Notes under the pieces: model-generated | Told to the model about the DNA's origin: nothing | What the model saw: only the letters and a program-made list of their open reading frames with translations | Databases searched by the model: none | Part shown: in pieces, positions 1 through 64,000 of the stretch | Layout: every line of letters begins with the position of its first letter | How positions within the stretch are numbered: position 1 is the stretch's first letter | From: Microbacterium excoecariae | GTDB lineage: Bacteria > Actinomycetota > Actinomycetes > Actinomycetales > Microbacteriaceae | Direction: 5' to 3' | Assembly (NCBI RefSeq): GCF_011326725.1 | Contig: NZ_JAANCO010000001.1 | Span: forward strand, 1 to 64,000 | DNA: 64,000 nt | Program-made: the position numbers and the translations under genes

Positions 1-222
1 CTCATCGAAGTTATGACCCGTATCGATATGCACCACCGGGAACGGCAACCGCGCCGGCGCGAACGCCTTCATCGCCAGATGCAACATCACCAGCGAATCC
101 TTACCCCCCGAGAACAGCAACGCCGGCTTCGACAGCTGCGCCACCACCTCCCGGATGATATGAATCGACTCCGCCTCCAACTGCCTCAGCTGGGAAATCG
201 AGTAACTCGTTGACGAGGACAC
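1..222 (-). CDS. cysD: Sulfate adenylyltransferase subunit 2, 5' part only
   Basis: This is the N-terminal part of the small subunit of ATP sulfurylase, which adenylates sulfate to APS together with the GTPase CysN. The remainder lies beyond the left edge of the window. The PP-loop SGGKDS, followed by [10 protein letters not shown] and [10 protein letters not shown], is typical of CysD. I chose the GTG at 222 because AAAGGAG lies 4 nt upstream of it. The gene starts 10 nt after the cysQ stop, so the two are almost certainly co-transcribed, cysQ first. Confidence 0.93.
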
Positions 223-232
223 GTGACTCCTT

Positions 233-1000
233 TCACTCCGACGGCGACGCAAGCGCCGCGCCGATCGCGTCCATGACGCTGTCGCGGATCTCGGGGCGGC
301 ACACCACGAGGTCCGGCAGGTAGGGGTTCGGCTGGTTGTAGACGAGCTCGCTGCCGTCCAACCGAGAGGTGTACAGGCCCGCGGCGCGGGCGATGGCGAT
401 GGGGGCGGCGCTGTCCCACTCGTACTGGCCGCCGCCGTGCACGTAGGCGTCGGCCTCCCCGCGCACGACGGCGCAGATCTTGACGCCGGCGGAGCCCATG
501 GGCACGAGATCGGCGTCCGTCGCCGCGGCGACGGCCTCGACGATCTTCGGCGCGCGGCTCCGGCTGACGGCGATCCGGATCGGATCCCCGAGGGGCGCCT
601 CCGCCGCGACGTCGGTCGAGACGAGGACGGCGTCGGGGCCGCCGAGCGCGACCGCCCCCAGGGTCAGCTCGCCGTTCTCGACGAGGGCCACGTGCACGGC
701 CCAGTCGTCACGGCCCTCGCTAAACTCGCGCGTGCCGTCGAGTGGGTCGATAATCCAGACGCGCGGCGCGCCGAGGCGGGCAGCGCTGTCGGCGGCCTCC
801 TCGCTGAGCACCGCGTCCCCCGGCGCCAGCTCCGCCAGACGCGCGGCGATGAGCGCCTGCGCTCCCTGGTCCCCCAGGTCCTTGAGCTCGCGGCCGGGAA
901 CGCCCGGATTCTCCGCGCGGATCTCGAGGAGGCGGCTCGCGGCCTCGGTGGCGATGAGGCGCGCGATGTCGGCGTCAGCGCGGGGGGTCGAGTCAGTCAC
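233..1000 (-). CDS. cysQ: 3'(2'),5'-bisphosphate nucleotidase
   Basis: This is an inositol-monophosphatase-fold phosphatase of 255 residues that hydrolyses PAP or PAPS and so clears the by-product of sulfate assimilation. The metal-binding motifs are visible: [15 protein letters not shown] and a C-terminal WDSAAP. The start is GTG at 1000 with GGAG about 10 nt upstream. The position directly upstream of cysD supports the sulfur role over a generic inositol phosphatase, which is the alternative family reading. Confidence 0.88.
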
Positions 1001-1134
1001 GGATCGAGGGCTCCACTCTTCTTGCGTCGCTCACGAGGCTGTGAGGGGGCAACGACGCGACTTTATCGCACGCCCCTGTGACCGGCGTCATGCGCGGACA
1101 TACGCGCGTCCGCCTGCTGATAGCGTTTCACGTC

Positions 1135-2058
1135 ATGGACTGGGCTCTCGTCATCGCGGCCCTGGGCGTGGGCGTCGTCGTCGGACTGACCGGCATGGGC
1201 GGGGGCGCGCTCATGACGCCCGTGCTCGTGCTCGGCTTCGGCGTCAGCCCGCTCACCGCGGTCTCCAGCGATCTCATCACCTCGGCCGTCATGAAGCCGG
1301 CGGGATCGCTCGTGCACGCCCGCAAGGGCACGGTGCACTGGAAGCTCGTGCTGTGGCTGATGGTCGGATCAGTTCCGGCGGCCTTCTGCGGGGCGCTCAT
1401 CATCTCCGCAGTAGGAGAGCTCACGGGCGTGCAGACGTTCGTCAAGACCACGCTCGGCGTCGTGCTCCTCCTCGCCGCGCTCCTCCTCGGCCTGCGCGCC
1501 TTCATCGGCATGCGCAATCGCGCCCGCGAGCGGCGCGACGGCACGACGACGTCGCGGAGCGAATCCTCGGAGGTGCGCCCGAAGGTCGTCGCGACGATCA
1601 TCGTGGGCGTCGTCGGCGGCCTCATGGTGGGCCTGACCTCGGTGGGATCCGGCTCCTTCATCATCATCGCGCTCATGCTCATGTACCCGCTGCTGTCGAT
1701 GAACCGCCTCGTCGGCACCGACCTGGTGCAGGCCGTCCCCCTCGTGATCGCGGCCGCCATCGGCCACCTGCTCTTCGGCGACGTGCACTGGGACGTCGTG
1801 ATCCCCCTCATCATCGGGAGCGTGCCGGGCGCCATCATCGGCGCGCGCCTGTCCTCGACGCTCCCGAGCGGGATCGTGCGCCGCGCGCTCGCGCTCGTGC
1901 TGCTGGCCGCGGGCCTGCGCATGCTCAACGTCGACCTCACGTGGACGATCGCCGCCGTGGCCGCCGCTTTCGTCGCGGCGACCCTCGGGTGGAGCTGGCT
2001 GCGCTCCGTGTACGAACCCCGCGACGCGGCGCGCGAGCCCCTTCCCCCCTCCCCCTGA
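1135..2058 (+). CDS. TauE/SafE family sulfur-related permease (first copy)
   Basis: This is a polytopic membrane protein of about 307 residues with the TauE/SafE layout: two related halves, each opening with a Gly-rich helix (GLTGMGGGALMTPVL and GLTSVGSGSFIIIAL). Members move sulfite, sulfate, sulfoacetate or other sulfur anions across the membrane. I chose the ATG at 1135; an earlier frame-compatible start at 1078 would add a hydrophilic stretch in front of the first helix. A possible -10 box, TAGCGT, lies at 1121-1126. The APS kinase gene begins 20 nt after its stop, so the pair probably works together, but the substrate cannot be read from sequence. Confidence 0.85.
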   Translation: MDWALVIAALGVGVVVGLTGMGGGALMTPVLVLGFGVSPLTAVSSDLITSAVMKPAGSLVHARKGTVHWKLVLWLMVGSVPAAFCGALIISAVGELTGVQTFVKTTLGVVLLLAALLLGLRAFIGMRNRARERRDGTTTSRSESSEVRPKVVATIIVGVVGGLMVGLTSVGSGSFIIIALMLMYPLLSMNRLVGTDLVQAVPLVIAAAIGHLLFGDVHWDVVIPLIIGSVPGAIIGARLSSTLPSGIVRRALALVLLAAGLRMLNVDLTWTIAAVAAAFVAATLGWSWLRSVYEPRDAAREPLPPSP

Positions 2059-2078
2059 CCCCTCCCGAAGGATCCTTC

Positions 2079-3203
2079 GTGCCCGACGTTTCCGTCACCC
2101 TGTCCTCGCGCCAACTGCGCCGGGTCGAACTGGCCCTCGCGGCGCCGAAACGCCCCCTCACGCTCGCGCTCGAGGGCGTGACGGTGGCGACCGGGGACAC
2201 GCTCGTGCTGCACGACGCCGAGGGCACCGACGTCGCCGCCGTGGTGGCAGAGTCCGTCGAGATCGTGCCGCCGCGGGCCGCCGGCACCGCGCAGATCGGC
2301 ACGGGCGAGGCGCCGCCGCTCCCGGGGCTCGCGCGCGTCACGGGCCCCGTCTCGCCGCGCCGGCCGCTCGGGCACCGCGATGGCGGCGCGCTGCGGGTGG
2401 GGCCGGAGACGGCGCGGGTGCCCCGGGCGACCCTCGTCACCGGCACGGTCCCCGGCCCCGACGACGCCGGCTGGGCCGGCCGGACCGCCCCCGTCGTCGT
2501 CCGAGACACGGGCGACCCGCGCGCCCTCGCGACCGCGATCGCGCGGGTCACCGAGGGCGGCCGCCGCGCGGTCGTGCTGCCCGACGCAGGTGATGGCCCC
2601 GGCGCCGCCGCCGACGCCGCGCGTGCCCTGGTGGCCGACGAGATCGACGTCTGGGAGACGCCGACGCCCGTGCCCCCCGGTCGCGCGATCCTCCTCACCG
2701 GCCTGTCCGGATCCGGCAAGTCCACCATCTCGAAGCTCCTCGTCGAGCGCCTGGCCACGGCGGATCCGCGCACCGTGAGCCTGCTGGACGGCGACGAGGT
2801 GCGCCTGATCCTGTCGGCGGGACTCGGCTTCTCCCGCGACGACCGGATGCTCAACGTGCGGCGGATCGGCTGGGTGGCCGCGCTCGTCGCCTCGCACGGC
2901 GGCATCGCGGTGTGCGCCCCCATCGCGCCGTACGAGGCCATGCGCTGGGAGATGCGCGAGCGCGTCGAGGAGGTCGGCCGCTTCCTCCTCGTGCACATCT
3001 CGACGCCGGTGGAGGTCTGCGAGGCCCGCGACCGCAAGGGACTGTACGCGAGGGCGCGCGCGGGCCAGATCCCCGAGTTCACCGGCATCTCGGACCCGTA
3101 CGAGGTCCCTGCCGACGCCGACCTCACGATCGATGCCTCGGTCGTGGCGCCGGACGAGGCCGTCGACGCGATCCTCGCCCGGCTCGCCGAGATCGACGCG
3201 TAG
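2079..3203 (+). CDS. cysC: Adenylyl-sulfate kinase with extra N-terminal ATP-sulfurylase-like domain
   Basis: The C-terminal half (about residue 200 to 374) is an APS kinase, which phosphorylates APS to PAPS. It shows the P-loop GLSGSGKST (residues 208-216), LLDGDEVR, FSRDDRMLNVRRIG and KGLYARARAGQIPEFTGISDPYE. About 200 residues precede it. They open with LSSRQLRRVELAL, which resembles the start of the PUA-like domain of homohexameric ATP sulfurylases, but I see no sulfurylase catalytic HxxH motif in them. The start is GTG at 2079 behind GAAGGA. Its stop is 5 bp from the convergent stop of the next permease. The N-terminal domain could be a decayed sulfurylase or a regulatory domain. Confidence 0.86.
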   Translation: MPDVSVTLSSRQLRRVELALAAPKRPLTLALEGVTVATGDTLVLHDAEGTDVAAVVAESVEIVPPRAAGTAQIGTGEAPPLPGLARVTGPVSPRRPLGHRDGGALRVGPETARVPRATLVTGTVPGPDDAGWAGRTAPVVVRDTGDPRALATAIARVTEGGRRAVVLPDAGDGPGAAADAARALVADEIDVWETPTPVPPGRAILLTGLSGSGKSTISKLLVERLATADPRTVSLLDGDEVRLILSAGLGFSRDDRMLNVRRIGWVAALVASHGGIAVCAPIAPYEAMRWEMRERVEEVGRFLLVHISTPVEVCEARDRKGLYARARAGQIPEFTGISDPYEVPADADLTIDASVVAPDEAVDAILARLAEIDA

Positions 3204-3208
3204 GGGTC

Positions 3209-4108
3209 TCAGACCGCGACGGGCTCGCGCGCCTCGCGCGCCTCGCGCGCCTCCTGGCGGTGGGCGCGGAAGCTCCAGACGACGGCCGCCACCCAGACGG
3301 CGACGATCACCGCGTAGCAGGCCCAGGCCACGACTGCGGGCGCCTGGATCCAGTCGCTGTTCAGGAGCGTGCGACTGTTCGTCAGCACGATGACGCCGCC
3401 CACGAGGGATCCGAGCACGCGCGGCGGTACGTGGCGCACGAGCCAGGCGGCGATCGGGGCGGCGACCAGCCCGCCCGCGAGGAGCGCGATCGCCCAGGAC
3501 CACGTGATGCCCTCGCCGGAGAGGCCCACGAAGAACCCGATGCTCGCGGCGATCGCGACGAAGAACTCGCTCGTGTCGATCGTGCCGATGACCTTGCGTG
3601 GTTCCATCCGCCCCGTCGCGAGGATCGCCGGCGTGCCGACCGGACCCCAGCCGCCGCCGCCCGTGGCGTCCATGAAGCCGCCGACGAGGCCGAGCGGCGC
3701 GAGGAACCGCGTGCGCAGGGGGCGCGCGGTGCGCGCGGGCAGGCCCACGATCGTGAACCGCGAGAGCACGTAGATCCCGAGCGCGAGCAGGATGATCGCC
3801 ATGAGCGGGCCCGCGATCTCGGTGGAGAGCCACGAGAGGAACGTCGCCCCCGCGAACGCGCCGATCGCGCCCGGGATCCCGATGCGCACGACCACGCGCC
3901 AGTCGACGTTGCCGAAGCGCCAGTGCGCCGCACCGGACGCGAGCGTCGTGCCGATCTCCGCGAGGTGCACGGTCGCCGAGGCCGCCGCGGGGTTCGTGCC
4001 GATCGCGAGGAGCAGCGTCGTCGACGTGACGCCGTACGCCATTCCGAGGCTGCCGTCGACGAGCTGCGCGCCGAGCCCGACGAGCGCGAGGAGGATGAGG
4101 GTCTGCAT
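3209..4108 (-). CDS. TauE/SafE family permease (second copy)
   Basis: This is a membrane protein of about 299 residues with the two TauE/SafE half-motifs (QLVDGSLGMAYGV near the N-terminus, and GGFMDATGGGGWGPV in the middle). It is only distantly similar to the first copy and so is probably not a recent duplicate. I prefer the ATG at 4108, which has TATGCT 7 nt upstream as a leaderless-type -10; the ATG at 4120 is the alternative. It follows the Rrf2 gene on the same strand after an 81-bp gap, and may export sulfite or sulfate released by the nearby sulfatase. The C-terminus carries a slippage-prone EAR repeat. Confidence 0.84.
   Translation of the reverse strand: MQTLILLALVGLGAQLVDGSLGMAYGVTSTTLLLAIGTNPAAASATVHLAEIGTTLASGAAHWRFGNVDWRVVVRIGIPGAIGAFAGATFLSWLSTEIAGPLMAIILLALGIYVLSRFTIVGLPARTARPLRTRFLAPLGLVGGFMDATGGGGWGPVGTPAILATGRMEPRKVIGTIDTSEFFVAIAASIGFFVGLSGEGITWSWAIALLAGGLVAAPIAAWLVRHVPPRVLGSLVGGVIVLTNSRTLLNSDWIQAPAVVAWACYAVIVAVWVAAVVWSFRAHRQEAREAREAREPVAV
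3224..3250. repeat. Three exact copies of a 9-bp tandem repeat
   Basis: The unit CTCGCGCGC occurs three times in a row. It encodes the repeated Glu-Ala-Arg at the C-terminus of the second TauE/SafE permease, so copy-number change would keep the frame. Confidence 0.8.
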
Positions 4109-4189
4109 GCCGAGGAGCATACTCCACTAATCCGGTCGGTTTTACATAGTTACGCGATGCGACGCCTCAGCCACGTGGATCCGCGTGCC

Positions 4190-4648
4190 TCAGCCCTGCG
4201 ACCACGCCGCGTCGTCCGCCGCCAGCGCGCGCACGGCATCCGGTAGCCGTCCGCTCGCGAGGTCGGCGAGCGTCACGGCCTCGAGGACGGCGCGGACGTT
4301 CGCGCGCAGCGCGACCCACACCTCAAGGAGAGGCTCGGCCGCGCCCGAAAACTCCAGGTCGGATGGGCGCTCGTCACGCACGTACACGAGGGGACCGTCG
4401 ACCGCGCGGATCACGTCCGCGAGGGTGATTTCCTCCCCCGCCCGCGCAAGGCGATGACCGCCGCGCGCGCCCCGCACGCTCGCCACGACGCCCGCGCGCC
4501 GGAGGTCGGAGAGGATTCCCTCGAGGAATCGCTGCGGGATGTCCTGGCGCTCCGCGAGCTCCTCAGCCCGCACCGGGTCGCCGCCCGCTCGCGCGGCGAG
4601 CTCCGCCGACGCCCGGATCGCGTAGTCCGCCCTCGCCGATATGCGCAT
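4190..4648 (-). CDS. Rrf2 family transcriptional regulator (CymR-like, no Fe-S cysteines)
   Basis: This is a 152-residue winged-helix regulator. The N-terminus MRISARADYAIRA, then PQRFLEGILSDLRRAG and RGARGGHRLAR, is the Rrf2 signature. There is no cysteine anywhere in the protein, so it cannot hold the iron-sulfur cluster of IscR or NsrR. This places it with cluster-free members such as CymR, which sense cysteine metabolism. The ATG at 4648 is supported by GGGAG 9 nt upstream; the frame stays open further upstream, but that part is low-complexity and overlaps the MFS gene. Regulation of the surrounding sulfur genes is an inference from position. Confidence 0.86.
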   Translation of the reverse strand: MRISARADYAIRASAELAARAGGDPVRAEELAERQDIPQRFLEGILSDLRRAGVVASVRGARGGHRLARAGEEITLADVIRAVDGPLVYVRDERPSDLEFSGAAEPLLEVWVALRANVRAVLEAVTLADLASGRLPDAVRALAADDAAWSQG

Positions 4649-4721
4649 GGGTCGATTCTCCCGGATCCGCACGCCGCGGGCGAGCCGGCGCCCGAGCCGG
4701 CCCGCCCGCCCGCGGGACCCG

Positions 4722-6119
4722 CTACTCGGCGGCCGCGCCCCCGGGTGCCGACGCGGCGAGGATCCGCGCCCGGCGCGCGTCGAGCGTCGCCTGGAGCGCC
4801 TCGCGGTCGCGCCGGAAGGGGCGATACAGCAGGGTGAGGAAGGCCGCGTTGACGAGCATGACGCCGCAGACGATCCACAGCATGACGACCTGAAGCCCCA
4901 CGGCATCGGCCAGGAATCCCCCCACGAGCGTGTAGATCGCGAAGCCGAGCGACTCGATGACGGAGACGAAGATCGCGAACGCCGCGCCGCGCAGCTCGGG
5001 CGGCACGACCGCCATCACGAGCGGGCGATTGACGCCGGGGTTCAGGCCCTGCGCGAGGCCCGCGAAGCCGAACATCACGAGGAACGGCACGATCGACGCG
5101 TAGTCGAACTGCGTCGCGAAGTACGCGGCGACGGCGAACAGCACCTGCGCGACCTGCAGGAACGCGACACGACCGTAGTTCGCGCTGATGCGGTTCACGG
5201 CGTCGGAGGCCATGCCGCCGACGATCGTGCCAGCGAGGTATCCAATCCCGAACGGCGCCATGACGGTGGCCGCGACCGGGGTGTCGAACCCGTAGGTGTT
5301 CACGAGGAGAACGACGCCGAACGCCGCGAGCACCATGTGGCTGGAGAGGAGGCGGCTACCGAGCAGGACGACGTAGCTCCGGATCCGCATGAGGCCCACG
5401 ACGCGCGCCCAGGTGATCGCGTTGTCGGCGGAGTCGCGCTGGGTCTGGTCGAAGGAGCTCAGCTGCTGCTCGGCCGCACCCTCGCCGGGGTCGCGATAGA
5501 ACACCAAGATCAGGGCCCCGAACAGGACGTTCAGGCCGCCGAAGATGAAGAAGGCGTAGCGCCAGCCGTCCTCGATATTCGCGAGCTGCGCCACGAGCGG
5601 CGCGGCGACGCTGCCGGCCGCGGCCACGACGCCGTACACCCAGCCCACGACGCGGCCGCGCGAGCGATCGGGGTACGAGTCCGAGATGACGGTGGGAACG
5701 AGCGCGTGCGCCGCGGCCGTCCCGGCGGCCATGATCGCATAGAGGACGAGCAGCTGGGCGAAGCTCTGGGAGAGTCCGGCGGCGACGCCCCACAGCCCCC
5801 AGAAGCCGGTCGCGATCGCGAGCACCCAGCGCCGCCCGAGTTTCCGGGCGAGGAACACCCAGAAGGGGCCGGCGACGGCTCCGATGAGGCGACCGACGGC
5901 GCTCAGCACACCGAGCGCGCTCGTCGCGAGCCCGAGCGCCGCCTGGATGACGGGGAACAGCGAGTTCACGAGACCGCTCTCGCCCCCGTCGACGACCATG
6001 GATCCGCCGAGGAGCACCATGTTGGATCCGCGCCGGGGCACCTTATCTGCCGGGCGCGACTGTTGCACGGTCGTCGTCGTGACCGGCGGAACGGCCGGCT
6101 CGAGCGGGTTCTGGGACAT
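4722..6119 (-). CDS. MFS transporter, linked to sulfatase
   Basis: This is a 12-helix major facilitator of 465 residues. It has a polar 30-residue N-terminal tail, GRLIGAVAGPFWVFLARKLGRR as the loop 2-3 motif (split here by reading), and a soluble C-terminal tail rich in Arg and Ala. Its ATG shares one base with the sulfatase stop (TGATG), so the two are translationally coupled. The likely job is import of the sulfated organic compound that the sulfatase cleaves, or export of the product. I cannot name the substrate. Confidence 0.85.
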   Translation of the reverse strand: MSQNPLEPAVPPVTTTTVQQSRPADKVPRRGSNMVLLGGSMVVDGGESGLVNSLFPVIQAALGLATSALGVLSAVGRLIGAVAGPFWVFLARKLGRRWVLAIATGFWGLWGVAAGLSQSFAQLLVLYAIMAAGTAAAHALVPTVISDSYPDRSRGRVVGWVYGVVAAAGSVAAPLVAQLANIEDGWRYAFFIFGGLNVLFGALILVFYRDPGEGAAEQQLSSFDQTQRDSADNAITWARVVGLMRIRSYVVLLGSRLLSSHMVLAAFGVVLLVNTYGFDTPVAATVMAPFGIGYLAGTIVGGMASDAVNRISANYGRVAFLQVAQVLFAVAAYFATQFDYASIVPFLVMFGFAGLAQGLNPGVNRPLVMAVVPPELRGAAFAIFVSVIESLGFAIYTLVGGFLADAVGLQVVMLWIVCGVMLVNAAFLTLLYRPFRRDREALQATLDARRARILAASAPGGAAAE

Positions 6120-7936
6120 CAGGACACTCCTTTGTGTGTGAGGGAATTGTCGTCCTCGAGCGCGGCGAGGTCACGCGCCAGCGCGGCCAGGACGGGCCGG
6201 GAGAGCAGGCCGATCGCGAAGGCGGATATCTGCAGCACGCTCAGGCCCCGCACCATCTGGGCCATCGGCCCGCCCGCGAGCATCGGGGCGTGCTGCGCGA
6301 GGATCCGCCCGCCCTCCGGTCGCTCGAGGATCGCGGCGAGGGGACGCTCAAGCCACGCGCCGCCGGCGCCGAAGTCCTCTGCGCGCGCGGCGGGCGCGAG
6401 GGCGTCCATCGCCCGGTCCCACTGCGCGTCGACGAGCAGGTGCGCGCGGCTGAGCGCCCCCTCGGCCGGGAGGCCGAGCCGGTCGAACTGCTCGGCCGGA
6501 GCGTCGTGGCGCACGAGCTCGTCACGGAGGACTGTCGCGAGGCGCAGCTCGAGGTCGTCGTCGCGGAGCGGATCCGCCTGCCCCGGGTCCGATTCGAGGT
6601 CGAACATGAGCGTCCCGAAGGCCGTGGGCGCCACGAAGCTCCGCGCGGGCGTCCGGAGCGTCGGCATGCCCCGCGTGAAGCCGCGCGGCGGCGCGAGCTC
6701 GGCGGCGGAGAGCTCCCCCTCGGCGAAGAATCCGTTCATGCGCGTGGGCATGAGGGTGTACTCGTAGAGCGGCTGGTTCGCGTCGGTCGCCGACGCGCGC
6801 ATGTACACGTAGCGGCCGTCGGTCACGCACGCGTGCCCCCCGAAGATGCCGAACAGCGCGTGCTCGGCCGTCGCCTCGCGGTGCTCGATGGTCCGGAGGA
6901 TCGACCTGCCCTCCATCTGCGGGGTCGGCTCGAGCCCGAACCAGTCGAGGAGCGTCGGCCCCACGTCGATCGTGCGCACCAGCTCGTCGCGCCGCTCCCC
7001 GGCGGTCTCCGCGGCGCGGGGATCCCAGATGAACAGCGGGGTGTGGATGGTCTCCTCGTACCACGGCTGGATGTTCTTGCCCCACCACCCGTGCTCGCCG
7101 AGCATCAGGCCGTGGTCCGTGTTGACGATGAGGAGGGTGTCGCGCCACATGTCGTGCGCGTCCATCGCATCGAGCACCCGGCCGAGCGAGACATCGCACA
7201 TCGTCACGAGCGCCTGATACTCGGCCCGCGCGCGCCGCACCGCCTCGTCGGCCTCCGTGACCCGCGCGTAGTCGGGCCAGTCGAAGTGCGGGCCGTTCTG
7301 CGTGTCCGGATAGCGCCGGCGGTACTCGTCGTACGTGAAGAACGGCTCGTGCGGGTCGAACGTCTCGATCTGCAGGAACCAGCCGTCCTCCGCGGCGTTC
7401 GTCTCGAGGAACTCGAGCCCCGCCTCGAAGGTCCGGGTCTGCGGGTGGTCGCGCTCGTCAGCGAGGTGGCCGCGGTTGACCCAGTCCTGACGCCACAGGC
7501 GGGGCTTCAGCGCGGCCGTGGCGCCCAGCGCGTCGGGTATCGCGGGATCCGCGACCTGGCCCTTCCACGGGTCGCCCTCCTGCCCCCGGAACAGCTCGAA
7601 CGTGCGGTATCGCGTGTGATAGGTCGCGCCGCCGTCCTCCCAGTAGTGCTGGTGGTCGGTCGCGAGGTGCGTGTGGACGCCGGCGGATCCGAGCATCGCG
7701 ATCGAGGAGTCATCGAAGGGCTCGAGGGGGCCCCACGAGCGATGCAGGAAGTTGTGCCGGCCGGTGTGCAGCTCGCGCCGCGCGGGCATGCACGGCATGC
7801 TCCCGGCGTAGCTGGTGCCGAAGGTGACGGATCGGGCGGCGAGGCGCTCGAAGTTCGGAGCGTGCACGTCCGGGCCGCCATACGGCGGAAGCATCGCCCT
7901 GTTGAGGCTGTCGAACATCACCATGATCGCGCGCAT
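6119..7936 (-). CDS. Arylsulfatase-type sulfatase, cytoplasmic
   Basis: This is a type I sulfatase of 605 residues. The motif C49-M-P-A-R53, followed by RELHTGR, is the CxPxR site whose cysteine is converted to formylglycine. Metal-site signatures are MFDSLNR at the N-terminus and NTDHGLMLGEHGWWGK in the middle. No signal peptide is visible, so the enzyme should act in the cytoplasm after uptake of a sulfate ester, which fits the coupled MFS gene. The start ATG at 7936 has GAGAGG upstream. A formylglycine-generating enzyme is not encoded in this window. A phosphonate monoester hydrolase is a possible alternative, because the two activities share this fold. Confidence 0.87.
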   Translation of the reverse strand: MRAIMVMFDSLNRAMLPPYGGPDVHAPNFERLAARSVTFGTSYAGSMPCMPARRELHTGRHNFLHRSWGPLEPFDDSSIAMLGSAGVHTHLATDHQHYWEDGGATYHTRYRTFELFRGQEGDPWKGQVADPAIPDALGATAALKPRLWRQDWVNRGHLADERDHPQTRTFEAGLEFLETNAAEDGWFLQIETFDPHEPFFTYDEYRRRYPDTQNGPHFDWPDYARVTEADEAVRRARAEYQALVTMCDVSLGRVLDAMDAHDMWRDTLLIVNTDHGLMLGEHGWWGKNIQPWYEETIHTPLFIWDPRAAETAGERRDELVRTIDVGPTLLDWFGLEPTPQMEGRSILRTIEHREATAEHALFGIFGGHACVTDGRYVYMRASATDANQPLYEYTLMPTRMNGFFAEGELSAAELAPPRGFTRGMPTLRTPARSFVAPTAFGTLMFDLESDPGQADPLRDDDLELRLATVLRDELVRHDAPAEQFDRLGLPAEGALSRAHLLVDAQWDRAMDALAPAARAEDFGAGGAWLERPLAAILERPEGGRILAQHAPMLAGGPMAQMVRGLSVLQISAFAIGLLSRPVLAALARDLAALEDDNSLTHKGVS

Positions 7937-7976
7937 CGTTGCCGCCCTCTCTCGACGTCCCTCGTCGATCGAGTCT

Positions 7977-8000
7977 CTAACCTACCGAGCGCACGGTTAG
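7977..8000. promoter_or_regulatory. TetR-type operator candidate
   Basis: This is the inverted repeat CTAACC-N12-GGTTAG in the divergent space between the sulfatase and the TetR gene. It overlaps the sulfatase promoter and lies just upstream of the TetR promoter, so one bound dimer could control both. Confidence 0.6.
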
Positions 8001-8007
8001 TTTGCAA
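7979..8007 (-). promoter_or_regulatory. Promoter of the sulfatase-MFS operon
   Basis: On the minus strand TTGCAA (8002-8007) is followed after 17 bp by TAGGTT (7979-7984), 43 bp upstream of the sulfatase ATG. The operator candidate at 7977-8000 covers its -10 and spacer. Confidence 0.55.
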
Positions 8008-8026
8008 GGGACGATCGCGCAGGACG

Positions 8027-8032
8027 TACAGT
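8027..8032 (+). promoter_or_regulatory. -10 box, leaderless TetR transcript
   Basis: TACAGT ends 6 nt before the GTG at 8039, and no Shine-Dalgarno lies between. This spacing is the main argument for that start. Confidence 0.55.
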
Positions 8033-8038
8033 GAGACG

Positions 8039-8659
8039 GTGACCGACTCAGCCCGCCGCACCCGACCGCACGGCGACGAACGGCGGCGCCAGATCCTCGC
8101 GTCCGCGACGCGGCTCTTCTCCGAGGGCGGCTTCGCGCGCGTCAGCCTCGGCGACGTCGCGCGCGACGTCGGCCTCAGCCAGGCCGGCCTCCTCCACCAC
8201 TTCCCCCACAAGAGCGCCCTGCTGCTCGCCGTGTTGCAGGAGCGCGAGCGCGGCGCGGAGGATCCCGGGCTCGAGCGCCCTCACGGCCGGGCCTACGTCG
8301 ACCAGTTCATCGAGGTCCTCGCCGAGAACGAGCGCGCGCCGCAGCTGGTCCGCCTCTTCGCCATCATGTCCGCGGAGAGCATCACCGAGGACCACCCCGC
8401 GCACGAGTGGTTCGCGAACCGCTACGAGCGCCTCCTCGCGACGGCGACCGCGGAGCTCGAGGCGATAGTCGATCCCGCGACCCTGCCCGCCGGGATCACC
8501 GTGACGACGCTCGCGCAGTGGCTCATCGGCCTCGCCGATGGCCTCCGGCAACAGGCGCTGATCCTGCCGGGAAGCGTGGACCGCGTCGCGAGCATGCGCG
8601 CGTTCTTCGCGTTTCTGGATCCCTACCTTGCGCCAGACGCGCAGCCGCTGGGCGGCTGA
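8039..8659 (+). CDS. TetR family regulator
   Basis: This is a 206-residue regulator. The N-terminal helix-turn-helix is clear (RRRQILASATRLFSEGGFARVSLGDVA as the first helices, then GLSQAGLLHHFPHKSALLLAVL), followed by a helical ligand domain ending in a BetI/TetR_C-like region. It is transcribed divergently from the sulfatase and likely represses that operon and itself through the shared operator, released by the sulfated substrate or its product. Its stop TGA abuts the stop of the convergent VanZ gene (TGATCA). Confidence 0.88.
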   Translation: MTDSARRTRPHGDERRRQILASATRLFSEGGFARVSLGDVARDVGLSQAGLLHHFPHKSALLLAVLQERERGAEDPGLERPHGRAYVDQFIEVLAENERAPQLVRLFAIMSAESITEDHPAHEWFANRYERLLATATAELEAIVDPATLPAGITVTTLAQWLIGLADGLRQQALILPGSVDRVASMRAFFAFLDPYLAPDAQPLGG

Positions 8660-9217
8660 TCAGCGCAGGCCGAGGGTGTCAAGCACCTGAGTCTGGTCGG
8701 GGTCGCGCCGCGGACGGCGCGCGCGATCACGCTCCCAGAGGGCGCGCGCCACGACGCGGCGGTCGCGCGCGTGCACGATCGCGCGCAAGCCGGCCGCGCA
8801 GAGCGCGCCGAGCCACGCACCGATCGAATTCGACACGATGTCGCGTACGTCGCTGACGCGGCCAGCGAGGAACTCGCCCTGCGTCCATTCGATCCCGGCC
8901 GACAGCAGCGGCAGGGCGATCAGCGCGAGCCACCATCCCCACCCCGGGAGCGCGAGCGCCAGGAGGAACCCGAGCGGGACGAACATCCCGACGTTCGCGA
9001 CGAACTCCAGCTCCATGTAGCCGAAGGCGTCGGGCACGCCGAGCCGGTGGAGCACGGCGAGGACGCGCTCGGCGACCGTGTCCACCCCGACGCCGTCGAG
9101 CGACGGCGTCATCGTGACCCAGAGCACGATCGCGAGATAGGCCGCGAACAGCGTCGTCGCGATCGCGACGCGCGCGCGGCTACGCGGGGGCCGGGGGCCG
9201 TGCGAGGAATTCGCCAT
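8660..9217 (-). CDS. VanZ-like family membrane protein
   Basis: This is a 185-residue membrane protein with four predicted helices. WVTMTPSL near the N-terminus, ELEFVANVGMFVPLGFLL, and IEWTQGEFLAGRVSDVRDIVSNSIGAWLG (read in parts) are the VanZ family hallmarks. The function of stand-alone VanZ-like proteins is unknown; VanZ itself gives low-level teicoplanin resistance. The ATG at 9217 is fixed by a -10 box 6 nt upstream, so the longer frame starting at 9256 is not needed. Confidence 0.83.
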   Translation of the reverse strand: MANSSHGPRPPRSRARVAIATTLFAAYLAIVLWVTMTPSLDGVGVDTVAERVLAVLHRLGVPDAFGYMELEFVANVGMFVPLGFLLALALPGWGWWLALIALPLLSAGIEWTQGEFLAGRVSDVRDIVSNSIGAWLGALCAAGLRAIVHARDRRVVARALWERDRARRPRRDPDQTQVLDTLGLR

Positions 9218-9223
9218 ACCCGC

Positions 9224-9229
9224 ACGGTA
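9224..9229 (-). promoter_or_regulatory. -10 box of the VanZ-like gene
   Basis: TACCGT, 6 nt before the ATG at 9217. It decides the start of that gene. Confidence 0.55.
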
Positions 9230-9277
9230 GACCGTCCGGCGTGGCGCGTCCTCCATGCGCCCTCAGGAAACACGAAA

Positions 9278-9307
9278 GCGGGGCGGATCCCGAAGGATCC
9301 GCCCCGC
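9278..9307 (-). terminator. Terminator of tuf
   Basis: A perfect 13-bp GC-rich stem with a 4-nt loop sits 16 bp after the tuf stop. It is followed on the minus strand by a T-rich stretch (TTTCGTGTTT). Each arm contains GGATCC. Confidence 0.85.
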
Positions 9308-9323
9308 CCTGAGACCGGAGGTC

Positions 9324-10517
<1,194 letters not shown>

Positions 10518-10592
10518 TGTGTCCTCCTCAGGACGCTCATGGAGAAGTACCGGGCGCTGGATTGCGACCGGCTCTCTTCCGGGGTTTGTTTC

Positions 10593-10620
10593 AGTCTAGT
10601 AGAGACAGTCTGTGTGAAGT
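10593..10620 (-). promoter_or_regulatory. Possible tuf promoter
   Basis: On the minus strand ACTTCA (10615-10620) is followed after 16 bp by TAGACT (10593-10598), 76 bp upstream of the tuf GTG. The -35 is a weak match. Confidence 0.35.
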
Positions 10621-10629
10621 TGTGCGGTG

Positions 10630-10659
10630 GCGGGTGGGGCCAACCTTGGCCCCACCCGC
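10630..10659 (-). terminator. Hairpin after fusA
   Basis: 14-bp perfect arms around a 2-nt centre lie 21 bp past the fusA stop. There is no T-tract, so it may terminate only partly and let some transcripts continue into tuf. Confidence 0.6.
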
Positions 10660-10680
10660 CCCCAGAGGGGCCGGGGAGTG

Positions 10681-12795
10681 TTACTCGCCCTTGCCCTTCT
10701 GGATGATCTCGTCGGCAACGGCCTTGGGCACCTCGGCGTAGCTGTCGAACTCCATCGAGTACACGGCGCGGCCCGAGGTCTTCGACCGCAGGTCGCCAAT
10801 GTAGCCGAACATGCTCGAGAGCGGAACGAGCGCACGGATGACCTTGACACCCTGCGCGTCCTCCATCGACTGCACCTGACCGCGGCGCGAGTTCAGGTCG
10901 CCGATGACGTCGCCCATGTACTCCTCGGGCGTACGGACCTCGACGGACATGAGCGGCTCGAGCAGCACGGGGCTCGCCTTCTGGACGGCCTCCTTGAAGC
11001 CCATCGAACCGGCGATCTTGAACGCCATCTCCGAGGAGTCGACGTCGTGCGACGCGCCATCCGTCAGGACGGCCTTCACGCCGACCATCGGGTAGCCGGC
11101 GAGGATGCCGACGTTCATGGCGTCCTGGAAACCGGCGTCCACCGACGGGACGTACTCGCGCGGAACGCGGCCACCCGTGACCTCGTTGGCGAACTCGTAG
11201 ATCTTGTCGCCCTCGACGTCCATCGGCTCGAGGCGGAACTGGATCTTCGCGAACTGACCGGATCCACCCGTCTGCTTCTTGTGGGTGTAGTCGTGACGCT
11301 CGACGGCGCGACGAATCGTCTCGCGGTAGGCCACCTGGGGCTTACCGACGTTCGCCTCGACCTTGAACTCGCGCTTCATGCGGTCCACGAGGATGTCGAG
11401 GTGGAGCTCGCCCATGCCCTTGACGGTCGTCTGGCCGGTCTCGGGGTTGTTCTCGACGCGGAAGGTCGGGTCCTCCTCAGCGAGCTTCTGGATCGCGAGA
11501 CCCAGCTTCTCCTGGTCGGCCTTCGTCTTCGGCTCGATCGCGACCTCGATGACGGGCTCGGGGAACGTCATCGACTCGAGCACGACCTGCGACGCCGGGT
11601 CGCACAGCGTGTCGCCCGTCGTCGTGTCCTTGAGGCCGATGACCGCGTAGATGTGGCCGGCCGTGATCGACTCGACCGGGTTCTCCTTGTTGGCGTGCAT
11701 CTGGAAAATCTTCCCGATGCGCTCCTTCTTGCCCTTGGTCGAGTTGACGACCTGCGCGCCCGAGTCGAGGTGACCCGAGTACACGCGGATGTAGGTCAAG
11801 CGACCGAAGAAGGGGTGCGAGACGACCTTGAACGCGAGGGCCGAGAAGGGCTCCTCCGCGTCGGCGTGACGCTCGATGACGACCGACTCGTCCTTCGGGT
11901 CGTGCGCCTCGATGGCGGGCACGTCGATGGGGGCCGGCAGGTAGTCGACGACCGCGTCGAGCATGGGCTGCACGCCGCGGTTCTTGAAGGCCGAACCACA
12001 GAACACGGGGTAGATGTCGCCCGCGATCGTGAGCTTGCGGATGCCCGCCTTCAGCTCGTCGATCGACAGCTCCTCGCCACCGAAGAACTTCTCGAGGAGG
12101 GCCTCGTCGCTCTCGGCGACGGCCTCGACGAGCGCCTCGCGGTACTGCTCGGCACGCTCCTGGAGGTCGGCGGGGATCTCGCGCGTCTCGTAGGAGGCGC
12201 CCATCGTGACGTCACCCTTCGAGTCGCCCGGCCACACGAGGGCCTTCATGTGGAGCAGGTCCACGACGCCGACGAAGTCGTTCTCGGATCCGATGGGAAG
12301 CTGCATCACGAGCGGCTTCGCCTTCAGGCGGTTGATGATCGTGTCGACCGTGAAGTAGAAGTCCGCGCCCAGCTTGTCCATCTTGTTGACGAAGCAGATG
12401 CGGGGGACGTTGTACTTGTCAGCCTGGCGCCACACCGTCTCGGACTGCGGCTCCACACCTTCCTTGCCGTCGAAGACGGCAACCGCGCCGTCGAGCACGC
12501 GAAGCGAGCGCTCGACCTCGACCGTGAAGTCGACGTGACCCGGGGTGTCGATGATGTTGATCTGGGATCCCTCCCAGAAGCACGTCACAGCAGCGGACGT
12601 GATCGTGATGCCACGCTCCTGCTCCTGCTCCATCCAGTCGGTGGTGGCTCCACCGTCGTGCGTCTCACCGATCTTGTGGTTGACGCCCGTGTAGAACAGG
12701 ATGCGCTCGGTCGTGGTGGTCTTACCGGCATCAATGTGGGCCATGATGCCGATGTTGCGGACCTTCTTGAGGTCGGTGAGCACGTCTTGTGCCAC
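10681..12795 (-). CDS. fusA: Elongation factor G
   Basis: This is the 704-residue translocation GTPase. It begins [20 protein letters not shown], with the P-loop [17 protein letters not shown] and NKMDKLGAD, and ends with the domain IV/V pattern [17 protein letters not shown] (read in parts) and [16 protein letters not shown] chose the GTG at 12795: AAGGA lies 9 nt upstream and the family starts here. The frame is open a further 57 codons upstream, but that part overlaps rpsG and is not EF-G sequence. Confidence 0.97.
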
Positions 12796-12834
12796 TTCGA
12801 GTTTCCTTACGTGAAGAGAGGGATGAAGCAGGAG

Positions 12835-12875
12835 TGTCGGCCCCGGAGCACCCGGAACGAGGTCCGGGGCCGACA
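12835..12875 (-). other. Intercistronic hairpin between rpsG and fusA
   Basis: 13-bp perfect arms (12835-12847 and 12863-12875) enclose a 15-nt loop, starting 14 bp after the rpsG stop. No T-tract follows, so it looks more like an mRNA processing or stability element, or a site that tunes fusA, than a terminator. Confidence 0.7.
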
Positions 12876-12889
12876 TGACTCGCTGTGTC

Positions 12890-13360
12890 TTACCAGCGGT
12901 AGTGCGCGAAGGCGCGGTTCGACTCGGCCATCTTGTGCGTGTCCTCGCGGCGCTTGACCGCGGCACCGAGGCCGTTCGACGCGTCGAGGATCTCGTTCAT
13001 GAGACGCTCGGTCATCGTCTTCTCGCGACGACCCTTCGCGTAGCTCACGAGCCAGCGGAGGGCGAGCGTGTTGGCGCGGTGAGGCTTGACCTCGACCGGC
13101 ACCTGGTAGGTCGAACCACCGACGCGGCGGCTGCGGACCTCGAGCGTCGGACGCACGTTGTCGAGCGCCTTCTTGAGCGTCGTCACCGCGTCGGCCTCAG
13201 CCTTCGCGTCGACACCCGCGAGGGCGCCGTACACGATGCGCTCGGCGATGGACTTCTTGCCATCGACGAGGATCTTGTTGACGAGCTGCGTGACGATCGG
13301 GGCGCCGTATACCGGGTCGTTGACGACGGGGCGCTTGGGAGCCGGACCCTTACGAGGCAT
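12890..13360 (-). CDS. rpsG: 30S ribosomal protein S7
   Basis: This is the 156-residue primary 16S rRNA-binding protein that nucleates the head of the small subunit. [19 protein letters not shown] at the N-terminus and [12 protein letters not shown] at the C-terminus are typical. It begins 5 bp after the rpsL stop, with its ribosome binding site (GAAGGG) inside the rpsL end. In E. coli S7 represses its own operon; no such site can be assigned here. Confidence 0.98.
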
Positions 13361-13365
13361 CTAAC

Positions 13366-13734
13366 TCAACCCTTCTTCGCGCCGTAGCGGCTGCGCGCCT
13401 GCTGACGGTTCTTGACGGCCTGGGTGTCGAGCGCGCCACGCACGATGCGGTAGCGCACACCGGGGAGGTCCTTCACACGACCGCCACGGACGAGCACCAG
13501 CGAGTGCTCCTGGAGGTTGTGGCCCTCACCGGGGATGTAGGCCGTGACCTCGGTGCCGTTGCGGAGCTTCACACGAGCGACCTTGCGCATCGCCGAGTTC
13601 GGCTTCTTGGGCGTGGTGGTGTACACACGGGTGCAGACACCGGCCTGCTGCGGGTTCGCCTTCAGGGCGGGCGCCTTGGTCTTCGAGACCTTGGGCTTGC
13701 GACCCTTGCGAACCAACTGCTGAATAGTTGGCAC
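13366..13734 (-). CDS. rpsL: 30S ribosomal protein S12
   Basis: This is the 122-residue decoding-centre protein. The streptomycin-determining lysine is present ([10 protein letters not shown], Lys43) and so is the second one in [10 protein letters not shown], so the allele looks streptomycin-sensitive. The start is GTG at 13734 with GGAG just upstream. It is the first gene of rpsL-rpsG-fusA. Confidence 0.98.
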
Positions 13735-13911
13735 GATTCTCCTTGTTCACATGCTGCACGGTGACAGCGGGGCGTGATGTTTCACGTCGGACCCATCCAC
13801 CCGCGCGAACGCCCGGGTGTTGTCGATGGATATGCCGTGGGGGGTGGGCCTGTTCGCAGGCCCCTTCCCTGCGCGAGCGCACGCGACAAGCGCGTACACG
13901 CACACTGAACC

Positions 13912-13940
13912 ATCATACGTGTGCGACACGCGCCCCGCAA
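13912..13940 (-). promoter_or_regulatory. Promoter of the rpsL-rpsG-fusA operon
   Basis: On the minus strand TTGCGG (13935-13940), a 17-bp spacer and TATGAT (13912-13917) form a near-consensus promoter. It predicts an rpsL leader of about 170 nt. Confidence 0.75.
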
Positions 13941-13955
13941 ACGCCCGAGGATCAC

Positions 13956-13961
13956 TACTCT
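13956..13961 (+). promoter_or_regulatory. -10 box of the 13968 gene
   Basis: TACTCT, 6 nt before the ATG at 13968; no Shine-Dalgarno is present. Confidence 0.5.
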
Positions 13962-13967
13962 TGGCGT

Positions 13968-14621
13968 ATGGAGCGGTCGCTCGAAACGCGGGTCAGCCAG
14001 GCGGTCGACGCCTGGCTCCGCTGGCTCCCCCGCTGGGAGCCCGCGACCCACCGCGGGCGGCGCTCCCCCTGCAGGCGGTGCCTCGGATCCCCCCTGCTCG
14101 CGGCCGCCGGCCTCGAAGGCGACACGCCGCATGGCGTGCAGCACGGGCTCACCACGCGGCTGACCACCCTCGTCGACCAGCGTGTGGCCGGCTACACGGC
14201 CGCGAACCTCCCGCTTTTGCAGACCGAGCTCGACCAGCAGGCGGCGCGTAACCGGGCGCGGAGCTATCGCCCGCGCGACGGCCTCGACCCCGAGTTCGAC
14301 GGGATGCCGCTCGACCCAGATCCGGATCCGTCGCAGCCCTTCCTCTTCACGATCGCGGGGTTCGAAGAGGAGGCGGCGCGCGAGGCGCCACCCCTCCCGC
14401 CGCTCACGGAGGCGGCGAAGCAGGCGCTCCGCCGCGAGGTCGCGCTCGCGGACGAGCACGCCGACGCCGTGGGGCGCGAGATATGCCACCTCCTCGGCCC
14501 GCACCGCCGCCGGATCCGCGCCGCGATCGTCGAGTTCGTGGATCCGCAGGTCGATCGCCTGCTGGCGGAGCTCGGCGCCTCGCTCGACGCACCGTTCGAC
14601 CCGCGCGACCTCGGCGGCTGA
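13968..14621 (+). CDS. Conserved hypothetical protein with CxxC near N-terminus
   Basis: I do not recognise this 217-residue soluble protein. It opens with an Arg/Trp-rich stretch and a CRRCLGSPLL motif (a single CxxC pair). A helical middle and an acidic loop (LDPDPDPSQPF) follow, then a helical C-terminus. There is no signal peptide. It is divergent from rpsL and convergent with the next membrane gene, and the leaderless -10 supports it being real. Confidence 0.7.
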   Translation: MERSLETRVSQAVDAWLRWLPRWEPATHRGRRSPCRRCLGSPLLAAAGLEGDTPHGVQHGLTTRLTTLVDQRVAGYTAANLPLLQTELDQQAARNRARSYRPRDGLDPEFDGMPLDPDPDPSQPFLFTIAGFEEEAAREAPPLPPLTEAAKQALRREVALADEHADAVGREICHLLGPHRRRIRAAIVEFVDPQVDRLLAELGASLDAPFDPRDLGG

Positions 14622-14625
14622 CGCC

Positions 14626-15093
14626 TCAGCGCGGCGCGTCTTCCCAGGGCCAGCGCGGGCGTTCGGCGCCCGTGCGGCGCACCGCGATGGCGGCCCCGGC
14701 GGCGACGGCGGCGGTGAGCGCCACGACGGGTTCCACCCAGCCGATGAGGACCTCGCTCACGGCGCCGAGCGCGACGCCGAGGTCACCGGCTCCCACGAGC
14801 GCGCCGGCACCGAGCACGAGCGCGTGCGTCGCCCCCGCCGCGAGCGCCACTCCGGCGGCCGCGACATAGGAGGGGCGCTCGCGCGCGACCGTCTGGCGCA
14901 CGAGGAGCGCGAAGACCGCGATGGCCGCCCCCGCCGCGACGTAGGCGGGGACGACGCCCACGCCGCGCGTGCGAATCACGTCCTCGTCCAGGGCGAGACT
15001 CGACACGCCCAACCCCGCCACGAGGAGGGCGAGGTAGCCCGCGGTCGCAAACGCCGTGAGCACGCCGTCGGAGAGCCGGTCGCGCGAGGTCAT
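14626..15093 (-). CDS. Small four-helix membrane protein, unknown function
   Basis: This is a 155-residue protein with four hydrophobic helices rich in Ala, Val and Leu, a positively charged N-terminus and a Trp/Pro-rich C-terminal tail (RPRWPWED). No family motif is recognisable. The ATG at 15093 has GACAAT 6 nt upstream. The stop is 4 bp from the convergent stop of the preceding gene. Confidence 0.7.
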   Translation of the reverse strand: MTSRDRLSDGVLTAFATAGYLALLVAGLGVSSLALDEDVIRTRGVGVVPAYVAAGAAIAVFALLVRQTVARERPSYVAAAGVALAAGATHALVLGAGALVGAGDLGVALGAVSEVLIGWVEPVVALTAAVAAGAAIAVRRTGAERPRWPWEDAPR

Positions 15094-15099
15094 GGATCC

Positions 15100-15105
15100 A
15101 TTGTC
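15100..15105 (-). promoter_or_regulatory. -10-like box of the 15093 gene
   Basis: GACAAT, 6 nt before the ATG; a weaker match than TANNNT but at the same spacing. Confidence 0.35.
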
Positions 15106-15127
15106 CCGCCGGAGACGTCGGGACGCC

Positions 15128-16210
15128 TTAGGAACGCGCCTGCGGCCCGTCCGCGATCAGGCGGTCGTACTCCTCGCGCTCCTCGCGGTTGAGCTCCGAG
15201 ATCTTGCCGCCGCGCTTCGACACCCAGGCGCCGAACCAGATCGTCACCTCGCGGGCGAGGATCAGCGCGAGCAGGGCGACGGGGTGCAGGACGTTGGCGA
15301 CAAGGAGGTCGACGCCCTCGCGCGCCGTGATCGCCCAGAACGGCGCGTCGACAAAGACGCCCGCGAGGAAGCCGACGTACGTCAGCACGGCGACGAGCAG
15401 GCCGAAGATGACCCAGGACCACCAGCGCGCGCGGTTCACGATCGCGCCGAGGAGCCAGAAGGCCAGCCAGAACGCGATGACCGTGACCCAGAACGTCGGG
15501 GCAAGCAGGTCGACCGTGACGAAGTCGACGGGATCCGGGATCCCCTCGCCGTTCGCGACGCTCATGACCGCCTGCCACCCGAAGGTCGCGGCGGCGAACA
15601 AGACGGCGAAAGCGAGGGCCGCGAGCAGGCCGATGAGCCCCGAGGCGCCGCGGTTGCCGCGCTTGCGGGGCGCCTCCGGCGCCTGCACGAAGATCGGGGC
15701 GGGCGCCGCGTGGGTCGGCTTGCTGGGCGCCACGGTGGCCGGCTCGTCGGCGGGGTCGTCCGTACGGAAGGTGCGCGTCTCAGCGGGCTCGAACCACGGG
15801 CTCTGCGCCGCGGGAGACTCCCCCTCCTCGTCGACGCGGCGCGTCTCGGGCTCCGGCTCGGGGCGCGACGGCGCGACCGGCGCGGCGGCGGCGGTCTCGG
15901 CCTCGAGACGGTCGAGCTCGGCGGCGAGGGCCTCGTAGTCGGGCTCCTCCTCCGGCGTCTCGTCGGCGCGCTCCTGGGACTCGGCGCGGCGCTGGGCCGC
16001 GAGGTCGGCGCGGGTCTGCCCGGTCGTCGGCTCCGGCTCGGCGGGGGTGGTCTCGCGCGCCGCGGGATCCGCGTCGGCGGGCTCCGCCGTGGTCGTGTCG
16101 TCTGCGGCCCGGCTCTCGGCCGGCGCGTTCTCCGCGGGCTCCGTCGAGGCGCTCTGGTCCTCGATGGGCTCGCCGTCGTGGTCGTTCCTCGAACCCTGGG
16201 CGTCACTCAT
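15128..16210 (-). CDS. Membrane protein with long acidic disordered N-terminal region
   Basis: This is a 360-residue protein of unknown function. Residues 1 to about 190 are Ala/Glu/Pro/Thr-rich and probably disordered, with one short coiled-coil-like piece (DYEALAAELDRLEAETA). Then come about four membrane helices, including GLIGLLAALAFAVLFAAATFGW, and a charged C-terminal tail (NREEREEYDRLI). The ATG at 16210 is 8 nt after AGGAG; a GTG at 16219 is less likely. The layout suggests a cytoplasmic arm anchored to a small membrane domain. Confidence 0.75.
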   Translation of the reverse strand: MSDAQGSRNDHDGEPIEDQSASTEPAENAPAESRAADDTTTAEPADADPAARETTPAEPEPTTGQTRADLAAQRRAESQERADETPEEEPDYEALAAELDRLEAETAAAAPVAPSRPEPEPETRRVDEEGESPAAQSPWFEPAETRTFRTDDPADEPATVAPSKPTHAAPAPIFVQAPEAPRKRGNRGASGLIGLLAALAFAVLFAAATFGWQAVMSVANGEGIPDPVDFVTVDLLAPTFWVTVIAFWLAFWLLGAIVNRARWWSWVIFGLLVAVLTYVGFLAGVFVDAPFWAITAREGVDLLVANVLHPVALLALILAREVTIWFGAWVSKRGGKISELNREEREEYDRLIADGPQARS

Positions 16211-16313
16211 CGCACGCACTCCTCACGGGCGGGGCCTCTCCCCTCCTGCGGCAGGATAACCCGCGCGATCCCGCTCACCCCGGCGCCTCGCCGCGGGCGC
16301 GTCGCGCCGCGCG

Positions 16314-16484
16314 TTACGCCGTCGTCTCGCGCAGCCAGTCAAAGAATCCGAAGAAGATTCCGCTCAGCCAGTCGCCCACCATGGGCAGCAGCGGCCACGC
16401 GGCCCACAGGAGCGCGCCGACGATCCCGATCACGACGACGGTCACGATCACCGTCGCCACGTTGCTGCGTCCCCCGATGGCCAT
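16314..16484 (-). CDS. Small single-helix membrane protein
   Basis: This is a 56-residue protein. One strong membrane helix (about residues 9-33) is followed by an amphipathic, aromatic-rich tail (SGIFFGFFDWLRETTA). No homologous family is apparent. TATCCT exactly 6 nt before the ATG and the compact fit between neighbours argue that it is expressed. Confidence 0.65.
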   Translation of the reverse strand: MAIGGRSNVATVIVTVVVIGIVGALLWAAWPLLPMVGDWLSGIFFGFFDWLRETTA

Positions 16485-16490
16485 GCGCCC

Positions 16491-16496
16491 AGGATA
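16491..16496 (-). promoter_or_regulatory. -10 box of the 16484 small gene
   Basis: TATCCT, 6 nt before the ATG at 16484. Confidence 0.5.
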
Positions 16497-16517
16497 CGGT
16501 GCGCGCCCACCGACCAG

Positions 16518-16554
16518 GAACGGCCCCGGATCCGCGAGGGATCCGGGGCCGTTC
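16518..16554 (-). terminator. Terminator of rpoBC
   Basis: A perfect 16-bp stem with a 5-nt loop starts 16 bp after the rpoC stop. GGATCC occurs in both arms. No T-tract follows. Confidence 0.75.
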
Positions 16555-16570
16555 GACAGCTCACGCGGGC

Positions 16571-20446
<3,876 letters not shown>

Positions 20447-20488
20447 TTGACTCTCCTGTGTGGGAAATCTCTAAATCGGCCGGGCGGA

Positions 20489-23980
<3,492 letters not shown>

Positions 23981-24150
23981 GGGGATGACCTCCGTGGACC
24001 CGAGAAGGGCCCTAGATTCCTTGCCGACAGGGTGTGAGGCGCACTCGAACGTCCACTCGCGCGACCCGCGCCGCTATCTGCGGGGATCGCGCGCATATCC
24101 AGCCGACCACCATATGAAGGCACGGAAGACGAAGGCGAGCGCAAATCCCC

Positions 24151-24180
24151 ACGCTACCCCAGTAAGACACGCGCTGTCCA
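24151..24180 (-). promoter_or_regulatory. Promoter of rpoB-rpoC
   Basis: On the minus strand TGGACA (24175-24180) is followed after 18 bp by TAGCGT (24151-24156), about 170 bp upstream of the rpoB start. Confidence 0.5.
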
Positions 24181-24189
24181 CCCCGGTAG

Positions 24190-24218
24190 TTGACTCGGAT
24201 TTTCCTCTCAGGTATAAC
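24190..24218 (+). promoter_or_regulatory. Near-consensus promoter, plus strand
   Basis: TTGACT (24190-24195), exactly 17 bp, then TATAAC (24213-24218). It lies back to back with the rpoB promoter, 9 bp between the -35 boxes, and would give a leader of about 45 nt for the gene at 24269. Confidence 0.7.
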
Positions 24219-24256
24219 CGCGCGGGCTCCCCGCGCGCCGCCCCCGCCGCGTCGCC

Positions 24257-24262
24257 TACCCT
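24257..24262 (+). promoter_or_regulatory. Second -10 box of the 24269 gene
   Basis: TACCCT, 6 nt before the ATG at 24269, downstream of the near-consensus promoter at 24190-24218. Confidence 0.45.
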
Positions 24263-24268
24263 GGGGCC

Positions 24269-25159
24269 ATGAAGCGCCATCCCTGGCCCCTGTCGAGCGC
24301 GAAGGCCTGGCCCGCGTCCGGCACGACCCTCAAGACCGGAATCACGCGGTGGATCGCGCGTGCCGCGGACGCGGGCGTGACGATCGACACCCGTCACGCG
24401 CCGGGCGTCACCGTGCACTCGTCGCCGTTCACGGGGCGCGCCGACGTCGAGGCCCTCGCCCTCGACCTGACTGGAGCGACGATCGCCGTCGACGGCGCCG
24501 CGGCGGCGGCCGAGGACGCGTGGCCTCGCGCCACCGACGACGAGACCGTGCAGAGCACCCCCGGAACGATCCGCGAGCTCGCGCTGCGAGCGGATCCCGC
24601 GACCGTCAACGACATCGAGGTGCGCGCCTCCGCGACCCTCCGCGACGCCCCGGTCGACTGGGTCGTCCTGCACACGGACGACGGGCTCGTCGGCACGATC
24701 CGGGAACGCGCGGGCGGATCCGCCCGGGGAGACGTCCGCGTCTCGATGCGGCAGGAGGACGTCGCGGACCTCGCCGCGTCGATCATCGGCCCGGCCGTCT
24801 CGCGGGCCGGCGGCTGGCGGATGTCGCTCACGAAGCTGCGCTTCGCCGCGCACGAGACCGCGCCGGGCCGCGTCACCGCGACCGCCGGGATCGCCGTACG
24901 ACTGTTCTTCGTGCCGTTCTCGGCGCGGTTCGGCGTGGATTTCGAGGCGCACGACGACGGATCCGTGACGATCCACCGCGCCACGGCGGCGAGCCGGAGC
25001 CTCCTGTCGAAGCTCGCGCTGCTCCCGCTCCGCCCGCAGATGCGCGGCGTCGCGGGGCGACGGGTCCCACTCGGCACCGACGCGATCGCCGTGACGAGCC
25101 TCCGCATCGACGCGGGCGACGAGCGGATCACGGTCTCGGGCGAGCTCGCCTCGAGGTAG
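24269..25159 (+). CDS. Hypothetical protein, possible DUF2993/LmeA-like lipid-binding fold
   Basis: This is a 296-residue protein with no signal peptide and no membrane helix that I can see. The alternation of short beta-strand segments (VTIDTRHAPGVTVHSSPF, IRELALRADPATVND, FGVDFEAHDDGSVTIHRA) recalls the DUF2993/LmeA beta-rich lipid-binding proteins of actinobacteria, but those are usually exported, so the assignment is tentative. It stands alone, divergent from rpoB and convergent with benE. Confidence 0.6.
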   Translation: MKRHPWPLSSAKAWPASGTTLKTGITRWIARAADAGVTIDTRHAPGVTVHSSPFTGRADVEALALDLTGATIAVDGAAAAAEDAWPRATDDETVQSTPGTIRELALRADPATVNDIEVRASATLRDAPVDWVVLHTDDGLVGTIRERAGGSARGDVRVSMRQEDVADLAASIIGPAVSRAGGWRMSLTKLRFAAHETAPGRVTATAGIAVRLFFVPFSARFGVDFEAHDDGSVTIHRATAASRSLLSKLALLPLRPQMRGVAGRRVPLGTDAIAVTSLRIDAGDERITVSGELASR

Positions 25160-25162
25160 TCG

Positions 25163-26323
25163 CTAGGTGTCGCGGCGCCACGCGAGCGCCGCGTACACCA
25201 CGAGCCCCGCGGCGAGCGCCCAGAACGCGGCCCCGATCCCCGCGATCGTGACGCCGCTCGCGCCGACGACGAACGTCACGCCCGCGGCCGTGCGATGCCC
25301 CGGCGCCCCGGATCCCATCGCGCCCGCGAGGGACGACGCGAGGGTGGGGATGAGCGCGAGGCCGGCGACGGCGCCGAGCACGGCGGGCGCCACGTGCGCG
25401 AGGGACGTCAGCGCCGTCGCGCCCAGGGCGAGCACGAGGTAGGCGAAGCCCGTCGTGCGCACGCCCTTCCAGCGCTCCGCGGGATCCGGGTGCGCGTCGG
25501 GCGACGCCGTGATCGCCGCCGTGATCGCGCCGAGGTTCAGGGCGACGCCGCCGAGGGGCGCGACGAGCGCGGTGCCGATGCCCGTCACCGTCATCGCCTC
25601 GCGCCACGGCACGCGGTAGCCGTAGGACGCGAGGATGGCGGATCCGGGAACGTTCTGCGAGGCCATCGTCACGACGTACACCGGGAGGGCGATGCCGACG
25701 ACGGCCTCCGCGCTCAGCCGGGGCGGGACCAGCTCGAGCGCGGGCAGGACGGGACCCGACACGCCGCCGGACAGTGCCGCCTGGACGCCGAGGATCGCGA
25801 CGGCCACGGCGAACGCGGCGGGCGCCGCCCACGTGGGCGCGACGCGCGAGAGGACGAGCCACACCGCGACGATCGGCACGACGCGCCAGGGGTCCTCGAG
25901 CACGCCGCGCACGGGCTCCAGGCAGAGCCCGACCAGCACGCCCGCGAGCATCGCCTGCGCGATCGTGGCGGGAATCGCGGCGACGGCGCGCGCGAGGAGC
26001 GGCCAGACGCCCGTGAGCACGATGAGCGCGGCCACGAGGAGAAAGGCGCCGACGGCGACGGCGAAACCGCCGACGGGCTCCGCCCCCGACGCGAGCAGGG
26101 CGGCGCCCGGCGTCGACCACGCCACGAGGACGGGGATCCGCGTGCGCGGCGCGAGCCACAGCATCGCGAGCGCCTGGCCGATGCACACCGCCACGAGGCC
26201 GGACGCGGCCTGCGCGGGCGTCGCGCCCACGGCGGTCAGCCCGGCCAGGACGACCGCGGAGGTGCTCGCGAAGCCCGCGAGCGCGGCCGTGAGACCCGCC
26301 AGGGTCGTCGAGTGCGCGCGCAT
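25163..26323 (-). CDS. BenE family benzoate/H+ symporter-like transporter
   Basis: This is a 386-residue protein with 11-12 membrane helices. GVSGPVLPALELVPPRLS, LPVYVVTMASQNVPGSAIL (read in parts) and APLGGVALNLGAITAAI are BenE family patterns. The family imports benzoate or other aromatic acids by proton symport. There are no aromatic-degradation genes nearby, so the substrate is open. TACGCT lies 7 nt before the ATG at 26323. Confidence 0.86.
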   Translation of the reverse strand: MRAHSTTLAGLTAALAGFASTSAVVLAGLTAVGATPAQAASGLVAVCIGQALAMLWLAPRTRIPVLVAWSTPGAALLASGAEPVGGFAVAVGAFLLVAALIVLTGVWPLLARAVAAIPATIAQAMLAGVLVGLCLEPVRGVLEDPWRVVPIVAVWLVLSRVAPTWAAPAAFAVAVAILGVQAALSGGVSGPVLPALELVPPRLSAEAVVGIALPVYVVTMASQNVPGSAILASYGYRVPWREAMTVTGIGTALVAPLGGVALNLGAITAAITASPDAHPDPAERWKGVRTTGFAYLVLALGATALTSLAHVAPAVLGAVAGLALIPTLASSLAGAMGSGAPGHRTAAGVTFVVGASGVTIAGIGAAFWALAAGLVVYAALAWRRDT

Positions 26324-26330
26324 GATCGCC

Positions 26331-26336
26331 AGCGTA
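26331..26336 (-). promoter_or_regulatory. -10 box of the BenE gene
   Basis: TACGCT, 7 nt before the ATG at 26323. Confidence 0.45.
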
Positions 26337-26343
26337 GGGGCGA

Positions 26344-26349
26344 GAGAAT
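26344..26349 (+). promoter_or_regulatory. -10-like box of the 26356 gene
   Basis: GAGAAT, 6 nt before the ATG at 26356. It lies only 7 bp from the divergent BenE -10 box, so the two promoters face away from each other within about 30 bp. Confidence 0.35.
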
Positions 26350-26355
26350 GGTCGC

Positions 26356-27213
26356 ATGGGACGACAGCGCCGCAAGGACACCGACTTCCCCCGCGCGCGG
26401 CTGGACTCCGGCGCGATCGCCGAGGTGCGGCCGAGCGAGTTCGGATCCGGGTACGAGGTGATCGTCGACGGCACGCCCCAGTCGCACGTGGACCTGGCCG
26501 ATCCGACCTACCTCGCGTTCGAATACGTCGCGCGCATGGGGGCCGTGATCGATCAGCTGCCCGCGGGGCCGATCTCGGCGGTGCACCTCGGCGCGGGCGG
26601 GCTCACGCTCCCCCGCTACGTGGCGCACACGCGACCCGGCTCCCGGCAGCAGGTCGTCGAGCTCGAACAATCGCTCGTGGATCTCGTGCGCGCCGAGCTG
26701 CCGCTGCCGCGCGACGCGCAGGTGCGGATCCGCGTCGGCGACGCGCGCGCGGGCCTCGGACGCATGCCTCCCGCGATGCGCGGATCCGTCGACCTCGTGG
26801 TGAGCGACGTCTACTCGGGCGCGCAGACCCCGGCGCACCTGACGACGGTCGAGTTCTATCGCGAGGCGGCCGCGCTCCTCGCGCCGGGCGGGGTCCTGCT
26901 CGTCAATGTCGCCGACGGGGCAGGTCTCGCGTTCGCCCGGCGCCAGGTCGCGACGGTCCGGGACGTCCTCCCGCACGTCGCGATCCTCGCCGAGGTGCAG
27001 GTGCTCAAGGGGCGGCGCTTCGGCAACCTCGTGCTCGCGGCGTCGGCGCGCGAGCTCCCGACCGAGTGGCTGCCGCGGCTCATGGCCGCGGGCCCCCACC
27101 CCGCGAAGGTGGCCGAGGGGGCCGAGGTACGCGCGTTCGCGGGCGACGCGGCGCCGGCGACGGACGCGGACGCGACGGCCTCCCCGAAGCCGTCCGAGCG
27201 CCTGTTTGAGTGA
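26356..27213 (+). CDS. Spermidine-synthase-like protein
   Basis: This is a 285-residue Rossmann-fold protein related to spermidine synthases and other SAM-dependent enzymes. VHLGAGGLTLPRY is the nucleotide-binding loop, VVELEQSLVDLV holds the acidic ribose contact, and VDLVVSDVYSG is the motif after strand 4. The 25-residue C-terminal tail is Ala/Asp-rich. Actinobacterial proteins of this type are usually not proven polyamine enzymes, and no polyamine genes are near, so the activity is open. Confidence 0.8.
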   Translation: MGRQRRKDTDFPRARLDSGAIAEVRPSEFGSGYEVIVDGTPQSHVDLADPTYLAFEYVARMGAVIDQLPAGPISAVHLGAGGLTLPRYVAHTRPGSRQQVVELEQSLVDLVRAELPLPRDAQVRIRVGDARAGLGRMPPAMRGSVDLVVSDVYSGAQTPAHLTTVEFYREAAALLAPGGVLLVNVADGAGLAFARRQVATVRDVLPHVAILAEVQVLKGRRFGNLVLAASARELPTEWLPRLMAAGPHPAKVAEGAEVRAFAGDAAPATDADATASPKPSERLFE

Positions 27214-27296
27214 CACCCCGCGCGCCGGGTTCGTTACCAGGATGTGACCGGGCAGGATAGGAGTCCGCACGAGCGGCCAGAAGGAAGGGATTCGGC

Positions 27297-27830
27297 GTGG
27301 GCTTCATCCAGGGATACGACGCGGACACCCTCCAGGAGATCGTCGACCGGTCCGCCGTCTACGAGCGGCTCATCGAGGTGCGCCGCCAGCGCAGCTTCCC
27401 CGCGCAGCTCGAGCAGGTGTGGCTCCTCAAGGTCCTCGGGGAGCTGGACGAGGCGCTGCAGGTCGCCGAGCACGCCGTGCGCCTCGCGCGCATGTCGGGC
27501 ACGCGCAAGGACCTCCTCCACGCGCGGATCCTGCACGCGACGGTCAACCAGATGCGCGGCGCGTTCACGCGCGCCGAGGCGGAGCTGACCGCCTGCATCG
27601 AGGAGGCCGAGGGGCAGCGCTGGGCGCGGATCGGCGCGCTCGCGCACACGCACCGCGGCAAGGTGCGCCTCGACGCCGGCGACTACGACGGCGCGCGCGC
27701 GGACTTCAAGCGCGAGCTGTTCCTGCGCCAGGAGCTCGGGGCGGACGACGACGAGCTCGAGACGACCCTGACCTTCGTCGAGACGGCGGAACGCCGCCGC
27801 AGCCAGAGCCGGGGCCTGTTCGCGAGCTGA
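27297..27830 (+). CDS. Tetratricopeptide-repeat protein
   Basis: This is a 177-residue helical protein with about three TPR-like units: GELDEALQVAEHAVRLAR, GAFTRAEAELTACIEEAE and GDYDGARADFKRELFLRQ. Such domains bind partner proteins. There is no enzyme domain or signal peptide. It starts with GTG at 27297 behind AAGGAAGGG, one of the few genes here with a strong Shine-Dalgarno. Confidence 0.78.
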   Translation: MGFIQGYDADTLQEIVDRSAVYERLIEVRRQRSFPAQLEQVWLLKVLGELDEALQVAEHAVRLARMSGTRKDLLHARILHATVNQMRGAFTRAEAELTACIEEAEGQRWARIGALAHTHRGKVRLDAGDYDGARADFKRELFLRQELGADDDELETTLTFVETAERRRSQSRGLFAS

Positions 27831-27856
27831 TCCGCGCCGATGTCGGTGGCCCGGAT

Positions 27857-27862
27857 TAGCCT
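27857..27862 (+). promoter_or_regulatory. -10 box of the SprT-like gene
   Basis: TAGCCT, 6 nt before the GTG at 27869. Confidence 0.5.
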
Positions 27863-27868
27863 GGATCC

Positions 27869-28360
27869 GTGTCGGATCTGAAGCGAGTGACGGTGTGGGC
27901 GAACGCCCTGATCCGCCTGCACCTCGACGAGAGCTGGTCGTTCGGCTTCGACAACGCCAAGCGGCGCGCCGGGCTCTGCAACTTCACGACCCGCCGCATC
28001 TCGGTCTCGCGCTACCTCGCCGCGCGGTTCTCCGACGACGAGAATCACCAAACGCTCCTCCACGAGGTCGCTCACGCGCTCGCCGGCCCCGCCGCCGGGC
28101 ACGGGCGCGAGTGGAAGAAGATCGCGCGCGAGATCGGCTACGTCGGCGGCACGACGCACACGGGCGAGACGGCGACCGAGCTCGCCCCGTGGATCGGCAC
28201 ATGCCCGCGCGGGCACGTCGTCTTCCGCCACCGCCGCCCGTCGCGCCCCTCCTCGTGCGTGCGCTGCGCGCGGGGGTTCGACCCGCGGTTCGCGTTCGCG
28301 TGGCGCCACCGCGAGATCACCAGGGCCGAGCGTCTCGCCGCGCAGGCGCCGCGGGACTGA
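27869..28360 (+). CDS. SprT-like zinc metalloprotease domain protein
   Basis: This is a 163-residue protein with the zinc-protease motif H65-E-V-A-H69 and a third ligand probably in GHGREW. A C-terminal zinc ribbon follows, with CPRGH and CVRC. The layout matches SprT-like/WSS1-type domains; the eukaryotic relative SPRTN degrades DNA-protein crosslinks. The bacterial function is unproven. Start GTG at 27869, set by the leaderless -10. Confidence 0.82.
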   Translation: MSDLKRVTVWANALIRLHLDESWSFGFDNAKRRAGLCNFTTRRISVSRYLAARFSDDENHQTLLHEVAHALAGPAAGHGREWKKIAREIGYVGGTTHTGETATELAPWIGTCPRGHVVFRHRRPSRPSSCVRCARGFDPRFAFAWRHREITRAERLAAQAPRD

Positions 28361-28387
28361 CTCCAGCGCCTGGCCGCGCCCCGGGCC

Positions 28388-29080
28388 TCACTCGCGCGCG
28401 TACTCCGTCTCGGGCCGCCCCTTGCCGCCGTGGCGCTGCCCGCGCCGGGCGACCCCGCCCTCCGCGAGAAACTCCAGGTAGCGCCTTGCCGTGACCCGCG
28501 AAAGCCCGATCTCGGCGGCGACCTCCGTCGCGGACAGGGCCGCGGGCGCCGCCGCGAGGAGCGCCTCCACGGCCGCGAGGGTCTGCGGCGCGAGTCCCTT
28601 CGGCAGCCCCGCCGCGTTCGAGGTGCGCAGGGCCGAGAACGCCGTATCGACCTCGGCCTGGCTGAGCGCGGACACGGGCCGGCTCATGCGCTCGACGTAC
28701 GCGGCGTAGGCCTCGAGCTTGTCCGCGAACGCGGGGAATCCGAACGGCTTGATGAGGTACTGCACGACGCCCACCGCGACCGCCCGGCGCACGGCGTCGA
28801 GCCCGCGCTCGGCCGTCACGGCGATGACGTCGACGACGAGCCCGGACGCGCGCAGCTCGCCGCACAGACTGAGGCCGTCGCCGTCCGGGAGGGAGAAGTC
28901 CATCAGGACCAGGTGGATCCGCTCCCCCGCGCGGGCCGCCTCCCGCAGGCGCCGGCGCGCCTCGGCGGCCGTGCCCGCAACGCCGGCGAGCACGAAGCCG
29001 TGAAGCCGCCCGACGTAGGCGCCGTGCGCCTCTGCGGTGCGCGGGTCGTCCTCGACGACGAGCACGCGAATGTCGCTCAC
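28388..29080 (-). CDS. Response regulator of a C4-dicarboxylate two-component system
   Basis: This is a 230-residue regulator. The receiver domain has the acidic pair D11/D12, the phospho-acceptor Asp61 (LVLMDFSLPDGDG) and the Lys in YLIKPF. The C-terminal output domain (ALSATEVAAEIGLSRVTARRYLEFL in parts) is the CitB/DcuR-type helix-turn-helix. Its GTG start overlaps the kinase stop by 4 bp (GTGA). It likely activates the divergent dctA-type gene. Confidence 0.9.
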   Translation of the reverse strand: MSDIRVLVVEDDPRTAEAHGAYVGRLHGFVLAGVAGTAAEARRRLREAARAGERIHLVLMDFSLPDGDGLSLCGELRASGLVVDVIAVTAERGLDAVRRAVAVGVVQYLIKPFGFPAFADKLEAYAAYVERMSRPVSALSQAEVDTAFSALRTSNAAGLPKGLAPQTLAAVEALLAAAPAALSATEVAAEIGLSRVTARRYLEFLAEGGVARRGQRHGGKGRPETEYARE

Positions 29081-30438
29081 GATGCCTCCCCCGGCCGCGG
29101 CAGCGTCACGGTGACCTCCGCGCCGCCCGTCGCCGCCTCGCCCACCTCGATCTGGCCGCCGAGACGCGCGACCGTGCGGGCCACGAGGGCGAGGCCGTAG
29201 CCGTGCCGCCTCTCGCCGTCCGCCTTCGTCGTCACCCCGCGCCGGAAGATCCGCGCGCGGTCGGCGACGGGCACGCCGTCCCCGCTGTCGGAGACCTGGA
29301 AGGTGAGGGATCCCGACTCGTCGCTCGCGAGGTAGGCCTCGACCCACGCGTCCGCCTCCCCCGATCGCACCCGGCGCGCCACGGCGGCCTCGATCGCGTT
29401 GTCGAGGAGGTTCCCGAGGATCGTGACGACGTCGCCCGCGTCGAGTCCCTGGGTGCCCGGCTCCAGGTGCGTCTCGACGTGGAGCTCGACCCCCAGCTCG
29501 TGCGCCTGGGCGGCCTTTCCCAGCATCAGCGCGGCGATCACGGGCTGATCCGGCGCCCCGACCACGCGATCCGTGAGCCGCTGGCCGTCCCCCGCACGCC
29601 CCGTCGCCAGGTCGAGCGCCTCGTCGGCGCGCCCCAGCTCGATGAGCGACGCGATCGTGTGGAGCCGATTGTCGAACTCGTGCACCTGGGCGCGCAGCGC
29701 GTCCGCGATCGTCCGCACGTCCGAGAGCTCGCGCTGCGCGTCGAAGGCGAGCCGGAGCTCGACCGGACCCCGGCTGTCCGTGGCCCGGTCGATCCGGCGA
29801 AACATCACGAGCGTGGCAAGGGATCCCAGCACGACGAACGCCGCCGCGATCCCGCCCACGGCCGCGAGCCGCGACAGCTCCGCGGCGGAGATGTCGCGCA
29901 GCAGCACCCCGACGGAGACGAGGCCCACGACCTCTCCGTCGACCTCGATCGCCGCGGTGGCGCGCACGGACGGGCCGAGCGTCCCGTCATACACCTCCGT
30001 GAGGGTGTCCCCGGCGAGCGCGGCCCCGACCGTGCCGACGAATTCACCGCCGACGCGCTCCGGATCCGGGTGCGTGTAGCGGGTCCGGTCCGGGTGCATG
30101 ATCGTGACGTAGTCGACGCCCGTCTCGCTCATGATGTCCGACGCGTAGGGCTGGAGGGCGTCGGATGCGCTCGCCACGACCGCCTCCTCCTCCGCGCCCG
30201 CGGCGAGCGCCGCGTAGGCCTCGCTCACCGCGTCCGCGACGAACGGGTCGCTGGCGAGGGCCTCGGCCAGCACGCGGCTCGTCTCCTCCCCCTCGTGGCG
30301 GGCCGTGAGCCGCGCGTCTACCGCGAGCAGGCCGAAGACGACGAGGCCCGCCACGAGAATCACCGCCGTGTGCACGACGAGATAGGCACGCGCCACGCTC
30401 ATCGCACGGCGCCGGGAGGGGCGGGACATGCGCTCCAT
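29077..30438 (-). CDS. DcuS/CitA-type sensor histidine kinase
   Basis: This is a 453-residue membrane kinase. One helix at about 20-40 is followed by an extracytoplasmic sensor domain (DYVTIMHPDRTRYTHPDPERV and GGEFVG are typical of dicarboxylate/citrate sensors), a second helix, the phospho-acceptor helix with QVHEFDNRLHTIASLIELG, and an ATPase domain with N-box GNLLDNAIEA and DSGDGVP. I chose the ATG at 30438; a second ATG at 30429 is equally possible. The partner is the overlapping response regulator. Confidence 0.9.
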   Translation of the reverse strand: MERMSRPSRRRAMSVARAYLVVHTAVILVAGLVVFGLLAVDARLTARHEGEETSRVLAEALASDPFVADAVSEAYAALAAGAEEEAVVASASDALQPYASDIMSETGVDYVTIMHPDRTRYTHPDPERVGGEFVGTVGAALAGDTLTEVYDGTLGPSVRATAAIEVDGEVVGLVSVGVLLRDISAAELSRLAAVGGIAAAFVVLGSLATLVMFRRIDRATDSRGPVELRLAFDAQRELSDVRTIADALRAQVHEFDNRLHTIASLIELGRADEALDLATGRAGDGQRLTDRVVGAPDQPVIAALMLGKAAQAHELGVELHVETHLEPGTQGLDAGDVVTILGNLLDNAIEAAVARRVRSGEADAWVEAYLASDESGSLTFQVSDSGDGVPVADRARIFRRGVTTKADGERRHGYGLALVARTVARLGGQIEVGEAATGGAEVTVTLPRPGEAS

Positions 30439-30553
30439 TGTGCCGCCCCGACCCGCGACCAATATGCACACAAGTCCGGCGGGACCCGGGGTCCGCCCCA
30501 GATTGAGAGCAGAACATCGCGCACAACGACTGTGCCCGTCGAGAGGAACACCC

Positions 30554-31975
30554 ATGGCAAAGACGCCGTCACCCACCGCCCGCAAGAAGGGCGTCGGCAA
30601 GGAGCACTGGCTCTATATCGCCGTCATCGTCGCCGTCGTCTCGGGCGTCGCCGTCGGCCTCTTGGCGCCCGACTTCGGCGCCTCGCTCGCGTGGATCGGA
30701 TCCGGCTTCGTCGCGCTCATCAAGATGATGATCGCCCCGGTCATCTTCTGCACGATCGTCCTGGGGATCGGGTCGATCGCGAAGGCCGCAACCGTCGGCA
30801 AGGTCGGCGGCCTCGCGCTGGCGTACTTCCTCGTGATGTCGACCTTCGCGCTGTTCCTCGGCCTCGTCGTCGGCAACTTCATCCACCCGGGCGCGGGCCT
30901 CGACATCGCCGGCTCCTCCTACGAGGCCACGGGCGAGGACTCGAGCACCGAGCACTTCCTCCTCGGCATCATCCCCACCACGCTGTTCTCCCCGCTCACG
31001 GGCGAGTCGGTGCTGCAGGTCCTGTTCGTCGCTCTGCTCGTCGGATTCGCGATTCAGCAGATGGGCGCGCGGGGCGAACCGATCCTCGAGGCGATCCGGA
31101 ACGTCCAGGCGGTCGTGTTCCGCGTCCTGACGATGGTGCTGTGGGTCGCGCCCATCGGCGCGTTCGGCGCGATCGCGGGCGTCGTCGGCCAGACGGGCTG
31201 GGAGGCCGTGGGCGCGCTCGCCGTCCTCATGGTGGCCTTCTACGCGACCTGCGTGCTCTTCATCGGCGTCGTCCTCGCGGCGGTGCTGTGGTTCGTCGCG
31301 CGCATCAACATCTTCCGCCTCATGAAGTACCTCGGGCGCGAGTACCTGCTCATCGTCTCAACCTCCTCGAGCGAGTCGGCGCTGCCGCGCCTGATCGCGA
31401 AGATGGAGCACGTCGGCGTCTCGAAGCCCGTCGCGGGCATCACGATCCCGACGGGCTACTCGTTCAACCTCGACGGCACCGCGATCTACCTCACGATGGC
31501 CTCGCTGTTCATCGCGAGCGCCATGGGCACGCCACTGTCGGTCCCCGAGCAGATCGGCCTGCTCGCGTTCATGATCATCGCCTCGAAGGGCGCCGCGGGC
31601 GTCTCCGGGGCCGGACTCGCGACCCTCGCGGGCGGGCTGCAGACCTACCGCCCCGACATGGTCGACGGCGTCGGCATGATCACGGGCATCGACCGCTTCA
31701 TGTCGGAGGCGCGCGCTCTGACGAACTTCACGGGCAACGCGGTCGCCTCCATCATCATCGGCACGTGGACCCGCGAGTTCGACCGCGAGCGCGCGCTCGA
31801 CGTGCTCTCGGGCAAGGTGCCGTTCGACGAGCGGTCCATGCTCGAGGACGGTCACGGCGGCGGGCTCGACGAGTACGAGGACGAGATGCCGCGGGACCTC
31901 CCCGAGCTGCCGGCCGACGGGCGGGGCCCCTCGCCCCTGTCCACGACCGTGCGCACGGAGGCCGCGCGCCGCTGA
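30554..31975 (+). CDS. dctA: C4-dicarboxylate/proton symporter, DctA type
   Basis: This is a 473-residue transporter of the dicarboxylate/amino acid:cation symporter family. The family's serine-rich re-entrant loop STSSSESALP, the GYSFNLDGTAIYLTMASLFIA segment (read in parts) and GGIATLAGGL-type pattern near the C-terminus are all present, and most resemble DctA. The C-terminal 50 residues are acidic. Divergence from a DcuS/DcuR-type system supports uptake of succinate, fumarate or malate. GAGAGG precedes the ATG at 30554. A 13-bp palindrome, GGACCCGGGGTCC at 30482-30494, could bind the regulator. Confidence 0.92.
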   Translation: MAKTPSPTARKKGVGKEHWLYIAVIVAVVSGVAVGLLAPDFGASLAWIGSGFVALIKMMIAPVIFCTIVLGIGSIAKAATVGKVGGLALAYFLVMSTFALFLGLVVGNFIHPGAGLDIAGSSYEATGEDSSTEHFLLGIIPTTLFSPLTGESVLQVLFVALLVGFAIQQMGARGEPILEAIRNVQAVVFRVLTMVLWVAPIGAFGAIAGVVGQTGWEAVGALAVLMVAFYATCVLFIGVVLAAVLWFVARINIFRLMKYLGREYLLIVSTSSSESALPRLIAKMEHVGVSKPVAGITIPTGYSFNLDGTAIYLTMASLFIASAMGTPLSVPEQIGLLAFMIIASKGAAGVSGAGLATLAGGLQTYRPDMVDGVGMITGIDRFMSEARALTNFTGNAVASIIIGTWTREFDRERALDVLSGKVPFDERSMLEDGHGGGLDEYEDEMPRDLPELPADGRGPSPLSTTVRTEAARR

Positions 31976-31980
31976 CGCAT

Positions 31981-32020
31981 GGCATAGGGCGGCGCCCTGA
32001 CCGGGGCGCCGCCCTATGCC
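31981..32020. terminator. Bidirectional terminator of dctA and the convergent gene
   Basis: A perfect 17-bp stem with a 6-nt loop begins 5 bp after the dctA stop. Its distal arm contains the last codons of the convergent gene, so one hairpin serves both strands. Confidence 0.8.
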
Positions 32021-32547
32021 TCGGGGCCGACGACGAGCGTGGGCTCGGCGTCGGCGTCGACCTCCGCGGCGGCGCGGACCTCGTCGCGGCGCCCCTCCGC
32101 GGCGAGCGCGAGCCCCGACGCGCTCGCGGACACGAGGTGCTTCACGGCGCGGCCCAGCGCGCGGAAGCCCTCGGTCGCAACGGCGACGTCAGGGGCCGAG
32201 TGGTCGATGCCCCGCGCGGTCAGCGCGTCGCCGATCGCGCCGGCCGCGAGGTAGTCCTCGACCGCGAACGCGCCGTCGTCGCCCGCGAGCACGAGCGCGA
32301 TCGCGGTCCGGCCGCCGCGCGCGAGCTGCTCGTCGTAGGCAGCCTGCGCGGTCGCCGTCGCGTTGCGGAGCGTGCCGATGAGGACCGTCGGCCCGTGCTC
32401 CAGGGCGATCGCCCGCGCAGCGAGCGGATCCGCCGAGCCGAGCGCGTCGACGACGATCACGACCCCGGCCGGCGCGAGCGCGTCGAGCCCCCGCTCGCCC
32501 CATCCGAGGCGCACCTGATACGTGGACTGTGAGCGCGGATCCGTCAT
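32014..32547 (-). CDS. ComB family (2-phosphosulfolactate phosphatase-like) protein
   Basis: This is a 177-residue protein matching the ComB family in IVVDALGSADPLAARAIA, GTLRNATATAQAA and VLAGDDGAFAVEDYLAAGAI. ComB dephosphorylates 2-phosphosulfolactate in coenzyme M synthesis, which actinobacteria of this type do not make. The protein is also shorter than the usual 220-240 residues of that family. The real substrate is unknown. TAGGCT lies 6 nt before the ATG at 32547. Confidence 0.75.
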   Translation of the reverse strand: MTDPRSQSTYQVRLGWGERGLDALAPAGVVIVVDALGSADPLAARAIALEHGPTVLIGTLRNATATAQAAYDEQLARGGRTAIALVLAGDDGAFAVEDYLAAGAIGDALTARGIDHSAPDVAVATEGFRALGRAVKHLVSASASGLALAAEGRRDEVRAAAEVDADAEPTLVVGPEA

Positions 32548-32553
32548 GCGCCC

Positions 32554-32559
32554 AGCCTA
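32554..32559 (-). promoter_or_regulatory. -10 box of the ComB-like gene
   Basis: TAGGCT, 6 nt before the ATG at 32547. Confidence 0.5.
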
Positions 32560-32588
32560 CGGAATCCGCGCCCCTCGCCCGCGCGGCG

Positions 32589-32594
32589 TAGCCT
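32589..32594 (+). promoter_or_regulatory. -10 box of the threonine aldolase gene
   Basis: TAGCCT, 6 nt before the GTG at 32601, which it supports as the start. Confidence 0.5.
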
Positions 32595-32600
32595 GGTCCG

Positions 32601-33662
32601 GTGGAACGACTGCACGACGCCGGGATCCGTGGCTTCGCCTCCGACAACTACGCGGGCGCGCATCCCGAGGTGATCGCGGCGGTCGCCGCGGCGAACGGCG
32701 GCCACGCCCCGGCCTACGGGGAGGACCCCTACACGGCCGCGCTCCGCGCGCGCTTCCGCGACCTGCTCGGGCCCGAGACCGAGGTCTTCCCCGTCTTCAA
32801 CGGCACCGGCGCGAACGTCGTGGGCCTGCAGAGCCTCCTCACCCGGTGGGGCGGGGTCATCGCGCCCGCAATCGCGCACATCAATACGGACGAGGGCGGG
32901 GCCCCGGAGAAGGTGGGCGGGTTCAAGATCCTCCCGGTCGCGACGCCCGACGCGAAGCTGACGCCCGAGGCCGTGCGCGCGCACGCGGGCTCCCGCGGCG
33001 TGCACACGATCGTGCCGCAGGCGGTCTCCCTGACGCAGTCGACCGAGCTCGGCACGCTCTACACGCCGGACGAGGTGGCGGCCGTCGCCGAGGCGGCCCA
33101 TGCCCTCGGCCTCGCGGTGCACATGGACGGCGCGCGCATCGCGAACGCGGCGGCCGCGCTCGGCGCCCCGCTCCACGCATTCACCCGCGACGCGGGCGTC
33201 GACGTGCTGAGCTTCGGCGGCACGAAGATCGGCGCGATGGGAGCCGAGGCCGTCGTCGTGCTGAACCCGGCGGCCGTCACGGGGATCGAGTTCCTCCGCA
33301 AGAACACCATGCAGCTCGCGAGCAAGATGCGCTTCGTCTCCGCCCAGTTACTCGCCCTCCTCACCGACGACCTCTGGATCCGCGCGGGCGCACAGGCCAA
33401 CGCCATGGCCCAGCGCCTGCGCCGCGGCATCGAGGAGCGGATCGCGGACGGATCCGTCTCCGGCGTGGCGTTCACCCAGCCGACCGAGGTCAACGGCGTC
33501 TTCGCGACGCTGCCCGAGGGCGCCGCCGACGCGCTGCGGCAGCAGGCCGCGTTCTACGACTGGAACGCGGCCACGCGCGAGGTGCGGTGGCTGACCAGCT
33601 GGGACACCGAGGCGGGCGACGTCGACCGGTTCGTCGGCCTCGTCGCCCGCGTCTGCGGCTAA
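32601..33662 (+). CDS. ltaE: Low-specificity L-threonine aldolase
   Basis: This is a 353-residue PLP enzyme of the beta-eliminating lyase family, which cleaves L-threonine or L-allo-threonine to glycine and acetaldehyde. FASDNYAGAHPEV, NGTGANVVGLQSL, VHMDGARIANA and SFGGTKIGAMGAEA, with PLP-binding Lys209, are diagnostic. Its stop TAA interlocks with the convergent stop of the PepSY gene in the four bases CTAA. Confidence 0.91.
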   Translation: MERLHDAGIRGFASDNYAGAHPEVIAAVAAANGGHAPAYGEDPYTAALRARFRDLLGPETEVFPVFNGTGANVVGLQSLLTRWGGVIAPAIAHINTDEGGAPEKVGGFKILPVATPDAKLTPEAVRAHAGSRGVHTIVPQAVSLTQSTELGTLYTPDEVAAVAEAAHALGLAVHMDGARIANAAAALGAPLHAFTRDAGVDVLSFGGTKIGAMGAEAVVVLNPAAVTGIEFLRKNTMQLASKMRFVSAQLLALLTDDLWIRAGAQANAMAQRLRRGIEERIADGSVSGVAFTQPTEVNGVFATLPEGAADALRQQAAFYDWNAATREVRWLTSWDTEAGDVDRFVGLVARVCG

Positions 33663-35047
33663 GGCGCGGGGCGCCGCGAGAGAAGGCCCCGAGCGACGTC
33701 GACGGCGACGAACGCGAGCAACGTCCACCCGACGAGGGGAAGGAATACCCCGACACCCACGGCGACGGCGGCCACCGCCGCGACGCCCCACCACGGCGCG
33801 TCGCGCACGGCGCCCCGCGGCGGCGGCGCCGCGAAGCCGCGGGTGGGCCGCCTGCGCCACCACATGGCATACCCCAGGACGACCATCGCTGCGAGGGTGC
33901 TCGCGAGCGCCAGCAGGGCGATCTGATTCGCGAGTCCGAACATCGTCCCCATGTGAAGATCGACGCCCCAGCGCGCGAGTTTGGCCATCAGCGGGTAGTC
34001 GGCGAAATCCACCGTGTCGGCGACGGTCATGGTCCGACCGTCGATGGCGACGGTGTCGACCTCGGTCGGATAGGACCGCTGAATCTCTTGCACTACCCAC
34101 GCCTCGCCCTCCGCGGCGGGCGGACGGATCTCCACGAGCCCGGTGCTCACGTTCTCGCGCTTCGCGATCGCCCACACGCCGTCAAAGGTGGCGGGGTTCG
34201 CGGTCGCGGAATCGGGCGCCGGCGCCGCGGCCGCCCCGTGCCCCGCATGCGGATCCGCGGACTCGGGCTCCTCCACATCGCCGAGCGCCGTGACAACCGC
34301 GGGGGTCTCCCAGGACAGTGCCGCGCGCAGCGCAGACACGTTCTGCCCCGCTGCCTGCGACCAGGTGATGCCCGTCGCCGAGAGGAACACGGCGCCCAGG
34401 ACAACCCAGACGCCGAGCGACGCGTGCCAGCCGAACAGGCGTCGATACCCCCGGTGCCGCGGGTTCGGCCGCAGCATGTCCTTCGGCTGGCGCGCCGTGC
34501 GGATCCGGGCGATCCAGAGGGCCGCCCCGGCCAGTGCCACAATCCCGAGCCAGCTCGCCGCGAGTTCGCTGTACCAGCGGCCGGCCTCGCCGAGGTGGAG
34601 GTTGCGGTGCAGGTAGTCGATCCACGTCCGCACCGGGAGCGCCCCGCTCGTGCCGTAGACCGTCAGATCTCCCGTGACGGCCCCTGTGCCGGGATCGACG
34701 AAGATCGCGCGAGACTCGCTCGCCCCCAGGCCCGGTTCCTGGAACATCACGCGCGTCGTGTCGCCATTGCTCGGAGCGGGGCGGACCGCTGACAGCACCG
34801 CGTCGTCGCCCACTTCGCCGAGCGCCACCGAGATCTGGTCCGCGAGGCTCAGGGTATTGTCTGCTTCCGGCACGCGCAGGACATCCGCGTAGACCACGCG
34901 CTCGATCTGCGGGGAGATCGCGTAGAGCCCGCCGCTCACGGCGGCGATGAGGATGAAAGGCCCCACGAGGATCCCCGCGTAAAAGTGCAGCCGGCCGAGC
35001 AACGGCAGGATCCACGGTGCGCGCGAATGCGCTCTTCCGGGACTCAC
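33659..35047 (-). CDS. PepSY-associated transmembrane helix protein
   Basis: This is a 462-residue membrane protein. The first helix (LGRLHFYAGILVGPFILIAAVSGGLYA, in parts) is the PepSY_TM signature. Then comes a long extracytoplasmic PepSY-like region, YLHRNLHLGE before helix 2, HASLGVWVVLGAVFLSATGITWS before a second outer region holding DPHAGHGAAAAP, and LHMGTMFGLANQ before the last helices. The family occurs with iron-siderophore uptake and metal redox systems. Its GTG overlaps the DyP stop by 4 bp (GTGA), so it is translationally coupled to the peroxidase and is the last gene of the metal operon. Confidence 0.87.
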   Translation of the reverse strand: MSPGRAHSRAPWILPLLGRLHFYAGILVGPFILIAAVSGGLYAISPQIERVVYADVLRVPEADNTLSLADQISVALGEVGDDAVLSAVRPAPSNGDTTRVMFQEPGLGASESRAIFVDPGTGAVTGDLTVYGTSGALPVRTWIDYLHRNLHLGEAGRWYSELAASWLGIVALAGAALWIARIRTARQPKDMLRPNPRHRGYRRLFGWHASLGVWVVLGAVFLSATGITWSQAAGQNVSALRAALSWETPAVVTALGDVEEPESADPHAGHGAAAAPAPDSATANPATFDGVWAIAKRENVSTGLVEIRPPAAEGEAWVVQEIQRSYPTEVDTVAIDGRTMTVADTVDFADYPLMAKLARWGVDLHMGTMFGLANQIALLALASTLAAMVVLGYAMWWRRRPTRGFAAPPPRGAVRDAPWWGVAAVAAVAVGVGVFLPLVGWTLLAFVAVDVARGLLSRRPAP

Positions 35048-36279
35048 GCCCCGTCCCCCAGCAGCGTCTCGCCGATGTATCCACCCTCGGCGCACCCCGG
35101 CGGCACGGCGAAGACGGCGGATCCGATGGGCGTCGTCCACTCGTTGAGCAGGTCCACCTCGTCCAGGCGCCGCTGGATCGGGACGAACTGCGCCGCCACG
35201 TCGGCCTGGTATGAGACGAAGACCAGCCCCGCGTTCGACACGTCCGTGCCCGAGGGCCGCTCGTCGTAGTTGTACGCCTTGCGGAAGATCCGCTCGGATC
35301 CGTCCCCGCGTGCGCGCGCCATGTGCGAGAACGTCGGAATGACGGGGAAGCCGATCGCGCTCGTGGCCGCAAAGTCCGGCTCGTCGAACTCGTCGGTGCC
35401 CGTGAGCGGGGCGCCCGTGTCGAGGCGGCGGCCCACGGCGGACTCGCGGCCGGGCCGGTCGAGCTCGTCCCACGTGTCCAGGTTCATCGCGATGCGACGC
35501 ACCACCATGCCGGTGCCGCCGGCCATCCAGCCATCAGCGCTCCACACCACCGCGTCGAAGTCCTCCGTGCCGGGCCGGGGGTTGACGGTGCCGTCGACCT
35601 GGCCGAAGAGGTTCCGCTGCGTGGTGCCGTCGGGGACGGATCTGTGGGCCCGGCGGAAGCCCCGCTGCGTCCAGCGCACCGACGCGAACGACCGGGCGTC
35701 CTTCAGGAGCATGCGCGTGGCATGCGCGAGGGTGATCGGGTCGTCGCTCGCGACGTGGATCAGGAGGTCGCCGCCCGTGAACTCGGGGCGCAGGCGGTCC
35801 ACCGAAAAGGCCGGGAGCGGCGCGAGCCATGCCGGGGCCGTTCCCTCCGCGGCGGCCACGAAGCCGGGGCCGAACGCGAACGTGACGGTGAGGCGCGCGG
35901 GGCTCGCGGCGAGCTCCGGCTCCGAGTCCGCCAGGGCGGCCTCGCCGCGCGTGAGCCGGGCGGCGTCGTCGGTCAGGATCCGCATGAGGCGGCGGAGGTC
36001 GTCGCGCCCCGCGCCGCCCGCGAGGTCGAGCGCCACGAACACGCCGTGGGCCTGGTCGCCCGCCGCGATGCCCGCCTGGTGGGCGCCGTGAAACGGGATC
36101 GTGTCCTCACCGTGGAGCGCCTCCGCGGGCCCGGGCGCGGGGTCGTCTCCGGGGCGCAGCGCGGCATCGAGGCCGACCGCCAGGGTCGCGCCGAGGCCGG
36201 CGACCGCTCCCCCGAGGAGGAACTGCCGCCGGCTCGGCCCTCCCGGCCGGCCCCGCGCGCCCGAATCGGGCGCCGCCAT
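35044..36279 (-). CDS. Tat-exported Dyp-type haem peroxidase (EfeB-like)
   Basis: This is a 411-residue peroxidase. A twin-arginine signal is present (S16-R-R-Q-F-L21, then a hydrophobic stretch), so it is exported folded with haem. GQVDGTVNPRPGT carries the DyP GxxDG motif. The proximal His is probably in IPTFSHMARAR, and the conserved Arg is in RIFRKAYNYDERP. EfeB works with EfeO and EfeU in ferrous iron uptake, but neither partner is here; instead it sits between a copper chaperone and a PepSY protein. Its ATG shares one base with the upstream stop. Confidence 0.9.
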   Translation of the reverse strand: MAAPDSGARGRPGGPSRRQFLLGGAVAGLGATLAVGLDAALRPGDDPAPGPAEALHGEDTIPFHGAHQAGIAAGDQAHGVFVALDLAGGAGRDDLRRLMRILTDDAARLTRGEAALADSEPELAASPARLTVTFAFGPGFVAAAEGTAPAWLAPLPAFSVDRLRPEFTGGDLLIHVASDDPITLAHATRMLLKDARSFASVRWTQRGFRRAHRSVPDGTTQRNLFGQVDGTVNPRPGTEDFDAVVWSADGWMAGGTGMVVRRIAMNLDTWDELDRPGRESAVGRRLDTGAPLTGTDEFDEPDFAATSAIGFPVIPTFSHMARARGDGSERIFRKAYNYDERPSGTDVSNAGLVFVSYQADVAAQFVPIQRRLDEVDLLNEWTTPIGSAVFAVPPGCAEGGYIGETLLGDGA

Positions 36280-36845
36280 CAGTGGTCCATGTCCATGTCG
36301 GACTCGCCCATGTCCATGTCCGACGCGCCGCCGTAGTTCTCGTTCGCGCCCGAGTAGTCCTTGACCGGGGCCTCGAACGTCGCCGTGGATCCGTCGCCGA
36401 AGGTGAGCGTGAACTCGACCTCCTCGCCCGCCTCGAGCGGATCCGTCAGCTCCATGAGCATGAGGTGGCTGCCGCCGGGCTCGAGCGCGTACGTGGCGTC
36501 CGCGGGGACGACGAACCCGCCGTCGATCTCGCGCATGATTGTCTCGCCCGTCTCGGACTCGACGGTCTCGTGCAGCTCGATCATCGTGCTGGCCTCGGTC
36601 TCGGCCGAGACGACCGTGACGTCGGCGGAGGAATCGTTCGTGAGAACACCAAAGGCCGCGGACATGCCGGAGTCCGCGGCCTTGACCCAGGCGTCCTCGA
36701 TCGTGACGGCCTCGGCGGCCGTCTCGTCGGCGGCCTGATCGGCGGATCCGCCGGCGGCGCAGCCCGCGAGCGCGGCCGCGCCCGTCAGGAGAACGAGGCC
36801 GAAGGCCGTGCGGCCGAAGCGGTGTGCTGTCGTGGTCGTGTGCAT
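36279..36845 (-). CDS. PCu(A)C copper chaperone lipoprotein with Met/Asp/His tail
   Basis: This is a 188-residue exported lipoprotein: signal peptide ending in the lipobox LAGC, then a PCu(A)C domain. The copper site HxnMxnHxM is visible as MIELHETVE, ETIMREI and PGGSHLMLMEL. An unusual tail, SDMDMGESDMDMDH, adds more methionine, aspartate and histidine. The family delivers Cu(I) to extracytoplasmic sites such as cytochrome oxidase CuA. AAGGA precedes the ATG at 36845. Confidence 0.9.
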   Translation of the reverse strand: MHTTTTAHRFGRTAFGLVLLTGAAALAGCAAGGSADQAADETAAEAVTIEDAWVKAADSGMSAAFGVLTNDSSADVTVVSAETEASTMIELHETVESETGETIMREIDGGFVVPADATYALEPGGSHLMLMELTDPLEAGEEVEFTLTFGDGSTATFEAPVKDYSGANENYGGASDMDMGESDMDMDH

Positions 36846-36858
36846 GGGAATGTCCTTC

Positions 36859-37461
36859 TCAGTTCGTGTTCTCGCGCGCGTCGTCCGACGCGGCGCGCGC
36901 CGCGCGGCGGCGCAGGAAAGTGATGACGGCGAACGCGCCGGCGGCGACGAGCGCCCCGGCGAGCGCGACCACGACGACGCGCGGCGCGGAGGACTCCTCC
37001 GCCTCCGCGGCGTCCGGTGCCGTCGCCGCGTCCGCGGATTCCTCGTCGTCCGCCGCGGGCGCCTCGTACGGAGCCGCGTCGCCCACGGTGAACGGGACGA
37101 CGCCCGTGATGGGGTGCCCGTCCTCGGACACGACCTGCCAGCGGATCTGGTAGCCGGCCTCGGGCATCCCCTCCTCGAGGGGGACGGTCGCGGTGTTGCC
37201 GTCGATCTGGACGGCGCCGTCGGCCCAGTCGTGGCCGGATTCGTCGACGACGAGGATGTCGGCGCCGCTCGTGCCGTCGCCGAGGGTGAGCAGGTCGCCC
37301 GAGTAGGCGAGCTCGACCTCGGTGGGGGCCGCCGCGAGGGCGTCGCCCGCGGCGGGGGTGCTGTCGATGAGTTGATCGTGCGCGTGCGCGGGCGCCGCCG
37401 TCACGAGGACGGCGAGGGCGGCCGCGGCCACGCCCACGAACGATGGGGTGTGCCATCGCAT
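36859..37461 (-). CDS. CopC domain copper-binding protein with C-terminal membrane anchor
   Basis: This is a 200-residue protein. A signal peptide ends at AHA, followed directly by HDQLIDSTPA, so the mature N-terminal His is the first copper ligand as in CopC. EDGHPITGVVPFTVG near the end of the domain supplies the second site. An acidic linker and one C-terminal helix anchor it outside the membrane. A longer frame upstream of 37461 is low-complexity and rejected. The gene is 13 bp before the PCu(A)C gene. Confidence 0.9.
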   Translation of the reverse strand: MRWHTPSFVGVAAAALAVLVTAAPAHAHDQLIDSTPAAGDALAAAPTEVELAYSGDLLTLGDGTSGADILVVDESGHDWADGAVQIDGNTATVPLEEGMPEAGYQIRWQVVSEDGHPITGVVPFTVGDAAPYEAPAADDEESADAATAPDAAEAEESSAPRVVVVALAGALVAAGAFAVITFLRRRAARAASDDARENTN

Positions 37462-37581
37462 AGGGGTGGTCTGCCTCTCCTCCAGCGGGGCGTCTCGCGC
37501 CCCGCGCGTTCGCCGCGCGCCCCGGGTCGGGGCGCGCGAGGGTGCCGCCCGCGGCGCGCGCATGCGGGCCGGGCGGCGATG

Positions 37582-38187
37582 TCAGCGAACGGGGAGCGCG
37601 GGCGGGCCGCGGCGCAGCAGGCTGGTGGCCAGGAGCACGCCGGGGCGCGCGTCCGGTGCGCCGTCGATCCGCGGCGCGTGGGGGCGCTCGGCGGGGACGA
37701 GGGGCGCGGGATCCGCCAGGCGCCGGGCGAGGGCTGCCAGGGCGTCGGCGAGGACGGCGAACGCGCGCTGGATCTCGCGCTCGCCGCGGTGCAGCAGCAC
37801 GATCGTCGCGAGGGCGGCCGCGGCGTGCCCCAGCCACATGCCGGCGTTGCCCGCGAGAGCGGCCGCGACCTCCGGCGAGGCGGCGGCGAGCGCGGGGGCC
37901 GCGTGATGGTGGTGACCGCTGGCCACGGATCCGCCGTCCGCTCCCAGCACGAACAGCGCGTGGAAGAGCAGCTGGCTGGCGACGACGGAGACCGCGAGCC
38001 GCGCGAGCGACAGGTTCCGCCCCGCGAGCAGAACGCACACGGGGAGCGAGAGGAGCAGCGGGACGGCGATCCCGACGGGGGTCGGCAGGAAGCCGCCGGC
38101 GGTCACGTGCGACAGGAGCGCCGTGAAGGTCGCGACCGCGGAGGCCGCGGCGCCACGCATCACGTGCGCGCTGCGGGACCGGGTCAT
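37582..38187 (-). CDS. His-rich polytopic membrane protein, unknown
   Basis: This is a 201-residue protein with about five membrane helices. A loop with GHHHHAAP lies between helices 3 and 4, and GMWLGHAAAALATIVLLHRGE has two more His. The position between CopC and a permease, with a 4-bp ATGA overlap with the latter, suggests a metal-handling membrane component. I know no named family for it. Confidence 0.72.
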   Translation of the reverse strand: MTRSRSAHVMRGAAASAVATFTALLSHVTAGGFLPTPVGIAVPLLLSLPVCVLLAGRNLSLARLAVSVVASQLLFHALFVLGADGGSVASGHHHHAAPALAAASPEVAAALAGNAGMWLGHAAAALATIVLLHRGEREIQRAFAVLADALAALARRLADPAPLVPAERPHAPRIDGAPDARPGVLLATSLLRRGPPALPVR

Positions 38188-39152
38188 GATTCCGATTGTG
38201 CCACCCGGCGGCCGGGAATCGCCCACGGGAGGACGCGCACCAGCGCGACGAGGGCCACGAGCTCGACCAGCGTCTGCGTGACCACGGCGAGCGGCGCGAG
38301 GGCGGAGGACGTCGCGAGCGCGAGGGGAAGGACGACGAGCGAGTTCCGGGTCGCGCTGGAGAAGGCGACGGCGCGGGAGGCGGGCGGATCCAGCCGGAAC
38401 GCGCGCGCGACGAGCGCGCCGAGCGCGGCCGCCGCGAGCGCGAACACCGCGTAGATCGGGACGAGGCGCGCGAGGGCGGCGGCGGCCTGGCCGACCTCCC
38501 CGATCTGCGAGGCGACGACGACGGCGAGCGTGACCATCATGAGCGGCACCATGGCGGCCTCGCCGGCGCGCGGCACGCGGCGGACGGCGGGGAGGCGGCG
38601 GGCCAGCGCCTGGACGGCGGCCGCGAGCGCGAGCGGGAGCGCGATGAGCAGGAGGAAGGCGCGGGCGAAGGGCGCCGGATCCACGACCACCTCGCCGCCC
38701 GCGAACAGCGCAAGGTAGGCGGGCAGCAGCGCCATCTGGGCGAGCATGAGCAGCGGCGTGGCGGCGATCAGCCGCGCGCGATCCCCGCCCGCGGCGCCCG
38801 TGAAGACGACGACGTAGTCGACGCACGGCGTGAGGAGGACGAGGAGGACCCCGAGGAGGAGGCCGCGGTCGTCGGCGACGAGGCGCGACAGGGCCCCCGC
38901 GAGGAGGGGAACGACGACGAAGTTCGCGACGCCGAGCGCCGCGAGGAAGCGTCCGTCCCGCCACGCCCGGCCGAGCCGCGCGAGCGGGATCTGGAGGAAG
39001 GTCGCGAACAGGAGCGTGCCGAGCACGGGCTCGATGGCGGGCGTGAGCGCGCCGCCCGCCGCCGGGGCAAGGAGCCCGCCGGCCGCGCCAGCCGCGAGCG
39101 CGCCCAGATACAGCGCGACCTGATGCCGCTCGGCCCACGCGACGATGCCCAT
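38184..39152 (-). CDS. ACR3/BASS superfamily permease (arsenite-efflux-like)
   Basis: This is a 322-residue protein with about ten helices of the bile acid:sodium symporter/ACR3 superfamily. LTPCVDYVVVFTGAAGGD carries a helix cysteine comparable to the functional one of ACR3, and AVAFSSATRNSLVVLPLALA is the second conserved motif. Arsenite export is the nearest annotated role, but there is no arsR or arsC here and the gene leads a copper/haem operon, so another anion or metal complex is possible. GGAAGGGG precedes the ATG at 39152. Confidence 0.78.
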   Translation of the reverse strand: MGIVAWAERHQVALYLGALAAGAAGGLLAPAAGGALTPAIEPVLGTLLFATFLQIPLARLGRAWRDGRFLAALGVANFVVVPLLAGALSRLVADDRGLLLGVLLVLLTPCVDYVVVFTGAAGGDRARLIAATPLLMLAQMALLPAYLALFAGGEVVVDPAPFARAFLLLIALPLALAAAVQALARRLPAVRRVPRAGEAAMVPLMMVTLAVVVASQIGEVGQAAAALARLVPIYAVFALAAAALGALVARAFRLDPPASRAVAFSSATRNSLVVLPLALATSSALAPLAVVTQTLVELVALVALVRVLPWAIPGRRVAQSES

Positions 39153-39189
39153 GCGTCCGCCCCTTCCGCCGAACGTGCGAACGCTATCA

Positions 39190-39227
39190 GCGGCGCCGCC
39201 CTCCGCGTGCGGGGAGGGCGGCGCCGC
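39190..39227 (-). terminator. Terminator of putA
   Basis: 15-bp perfect arms around an 8-nt loop, 10 bp after the putA stop. No T-tract follows. Confidence 0.7.
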
Positions 39228-39237
39228 GATGCGCGGA

Positions 39238-42200
39238 TCAGCGCGCGACGAGGTCCGATCCGCCGCCTGCGACCACCGGCACCTCGTACCGGCGGGGGTT
39301 CCCGAACCGGTGCGCCGTGATCGACACGGCCTGCTCGCGCACGAACGGCAGCATCTCGACGCGTCCCGCCGACGTGACCTCACCCGCGTAGATCGCGACG
39401 TTCGGCTCGCCGGACGTGGCGCGCACGATCGGATCCGCGGATCCGCCGATGAGCCGGATCCGGGCCCCCTGCTCCGCGAACCGGGCGGCGCGTGCGGCCC
39501 AGGCGATCTCGTCGTCGACGTGGAGCGTCGCGCCGACCTCGGCGAGGTAGTCCCGGACGGCGCGGGTGGGGCGCGCCGCGGCCGAGACCGCGATGGGGGC
39601 GCCGATGCGGGCGCCGGCGGCGACCACGCGCACGAGCTCCGCCTCGCGGCCGCCCTCGAACCGCACCGTCACGGCGGTCGGGACGTAGCGCAGGACGTTC
39701 TGCTCGAGCTCGAGGCCCTGCACGTCGCGCGCGAGCCCGAACTCGTCCTCCCACGCGGCGATGTCCGTCGAGAGGGCCGCGGCCAGCCAGGCCCGCTCCT
39801 CGGCGGGGACGGCCTTGAGCGCGCGGCGCGCGGCGGCGTCCTGCCGCGCCTCGCCCCGGACCGGCGCGTCCGCCCACGCGCCGAGCCCGAACAGGTAGCT
39901 CGGCCCGCCGGCCTTCGTGCCCGGTCCGACCGCCGACTTCTTCCAGCCGCCGAACGGCTGGCGCTCGACGATCGCGCCCGTGATGACCCGGTTGATGTAC
40001 GCGTTGCCCGCCTGGATGGATCCGAGCCACGTCTGGATCTCGTCGACGTCGAGGGAGTGCAGGCCCGAGGTGAGCCCGTAGTCGACCGCGTTGACGATCG
40101 CGATGGCCTCCTCCAGCGTGGCCGCCTCGATGATGCCCGTGACGGGCCCGAAGTACTCCGTCAGGTGGAACTCGGATCCCGGCTTCACGCCGGCGCGGAT
40201 CCCGGGCGTCCAGAGCGCGCCCTCCTCGTCGAGCTGCTTCGGCTGACGCAGCCACGACTGGCCGGGCTCGAGCGTCGTGAGGCCGCGCAGGAGCTTGCCC
40301 TCGGCGGGGGCGATGACCGGCCCGATGCGGGCGCCCTCGGTCCAGGGCAGGCCCACCTCGTAGCCGTCGACGGCGTCGAGCAGCTGGCGGCGGAAGCGCT
40401 CGCTCGTGGCGACGGATCCGACGAGCACGACGAGCGAGGCCGCCGAGCACTTCTGGCCCGCGTGGCCGAACGCCGAGTACGCGATGTCCTTCGCCGCGAG
40501 GTCCAGGTCGGCGCTCGGGGTCACGATGATGGCGTTCTTGCCGCTCGTCTCGGCGAGCAGCGGCAGGTCGGCGCGGAAGGAGCGGAACAGCTCGGCCGTC
40601 TCGTACGCGCCGGTCAGAATGGCCTGGTCGACGCTCTCGTGGGCGAGGAGACGGGATCCGAGCTCGCGACCCTCGAGGCGCACGAGGCGCAGCACCTCGC
40701 GCGGCACGCCGGCCTCCCAGAGCGCCTCGGCGACGACCGCGCCCGTGCGCGCCGCCTGGCGCGCGGGCTTGAACACGACAGCGGATCCGGCGGCGAGCGC
40801 CGCCAGGACCCCGCCCGCGGGAATCGCGGCGGGGAAGTTCCACGGCGGGATCACGGCCGTGACCTTCGCGGGCGCGTAGGTCGCCCCGTCGACCGCGGCG
40901 ACCTTCTCGGCGCTCGCGGCGTAGAAGTGGGCGAAGTCGATCGCCTCGCTGACCTCGGGGTCGCCCTGCTCGACGACCTTGCCGCACTCGGAGCCCATGA
41001 CCTCGAGGAGGTCGGCGCGGCGCGCCTCGAGCGCGTCGCCGGCGCGGTGCAGGATCTCCACGCGCTCCGCGAGCGGACGCGCAGCCCACTCTTCGGCGGC
41101 CGTCAGCGCGCCCGCCACGAGGGCGTCGAGCTCCGCGGCCTCGCGGATCGTGTTCGCCTCGAGCGCCGCGACACCGAGCTGCGAGTCCTGCATGCGGGAG
41201 CGAATTCCCGCCGCCCACTCGCGGTTGGCCGCGACGGCCGGATCCGTGTCCGGGGTGCCGCGGAAGGTGCCGCGCGGGCCGGCGGGCTGCTTTTCGCGGC
41301 GGTCCATCACGCGGTTCGGGGCGGGGACCTCGGTCGGCATCATGTCGATCGAGGTGAGGAAGCGATCCTTCTCGCGCGCGAAGAGGGCCTCGTTGCGGTC
41401 GAGGTCGAACACGGCCGACATGAAGTTGTCGGGGCTCGCGCCCTCCTCGAGGCGGCGGATGAGGTAGGCGATCGCGACGTCGAACTCGGCGGGCTGGACG
41501 ACGGGCGTGTAGAGCAGCAGCTCGCCGACGTCGCGGCGCACGACCGCCGCCTGCTGCGTGGCCATGCCGAGAAGCATCTCGAACTCGACGGGCGAGCCGG
41601 GCTCGATGCGGATCCCGCGGCGCTCGGCGAGGAGCTTCGCGAGGGCGACGTCGAACAGGTTGTGCCCCGCGATGCCGAGGCCGACGTTCGCGACGCGCTC
41701 GGGGGTGAGCGCGTAGTCGAGGACCTGCTTGTATCCCGCGTCCGTGTGCTGCTTGGACGGCCAGGTCGCGAGGGGCCACTCGTGGGTCTCGGCGTCGACC
41801 TGCTCCATGGGGAGGTTCGCGCCCTTCACGACGCGCACCTTGATGGGCGCGCCGCCGGCGGCCACGCGCCGCGCCGCCCATTCCTGGAGGCGGATCATGG
41901 CCGACAGCGCGTCGGGCAGGTACGCCTGCAGGACGATGCCCGCGCGGCTCGCCTGGAACTCGTCGCGGTCGAGGAGGGTCTGGAAGACGTCGAGGGTGAG
42001 GTCGAGGTCCTTGTACTCCTCCATGTCGAGGTTGAGGAACGTGTCGTGCGCGAGCGCCGCGCGATACACGGGGGCGAGCGCCTCGACCGCGTGCGCCACG
42101 GCCTGGTCGTGCGCCCACAGGCTGTGCGGGGCGACGGTCGAGGAGACCTTGATCGAGACGTAGTCGACGTCGGGGCGCTCGATCAGGCGCATTGTGCCGG

Positions 42201-42738
42201 CGACGCGCCGGTCGGCCTCGCGCTGGCCGAGGATCGCCTCGCCGAGGAGGTTGACGTTCAGGCGGATCCCCTCGCCGCCGATCTTTCGCAGCGCGGGGCC
42301 GAGCTTCGACTCGGTCGCGTCGACGATGAGGTGGCGGACCATCTCGCGCAGGACCTTGCGCGCGATCGGCACGACGATGGCGGGGAACGCGGGCGCGACG
42401 GCGCCGCCCAGGCGCACGAGGCCGCGCAGCGGCGCGGGGAGGAAGGCGGGCACGCCCCGCGAGACGAGCTGGAAGTTCCGGGCGGCGACGCGGAGGTCCT
42501 CGGGCCGGACGACGCCGTCGACGAACCCGACGGCGAAGTCGAGGCCCTTCGGATCGCTGAGGACGCCCGCGAGGTTCTTCGCGGCCGCGTCCACCTTCTC
42601 CTCGCGCGCGGCGACGAGCCACGCGCGCACCTGCGCGATCGCCTCGTCGGCGAGCGCGGCGTCGATAGTCGCATGCACGGCGGCTCCTGTCGTGTCTGGG
42701 GCCTGGAACGGCGCGTGGTTGCGCGGCTCGATGGTCAT
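39238..42738 (-). CDS. putA: Bifunctional proline dehydrogenase / P5C dehydrogenase
   Basis: This is a 1,166-residue enzyme that oxidises proline to glutamate in two steps. The FAD-dependent proline dehydrogenase barrel comes first (VSIKVSST, LNLDMEEYKDLDLT, VRVVKGANLPME). The aldehyde dehydrogenase follows, with VIPPWNFP, AETSGKNAIIV and the catalytic Cys in HAGQKCSAAS. There is no N-terminal ribbon-helix-helix, so it is not a self-repressing PutA; control probably comes from the divergent LysR. I chose the ATG at 42738, 8 nt after GAGG, over a GTG at 42747. The roughly 150 C-terminal residues after the ALDH core are the family's variable tail. Confidence 0.95.
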   Translation of the reverse strand: MTIEPRNHAPFQAPDTTGAAVHATIDAALADEAIAQVRAWLVAAREEKVDAAAKNLAGVLSDPKGLDFAVGFVDGVVRPEDLRVAARNFQLVSRGVPAFLPAPLRGLVRLGGAVAPAFPAIVVPIARKVLREMVRHLIVDATESKLGPALRKIGGEGIRLNVNLLGEAILGQREADRRVAGTMRLIERPDVDYVSIKVSSTVAPHSLWAHDQAVAHAVEALAPVYRAALAHDTFLNLDMEEYKDLDLTLDVFQTLLDRDEFQASRAGIVLQAYLPDALSAMIRLQEWAARRVAAGGAPIKVRVVKGANLPMEQVDAETHEWPLATWPSKQHTDAGYKQVLDYALTPERVANVGLGIAGHNLFDVALAKLLAERRGIRIEPGSPVEFEMLLGMATQQAAVVRRDVGELLLYTPVVQPAEFDVAIAYLIRRLEEGASPDNFMSAVFDLDRNEALFAREKDRFLTSIDMMPTEVPAPNRVMDRREKQPAGPRGTFRGTPDTDPAVAANREWAAGIRSRMQDSQLGVAALEANTIREAAELDALVAGALTAAEEWAARPLAERVEILHRAGDALEARRADLLEVMGSECGKVVEQGDPEVSEAIDFAHFYAASAEKVAAVDGATYAPAKVTAVIPPWNFPAAIPAGGVLAALAAGSAVVFKPARQAARTGAVVAEALWEAGVPREVLRLVRLEGRELGSRLLAHESVDQAILTGAYETAELFRSFRADLPLLAETSGKNAIIVTPSADLDLAAKDIAYSAFGHAGQKCSAASLVVLVGSVATSERFRRQLLDAVDGYEVGLPWTEGARIGPVIAPAEGKLLRGLTTLEPGQSWLRQPKQLDEEGALWTPGIRAGVKPGSEFHLTEYFGPVTGIIEAATLEEAIAIVNAVDYGLTSGLHSLDVDEIQTWLGSIQAGNAYINRVITGAIVERQPFGGWKKSAVGPGTKAGGPSYLFGLGAWADAPVRGEARQDAAARRALKAVPAEERAWLAAALSTDIAAWEDEFGLARDVQGLELEQNVLRYVPTAVTVRFEGGREAELVRVVAAGARIGAPIAVSAAARPTRAVRDYLAEVGATLHVDDEIAWAARAARFAEQGARIRLIGGSADPIVRATSGEPNVAIYAGEVTSAGRVEMLPFVREQAVSITAHRFGNPRRYEVPVVAGGGSDLVAR

Positions 42739-42808
42739 GAAGTTCACCTCTTTCCAAGAACGGTCACCCCATCGTGCGCGGGAAAAACCGTCAGGTAAAG
42801 CGCACAGT

Positions 42809-42837
42809 TTCGAAGATCTTTATTCGATTTCTTCGAA
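42809..42837. promoter_or_regulatory. Operator candidate upstream of putA
   Basis: TTCGAAGA (42809-42816) and TCTTCGAA (42830-42837) form perfect 8-bp arms around a 13-bp AT-rich centre, about 70-100 bp upstream of putA. Size and AT content suit a LysR-type site. Confidence 0.55.
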
Positions 42838-42957
42838 CAATTTGCGGTGGCGTCCTCCCGGGCGCGCGGCCCGCCCCGCACCCGGTCCGCGGCCGCCTCC
42901 TCGCGACCGCGATCCCCCCATGGTGCGCCCCGGATCCGCCCCGATCCACCCCGTGTG

Positions 42958-42977
42958 ACCGAACGGATCCGTTCGGT
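42958..42977. promoter_or_regulatory. 20-bp perfect palindrome at the LysR promoter
   Basis: ACCGAACGGATCCGTTCGGT fills the space between a possible -35 (TGTGAC, 42954-42959) and the -10 box TACTGT (42977-42982), touching both. It is a likely autoregulatory operator. Confidence 0.65.
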
Positions 42978-42982
42978 ACTGT
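42977..42982 (+). promoter_or_regulatory. -10 box of the LysR gene
   Basis: TACTGT, 6 nt before the ATG at 42989. Confidence 0.55.
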
Positions 42983-42988
42983 CGAACG

Positions 42989-43921
42989 ATGAGTACGGGA
43001 TGGAGCACGCACCGCCTGCTGCTCCTGCGCGAGCTGCAGCTGCGCGGCACGATCACGGCGGTCGCGGCCGCGCTGAACTACTCACCGTCGACGGTCTCGC
43101 AGCAGCTCGCGCAGCTCGAGCAGGAGGTGGGGGTCTCGCTGCTCCAGGCCGACGGCCGGCGCGTGCGGCTGACGGCGCAGGGCGAGGCGGTCGCGGAGCA
43201 CGCCGCGCGCGTCCTCGCGCTCGAGGAACGCGTGCGCGAGGACCTCGATCTCGACAACCCGATCCCGGCGCCCGTGCGCATTTCCGCGCTGCAGACCTCG
43301 GCGCGCGCGCTGCTGCCGCGCATGCTCGACATGCTCGCGGTGAGCCACCCCGGCCTCCGGATCGAGGCGTGGGTGGTGCCGCCCGAGGAGGGACTGTTCG
43401 AGGTCGAAGCGCGCGGTTTCGACCTCGTGATCGCCGAGCAATACCCCGGCCACACCCGCGAGCGACGGCCGGGACTCGACCGCGTGACGCTCGGGCGCGA
43501 CCCCATCCGCCTCGCCGTCAGCCCCGATTCGCCGATCCGCTCGCTCGAGGACGCGGCCGAGGCGCCGTGGATCATGGAGCCGGTGGGCACGGCCGTGCGC
43601 ACCTGGTCGGTGCAACAGTGTCGCGCCGCCGGCTTCGAGCCAGACGTGCGCTACAGCGCCGCCGACCTCCTCGCCCAGGTCCGCCTCATCTCGGCCGGGC
43701 ACGCCGTGGGGCTTCTCCCCGAGCAGCTGCTCGCGGGCGACGAGAGCCCGGTGCGGCTCATCGACCTCCCGGGCAACCCGCACCGCGAGCTCTTCACCGC
43801 GGCGAGGGAGTCCTCGCGCGAGTCACCGGGCATCGTCGCGGTGCGCCAGGCGCTCCGCCAGGCGTTCGGCGACGCGACCGCCGTGTTCGAGGATCCGCAC
43901 GCCATGCCCCACATCGACTGA
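42989..43921 (+). CDS. LysR family regulator, probably of putA
   Basis: This is a 310-residue LysR regulator. The helix-turn-helix lies in GTITAVAAALNYSPSTVSQQ, followed by LAQLEQEVGVSLLQ, and a two-lobed effector domain begins near residue 95 (APVRISALQTSARALLPR). Divergence from putA with operator-like repeats between them suggests proline-responsive control, which is an inference. The transcript is predicted leaderless. Confidence 0.9.
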   Translation: MSTGWSTHRLLLLRELQLRGTITAVAAALNYSPSTVSQQLAQLEQEVGVSLLQADGRRVRLTAQGEAVAEHAARVLALEERVREDLDLDNPIPAPVRISALQTSARALLPRMLDMLAVSHPGLRIEAWVVPPEEGLFEVEARGFDLVIAEQYPGHTRERRPGLDRVTLGRDPIRLAVSPDSPIRSLEDAAEAPWIMEPVGTAVRTWSVQQCRAAGFEPDVRYSAADLLAQVRLISAGHAVGLLPEQLLAGDESPVRLIDLPGNPHRELFTAARESSRESPGIVAVRQALRQAFGDATAVFEDPHAMPHID

Positions 43922-43941
43922 GGCCCGGGCGCCCCAGCCCC

Positions 43942-44006
43942 AAGTCCACATTTCTCCGGTAAGTCTCCGCGGATTCCGCGGAGACTTACCGGAGAAATGT
44001 GGACTT
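43942..44006. repeat. 65-bp palindrome, copy 1
   Basis: Perfect 32-bp arms (43942-43973 and 43975-44006) around a single T. The arm begins AAGTCCACATTTCTCCGG. It lies between the LysR gene and the convergent NUDIX stop, 7 bp from the latter, so it could act as a bidirectional terminator. The second copy, 721 bp away, is the same except at one base. Confidence 0.9.
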
Positions 44007-44013
44007 ACGCGGC

Positions 44014-44637
44014 CTACCGCAGCGCGCCGACGCTCGCGAGCGCCTGGCGGATGAGGGTGCCGCGGCCGCCCTCCATCTCGGCCGCGAGGGCGTCGGACGC
44101 CGCCTCCTCCGGCGACATCCAGGTCACCTCGAGCGCGTCCTGGCGCGGCTCGCACGTGCCCGTGACCGGCACGACGTACGCGAGCGACACCGCGTGCTGG
44201 CGGTCGTCGTGGAACGCGGACACCCCCGGCAGCGGGAAGTACTCGGCCACCGTGAAGGGCGCGGGCGACGGCGGCACCTGCGGGAACGCCATCGGGCCGA
44301 GATCGTTCTCGAGGTGGCGGAACAGCGCGTCGCGCACCGTCTCTCCGTGGCGCACGCGCCCCGACACGATCGTGCGCGTGAGCGACCCGACGCTCGTCGA
44401 GCGCAACAGGATGCCGACCTCGGTCACCTGCCCCGTGCCGTCAGTGCGCACCGGCACCGCCTCGACGTACAGGATCGGCAGGCGCCGGCGGATCTCGGCG
44501 AGTTCGACATCGCTGAGCCAGGCGGGATTGGCGGATCCGCCCGGCACCGCGCCGAGCCCGCTCATGCCGAGATCGCTCGAGAAGCGAGGGTCCTCGGGGA
44601 GGTCTTCGGGATCCGGATCGGGGGTGCGCACGGCCAT
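44014..44637 (-). CDS. NUDIX-like hydrolase of the DUF4916 type
   Basis: This is a 207-residue protein that resembles the DUF4916 branch of NUDIX-like proteins: LPILYVEAVPVRTDGTG, GILLRSTSVGSLTRTIVSGRV and GETVRDALFRHLENDLGP. The canonical NUDIX box with REUXEE is not intact (RDALFRHLENDLG stands in its place), so catalysis is uncertain. The ATG at 44637 is fixed by TACCGT 6 nt upstream. The gene is bracketed by two copies of the 65-bp palindrome. Confidence 0.78.
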   Translation of the reverse strand: MAVRTPDPDPEDLPEDPRFSSDLGMSGLGAVPGGSANPAWLSDVELAEIRRRLPILYVEAVPVRTDGTGQVTEVGILLRSTSVGSLTRTIVSGRVRHGETVRDALFRHLENDLGPMAFPQVPPSPAPFTVAEYFPLPGVSAFHDDRQHAVSLAYVVPVTGTCEPRQDALEVTWMSPEEAASDALAAEMEGGRGTLIRQALASVGALR

Positions 44638-44643
44638 GCGGAC

Positions 44644-44649
44644 ACGGTA
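44644..44649 (-). promoter_or_regulatory. -10 box of the NUDIX-like gene
   Basis: TACCGT, 6 nt before the ATG at 44637, and 13 bp from the second palindrome copy. Confidence 0.5.
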
Positions 44650-44662
44650 CCGCGCCCCGCCC

Positions 44663-44727
44663 AAATCCACATTTCTCCGGTAAGTCTCCGCGGATTCCGC
44701 GGAGACTTACCGGAGAAATGTGGACTT
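44663..44727. repeat. 65-bp palindrome, copy 2
   Basis: Arms 44663-44694 and 44696-44727 around a single T. It is identical to copy 1 except for A instead of G at the third base, which leaves one mismatch in the stem. Its last two bases belong to the copA stop codon, so it was placed exactly at the gene end. Confidence 0.9.
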
Positions 44728-46921
44728 ACGGGAGGCGGCGCAGACGCAGGCTGTTCAGGACGACGAACACCGAGCTGAACGCCATCGCGGCGCCCGCCAG
44801 CATCGGCGCAAGCAGGCCGAGCGCGGCGACCGGGATCGCGGCGACGTTGTACGCGAACGCCCAGAACAGGTTGCCGCGGATGATGGCGATCGTGCGGCGC
44901 GAGAGCCGCACGGCCTGGGCCGCGACGCGCAGGTCGCCGCGCACGAGCGTGAGGTCGCTCGCCTCGATCGCGACGTCCGTGCCCGTGCCCATCGCCATGC
45001 CGAGATCCGCCTGCGCGAGGGCCGCGGCGTCGTTGACGCCGTCACCGACCATCGCCACCTGGCGCCCCTCGGCCTGCAGGCGCCGGACGACCTCGACCTT
45101 CTCGGCGGGGAGGACTCCCGCGATGACGCGCTCGATGCCGACCTCGTCCGCGACGGCCCGCGCGGGCGCCTCGGCGTCTCCCGTGACGAGCACCGGTTCA
45201 AGGCCCAGCGCCCGCAGCTCCGTGACCGCCTGACGGCTCGTGGGCTTGACGGCGTCGGCGATCGCGATGACGCCGCGCGCGCGCCCGTCCCACGCGACCG
45301 CGACCACCGTCGCGCCCGAGGCCTCGGCCGCGGCGAAGCGGCGCGCCAGGTCCGAATCGAGCTCCGCGGCCCACTGCTCGAGCAGCGCGGGACGGCCCAC
45401 GACCACGCCGCGGCCCTCGACGACGCCCTGGGCACCCAGACCCGCGAGCGCGCGGAAGTCGGACACGGCGGGCGCGCCCTCCGCGGCCGCGACGATCGCG
45501 CGGGCGATGGGGTGCTCGGATCCGGACTCGACGGCGGCGGCGATGCGGAGAACCTCGTCCGCGTCCTCCCCCGCCGCGGCCTCCACGCCGCGCACGCTCA
45601 TCGAGCCCGCCGTGACGGTGCCCGTCTTGTCGAGCACGATCGTATCGATCGCGCGGGCGCGTTCCAGCGCCTGCGCGTCGCGGATGAGGATCCCGTGCTG
45701 CGCGCCCGTGCCGGTGCCGATCATGAGGGCGAGGGGCGTGGCGAGCCCGAGCGCGCATGGGCACGCGATGATGAGCACCGCGACGGCCGCCGTGAACGCC
45801 GCCGCGACCGGCTGGCCGAGGACGAGCCACGCCGCGAGCGTGCCGAGCGCGACGACGATGACGATGGGGACGAAGATGCCCGCGATCTTGTCGGCGATGC
45901 GCTGCGCGTCGGCCTTCGACGCCTGCGCCTGTTCGACGAGGTGGGCCATCTGCGCGAGCTGGGTGTCGGATCCGACGCGCGTCGCCCGCACCGCGAGCAC
46001 GCCGCTCGCGTTGATCGTGCCGCCGACGACGCGGTCGCCGACGCCCACCTCGACGGGAACGGGTTCGCCCGTCACCATCGACGTGTCGATGGCGCTCGCG
46101 CCCTCGAGGATCTCCCCGTCGGTCGCGACCTTCTCGCCCGGGCGCACGACGAACACGTCGCCCACGGCGAGCCGGTCGGCGGGAATGCGCACCTCGGTTC
46201 CGTCGGCCTGCCGCACCGCGACGTCCTTGGCCCCGAGGTCGAGCAGGGCGCGCAGCGCATCGCCCGCGCGCAGCTTGGAGCGGGCCTCGATGTACCGGCC
46301 GGCGAGGATGAACGCGGTCACGCCCGCGGCCGCCTCGAGATAGATAGAGCCGGATCCGTCCGCGTGCGTCGCGAGGAGGGACCAGCCGTGGCTCATCCCG
46401 ATCTCGCCGGCGGTGCCGAAGACGAGCGCGTACAGGCTCCAGCCGAGCGCCGCGAGCGTGCCGACGGACACGAGCGTGTCCATCGTGGCGGCGCCGTGGC
46501 GCAGGTTCGTCCACGCGGCGCGGTGGAACCCGGATCCGCCCCAGAGCACGACGGGCAGCGCGAGGGCCAGCGAGACCCACTGCCAGCCGGGGAACTGCAG
46601 CGGCGGGACCATCGCGAGGAGGACGACGGGAACCGTCAGCGCGACGACCGCCGCGAGCCGCACCCCGAGGGCGCGGACGTGGCGCCCCCGCGCGTCGGCC
46701 TCGTCGGGCCGCGGCAGGGTGGCGGCGTAGCCGGCCGCCTCGACGGCGCCCACGAGGTCGTCGGGGGTGAGATCCCCCTCCCACGACACGTGCGCCTTCT
46801 CGGTGGCGTAGTTGACCTCGGCCGTCACGCCGTCGAGCTTGTTCAGCCTGCGCTCGATCCGACCCGCGCATGAGGCACAGGTCATTCCCTGGATCTCGAG
46901 ATCCAGCTCGGTGGTGCTCAT
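44726..46921 (-). CDS. copA: Copper-exporting P1B-type ATPase
   Basis: This is a 731-residue ATPase that pumps Cu(I) out of the cell. An N-terminal metal-binding domain holds MTCASC (residues 13-18). Then come the membrane CPC site in [13 protein letters not shown], the phosphorylated Asp in DKTGTVT, SEHPIA, GDGVND and the conserved C-terminal NVAAIPVAA. It is the last gene of csoR-copZ-copA, 23 bp after copZ. Its TAA lies in the edge of palindrome copy 2. Confidence 0.95.
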
Positions 46922-46944
46922 CTCTCCTCCTCGCGATCCCGCGC

Positions 46945-47172
46945 TCAGGCGGGGCGGATCCCCAGGTCGCCGGGCGCGGCGAGCGCATACCCGGCCTCGG
47001 AGACGGCGGCGGCGACGGCCGCGTCGTCGATCTCGGGTGCCGTGACGGTGAGGCGGCCGGTCGCGAGATCGACGTCGACCTTCTCGACGCCCGCGATGTC
47101 CGAGACCTCCTCGGTGACGCTCATGACGCAGTGCTGGCAGGTCATGCCCTGGACGGTATAGGTCTTGTTCAT
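46945..47172 (-). CDS. copZ: Copper chaperone (heavy-metal-associated domain)
   Basis: This is a 75-residue ferredoxin-like metal-binding protein with the site MTCQHC (Cys12, Cys15). It passes Cu(I) to CopA and probably to CsoR. A strong ribosome binding site (GGGAGGAAA) precedes the ATG at 47172, and csoR lies 15 bp upstream. Confidence 0.95.
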
Positions 47173-47187
47173 GGTTTCCTCCCGGGG

Positions 47188-47487
47188 TTAGGAACGAACG
47201 AGGCGCGCGATGGCATCGGACGCCTCCGTGAGCTTCTCGTCGGCGACCTGTCCGCCCTCGCGAACGGCGTCGGCGACGCAGTGGGAGAGGTGGTCATCGA
47301 GCAGCCCGAGCGCCACGGACTCCAACGCCTTCGTCGTCGCGGAGACCTGCGTCAGGATGTCGATGCAGTACTTCTCCTCGTCGACCATGCGATGGATCCC
47401 GCGCACCTGCCCCTCGATGCGACGCAGCCGCGCGAGCACGCGGTCTTTGCTCTCGATATAGCCGTGTGTGTGCGGTGCGTCGGTCAT
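47188..47487 (-). CDS. csoR: Copper-sensing repressor CsoR
   Basis: This is a 99-residue all-helical repressor. The Cu(I) ligands Cys41, His66 and Cys70 ([18 protein letters not shown]) are all present, and [16 protein letters not shown] is the family's DNA-binding helix. It starts at the ATG at 47487 behind GAGAGGAA; the frame extends upstream but is not CsoR-like. It controls its own operon through the site at 47518-47534. Confidence 0.94.
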
Positions 47488-47517
47488 GGTGTTCCTCTCG
47501 TCGCGGATCACAACCAT

Positions 47518-47534
47518 ATACCCCCCTAGGGTAT
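47518..47534. promoter_or_regulatory. CsoR operator
   Basis: ATACCCCCCTAGGGTAT matches the known CsoR operator pattern of TACCC and GGGTA half-sites around a C/G-rich centre. It overlaps the presumed csoR promoter (possible -10 TATGGT at 47513-47518), 31 bp before the csoR start. Confidence 0.82.
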
Positions 47535-47572
47535 TCCCGCACACCACGAATCTCCCTGTCGGGGGTGCGGGC

Positions 47573-47578
47573 CAGAAT
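47573..47578 (+). promoter_or_regulatory. -10-like box of the 47585 esterase gene
   Basis: CAGAAT, 6 nt before the ATG at 47585. It lies 38 bp from the CsoR site, so copper control of this gene is not implied. Confidence 0.35.
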
Positions 47579-47584
47579 GGATCC

Positions 47585-48229
47585 ATGCAGACGCCGCCCC
47601 TCGATTCCGACGCCGTCCTCTGGTCCGCCGATCCCGAAGCGCGCCCGCTCATCGTGCTGCTGCACGGTTACGGATCCGACGAGCGCGACCTCTTCGCGCT
47701 CCGCGAGCGGATGCCGGATCCGTACGCGATCGCCTCCGTGCGCGCCCCGCTCGCGCCGCCGTTCCCCCTCGACGGGTATTCCTGGTACCCGATCGAGGGC
47801 CTGCAGTCGCGCGACCCGGAGCTCGTCACGGCCGCCGCCGCCCGCCTGATCGAGTGGCTCGACGACGCCGCGGCGAGCGCGCCCGCGGTCACTCTCGTCG
47901 GGTTCTCGCAGGGCGGGGCGGTCGCGCTCCAGGCGATGCGGCTCGCGCCCGAGCGGTTCGACGCCGTCGTGAACCTCTCCGGATACGCCGCGGGCGGCGA
48001 CCTGCCAGGCGACGCGGCGCTCGCCGAGCGGCGGCCGCCCGTATTCTGGGGGCGCGGATCCGCCGATGCCGTGATCCCCGAGGCCGCGATCGCGCACACG
48101 ACCGACTGGCTGCCGGGCCACAGCGAGCTCGTCGGCCGGATCTACCCGGGCCTCGCGCACGCGGTCTCCGCCGCGGAGCTCGACGACCTCGCCGTCTTCC
48201 TCCACGGGCGCCTGACGCCCCGCGCGTGA
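47585..48229 (+). CDS. Phospholipase/carboxylesterase family alpha/beta hydrolase
   Basis: This is a 214-residue hydrolase. The catalytic triad is readable: Ser108 in GFSQGG, Asp161 in GSADAVIP and His192 in GLAHAVS. LIVLLHGYGSDERDL near the N-terminus forms the oxyanion loop. No signal peptide is present. The family hydrolyses short acyl esters; the physiological substrate is unknown. It is divergent from csoR but probably unrelated to copper. Confidence 0.87.
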   Translation: MQTPPLDSDAVLWSADPEARPLIVLLHGYGSDERDLFALRERMPDPYAIASVRAPLAPPFPLDGYSWYPIEGLQSRDPELVTAAAARLIEWLDDAAASAPAVTLVGFSQGGAVALQAMRLAPERFDAVVNLSGYAAGGDLPGDAALAERRPPVFWGRGSADAVIPEAAIAHTTDWLPGHSELVGRIYPGLAHAVSAAELDDLAVFLHGRLTPRA

Positions 48230-48233
48230 ACGA

Positions 48234-48265
48234 GGGCGGGCGGTGCCCGTCGGCACCGCCCGCCC
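48234..48265. terminator. Convergent terminator
   Basis: A perfect 14-bp GC-rich stem with a 4-nt loop sits in the 51-bp gap between the esterase and the pectinolytic gene, serving both strands. Confidence 0.75.
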
Positions 48266-48280
48266 CGTTCGTGACCGCTC

Positions 48281-51200
48281 CTATCGGGCGGTCTGCGCGT
48301 CGTACGCGACGGTCGTCGTCGTCACCTCCCCCGCGGCGTCCGTCACGGTGACCTCGAGGGTGCCGGCCGCGACGTCCTGCGCGTGCGTGTGGATCCGCAC
48401 GGTGCGCTCCGCCCCCGCGCCGAGGCGCGGAATCGTCCGGTCGCCGAAGGCCGAGGAGACCTCGACGCGGACGGCGTCGTCGCCCGTGTTCGTCGCCGAG
48501 ACCTCGAGCATCACGCTCTTGCCCACGGTGCGCGCTGACACGTCGACGGACACGGGCGAGGCGGCGACGGGCTCCGCCTCGGGCGCCGGCGTCGTGTAGT
48601 TCAACGACGGTGCCGCCGGGGCCGCCATGCCCTCACCGAGGAAGTAGCTCGTGTGCGGGGGCTGGTTGTAGGCGGACAGCTGCGTCTGCACGGCCACGCG
48701 GTACGCGGGATCCGACATCAGGGTGCGCAGCTTGTGTTCGGTCACGTCGACCGTCGTGAAGATCCGCAGCGCGCTCGAGTCGGTCGTGCGATACATGACC
48801 TCCTCGCGCCAGTCGCCGAAGATGTCCGCCTGGAGCGCCGGGTTCCCCTTCGTGCTGTTGTTGGTGAGGACCCCCTCGGGCGAGAAGATCGCGACCTGCT
48901 CGCCCGCCTCGTAGTCCCACTTCGAGATGACGGGCGATCCTGCCCCCGTCTCCGCGTTGTAGTCGTGGTCGACGATCTCGCTGAGGAGGTCGCCGTCCCA
49001 CAGGCCCACGAAGTTCGCGGCGGGGATCGTCTCGGAGACGAGCTCTCCCGATGCGCTCTTCAGCTGCCCGACGGGCGAATTCCAGGCGGCGTCGCCGCCG
49101 ACGGCCCAGCCCTCGGCGCCCTCGTAGCGCGGGTCGATGTCGGCCATCGCCGCGCGCCCCGTGTCGCGGTCCGCCGGGATGTCCCAGAGGATCTCGCCCG
49201 TGGCCGCGTCGCGGAAGGTCGCGCCGCGGTTGTCCGAACGGCCCATGTCCTCCTGCGCCGCGAACACCTCGAGGCCGGGACGCGACGGGTCGAAGTCGCT
49301 GATGTGGAGCGCATCGCCGTGGCCCAGGCCCGTCGAGTAGAGCCCCTCGCCGTCGTCGTCGATCGCGGCGGATCCGAAGATGATCTCGTCCTTCTGATCT
49401 CCGTCGACGTCCGCGACGTTCATGTTGTGGTTGCCCTGGCCGTAGTAGTCGCCGTTGCCCGGCTCCGAGGAGTCGAACGTCCACCGCGTGGAAATCTTCT
49501 CGCCGTCGAAGTCGAACGCCGAGATGACCGCACGGGTGTAGTAGCCGCGGCTGAAGACCACGCTGGGGTGCTCGCCGTCGAGGTAGGCCACCGAGGCGAG
49601 GAAGCGGTCGACGCGGTTGCCGTAGCCATCGCCCCACGAGGAGACGTCGCCGCGCTCCGGGATGAAGTCGATCGTGTCGACCGCGCGCCCCGTCGCCCCC
49701 TCGAAGACCGTGAGGAACTCCGGCCCCTGCAGCACGTAGCCGGAGGAGTTCCGCCAGTCCGCGTCGGCGTCGCCGATCACGGTCCCCTCGCCGTCGACCG
49801 TGCCGTCCGCCGTCTTCACGAACAGCTCCGCCGATCCGTTCCCGTCGACGTCGGCGAGCATAGGCTGCGAGTAGTGCGCGCCCGCCCGGATGTTGCGCCC
49901 GAGGTCGATGCGCCAGAGCTTCTGGCCGTCGAGCTCGTAGGCGTCGAGGAACACGTTTCCGGTGTACCCCGACTGCGAGTTGTCCTTCGCGTTCGTCGGG
50001 TTCCACAGCAGCACGACCTCGTACTGCCCGTCGCCGTCGACGTCGCCGACCGTCGCGTCGTTCGCCGTGTAGTCGTAGGGCTGCCCGTCGGGCGTGTACC
50101 CGCCCTCGGGCTTGTCGAGCGGCACGTCGAGGAACTGGTCGCCCCAGACGCCGAACTCGTCGGTCGCCCAGACCTCACCGTCGTCCGTCACCTCCGAGAC
50201 GCGGTAGGTCGCGTCGGCGGATCCGTCGGCATCGAGCAGGTTTGTGGATCCCGTGACCGGCTCCGCGGTGATCCGCTCGCCGTCGCGATAGACGTGGAAC
50301 CCCACGTCGTCCGCGTCGTCACCGTTCATGCGCCACCCGAGGTACACGCCCCCGTCCTGCGCGACGGCGACAGGCTGGCGCCCGATCCGCTCGGCGTCGC
50401 GCGCCAGGACCGTCTCGGCCGGGGTCTCGAGGACGTCGGATGCCGCGCCCGCGCCGCCGGCGTTGACCGCCTGGACCCGGTAGAAGAACGGCACGGTCGT
50501 GAGGACGTCCGTGTCGGTGAACGCGGGCTCGTCGGTGCGGCCGACGACCTCGAAGTCGCCGTCCGCCGACTCCGCGCGGCTCACGAGGTAGAACAGCGCG
50601 GTGTCGGTCTCGTCCCAGGAGAGCGAGATCTCGCGCGCCTGGACGTCGTCCGCCGCGAGGCCCGTGGGCGCGGCGGGGGCCGCCACGTCGGGGTCGATGA
50701 CGTCGACGGCGACCTCTTCGGACGGCACGGACTCGCCGCCCGGCGTCACGGCCGCGACCGCGTAGGTGTAGGAGCTTCCGGCGGCCGCCGTGTCGTCGGT
50801 CGCGCTCGTGCCCTCCGTCTCGGCGACGAGCTCGGCCGCGCCGTCGGGCGCGGTGCGATACACGCGGTACGACTCGGCCTCCGGCGCGGCCTGCCAGCTC
50901 AGGGCAACCGTGCCCGTCTGCCCCGAGATCTCGACGCCGTCGAGCGCCAGGCCCGTCGGCGCGACGAGGATCGGCGTGATCTCCAGCCCGTTGAGGTGCC
51001 CCGTCTGCCCCGTGATCGTCACGGACAACTGCCCGTCGCGGACCACGATGTCCTCGAAGACCTTCTCGCTCGCGCCGCGGCTGGCGGAGACGCCGCCGAG
51101 GTCGCGCCCCTCCATCTCCACGTTGGTGCGCACGGTTCCGAGCAGGTCGCCGACCGTCACGGCGGCGGAGTACTCGCCGTTCGGCACGTCGGTCACGAAC

Positions 51201-52957
51201 TCGTACTCGCCGCCGAACTCCGCGACGAAGTCGCGGGCGACATCGTCGAGGTCGGATCCGCGGTCGCGATCGATCATGCCGCTCGCGTCCACGAGCCCGA
51301 AGCCCGTCTCCTCGTCGTAGATCGTGTCGCGCGTGACCTCGTCGAAGCCCTCGGCGACGACGGATCCGACCGGGCCGAAGTCGTATCGATACTCGGCGAC
51401 CCGCGTGGTGGCGGAGACGACCGCGCTGCGCTCGCCCTCGCCCAGGCCGTTCGCGGCGGCGACGCGGAAGTCGTACGCCGCGCCCTCCTCGAGGCCCGAG
51501 ATCGACGCCTGCGGGATCGTCGACGTGCCCGCGAGGGCGAAGTCGTCGGATCCGGACGGCGCACGGTAGATCCGGTAGATGTCGGCGCCGTCCGTCTCGT
51601 CCCAGGCGAGGGACACGGACGCACCCGTCGTGCCCGTCACACTCACGCCGGCGGGCGCGGCCGGCACGGCGTCCGGCGTCGTGACCTCGACGGCGTCCGA
51701 CATCGGCAGCCCCAGCTCGGCGACGTCGGTGGCGACGAGCCGCGCCATCTGGATCGCGCCGTACTCCTGGAAGTGCGTGTTGTCGGTCGTGCCGTCCGGA
51801 CGGTTCGGATACACCCCCGCGGGGACGTGGAGGAACACGGACTTCGCGTTCTCCACCCCGATCTCGTCGAGGTAGGCGCGGCTCGAGGCGGAGAGGTCGA
51901 CCATGTCGACGTCGAGCTCGGCCGAGACGTCCTTCACAGCCTGGACGTACTCCGGGAAGCTCTCGTTGAACAGCCCCGTCTCGGTGTTCACGTCGAGGCG
52001 GTTCACGGGGGTCACGAGCACGGGGATCCCGCCCCGCTGGCGCGTGCCCTCGACGTAGATCTTCAGGTACTCGCGGAAGTCCTCGGGACTCGTGTAGCGC
52101 TCGGGGACGGACTCCGTGGCGTCGTTGTGGCCGAACTGCGTGAAGACGTAGTCGCCCGGCCGGACGCTGCGCAGCACCGTGTCGAGGCGCCCCTGCTCGA
52201 CGAACGAGCGGGAGCTGCGGCCACCAATCGACTGGTTGTCGACGGCGACGTCGTCCGACAGGAAGCGCTCGAACATCTGGCCCCAGCCGGCCTGCGGCTC
52301 CCAGTAGGGGTCGTAGGTCTGCATCGTCGAGTCGCCGGTCAGATACGCGGTCGGCACCGCGGCCGCCTCGCGCGCGGGGTGCGGGGTGATCTCCAGCGCG
52401 GCGATGTTCGGCGTCTCGCCGGAGAAGGTGAACGACAGCTGGCCATCGACCAGCGCGATGTCGTAGCTCATCTCGAGGTACTCGCCCGTCGCCCGCTGGG
52501 TCGGTTGCACCTTCTGCATGAACTCGCTCGCGATCGCGATGTCGGTCGCGCCCTCGGCGTCGCCCGCGATCAGCGAGACGGTGTAGTCGACGTTGTCGAG
52601 GTCGACGACGAACGTCGCGTCCGCCGGGGCGACGAAGTCGCCGCGCAGCGCGTCGTCGCCGCCGCGGTCCGCCTCGGTCACGGTTCCGCCCTCGACGAAG
52701 CCGTACCCGCGCTCCGGCGTGTAGGCCGTGTCGGCGGTGACCTGCTCGTAGCCGGCCTGGACGGCACCGGGCCCGAAATCGAATCGGACGGGCGTGAGAT
52801 CCGCGGCCTCGGCGGCCGGGACGGCGGCCACTGCGGCGGGCGCCGTGGCGACCGCCCCCGAGGCCACGAGGGCGACGGCGGTCACCTGGCTGATCGTGCG
52901 TATCGTGCGGCGCCTGCCCCCGGGGGAGCCGTCGGCGCGCCAAAATGCGCTGGACAT
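48281..52957 (-). CDS. Secreted rhamnogalacturonan acetylesterase - PL11 rhamnogalacturonan lyase fusion
   Basis: This is a 1,558-residue multidomain secreted enzyme for pectin rhamnogalacturonan I. A signal peptide ends near residue 45. Residues about 53-195 form a carbohydrate-binding-like domain. An SGNH esterase (CE12-like) follows, with GDST (Ser210), Gly245-Gly246, GHND (Asn278) and Asp392/His395. Then come a fibronectin type III domain, a second copy of the binding-like domain (about 522-663), and two more FN3 domains. From about 855 to 1440 is a PL11 lyase like YesW, with calcium loops GDVDGDGQYEV, ADVDGNGSAE and ADVDGDQKDE and NIRAGAHYSQPM. A beta-rich C-terminal domain ends it. No cell-wall anchor is seen. 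Both activities are inferred from motifs. Confidence 0.9.
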   Translation of the reverse strand: MSSAFWRADGSPGGRRRTIRTISQVTAVALVASGAVATAPAAVAAVPAAEAADLTPVRFDFGPGAVQAGYEQVTADTAYTPERGYGFVEGGTVTEADRGGDDALRGDFVAPADATFVVDLDNVDYTVSLIAGDAEGATDIAIASEFMQKVQPTQRATGEYLEMSYDIALVDGQLSFTFSGETPNIAALEITPHPAREAAAVPTAYLTGDSTMQTYDPYWEPQAGWGQMFERFLSDDVAVDNQSIGGRSSRSFVEQGRLDTVLRSVRPGDYVFTQFGHNDATESVPERYTSPEDFREYLKIYVEGTRQRGGIPVLVTPVNRLDVNTETGLFNESFPEYVQAVKDVSAELDVDMVDLSASSRAYLDEIGVENAKSVFLHVPAGVYPNRPDGTTDNTHFQEYGAIQMARLVATDVAELGLPMSDAVEVTTPDAVPAAPAGVSVTGTTGASVSLAWDETDGADIYRIYRAPSGSDDFALAGTSTIPQASISGLEEGAAYDFRVAAANGLGEGERSAVVSATTRVAEYRYDFGPVGSVVAEGFDEVTRDTIYDEETGFGLVDASGMIDRDRGSDLDDVARDFVAEFGGEYEFVTDVPNGEYSAAVTVGDLLGTVRTNVEMEGRDLGGVSASRGASEKVFEDIVVRDGQLSVTITGQTGHLNGLEITPILVAPTGLALDGVEISGQTGTVALSWQAAPEAESYRVYRTAPDGAAELVAETEGTSATDDTAAAGSSYTYAVAAVTPGGESVPSEEVAVDVIDPDVAAPAAPTGLAADDVQAREISLSWDETDTALFYLVSRAESADGDFEVVGRTDEPAFTDTDVLTTVPFFYRVQAVNAGGAGAASDVLETPAETVLARDAERIGRQPVAVAQDGGVYLGWRMNGDDADDVGFHVYRDGERITAEPVTGSTNLLDADGSADATYRVSEVTDDGEVWATDEFGVWGDQFLDVPLDKPEGGYTPDGQPYDYTANDATVGDVDGDGQYEVVLLWNPTNAKDNSQSGYTGNVFLDAYELDGQKLWRIDLGRNIRAGAHYSQPMLADVDGNGSAELFVKTADGTVDGEGTVIGDADADWRNSSGYVLQGPEFLTVFEGATGRAVDTIDFIPERGDVSSWGDGYGNRVDRFLASVAYLDGEHPSVVFSRGYYTRAVISAFDFDGEKISTRWTFDSSEPGNGDYYGQGNHNMNVADVDGDQKDEIIFGSAAIDDDGEGLYSTGLGHGDALHISDFDPSRPGLEVFAAQEDMGRSDNRGATFRDAATGEILWDIPADRDTGRAAMADIDPRYEGAEGWAVGGDAAWNSPVGQLKSASGELVSETIPAANFVGLWDGDLLSEIVDHDYNAETGAGSPVISKWDYEAGEQVAIFSPEGVLTNNSTKGNPALQADIFGDWREEVMYRTTDSSALRIFTTVDVTEHKLRTLMSDPAYRVAVQTQLSAYNQPPHTSYFLGEGMAAPAAPSLNYTTPAPEAEPVAASPVSVDVSARTVGKSVMLEVSATNTGDDAVRVEVSSAFGDRTIPRLGAGAERTVRIHTHAQDVAAGTLEVTVTDAAGEVTTTTVAYDAQTAR

Positions 52958-53056
52958 TCGATCCTCTCTGATCGCGTCGCACCGGCGTCGTCGCCGGCGC
53001 GGAGCCCCGGCCGGGGCACGCTCGATCGCCGTGCGGGCCGGCGGCCCGCACGCGAT

Positions 53057-53070
53057 GGAAAGCGTTATCC
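53057..53070. promoter_or_regulatory. LacI-type operator candidate
   Basis: GGAAAGCGTTATCC is a 14-bp imperfect palindrome with the central CG of LacI/GalR sites. It covers the predicted transcription start of the pectinolytic gene. No LacI regulator is encoded in the window. Confidence 0.5.
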
Positions 53071-53073
53071 GGG

Positions 53074-53102
53074 ACGGTAGTAAGACGTTTCAGGCGCGTC
53101 AA
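53074..53102 (-). promoter_or_regulatory. Promoter of the pectinolytic gene
   Basis: On the minus strand TTGACG (53097-53102), 17 bp, TACCGT (53074-53079), giving a leader of about 110 nt. Confidence 0.6.
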
Positions 53103-53165
53103 GGGATCCACACAGACCGCGTTCAGATATACCGGCATTCGTCTCGCCCGACGACGCGCCCCCGA

Positions 53166-53247
53166 ACACAACGCAGTCACAATTCGGCGGGAGGCCGGCG
53201 GATCCGCAGAAACGACGACGGCGGGCGTCGGATTGACTGCGTTGTGT
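53166..53247. repeat. 82-bp inverted-repeat element
   Basis: ACACAACGCAGTCA (53166-53179) and its exact complement (53234-53247) enclose 54 bp. Flanking CCGA/CGG extends the match with a one-base slip. The insert is GC-rich and carries no gene. It may be a small mobile or structural element. Confidence 0.65.
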
Positions 53248-53288
53248 CGGGAGCGGGGCGGGGCGGGCCCGATGTCGGTGGGGCCGGG

Positions 53289-53294
53289 CAGGAT
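53289..53294 (+). promoter_or_regulatory. -10-like box of lhr
   Basis: CAGGAT, 6 nt before the ATG at 53301. Confidence 0.35.
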
Positions 53295-53300
53295 GGATCC

Positions 53301-56300
53301 ATGGACGTCCTCGACCGCTTTAGCGCCCCGACGCGCGTGTGGTTTCGGGGCGCCTTCCGCGCACCGACGCCCGCCCAGGAGGGCGCGTGGAATGCCATCT
53401 CGCAGGGTCGGCACGCCCTCGTCGTGGCACCGACGGGGTCCGGCAAGACGCTGTCCGCCTTCCTCTGGGCGATCGACCGCCTGTTCCGCGAGGGCACCTC
53501 GGGCGGGCCCCTCCCGGGGCTCGAGGCGAGGGAGCGCCCGCGTTCGGCGAAGACCCGGACGAAGATCCTTTACGTCTCGCCGCTGAAGGCGCTCGGGGTC
53601 GATGTGGAGCGCAACCTGCAGTCGCCCCTCGTCGGGATCTCGCAGGCCGCGCGGCGTCTCGGGGTCGAGCCGCCCGCCGTGCAGGCCGGCGTGCGATCGG
53701 GCGACACCCCCTCGTCGGCCCGCCAGCGCCTCGTGCGGCAGCCGCCCGACGTGCTCATCACCACGCCCGAGTCGCTCTACCTCATGCTCACCTCGAACGC
53801 CCGCGAGACCCTGCGCGAGGTGCACACCGTCATCGTGGACGAGGTGCACGCGGTCGCCGCGTCCAAACGGGGCGCGCACCTCGCGGTCTCCCTCGAGCGC
53901 CTCGACGCCCTGCTCGAGCGCCCCGCGCAGCGCATCGGGCTGTCCGCGACCGTGCGCCCCATCGACGAGGTCGCGCGGTTCCTCGGCGGCTCCGCGCCGG
54001 TCGACATCGTCGCGCCGCCCGCCGCGAAGACCTTCGACCTCCGCGTACGCGTCCCGATCGAGGACATGCAAAACCCGCCCGCGCCCGAGGCGCGCGCGTC
54101 GAACGCACCGGGACCCTCCGACGATCCCGTCTCCCCCGCCGACGACCGCTTCTGGGAGGGCACGCCAGGCGCGGGCGACATGCCTCCCACCGAGAACGTC
54201 GAGGTCACGGGATCCGTGTGGCCGCACGTCGAGGAGGCGATCGTCGATCGCGTGCTCGCGCACCGATCGACCATCGTGTTCGCGAACTCGCGCCGCCTCG
54301 CCGAGCGCCTCACGGGGCGCCTGAACGAGATTCACGCCGAGCGGCTCGGGCTCGCCACGCCCGAGCCGACGATGCCCGCGCAGATGATCGCGCAGTCCGG
54401 TCAGACCTCCGGCGTCGCGCCCGTCCTCGCCAAGGCGCATCACGGGTCCGTGTCGAAGGACCAGCGGGCCATCGTCGAGGAGGAGCTGAAGTCGGGGGCG
54501 TTGCGCTGCGTCGTCGCGACGAGCAGCCTCGAGCTCGGCATCGACATGGGCGCCGTCGACCTCGTGATCCAGGTCGAGGCGCCGCCGAGCGCCGCGAGCG
54601 GGCTACAGCGCGTCGGGCGCGCGGGCCACCAGGTCGGCGAGATCAGCCGCGCCGACCTCTTCCCCAAGCATCGCGGCGACGTGCTCCACACGGCCATCGT
54701 GACCGAGCGCATGCTGGCGGGCCAGATCGAGGCGATCTCCGTCCCGCAGAACCCCCTCGACATCCTCGCCCAGCAGACCGTCGCGGCGTCCGCTCTCGAC
54801 GCGGTCGACGTCGAGGACTGGTTCGCGTTGGTCCGGCGGAGCGCGCCGTTTCGCGCCCTCCCCCGCAGCGCCTTCGAGGCGACCCTCGATCTCCTGGCCG
54901 GGCGGTACCCGTCCGACGAATTCGCGGAATTGCGCCCCCGGATCGTGTGGGACCGCGACCGCGGCGTCTTCGAGGGGCGCCCGGGGACGCAGCGACTGGC
55001 GGTGACCAGCGGGGGCACAATCCCCGATCGGGGGCTGTTCGGCGTCTTCGTCGCGGGCGAGACGCAGAACGCGCGCGTCGGCGAGCTCGACGAGGAGATG
55101 GTCTACGAATCCCGCGTGGGCGACGTGTTCACGCTCGGCACGACGAGCTGGCGGATCGTCGAGATCACCCACGATCGCGTCAACGTCACTCCCGCCTTCG
55201 GCCAGCCCGGACGCGTGCCGTTCTGGACCGGCGACGGTCTCGGGCGGCCCGCCGAGCTGGGCGAGGCGCTCGGGCGCATGGTCCGCGAGGTCGCCGGCGC
55301 GCCGGCCGCCGAGGCGCACGCCCGCCTCGCGAGCGCGGGCCTCGACGAGAACGCGCGCGCGAATCTCCTCGCCCTCCTCGCCGAACAGCGCGAGGCCACC
55401 GGATCCCTCCCCACCGACACGACCCTGACGGTCGAGCGGGGCCGCGACGAGGTGGGCGACTGGCGGATCATCCTCCATTCCCCCTACGGCATGCACGTGC
55501 ACGCGCCGTGGGCGCTCGCCGTGAACGCGCGCATCCGCGAGCGCCTCGGCGTGGACGGATCCGCCGTGGCGAGCGACGACGGCATCGTCGCGCGGATCCC
55601 GGACGCCGAGACCGACCCTCCGGGCGCCGACCTGTTCGCCTTCGACCCCGACGAGCTCGAGCAGATCGTCACGGACGAGGTCGGCGGATCCGCGCTGTTC
55701 GCCTCCCGATTCCGCGAGTGCGCCGCGCGCGCCCTCCTCATGCCGCGCCTCAACCCCGGCAAGCGGATGCCCCTGTGGCAGCAGCGCCAGCGCTCGGCCG
55801 CCCTCCTCGAGGTGGCCCGCAGCCATCCGACGTTCCCCGTCATCCTCGAGACGCTGCGCGAGGTTCTGCAGGACGTCTACGACCTGCCCGCGCTCCTGCG
55901 CGTCGCGCGCGGCATCGCGGGCCGCGGCATCCGCCTGGTCGAGAGCGAGCCCGCCCAGCCGTCGCCCTACGCCCGCGACCTGCTCTTCGGATACGTCGGC
56001 GCCTTCATGTACGAGGGCGATTCCCCCCTCGCCGAGCGCCGGGCCGCCGCGCTCTCCGTGGACCCGGCGCTCCTGGGCGAGCTCCTGGGCCGCGTCGAGA
56101 TGCGCGAGCTGCTCGACCCGGCCGTGATCGCGCAGTTCGAGCGCGAGGTGCAGCGCCTCGCGCCGGGGCGACGAGCGCGCGGCATCGAGGGCGTCGCCGA
56201 CCTGCTGCGCCTGCTCGGCCCGCTGACCGCCACGGAGGTGGCGGAGCGCCTCGACGCCCCGCGGGAGCCGCCCTCGGGCGACGGCACGACCGCGCCCGCC

Positions 56301-58094
56301 CCCCGCACGGAGGCCGACGGCGACGAGGCTGCGCCCGACGACCCCGGAGCCGCCTCGCCCGAGGTCGCTGCGGCGCACCTCGACGAGCTGGTCCGCGCGC
56401 GGCGCGCGATTCGCGTCCACATGGGCGGCGAGGAGCGCGTCGCCGCGATCGAGGACGCGGGCCGCCTGCGCGACGCCCTCGGGACGGCCCTGCCCGTGGG
56501 CGTTCCGGCCGCGTTCACGGAGCCGGTGGCCGACCCGCTCGGCGACCTCGTCAGCCGATACGCCCGCACGCACGGCCCCTTCCCCGCCGCCGCCCTCGCG
56601 ACCCGCCTCGGCGTGGGTCAGGCGGTCGCCCGGCACGCGTTGCAACGCTTAGAGACCGCGGGCCGCGCCGTCAGCGGGTTCTTCCTGCCCGACGGCGCGG
56701 GGGCATCGCTCGGCGACGAACCGGAGTGGTGCGACAGCGGCGCGCTGCGGCGGATCCGGATCCGCTCGCTCGCGGCGCTACGCGGGTCCGTCGAGCCCGT
56801 TCCCCCCGACGCCTTCGCCCGCTTCCTGCCGTCGTGGCATCACCTCGACCTCCCGCTCGAGGGCATCGACGGCGTGCTCCAGGTGGTCGAGCAGCTCGCG
56901 GGCGTGCCGATCCCCGCGAGCGCCTGGGAGTCGCTCGTGCTTCCGAGCCGCGTGCGCGACTACGCCCCGGGGCTGCTCGACGAGCTCACCGCGACGGGCG
57001 AGGTGGTCTGGTCGGGCCACGGCGCGATCTCCGGCCGCGACGGCTGGATCGCGCTCCACCCCGCCGACCTCGTGCCCGTCACGCTGCAGCCGCCCGCCGA
57101 CCTCGCGGGCACCGACGGCCTCGACGCGCGGATCCTCGCCGCCCTCGCCCGCGGGGGAGCCTACTTCGCGGCCCAGGTCGCCGACATGGTGCGCGAGGGC
57201 CTCGCGCCTCCCGAGGCCGCGGAGATCTCGGAGGCCGCCGTGACGGAGGCGCTCTGGCGGCTCGTGTGGGCGTCGCGCGTCACGAACGACACCTTCGCCC
57301 CCGTCCGGACCTTGCTGTCCGGCGGCTCCCAGAGCCACAAGGTTGCCCGGCGCGCCCCCCGCACCCGCACGTTCCGGGGCGTGTCTTTCTCCCGCGCCGG
57401 CGGATCCGCGCCGCGCCCCGCGTCGCTCGGCGGGCGCTGGTCCCTCCTCGCGTCGCCCGACGCCGACGAGACCGTGCGCGCGGCCGCGCGCGCGTCGCTC
57501 CTGCTCGATCGCTACGGCGTCGTCACGCGCGGATCCGTCCAGAACGAGGGCGCCCCGGGCGGCTTCGCGCAGGTGTACCGCACGCTCGCGCAGTTCGAGG
57601 ACGCGGGGCATTGCCGCCGCGGCTACGTCATCGAGGGGCTCGGCGCGGCGCAGTTCGCCGCGTCCGCCACGATCGACCGGCTGCGCACCTTCGGCGCGCT
57701 GCCCGATCCTGCGCCGCGGGCGGCGCGCGTGCTCGCCGCGACCGACCCCGCCAATCCCTACGGCGCCGCGCTGCCGTGGCCCGCGCTCGACGAGGTCACC
57801 CACCGGCCCGGGCGCAAGCCCGGCGGCCTCGTGGTTCTCGTCGACGGCGCTCTCACGCTCTACCTCGAGCGCGGCGGGCGCACCGTCCTGGCGTTCACTG
57901 CGGACGAGGACGCCCGCCAGGCGGCGACCGCCGGCCTCGCGGAAGCCGCGCGCCGGCACGCGTTCGAGACCCTGACCGTCGAAAAGGTCAACGGCGAGTT
58001 CGTCTACGGCTCCCCCCTCGCGCGCCACCTGCGCGCCGCGGGATTCGTGGAGGCGACCAAGGGGCTGTCCCTCCGACGCGAGACGCGGAGGTAG
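53301..58094 (+). CDS. lhr: Lhr family ATP-dependent helicase
   Basis: This is a 1,597-residue superfamily 2 DNA helicase of the Lhr (large helicase-related) group, which unwinds DNA or RNA:DNA hybrids in repair. The P-loop is PTGSGKT (residues 44-50). The DEVH box (VDEVHAVAASKRGAHL), LSATVRP, and motifs IV-VI (KAHHGSVSKDQR, LELGIDMGAVD, QRVGRAGHQ) follow in order. The Lhr-specific winged-helix and C-terminal region fill the second half, with a low-complexity Pro/Ala/Asp insert near residue 1000. It is co-transcribed with the glycosylase gene 2 bp downstream, a pairing known in other actinobacteria. Confidence 0.94.
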   Translation: MDVLDRFSAPTRVWFRGAFRAPTPAQEGAWNAISQGRHALVVAPTGSGKTLSAFLWAIDRLFREGTSGGPLPGLEARERPRSAKTRTKILYVSPLKALGVDVERNLQSPLVGISQAARRLGVEPPAVQAGVRSGDTPSSARQRLVRQPPDVLITTPESLYLMLTSNARETLREVHTVIVDEVHAVAASKRGAHLAVSLERLDALLERPAQRIGLSATVRPIDEVARFLGGSAPVDIVAPPAAKTFDLRVRVPIEDMQNPPAPEARASNAPGPSDDPVSPADDRFWEGTPGAGDMPPTENVEVTGSVWPHVEEAIVDRVLAHRSTIVFANSRRLAERLTGRLNEIHAERLGLATPEPTMPAQMIAQSGQTSGVAPVLAKAHHGSVSKDQRAIVEEELKSGALRCVVATSSLELGIDMGAVDLVIQVEAPPSAASGLQRVGRAGHQVGEISRADLFPKHRGDVLHTAIVTERMLAGQIEAISVPQNPLDILAQQTVAASALDAVDVEDWFALVRRSAPFRALPRSAFEATLDLLAGRYPSDEFAELRPRIVWDRDRGVFEGRPGTQRLAVTSGGTIPDRGLFGVFVAGETQNARVGELDEEMVYESRVGDVFTLGTTSWRIVEITHDRVNVTPAFGQPGRVPFWTGDGLGRPAELGEALGRMVREVAGAPAAEAHARLASAGLDENARANLLALLAEQREATGSLPTDTTLTVERGRDEVGDWRIILHSPYGMHVHAPWALAVNARIRERLGVDGSAVASDDGIVARIPDAETDPPGADLFAFDPDELEQIVTDEVGGSALFASRFRECAARALLMPRLNPGKRMPLWQQRQRSAALLEVARSHPTFPVILETLREVLQDVYDLPALLRVARGIAGRGIRLVESEPAQPSPYARDLLFGYVGAFMYEGDSPLAERRAAALSVDPALLGELLGRVEMRELLDPAVIAQFEREVQRLAPGRRARGIEGVADLLRLLGPLTATEVAERLDAPREPPSGDGTTAPAPRTEADGDEAAPDDPGAASPEVAAAHLDELVRARRAIRVHMGGEERVAAIEDAGRLRDALGTALPVGVPAAFTEPVADPLGDLVSRYARTHGPFPAAALATRLGVGQAVARHALQRLETAGRAVSGFFLPDGAGASLGDEPEWCDSGALRRIRIRSLAALRGSVEPVPPDAFARFLPSWHHLDLPLEGIDGVLQVVEQLAGVPIPASAWESLVLPSRVRDYAPGLLDELTATGEVVWSGHGAISGRDGWIALHPADLVPVTLQPPADLAGTDGLDARILAALARGGAYFAAQVADMVREGLAPPEAAEISEAAVTEALWRLVWASRVTNDTFAPVRTLLSGGSQSHKVARRAPRTRTFRGVSFSRAGGSAPRPASLGGRWSLLASPDADETVRAAARASLLLDRYGVVTRGSVQNEGAPGGFAQVYRTLAQFEDAGHCRRGYVIEGLGAAQFAASATIDRLRTFGALPDPAPRAARVLAATDPANPYGAALPWPALDEVTHRPGRKPGGLVVLVDGALTLYLERGGRTVLAFTADEDARQAATAGLAEAARRHAFETLTVEKVNGEFVYGSPLARHLRAAGFVEATKGLSLRRETRR

Positions 58095-58096
58095 GC

Positions 58097-58876
58097 GTGC
58101 CCGAGGGAGACACCGCCCACCGCGCCGCGCGGCGCCTGCACGACGCGCTCGCGGGCGACGTGCTCGTGCGCGGCGAGCTGCGCGTCCCCCGCGCCGCGAC
58201 GGCCGACCTCTCCGGCCGCACGGTCGAGCGCGTGCGCGCGGTCGGCAAGCACCTCCTCCACACGCTCGGCGACGTCACCCTGCACACGCACCTGAAGATG
58301 GAGGGCGAGTGGCACGTGCACCCCGCAGGGTCCCGGTGGCGCCGTCCCGCGTTCCAGGCGCGGGCGATCCTTTCGACCGCGTCTCAGGAGGCCGTCGGCT
58401 TCGAGCTCGGCATCGTCGAGCTCCTCGAGACCGCGCGCGAGGACGACGCGATCGGCCACCTCGGGCCGGATCCGCTCGGCCCCGCCTGGGATCCCGGGGA
58501 GGCCGTCCGCCGGCTCGAGCGCGACGAGCGGGCCGCGCACGTCGCCCTCCTCGACCAGCGCAACGTCGCGGGTCTCGGCAACGTGTACGCGAGCGAACTG
58601 CTCTTCCTCCGCGGGGTCTCGCCGACCACGCCGATGGCCGACGTCGACGCCGCGGCCCTCGTCGACCTCGGCGCGCGGGCGCTCCGCGCGAACGTCGGCC
58701 GCACGCGTCGCACGTTCACGGGAGCGAATCGGCAGGGCGAACGGCACTGGGTGTACGGGCGCGATGGGCGGCCGTGCCGGCGCTGCGGCACCCTCGTCCG
58801 ACGCACGGATCTCGGCGCACGGCCCGGCGAGGAGCGCCGCGCGTTCTGGTGCCCCGTGTGCCAGCCCGTCCCCTGA
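58097..58876 (+). CDS. nei2: Fpg/Nei family DNA glycosylase (Nei2-like)
   Basis: This is a 259-residue base-excision glycosylase/AP lyase. After the initiator the protein reads PEGDTAHRAARRL, with Pro2 as nucleophile and Glu3 as partner. LLDQRNVAGLGNVYASELLF is the helix-two-turn-helix, and the C-terminal zinc finger has CRRCG and CPVCQ. The PEGDT start distinguishes Nei from Fpg, so oxidised pyrimidines are the expected targets. GTG at 58097, 2 bp after lhr. Confidence 0.92.
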   Translation: MPEGDTAHRAARRLHDALAGDVLVRGELRVPRAATADLSGRTVERVRAVGKHLLHTLGDVTLHTHLKMEGEWHVHPAGSRWRRPAFQARAILSTASQEAVGFELGIVELLETAREDDAIGHLGPDPLGPAWDPGEAVRRLERDERAAHVALLDQRNVAGLGNVYASELLFLRGVSPTTPMADVDAAALVDLGARALRANVGRTRRTFTGANRQGERHWVYGRDGRPCRRCGTLVRRTDLGARPGEERRAFWCPVCQPVP

Positions 58877-58905
58877 ACCCGTCGTCCAGACGGGCACGGT
58901 CTCGA

Positions 58906-58911
58906 TAGGCT
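58906..58911 (+). promoter_or_regulatory. -10 box of the rhodanese gene
   Basis: TAGGCT, 6 nt before the ATG at 58918. Confidence 0.5.
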
Positions 58912-58917
58912 CGCGCC

Positions 58918-59322
58918 ATGATCGATGCCGCCGCCCACTTCCGCGCCAAGCTCGCGGTCGAGACCGACCCCGCCGACACCTACGCGGCGCAGCGCGCGGG
59001 CGAGGCGTTCGTCCTCGTCGATACGCGCTCTCGCGCCGCCTGGGATCAGGGCCACGCCGAGGGCGCCGTCCACCTTCCGACGCGCGAGATCGCGGAGCGC
59101 GCCGTGAGCGAGATTCCTGCGGGGACGGCGGTCGTCGTCTACTGCTGGAGCCCGGGGTGCAACGGCGGCGACAAGGCCGCGCTCGCGTTCGCGGAGCTCG
59201 GCTACCCCGTCAAGCTCATGATCGGGGGCTTCGAGTACTGGAAGCGCGAGGGCTACCCGGTCGCCACAGCCCACGGCGTGAGCGCCGGGCCCGTAGATCC
59301 GCTCACGGGCGTCGCGGGCTGA
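58918..59322 (+). CDS. Rhodanese-like sulfurtransferase
   Basis: This is a 134-residue single rhodanese domain. The active-site cysteine is Cys76 in VYCWSPGCNGG, with a second Cys81 in the same loop. FVLVDTRSRAAWDQGH and GAVHLPTREI are the family's first strand and loop. Such proteins move sulfane sulfur or act in redox control. Nothing nearby indicates the partner. Confidence 0.9.
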   Translation: MIDAAAHFRAKLAVETDPADTYAAQRAGEAFVLVDTRSRAAWDQGHAEGAVHLPTREIAERAVSEIPAGTAVVVYCWSPGCNGGDKAALAFAELGYPVKLMIGGFEYWKREGYPVATAHGVSAGPVDPLTGVAG

Positions 59323-59329
59323 CCCCGCG

Positions 59330-60604
59330 TCACCGCCCGCGCTCCCGGGGGTGGGCGTGGCGCTCGGCGGCGAGCGCGGCCGCGAGGTGGTCGGTCGCGT
59401 CGCCCCACCGCGAGACGGTGACCCGCTCGAGGCCCTGCCAGTCGGCCGCGCGGCGGAGCTCGGCGGCGATCCGCTCGGCGGCGCGGCCGCCCGCCGCGTG
59501 CGGCTCCCACCACGCGGACTGGACGCGGAGGGCCGACGCCGCGCGGTCGGCCTTGAGGTCGACGCGCCCCACCACACGGTCGTCGACGAGCACGGGAAGC
59601 GAGTAATACCCAAAGCGCCGCTGCGCCTGCGGCACGTAGATCTCGATCCGATAGTGGAAGTCGAAGAGGCGCTCCGCCCGGTCGCGGAACCACACGACGG
59701 GGTCGAAGGGAGTGAGGAGTGCCGCGCGGTCGATCGCCCGGGGCAGGCGCGCCGAGCGGTGGATCCATGCCGGAAGAGGCCGCCCCGCCTGATCGGCCCA
59801 CCCCTCGACCGTCACGGGCGACAGCTCACCGGCGTCGACGAGCTCGGCGACCGCGACCTTCACGGCGCGCTGGTCGCGGAGGCGGAAGTAGTCGTTCAGG
59901 TCGGCGATCGTCGCGACGCCCGAGGCCCGGGCCGCGCGGAGCACCAGCTCGCGCACCGACACGTCGTACGGCGCGTCACGCCCGATGACCTCGCCCGGCA
60001 GCACCTGCTCGGCGAGCGCGTACACCCGCTCGAAGCCCTGCCTTCCCGCGATCGCGACCTCGCCCGACGCCCAGAGGAACTCCAACGCGCGCTTGACGTG
60101 ATCCCAGTCCCACCACGGACCGCCGCGTGCCGCGCGACCGACGGACTCGATCTCCGCGGGCCGCAGCGGGCCGCGGGCGGCGAGCTCGGCCCGCACGCGG
60201 TCGACGACGCTCGCGTTGTCCGGATCCGCCGCCCAGCCGCCCCAACGCCCCGCGCGATCGCGCACCTCGCGCCGCCGGAACCCCCAGAGCGGCCAGTCCT
60301 CCACCGGCATGAATGCGGCCTCGTGCGCGAGGTATTCCACGAAGCGCGCCGGCCGCGCGGGCGTCGCGCGCCGCATCACGAGCCGGTCCAGCGTGGCCGG
60401 ATCGTACGCGCCGAGGCGCGAGAAGAGCGGCAGGTAATGCGAGCGGGCAAAGACGTTGACCGAGTCGATCTGGAGCACGCCCATGCGACGGATGGTCGCG
60501 ACAATCGATCGGGACCCCGGATCCGCGGGGCGCGCGGACGCCAGCCCATGCGCGGCGAGCGCGATCCGGCGGGCCTCGGGGGCGGAGAGCGATGTCCTCG
60601 GCAC
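59330..60604 (-). CDS. YcaQ/AlkX-like winged-helix DNA glycosylase
   Basis: This is a 424-residue protein of the HTH_42 family. The catalytic QxD motif is present as LQIDSVNVFARSHYLPLFSR (Q-I-D), and AWWEPHA and LFDFHYRIEIYVPQAQRRFGYY (in parts) are family signatures. E. coli YcaQ excises bases from DNA interstrand crosslinks and N7-alkylguanine. The GTG at 60604 is fixed by TACCGT 6 nt upstream; the longer upstream frame is not family-like. Together with lhr and nei2 it makes a local DNA-repair neighbourhood. Confidence 0.88.
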   Translation of the reverse strand: MPRTSLSAPEARRIALAAHGLASARPADPGSRSIVATIRRMGVLQIDSVNVFARSHYLPLFSRLGAYDPATLDRLVMRRATPARPARFVEYLAHEAAFMPVEDWPLWGFRRREVRDRAGRWGGWAADPDNASVVDRVRAELAARGPLRPAEIESVGRAARGGPWWDWDHVKRALEFLWASGEVAIAGRQGFERVYALAEQVLPGEVIGRDAPYDVSVRELVLRAARASGVATIADLNDYFRLRDQRAVKVAVAELVDAGELSPVTVEGWADQAGRPLPAWIHRSARLPRAIDRAALLTPFDPVVWFRDRAERLFDFHYRIEIYVPQAQRRFGYYSLPVLVDDRVVGRVDLKADRAASALRVQSAWWEPHAAGGRAAERIAAELRRAADWQGLERVTVSRWGDATDHLAAALAAERHAHPRERGR

Positions 60605-60610
60605 ACATCG

Positions 60611-60616
60611 ACGGTA
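60611..60616 (-). promoter_or_regulatory. -10 box of the YcaQ-like gene
   Basis: TACCGT, 6 nt before the GTG at 60604; this decides the start. Confidence 0.55.
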
Positions 60617-60812
60617 GCGCGGGGCTCCGACATTCGCCGCCGCCCCTGCGCTCCTCCCGCGGCGCGCGCTCACAGGTGGGGCATAGGTTCCCTCCAGCCG
60701 GCGCCTCATCGGCGCGCGCACGATGGCCGTATTCCATTCGCGGGAATAACTGCAGGAACATCGCGGTTGTCCCCGATGTCCGACCAGAAACCGAACAACG
60801 CGGAAGGGCACT

Positions 60813-61220
60813 GTGGGTAAGAACTACGTCGACATTGAAAGCGATGACGGAGACGTGCTGCGTTACCGCAAGCACGCGAACGGCCGCGGGCTCGTCGCCC
60901 ACGGCGCGAAGGTCGCCGCGACGGCGCGCGTGGAGGCGGGGGCGTACATCGAGCCCCGCGCACGGGTGCTTGACGGCGCGCGCATCGGCGCCGGGGCCTG
61001 GATCGAACCGGGCGCCGTGATCGGCCAGGGCGCCGTCATCGACGCGAACGCGCACATCGGCCCCGATGCGGCCATCGGGGCGAAGGCCAAGATCGGGGTG
61101 CGGGTGCACGTCGGGTCCGGCGCACAGATCGCGGGCGGATCCCTTATCGGGGACGACGAAAGCATTCGCGATGGCGAACGCGTCGCCACCGACCTGCGCG
61201 GCTTCCGATTGGCCGCCTGA
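60813..61220 (+). CDS. Small left-handed beta-helix (hexapeptide-repeat) protein
   Basis: This is a 135-residue protein. From about residue 30 to 115 hexapeptide repeats of the [IV]xxGAx type follow one another (VLDGARIGAGAWIEPGAVIG, then similar), about 14 turns' worth. They predict a triangular beta-helix. No acyltransferase catalytic loop with a conserved His is visible, so it may be structural or a binding protein rather than a transferase. It starts with GTG at 60813 behind GGAAGGG. Confidence 0.8.
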   Translation: MGKNYVDIESDDGDVLRYRKHANGRGLVAHGAKVAATARVEAGAYIEPRARVLDGARIGAGAWIEPGAVIGQGAVIDANAHIGPDAAIGAKAKIGVRVHVGSGAQIAGGSLIGDDESIRDGERVATDLRGFRLAA

Positions 61221-61232
61221 CCGGCTTTTTCT

Positions 61233-61262
61233 CGCCGCCCGCCCCACACGGGGCGGGCGGCG
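61233..61262. terminator. Convergent hairpin
   Basis: A perfect 13-bp GC stem with a 4-nt loop in the 45-bp gap between convergent genes. A T-run lies only on its upstream side, so efficiency is unclear. Confidence 0.6.
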
Positions 61263-61265
61263 TCG

Positions 61266-62231
61266 TCATGCGGACAGGCGATCGCGCAGCCAGTCGAGCT
61301 GCACCCGGCGGTGGAGGGGGCCGCCGCCCTCATGATCGTTGTAGGGGTACACCGCGATGTCCTTGTCGGAGCCGGCCCACGCCGCGTACGCGCCGAACAC
61401 CGTCGAGGGCGGGCAGGTCGCGTCCATGAGGCCCACCGAGAACAGCGCGGGCACGTCGGCCCGGCGCGCCAGATTCACCCCGTCGATGTAGCTCAGCGTG
61501 CGGAAGGCGTCGTCGACGCGGTCGCGATGCGCGGCGAGATAGGAGACGATTTCGGCGTAGGGCGCGCGGTCGGTGATCGACGTGGCCCGCGGGAAGTCGC
61601 ACAGGAACGGCACGTCCACGAGCGCCGCCGCGACGCCCTCCCCCAGCGCGGCCGCGGCGATCGCGATCCCGCCGCCCTGGCTGATGCCCGCGACGACGAC
61701 CGGGCGGCCGGGCAGGAGCTCGTGCGCGACGTCGACCGCGCGCGCCGCGTCGGTAAACACGCGGCGGTAATAGTGCGTCTCCGGCGAGGAGATGCCACGG
61801 GTGAGGTGCCCGGGGGCGGCGGGATCGGATCCGTGCGGATCCGCGGTCGCGCCCGGCTTGCCGTGCGAGGATCCCTGACCGCGCGTGTCGACCAGCAGGT
61901 GCGCGTACCCGGCGAGCACCCACTCCGACTGCTGGTGCGCGTACCCGCGCCCGCCCGAGTATCCGAGGAACTCCACGACGACGGCCGACGGCTCGCGCCC
62001 GGCCGGGACGTGGAGCCAGGCGGAGATCGGGTCGCCCGCGAACCCCGCGAACGTGACGTCGCGCGTCTCGACGAGCGCGAGTCCGTTGTCCACCGGCCGC
62101 GCGTAGGTCTCGCCCCCGGCGGCGCGGGCGCCCTCGAGGGTGCTCGCCCAGAATTCCTCGAAGTCGTCGGGGGCCTGAACGGTGGAACGGTGCTCGCGCA
62201 GAGCGGCGAGCGGCAGATCGAAGTGCGGCAT
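61266..62231 (-). CDS. CE7 acetyl esterase (acetyl xylan esterase / cephalosporin C deacetylase type)
   Basis: This is a 321-residue esterase. RGQG after strand 5, Ser184 in GISQGG, Asp270 in LMDATCPP and His300 in YNDHEGG make the CE7 signature and triad. It is cytoplasmic, as no signal peptide is present. CE7 enzymes deacetylate short oligosaccharides, which could come from the acetylated plant polymers attacked by the secreted enzyme at 48-53 kb, but the genes are not linked in an operon. A good GGAGGAGAGG site precedes the ATG at 62231. Confidence 0.9.
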   Translation of the reverse strand: MPHFDLPLAALREHRSTVQAPDDFEEFWASTLEGARAAGGETYARPVDNGLALVETRDVTFAGFAGDPISAWLHVPAGREPSAVVVEFLGYSGGRGYAHQQSEWVLAGYAHLLVDTRGQGSSHGKPGATADPHGSDPAAPGHLTRGISSPETHYYRRVFTDAARAVDVAHELLPGRPVVVAGISQGGGIAIAAAALGEGVAAALVDVPFLCDFPRATSITDRAPYAEIVSYLAAHRDRVDDAFRTLSYIDGVNLARRADVPALFSVGLMDATCPPSTVFGAYAAWAGSDKDIAVYPYNDHEGGGPLHRRVQLDWLRDRLSA

Positions 62232-62303
62232 CGAATTCCTCTCCTCCCGCGAGCGTAACGGGGACCCCCGACGCCGCGCGCACGCGACGCCTCGTCACGA
62301 CCG

Positions 62304-62309
62304 TAGGCT
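62304..62309 (+). promoter_or_regulatory. -10 box of the 62316 gene
   Basis: TAGGCT, 6 nt before the ATG at 62316. Confidence 0.5.
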
Positions 62310-62315
62310 GGGGGC

Positions 62316-62987
62316 ATGGCGCGCAGGAATCCCCCCGGCAGGCGGCAGCAGCGCGTGGCGCCCGCCCGCGATACGGCGCCGCGCCCCGCGCCCGCGCCCG
62401 CGCCCTTCCGCCTCGGGGCGATTCCGGGCGCGACCCCGGGCAAATGGATCGAGCGGTGGCGCGAGCAGCGCCCGCAGCAGCGCCTCGTGCTGGAGCCCGT
62501 GGCGCTCGCCGATCAGGAGGCGGCACTCCGCGACCGGCGCGTCGACGCGTGCATCTGCCGGGGCGCCCTCGCGGCGGACGACCTGCACGTCGTGCGGCTC
62601 TACGACGAGGTGCCGGTCGTCGTGATGTCCGCCGACTCGTCCCTCGCCGCGGCCGACACGCTCGTCGCGTCCGACCTCGCCGGCGAGGTGCTTATTCGCT
62701 CGCTCGACGAGGCGTTCGAGCCCGCGGGGCTCCCGACGGCCCCGGCCGCGTTCGCCCCCCTGCCGACCACGGAGGACGCCGTCGCGACCGCAGCCTCCGG
62801 CGTCGGGATCGCCGTGATGCCGATGTCGCTCGCGCGCCTGCACCACCGCCGCGACGCGACGTTCCGCCCGCTCGAGGGCGTGGACGGATCCGCCGTGGTG
62901 CTCGCGTGGCTCCGCGCGCGCGACGACGAGGACGTGCAGGCGTTCGTCGCAATCACGCGCGGACGGACCGCGCGCTCGTCGCGCTAG
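62316..62987 (+). CDS. LysR-type substrate-binding domain protein lacking a DNA-binding domain
   Basis: This is a 223-residue protein. After a basic, Pro/Ala-rich N-terminus of about 30 residues (RRNPPGRRQQR) it goes straight into the two-lobed periplasmic-binding fold of LysR regulators (FRLGAIPGATPGKW, VPVVVMSADSSLA, GVGIAVMPMSLARLHH). There is no helix-turn-helix. It may bind a ligand and act on another regulator. Its TAG interlocks with the convergent metS stop in the bases CTAG. Confidence 0.78.
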   Translation: MARRNPPGRRQQRVAPARDTAPRPAPAPAPFRLGAIPGATPGKWIERWREQRPQQRLVLEPVALADQEAALRDRRVDACICRGALAADDLHVVRLYDEVPVVVMSADSSLAAADTLVASDLAGEVLIRSLDEAFEPAGLPTAPAAFAPLPTTEDAVATAASGVGIAVMPMSLARLHHRRDATFRPLEGVDGSAVVLAWLRARDDEDVQAFVAITRGRTARSSR

Positions 62988-63130
62988 GCCGCGCCCGGCC
63001 CGTCCTGCTCGCCGCCCTCGGGGTACGACGCGACCTCCGGCCGCGCCGCGAGGGCGAGCACGGCCGCGACGAGCCCGCCCCACACGAGCACGGCGGCGAT
63101 CACGAAGAAAACGATCGCGATGGCGCTCAT
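62984..63130 (-). CDS. metS: MetS-like small subunit of NSS amino-acid transporter
   Basis: This is a 48-residue single-helix membrane protein (IAIVFFVIAAVLVWGGLVAAVL in parts). It follows an NSS transporter with a 4-bp ATGA overlap. The pair matches MetPS, the sodium-dependent methionine/alanine importer described in Corynebacterium glutamicum, where MetS is required for uptake. Confidence 0.85.
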   Translation of the reverse strand: MSAIAIVFFVIAAVLVWGGLVAAVLALAARPEVASYPEGGEQDGPGAA

Positions 63131-64000
63131 CGGGCGCCTCCCTTCCGCGCGAGCTGCGCGGCGCTCGGCCACGCCTCGAAGTGATCCGGATCCCGGCGCC
63201 AGCGCAGCTGCGGGAGCACGAAGGCCGCGACCACCATGATGCCGACGGCGCCCCACCCGGCGACGCCGAGATACCAGCCCGGGTAGCCCCCGTAGCCGTT
63301 CAGGACGAGGTCGATGATCTTCGTCACGAGCATGTAGGCGAGCACGGCGGGCGCGAGGATGCCCGTGAACGCGAGCCAGGTCGGGCCGACGCGGAACGTC
63401 GAGACGGCGCTCAGGTGTCGGGCCAGCTCGCCCCCGCGGCGCCGGACCCACACCACGATGATCGTCATGGCGATCGCCGAGGAGACGATGCCGATGTTGT
63501 TGGCCCAGTTGTCGATCGTGTCGAGCGCGGTCAGCCCCGACGTCGTCCCGAACAGCACGAGCGACAGCGCCGCGATGACGCCGCCGATGCCGTAGACCGC
63601 CTGCGCGCGCGTCAGGTCGAACTTGTCGCGCATCGCCGCGATGACGACCTCGAGCACCGAGATGAGCGAGGTCAGCCCCGCGAGCGTCAGCGCCCCGAAG
63701 AAGAGCGACCCGACCCATTCGCCGCCCGGGATCTCGGAAACGATCGCGGGGAAGGTCATGAAGGCGAGGCCCACGCCGGTCAGGCCTTCCAGGTCGCCGA
63801 TCTCGACGCCCTGCTGGAACGCGAAGAAGCCGAGCGTCGAGAACACGGCGATGCCCGCGAGCAGCTCGAACGAGGAGTTGCCGAAGGCGACCACGAGCCC
63901 CGCGCCGGTGAGGTTCGAGCGCCGCTTGCGGTACGACGCGTAGGTGATCATGATGCCGAAAGCCACCGACAGCGAGAAGAAGATCTGGCTGTACGCCGCG
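63127..64000 (-). CDS. metP: Sodium-dependent NSS-family amino-acid transporter, C-terminal part
   Basis: This is the C-terminal 290 residues or so of a neurotransmitter:sodium symporter. The 5' end lies beyond the right edge of the window. The frame reads AYSQIFFSLSVAFGIMITYASY (in parts) across the edge, the conserved TM6-7 of the family, then GNSSFELLAGIAVFSTLGF. The adjoining MetS-like subunit supports methionine or alanine import. Confidence 0.88.
   Translation of the reverse strand, partial: AAYSQIFFSLSVAFGIMITYASYRKRRSNLTGAGLVVAFGNSSFELLAGIAVFSTLGFFAFQQGVEIGDLEGLTGVGLAFMTFPAIVSEIPGGEWVGSLFFGALTLAGLTSLISVLEVVIAAMRDKFDLTRAQAVYGIGGVIAALSLVLFGTTSGLTALDTIDNWANNIGIVSSAIAMTIIVVWVRRRGGELARHLSAVSTFRVGPTWLAFTGILAPAVLAYMLVTKIIDLVLNGYGGYPGWYLGVAGWGAVGIMVVAAFVLPQLRWRRDPDHFEAWPSAAQLARKGGAR

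Follow-up and report, generated by a model that had tools for sequence, protein, structure and literature searches.

A family of 26 palindromes, each 64–66 bp long, lies at the 3' ends of genes in the 2.71-Mb genome of Microbacterium excoecariae; its members likely serve as hairpin terminators in both directions, and exchange between copies likely keeps them alike, a reading to which we give a probability of roughly 0.55. Two of the copies fall in the stretch of 64,000 nucleotides that was analyzed here (the window), where they bracket a NUDIX gene in the following arrangement:

43942..44006, no strand: palindrome copy 1, with 32-bp arms and a 1-bp center, between the convergent LysR and NUDIX genes
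44663..44727, no strand: palindrome copy 2, identical to copy 1 except at one base, between the 5' end of NUDIX and the 3' end of copA
42989..43921, forward strand: LysR-family regulator gene, its stop 20 bp before copy 1
44014..44637, reverse strand: NUDIX/DUF4916 gene, between both copies, its stop 7 bp from copy 1
44726..46921, reverse strand: copA-like gene for a heavy-metal P-type ATPase, with a TAA stop (44728-44726) that overlaps copy 2

The first-pass annotation had described the pair as two perfect palindromes with 32-bp arms around a single base, differing from each other at one position. The coordinates and arm structure are correct for copy 1 (arms 100% complementary), and the single difference lies at 44665; this change breaks one pair, so that copy 2 is not strictly perfect. 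The fit of the pair to gene ends was also described accurately, as the last two bases of copy 2 supply two bases of the copA stop codon and copy 1 ends just short of the NUDIX stop; the predicted NUDIX start lies 25 bp from copy 2. Of 17 listed inverted repeats in the window, only these two have arms of at least 30 bp, and the 18-bp outer arm occurs four times in the window (up to three mismatches) against 0.03 expected in shuffled sequence. The predicted RNA fold is very stable from either strand (−66 to −77 kcal/mol; z = −12 to −14 relative to shuffles). Rfam returned 10 matches near the copies, all under the family cut-offs and mostly to microRNA hairpins.

Searches of the whole genome with the 32- and 18-base arms brought the family to its total of 26, which bears out the earlier suggestion of a dispersed palindromic element, while a control with the reversed pattern gave no match in the same genome. 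All 51 genome matches to the 18-base outer arm (up to three mismatches) fall inside the 26 copies, i.e., not one is a solo arm outside a palindrome. A covariance model recovered the same 26 copies together with a weak match on one strand at C1:1637330 (22 bits), which was left out of the count. The outer 18 bp are near-constant across copies (AAGTCCACAWTTCTCCGR), and the inner 14 bp of the arms are variable and mostly still paired; the exceptions are three neighboring copies (C1:1938956, 1939673, and 1941657) with 6–9 arm mismatches. The cores of this trio, which occupies 3 kb (C1:1938956-1941721; L095:4057-6822), are non-palindromic yet mutually similar, and their neighbors are small genes (CAAX protease-like, GNAT, NUDIX); some of these also adjoin copies in the related genomes G098, G130, and G196. 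At C1:663229-668245 (L091:2229-7245) two identical copies flank a single gene of 1580 aa with lamin-tail and phosphoesterase domains; their variant is absent from all other of the 26 sites.

Placement was counted against genes from a codon-based gene caller. The genes on either side are convergent for 18 of the 26 copies, tandem for 7, and divergent for 1, compared with 12 convergent gaps among the 51 gaps of the window (P about 1e-6); at one convergent copy (C1:943289) the tail of an amidase frame runs through the element. A gene 3' end is found within 100 bp of 25 copies, and the gene-end fit described for the window pair extends to 23 copies at a distance of up to 30 bp and to 19 at no more than 10 bp or in overlap. 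The flanking proteins belong to ordinary chromosomal families, with a Pfam match in 47 of 49. Placement is looser in the other species: for 118 copies from six genomes the counts are 61 convergent, 45 tandem, 11 divergent, and 1 unassigned, with a gene 3' end within 30 bp of 92 copies and none called within 300 bp of 14. Of 159 gene 3' ends within 300 bp of an element, 27 have stops that overlap it and a further 67 are no more than 10 bp away. An offset of −2 is the most frequent (23 of 159); in this arrangement the stop codon is composed of a T from the flank and the first two bases of the element. A split stop codon as the target was considered and rejected, because the right flanks do not consistently continue a stop codon. 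The base just outside the 26 copies is only C or T on the left and only A or G on the right (C..A 11, T..G 9, T..A 4, C..G 2), without a constant target duplication. Twenty of the 26 thus have one T-end and one C-end (Fisher P 0.015), so that the palindromes seem to hold a hidden orientation.

That the palindromes act as bidirectional hairpin terminators is likely, as predicted from their position and fold: a hairpin of high predicted stability adjoins the stop codon. Neither a T-tract after the hairpins nor a canonical terminator was found in 42900-47000. Actinobacteria possess U-less terminators in which a strong hairpin directly follows the stop codon with no T-tract; the elements described here resemble these in both respects but, unlike them, form a dispersed sequence family. 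A hairpin formed in the RNA from either strand would end or protect the transcript just after the stop, and action on both strands would explain why copies persist mainly between convergent genes. The elements are candidate portable, symmetric terminators for high-G+C hosts.

The arms change in step. In the alignment of the 26 copies both sides vary in 14 of 32 pairs, and its 831 cells hold 83 two-sided changes, 6 one-sided changes that keep a standard pair, and 32 unpaired positions; none of 500 shuffles reached the covariation measures of this alignment. An alignment of 49 copies from several species behaves alike (24 of 31 pairs changed on both sides; 337 two-sided, 30 one-sided, and 146 unpaired among 1519 cells) and reveals a skeleton of few near-constant positions per arm at roughly helical spacing. 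At arm positions 10 and 18 both arms agree in 26 of 26 M. excoecariae copies, where about 14–15 would be expected if they were independent, and positions 10, 18, and 19 occur in all eight possible haplotypes. The full set of haplotypes combined with equal arms suggests that unlinked copies swap stretches shorter than an arm and that the arms are then equalized; repeated mutation is the weaker alternative for the haplotype pattern. Four-gamete patterns were found for 14 of 45 position pairs in M. excoecariae and are rare in the other genomes (1/21, 2/55, 1/15, and 11/153), and the central arm positions are consistently unequal in genome G098, which limits the case for exchange and equalizing to M. 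excoecariae. Copies less than 3 kb apart are more alike there (P 0.012); the same comparison was not significant in G098 (P 0.17), G361 (P 0.08), or G196 (P 0.21), and G130 has no near copy pairs. Template switching is described as homogenizing the arms of inverted repeats in the accessible part of PMC8604942.

Beyond M. excoecariae the exact arm is rare and the scaffold more widespread. The arm within one mismatch was found in 4 of 366 genomes of the genus: M. excoecariae itself, G098 with six matches of a variant, and G145 and G265 with a single non-palindromic match each. A covariance model built from the M. excoecariae copies (R1) has matches in 13 of the 366, and a second one (R2), built from the 49 copies of several species, in 24, of which 11 supplied copies to the model and match by construction. 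With up to 13 candidates scored per genome, and with a copy free to match on both strands, R2 gave at least 10 matches in 14 genomes and 1–4 in the other 10; G064, G113, and G359 are new bearers (12–13 matches each), while G276, with three R1 matches, is outside the 24. Fuller searches yielded 20 copies (40 matches) in G098, 58 matches in G361, and 67 in G196. Sampling of copies covered 25 out of about 29 for G361, 6 out of about 15 for G155, 28 out of about 33 for G196, and 13 out of the 14 listed for G130. When 398 genomes drawn from Microbacteriaceae were scanned with R2, nine matched; seven of these represent six other genera, with weaker matches that are partly of another length. The two-arm M. 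excoecariae pattern has no match in 84,980 species genomes or in viral contigs, and copy 1 gave no BLAST match among phage and plasmid records. Among the matches listed from open-access PMC articles, as far as their accessible text goes, no such palindrome family is described in Microbacterium, and none of the stem-loop families in the accessible part of PMC2267715 matches the Microbacterium palindromes.

Each genome has its own dialect of the palindrome. Mean identity among copies is 0.72–0.87 within and 0.47–0.77 between genomes (six genomes; 112 of 118 copies, 6 being dropped for length or register), and in G196 three distinct dialects coexist (L260, L253, and L252). The sites themselves are partly shared: in a survey of 92 copies from five other genomes, for 8 of the 26 M. 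excoecariae sites both neighboring genes also flank an occupied site in another genome, namely G361, G098, or G130, and the site of window copy 2 is shared with G361. No site with both flanking genes shared was found with G196 or G155; G196 shares single flanking genes with M. excoecariae sites. Both genes were shared in 21 rows, of which 15 were compared and 6 dropped (three matches to LacI-type paralogues at 27–35% identity and three of a tandem triplet in G155). Among the 15 orthologous pairs, 13 show no greater similarity than cross-species pairs typically do, and the remaining two exceed most of these (top 8% and top 2%). The nine site pairs shared between M. excoecariae and G361, G098, or G130 compare with about 0.6 expected at random, an expectation that assumes about 2500 gene boundaries and would be a few times higher with a preference for convergent ends. 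Shared gene ends with species-own arms suggest that copies within one genome repeatedly replace each other's sequence. The first-pass annotation would have taken the window pair for a local duplication if no further copies existed and relatives carried both at the same place with diverged arms. Other copies were in fact found, and G361 does have one in the corresponding position whose arms have diverged; the latter points to concerted evolution rather than local duplication.

The end of the DUF3516 gene is the site with the widest record. A palindrome is present there in M. excoecariae, G098, G130, M. suaedae, M. sorbitolivorans, and M. gubbeenense (the copies of the last three were included in R2), while an R2 match is absent from 26 of the 30 loci searched. 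The arms at this site differ, with a resemblance between those of M. suaedae and those of M. gubbeenense, and the six bearers form one clade in a 28-row protein tree (support 100/100). At the same gene end M. oryzae, which adjoins this clade, carries an inverted repeat of another family, making repeated colonization of hot sites possible, and Agromyces albus and M. hominis also have other inverted repeats there, which indicates that repeats of more than one kind are drawn to gene ends. In M. oryzae a 73-bp tandem array directly follows the DUF3516 gene (L270:6003-6240), and its pattern AGTTCNNCACCACCGAGC (up to three mismatches) has 124+118 matches in the genome compared with 27+17 in the control.

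How arms could be replaced at inherited positions may be pictured as follows. The two arms of a copy would be kept equal by hairpin-templated correction, either through folding of single-stranded DNA or through template switching at the near-palindrome, and recombination among dispersed copies would rewrite those at inherited positions, with newly spread copies perhaps also replacing some of them; such rewriting would give each species a dialect of its own. The broader proposal, that these are self-homogenizing palindromes without a RAYT, inherited in position for the age of a clade and rewritten in their arms by exchange and arm-to-arm correction, is put forward tentatively, at somewhat below even odds. 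Inherited sites with replaced arms would offer a natural test of the concerted evolution of 65-bp repeats in bacteria.

Known classes of repeats account for part of these properties. REP-like repeats are usually attributed to a Y1 transposase. A scan for the RAYT/TnpA_REP Y1 transposase (PF01797, E 0.001) found none in 14 Microbacterium genomes, which included 10 of the 14 element-rich ones (all except G026, G113, G115, and G116); the same profile matched 5 of 14 known genomes used as a control. REP-like behavior with no Y1 transposase found in these genomes would call for another route by which short palindromes are copied or homogenized. In the accessible parts of PMC3733652 and PMC3686654, REPs are intergenic palindromes that lie mostly between convergent or tandem genes, those between convergent genes being mostly no more than 20 bp from a 3' end in the two genomes described, and their lineage-specific classes may partly replace one another; REPs are defined by a tag at one end and a stem of 5–13 bp, and those with a CGTC tag have stems of 8–9 bp and no dedicated transposase linked to them (PMC3733652, same limit). 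The word “actinobacteria” does not occur in PMC3733652. The Microbacterium palindromes are likewise dispersed, intergenic, beside gene 3' ends, and divided into lineage-specific classes, and like the CGTC-tagged REPs they are without a linked transposase. Unlike REPs and REPINs they measure 64–66 bp, are near-perfectly symmetric, number tens of copies, and occur in Actinomycetota; their stem has 31–32 pairs, and no constant GTAG or CGTC tag was seen in the 26 and 49 aligned copies. The earlier label “REP/MITE-like” therefore stands for intergenic placement, gene 3' ends, and lineage-specific classes, but not for the RAYT, tag, and short stem. With MITEs the palindromes share small size, multiple copies, terminal inverted repeats, and the lack of a gene, but here the element consists of two arms and nothing else. 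Since the tests specific to REPs failed and the MITE traits are incomplete, we regard the family as a separate variant among palindromic repeats and read it as REP-like without a RAYT, predicted to provide bidirectional terminators and homogenized within genomes. Integron attC sites have RYYYAAC and GTTRRRY ends and bulged bases; this assignment was rejected, as most M. excoecariae copies have AAG/CTT ends and lack a constant bulge.

In a MITE-like alternative, a putative transposase would move a non-autonomous element that spread in lineage-own subfamily bursts, and new copies would have landed independently at the same permissive gene ends, the shared sites being hot spots rather than inherited. 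Multiple copies, near-constant length, and terminal symmetry agree with it, bursts explain the several subfamilies of G196 as well as conversion does, and the different repeat family at the M. oryzae DUF3516 gene end also fits hot spots. However, in the absence of solo arms (up to three mismatches) no larger element or autonomous partner with these ends was found in M. excoecariae, there is no constant target duplication, and a scan of 20 proteins encoded beside or between copies in four genomes showed no cognate transposase or recombinase (3 of 20 have no Pfam match, and the others belong to families of metabolism, transport, and regulation). Against hot spots also stand the excess of shared sites over the random expectation and the single clade formed by the bearers of the DUF3516 site. 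We consider this alternative unlikely, although it carries more weight than the two that follow.

A DNA signal bound by a protein (for uptake, nucleoid, or partition), found at gene ends because insertions elsewhere do harm, would fit the near-perfect dyad symmetry, the near-constant length, and the near-invariant positions at roughly helical spacing. Neisseriaceae uptake words have 10–12 bases and are also common singly and inside genes. According to the accessible part of PMC3630211, uptake sequences in that family come in species dialects and as inverted pairs at terminators, a likeness in both dialects and gene-end placement. With just 26 copies and with no single arm outside a palindrome among the 51 arm matches of M. 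excoecariae the palindromes differ from such a signal, and binding alone leaves the free yet in-step variation of the inner arms unexplained; this explanation is improbable. Least probable is that these are ordinary terminators, separately selected hairpins that are alike just through recent local duplications. Gene-end placement agrees with it, as do the unrelated G+C-rich hairpins in some other convergent gaps of the window, but the outer arm is common to 26 dispersed loci and the scaffold recurs in 24 of 366 genomes of the genus, and we know of no ordinary terminators that share arm sequence across a genome; arms shared genome-wide contradict it.

The proposal that recombination between the two window copies could delete or invert the gene between them found no counterpart in relatives. 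NUDIX is a core gene (361 of 366 genomes), and wherever copA adjoins it order and orientation are the same, namely in the 3 of 29 relatives' loci with copA within 1.5 kb (G361, G064, and G098, the last with about 1 kb between the genes); at the other 26 loci copA is not nearby, so they are uninformative on rearrangement. The palindrome pair is thus without visible rearrangement of NUDIX. In the 80 bp shown between copA and NUDIX in G064 there is no such palindrome; this genome carries the family elsewhere. A cassette idea, in which modules of element, gene, and element arise by crossing-over, was also rejected. G196 has two sites where two copies surround 5–8 kb and M. excoecariae has one copy, and its two flanking pairs are 51% and 82% identical; the lower value does not support simple recombination between like copies at that site. 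In G155, three near-identical copies form a local array of about 530 bp, the stretches between them being free of called genes (L239:2398-2930).
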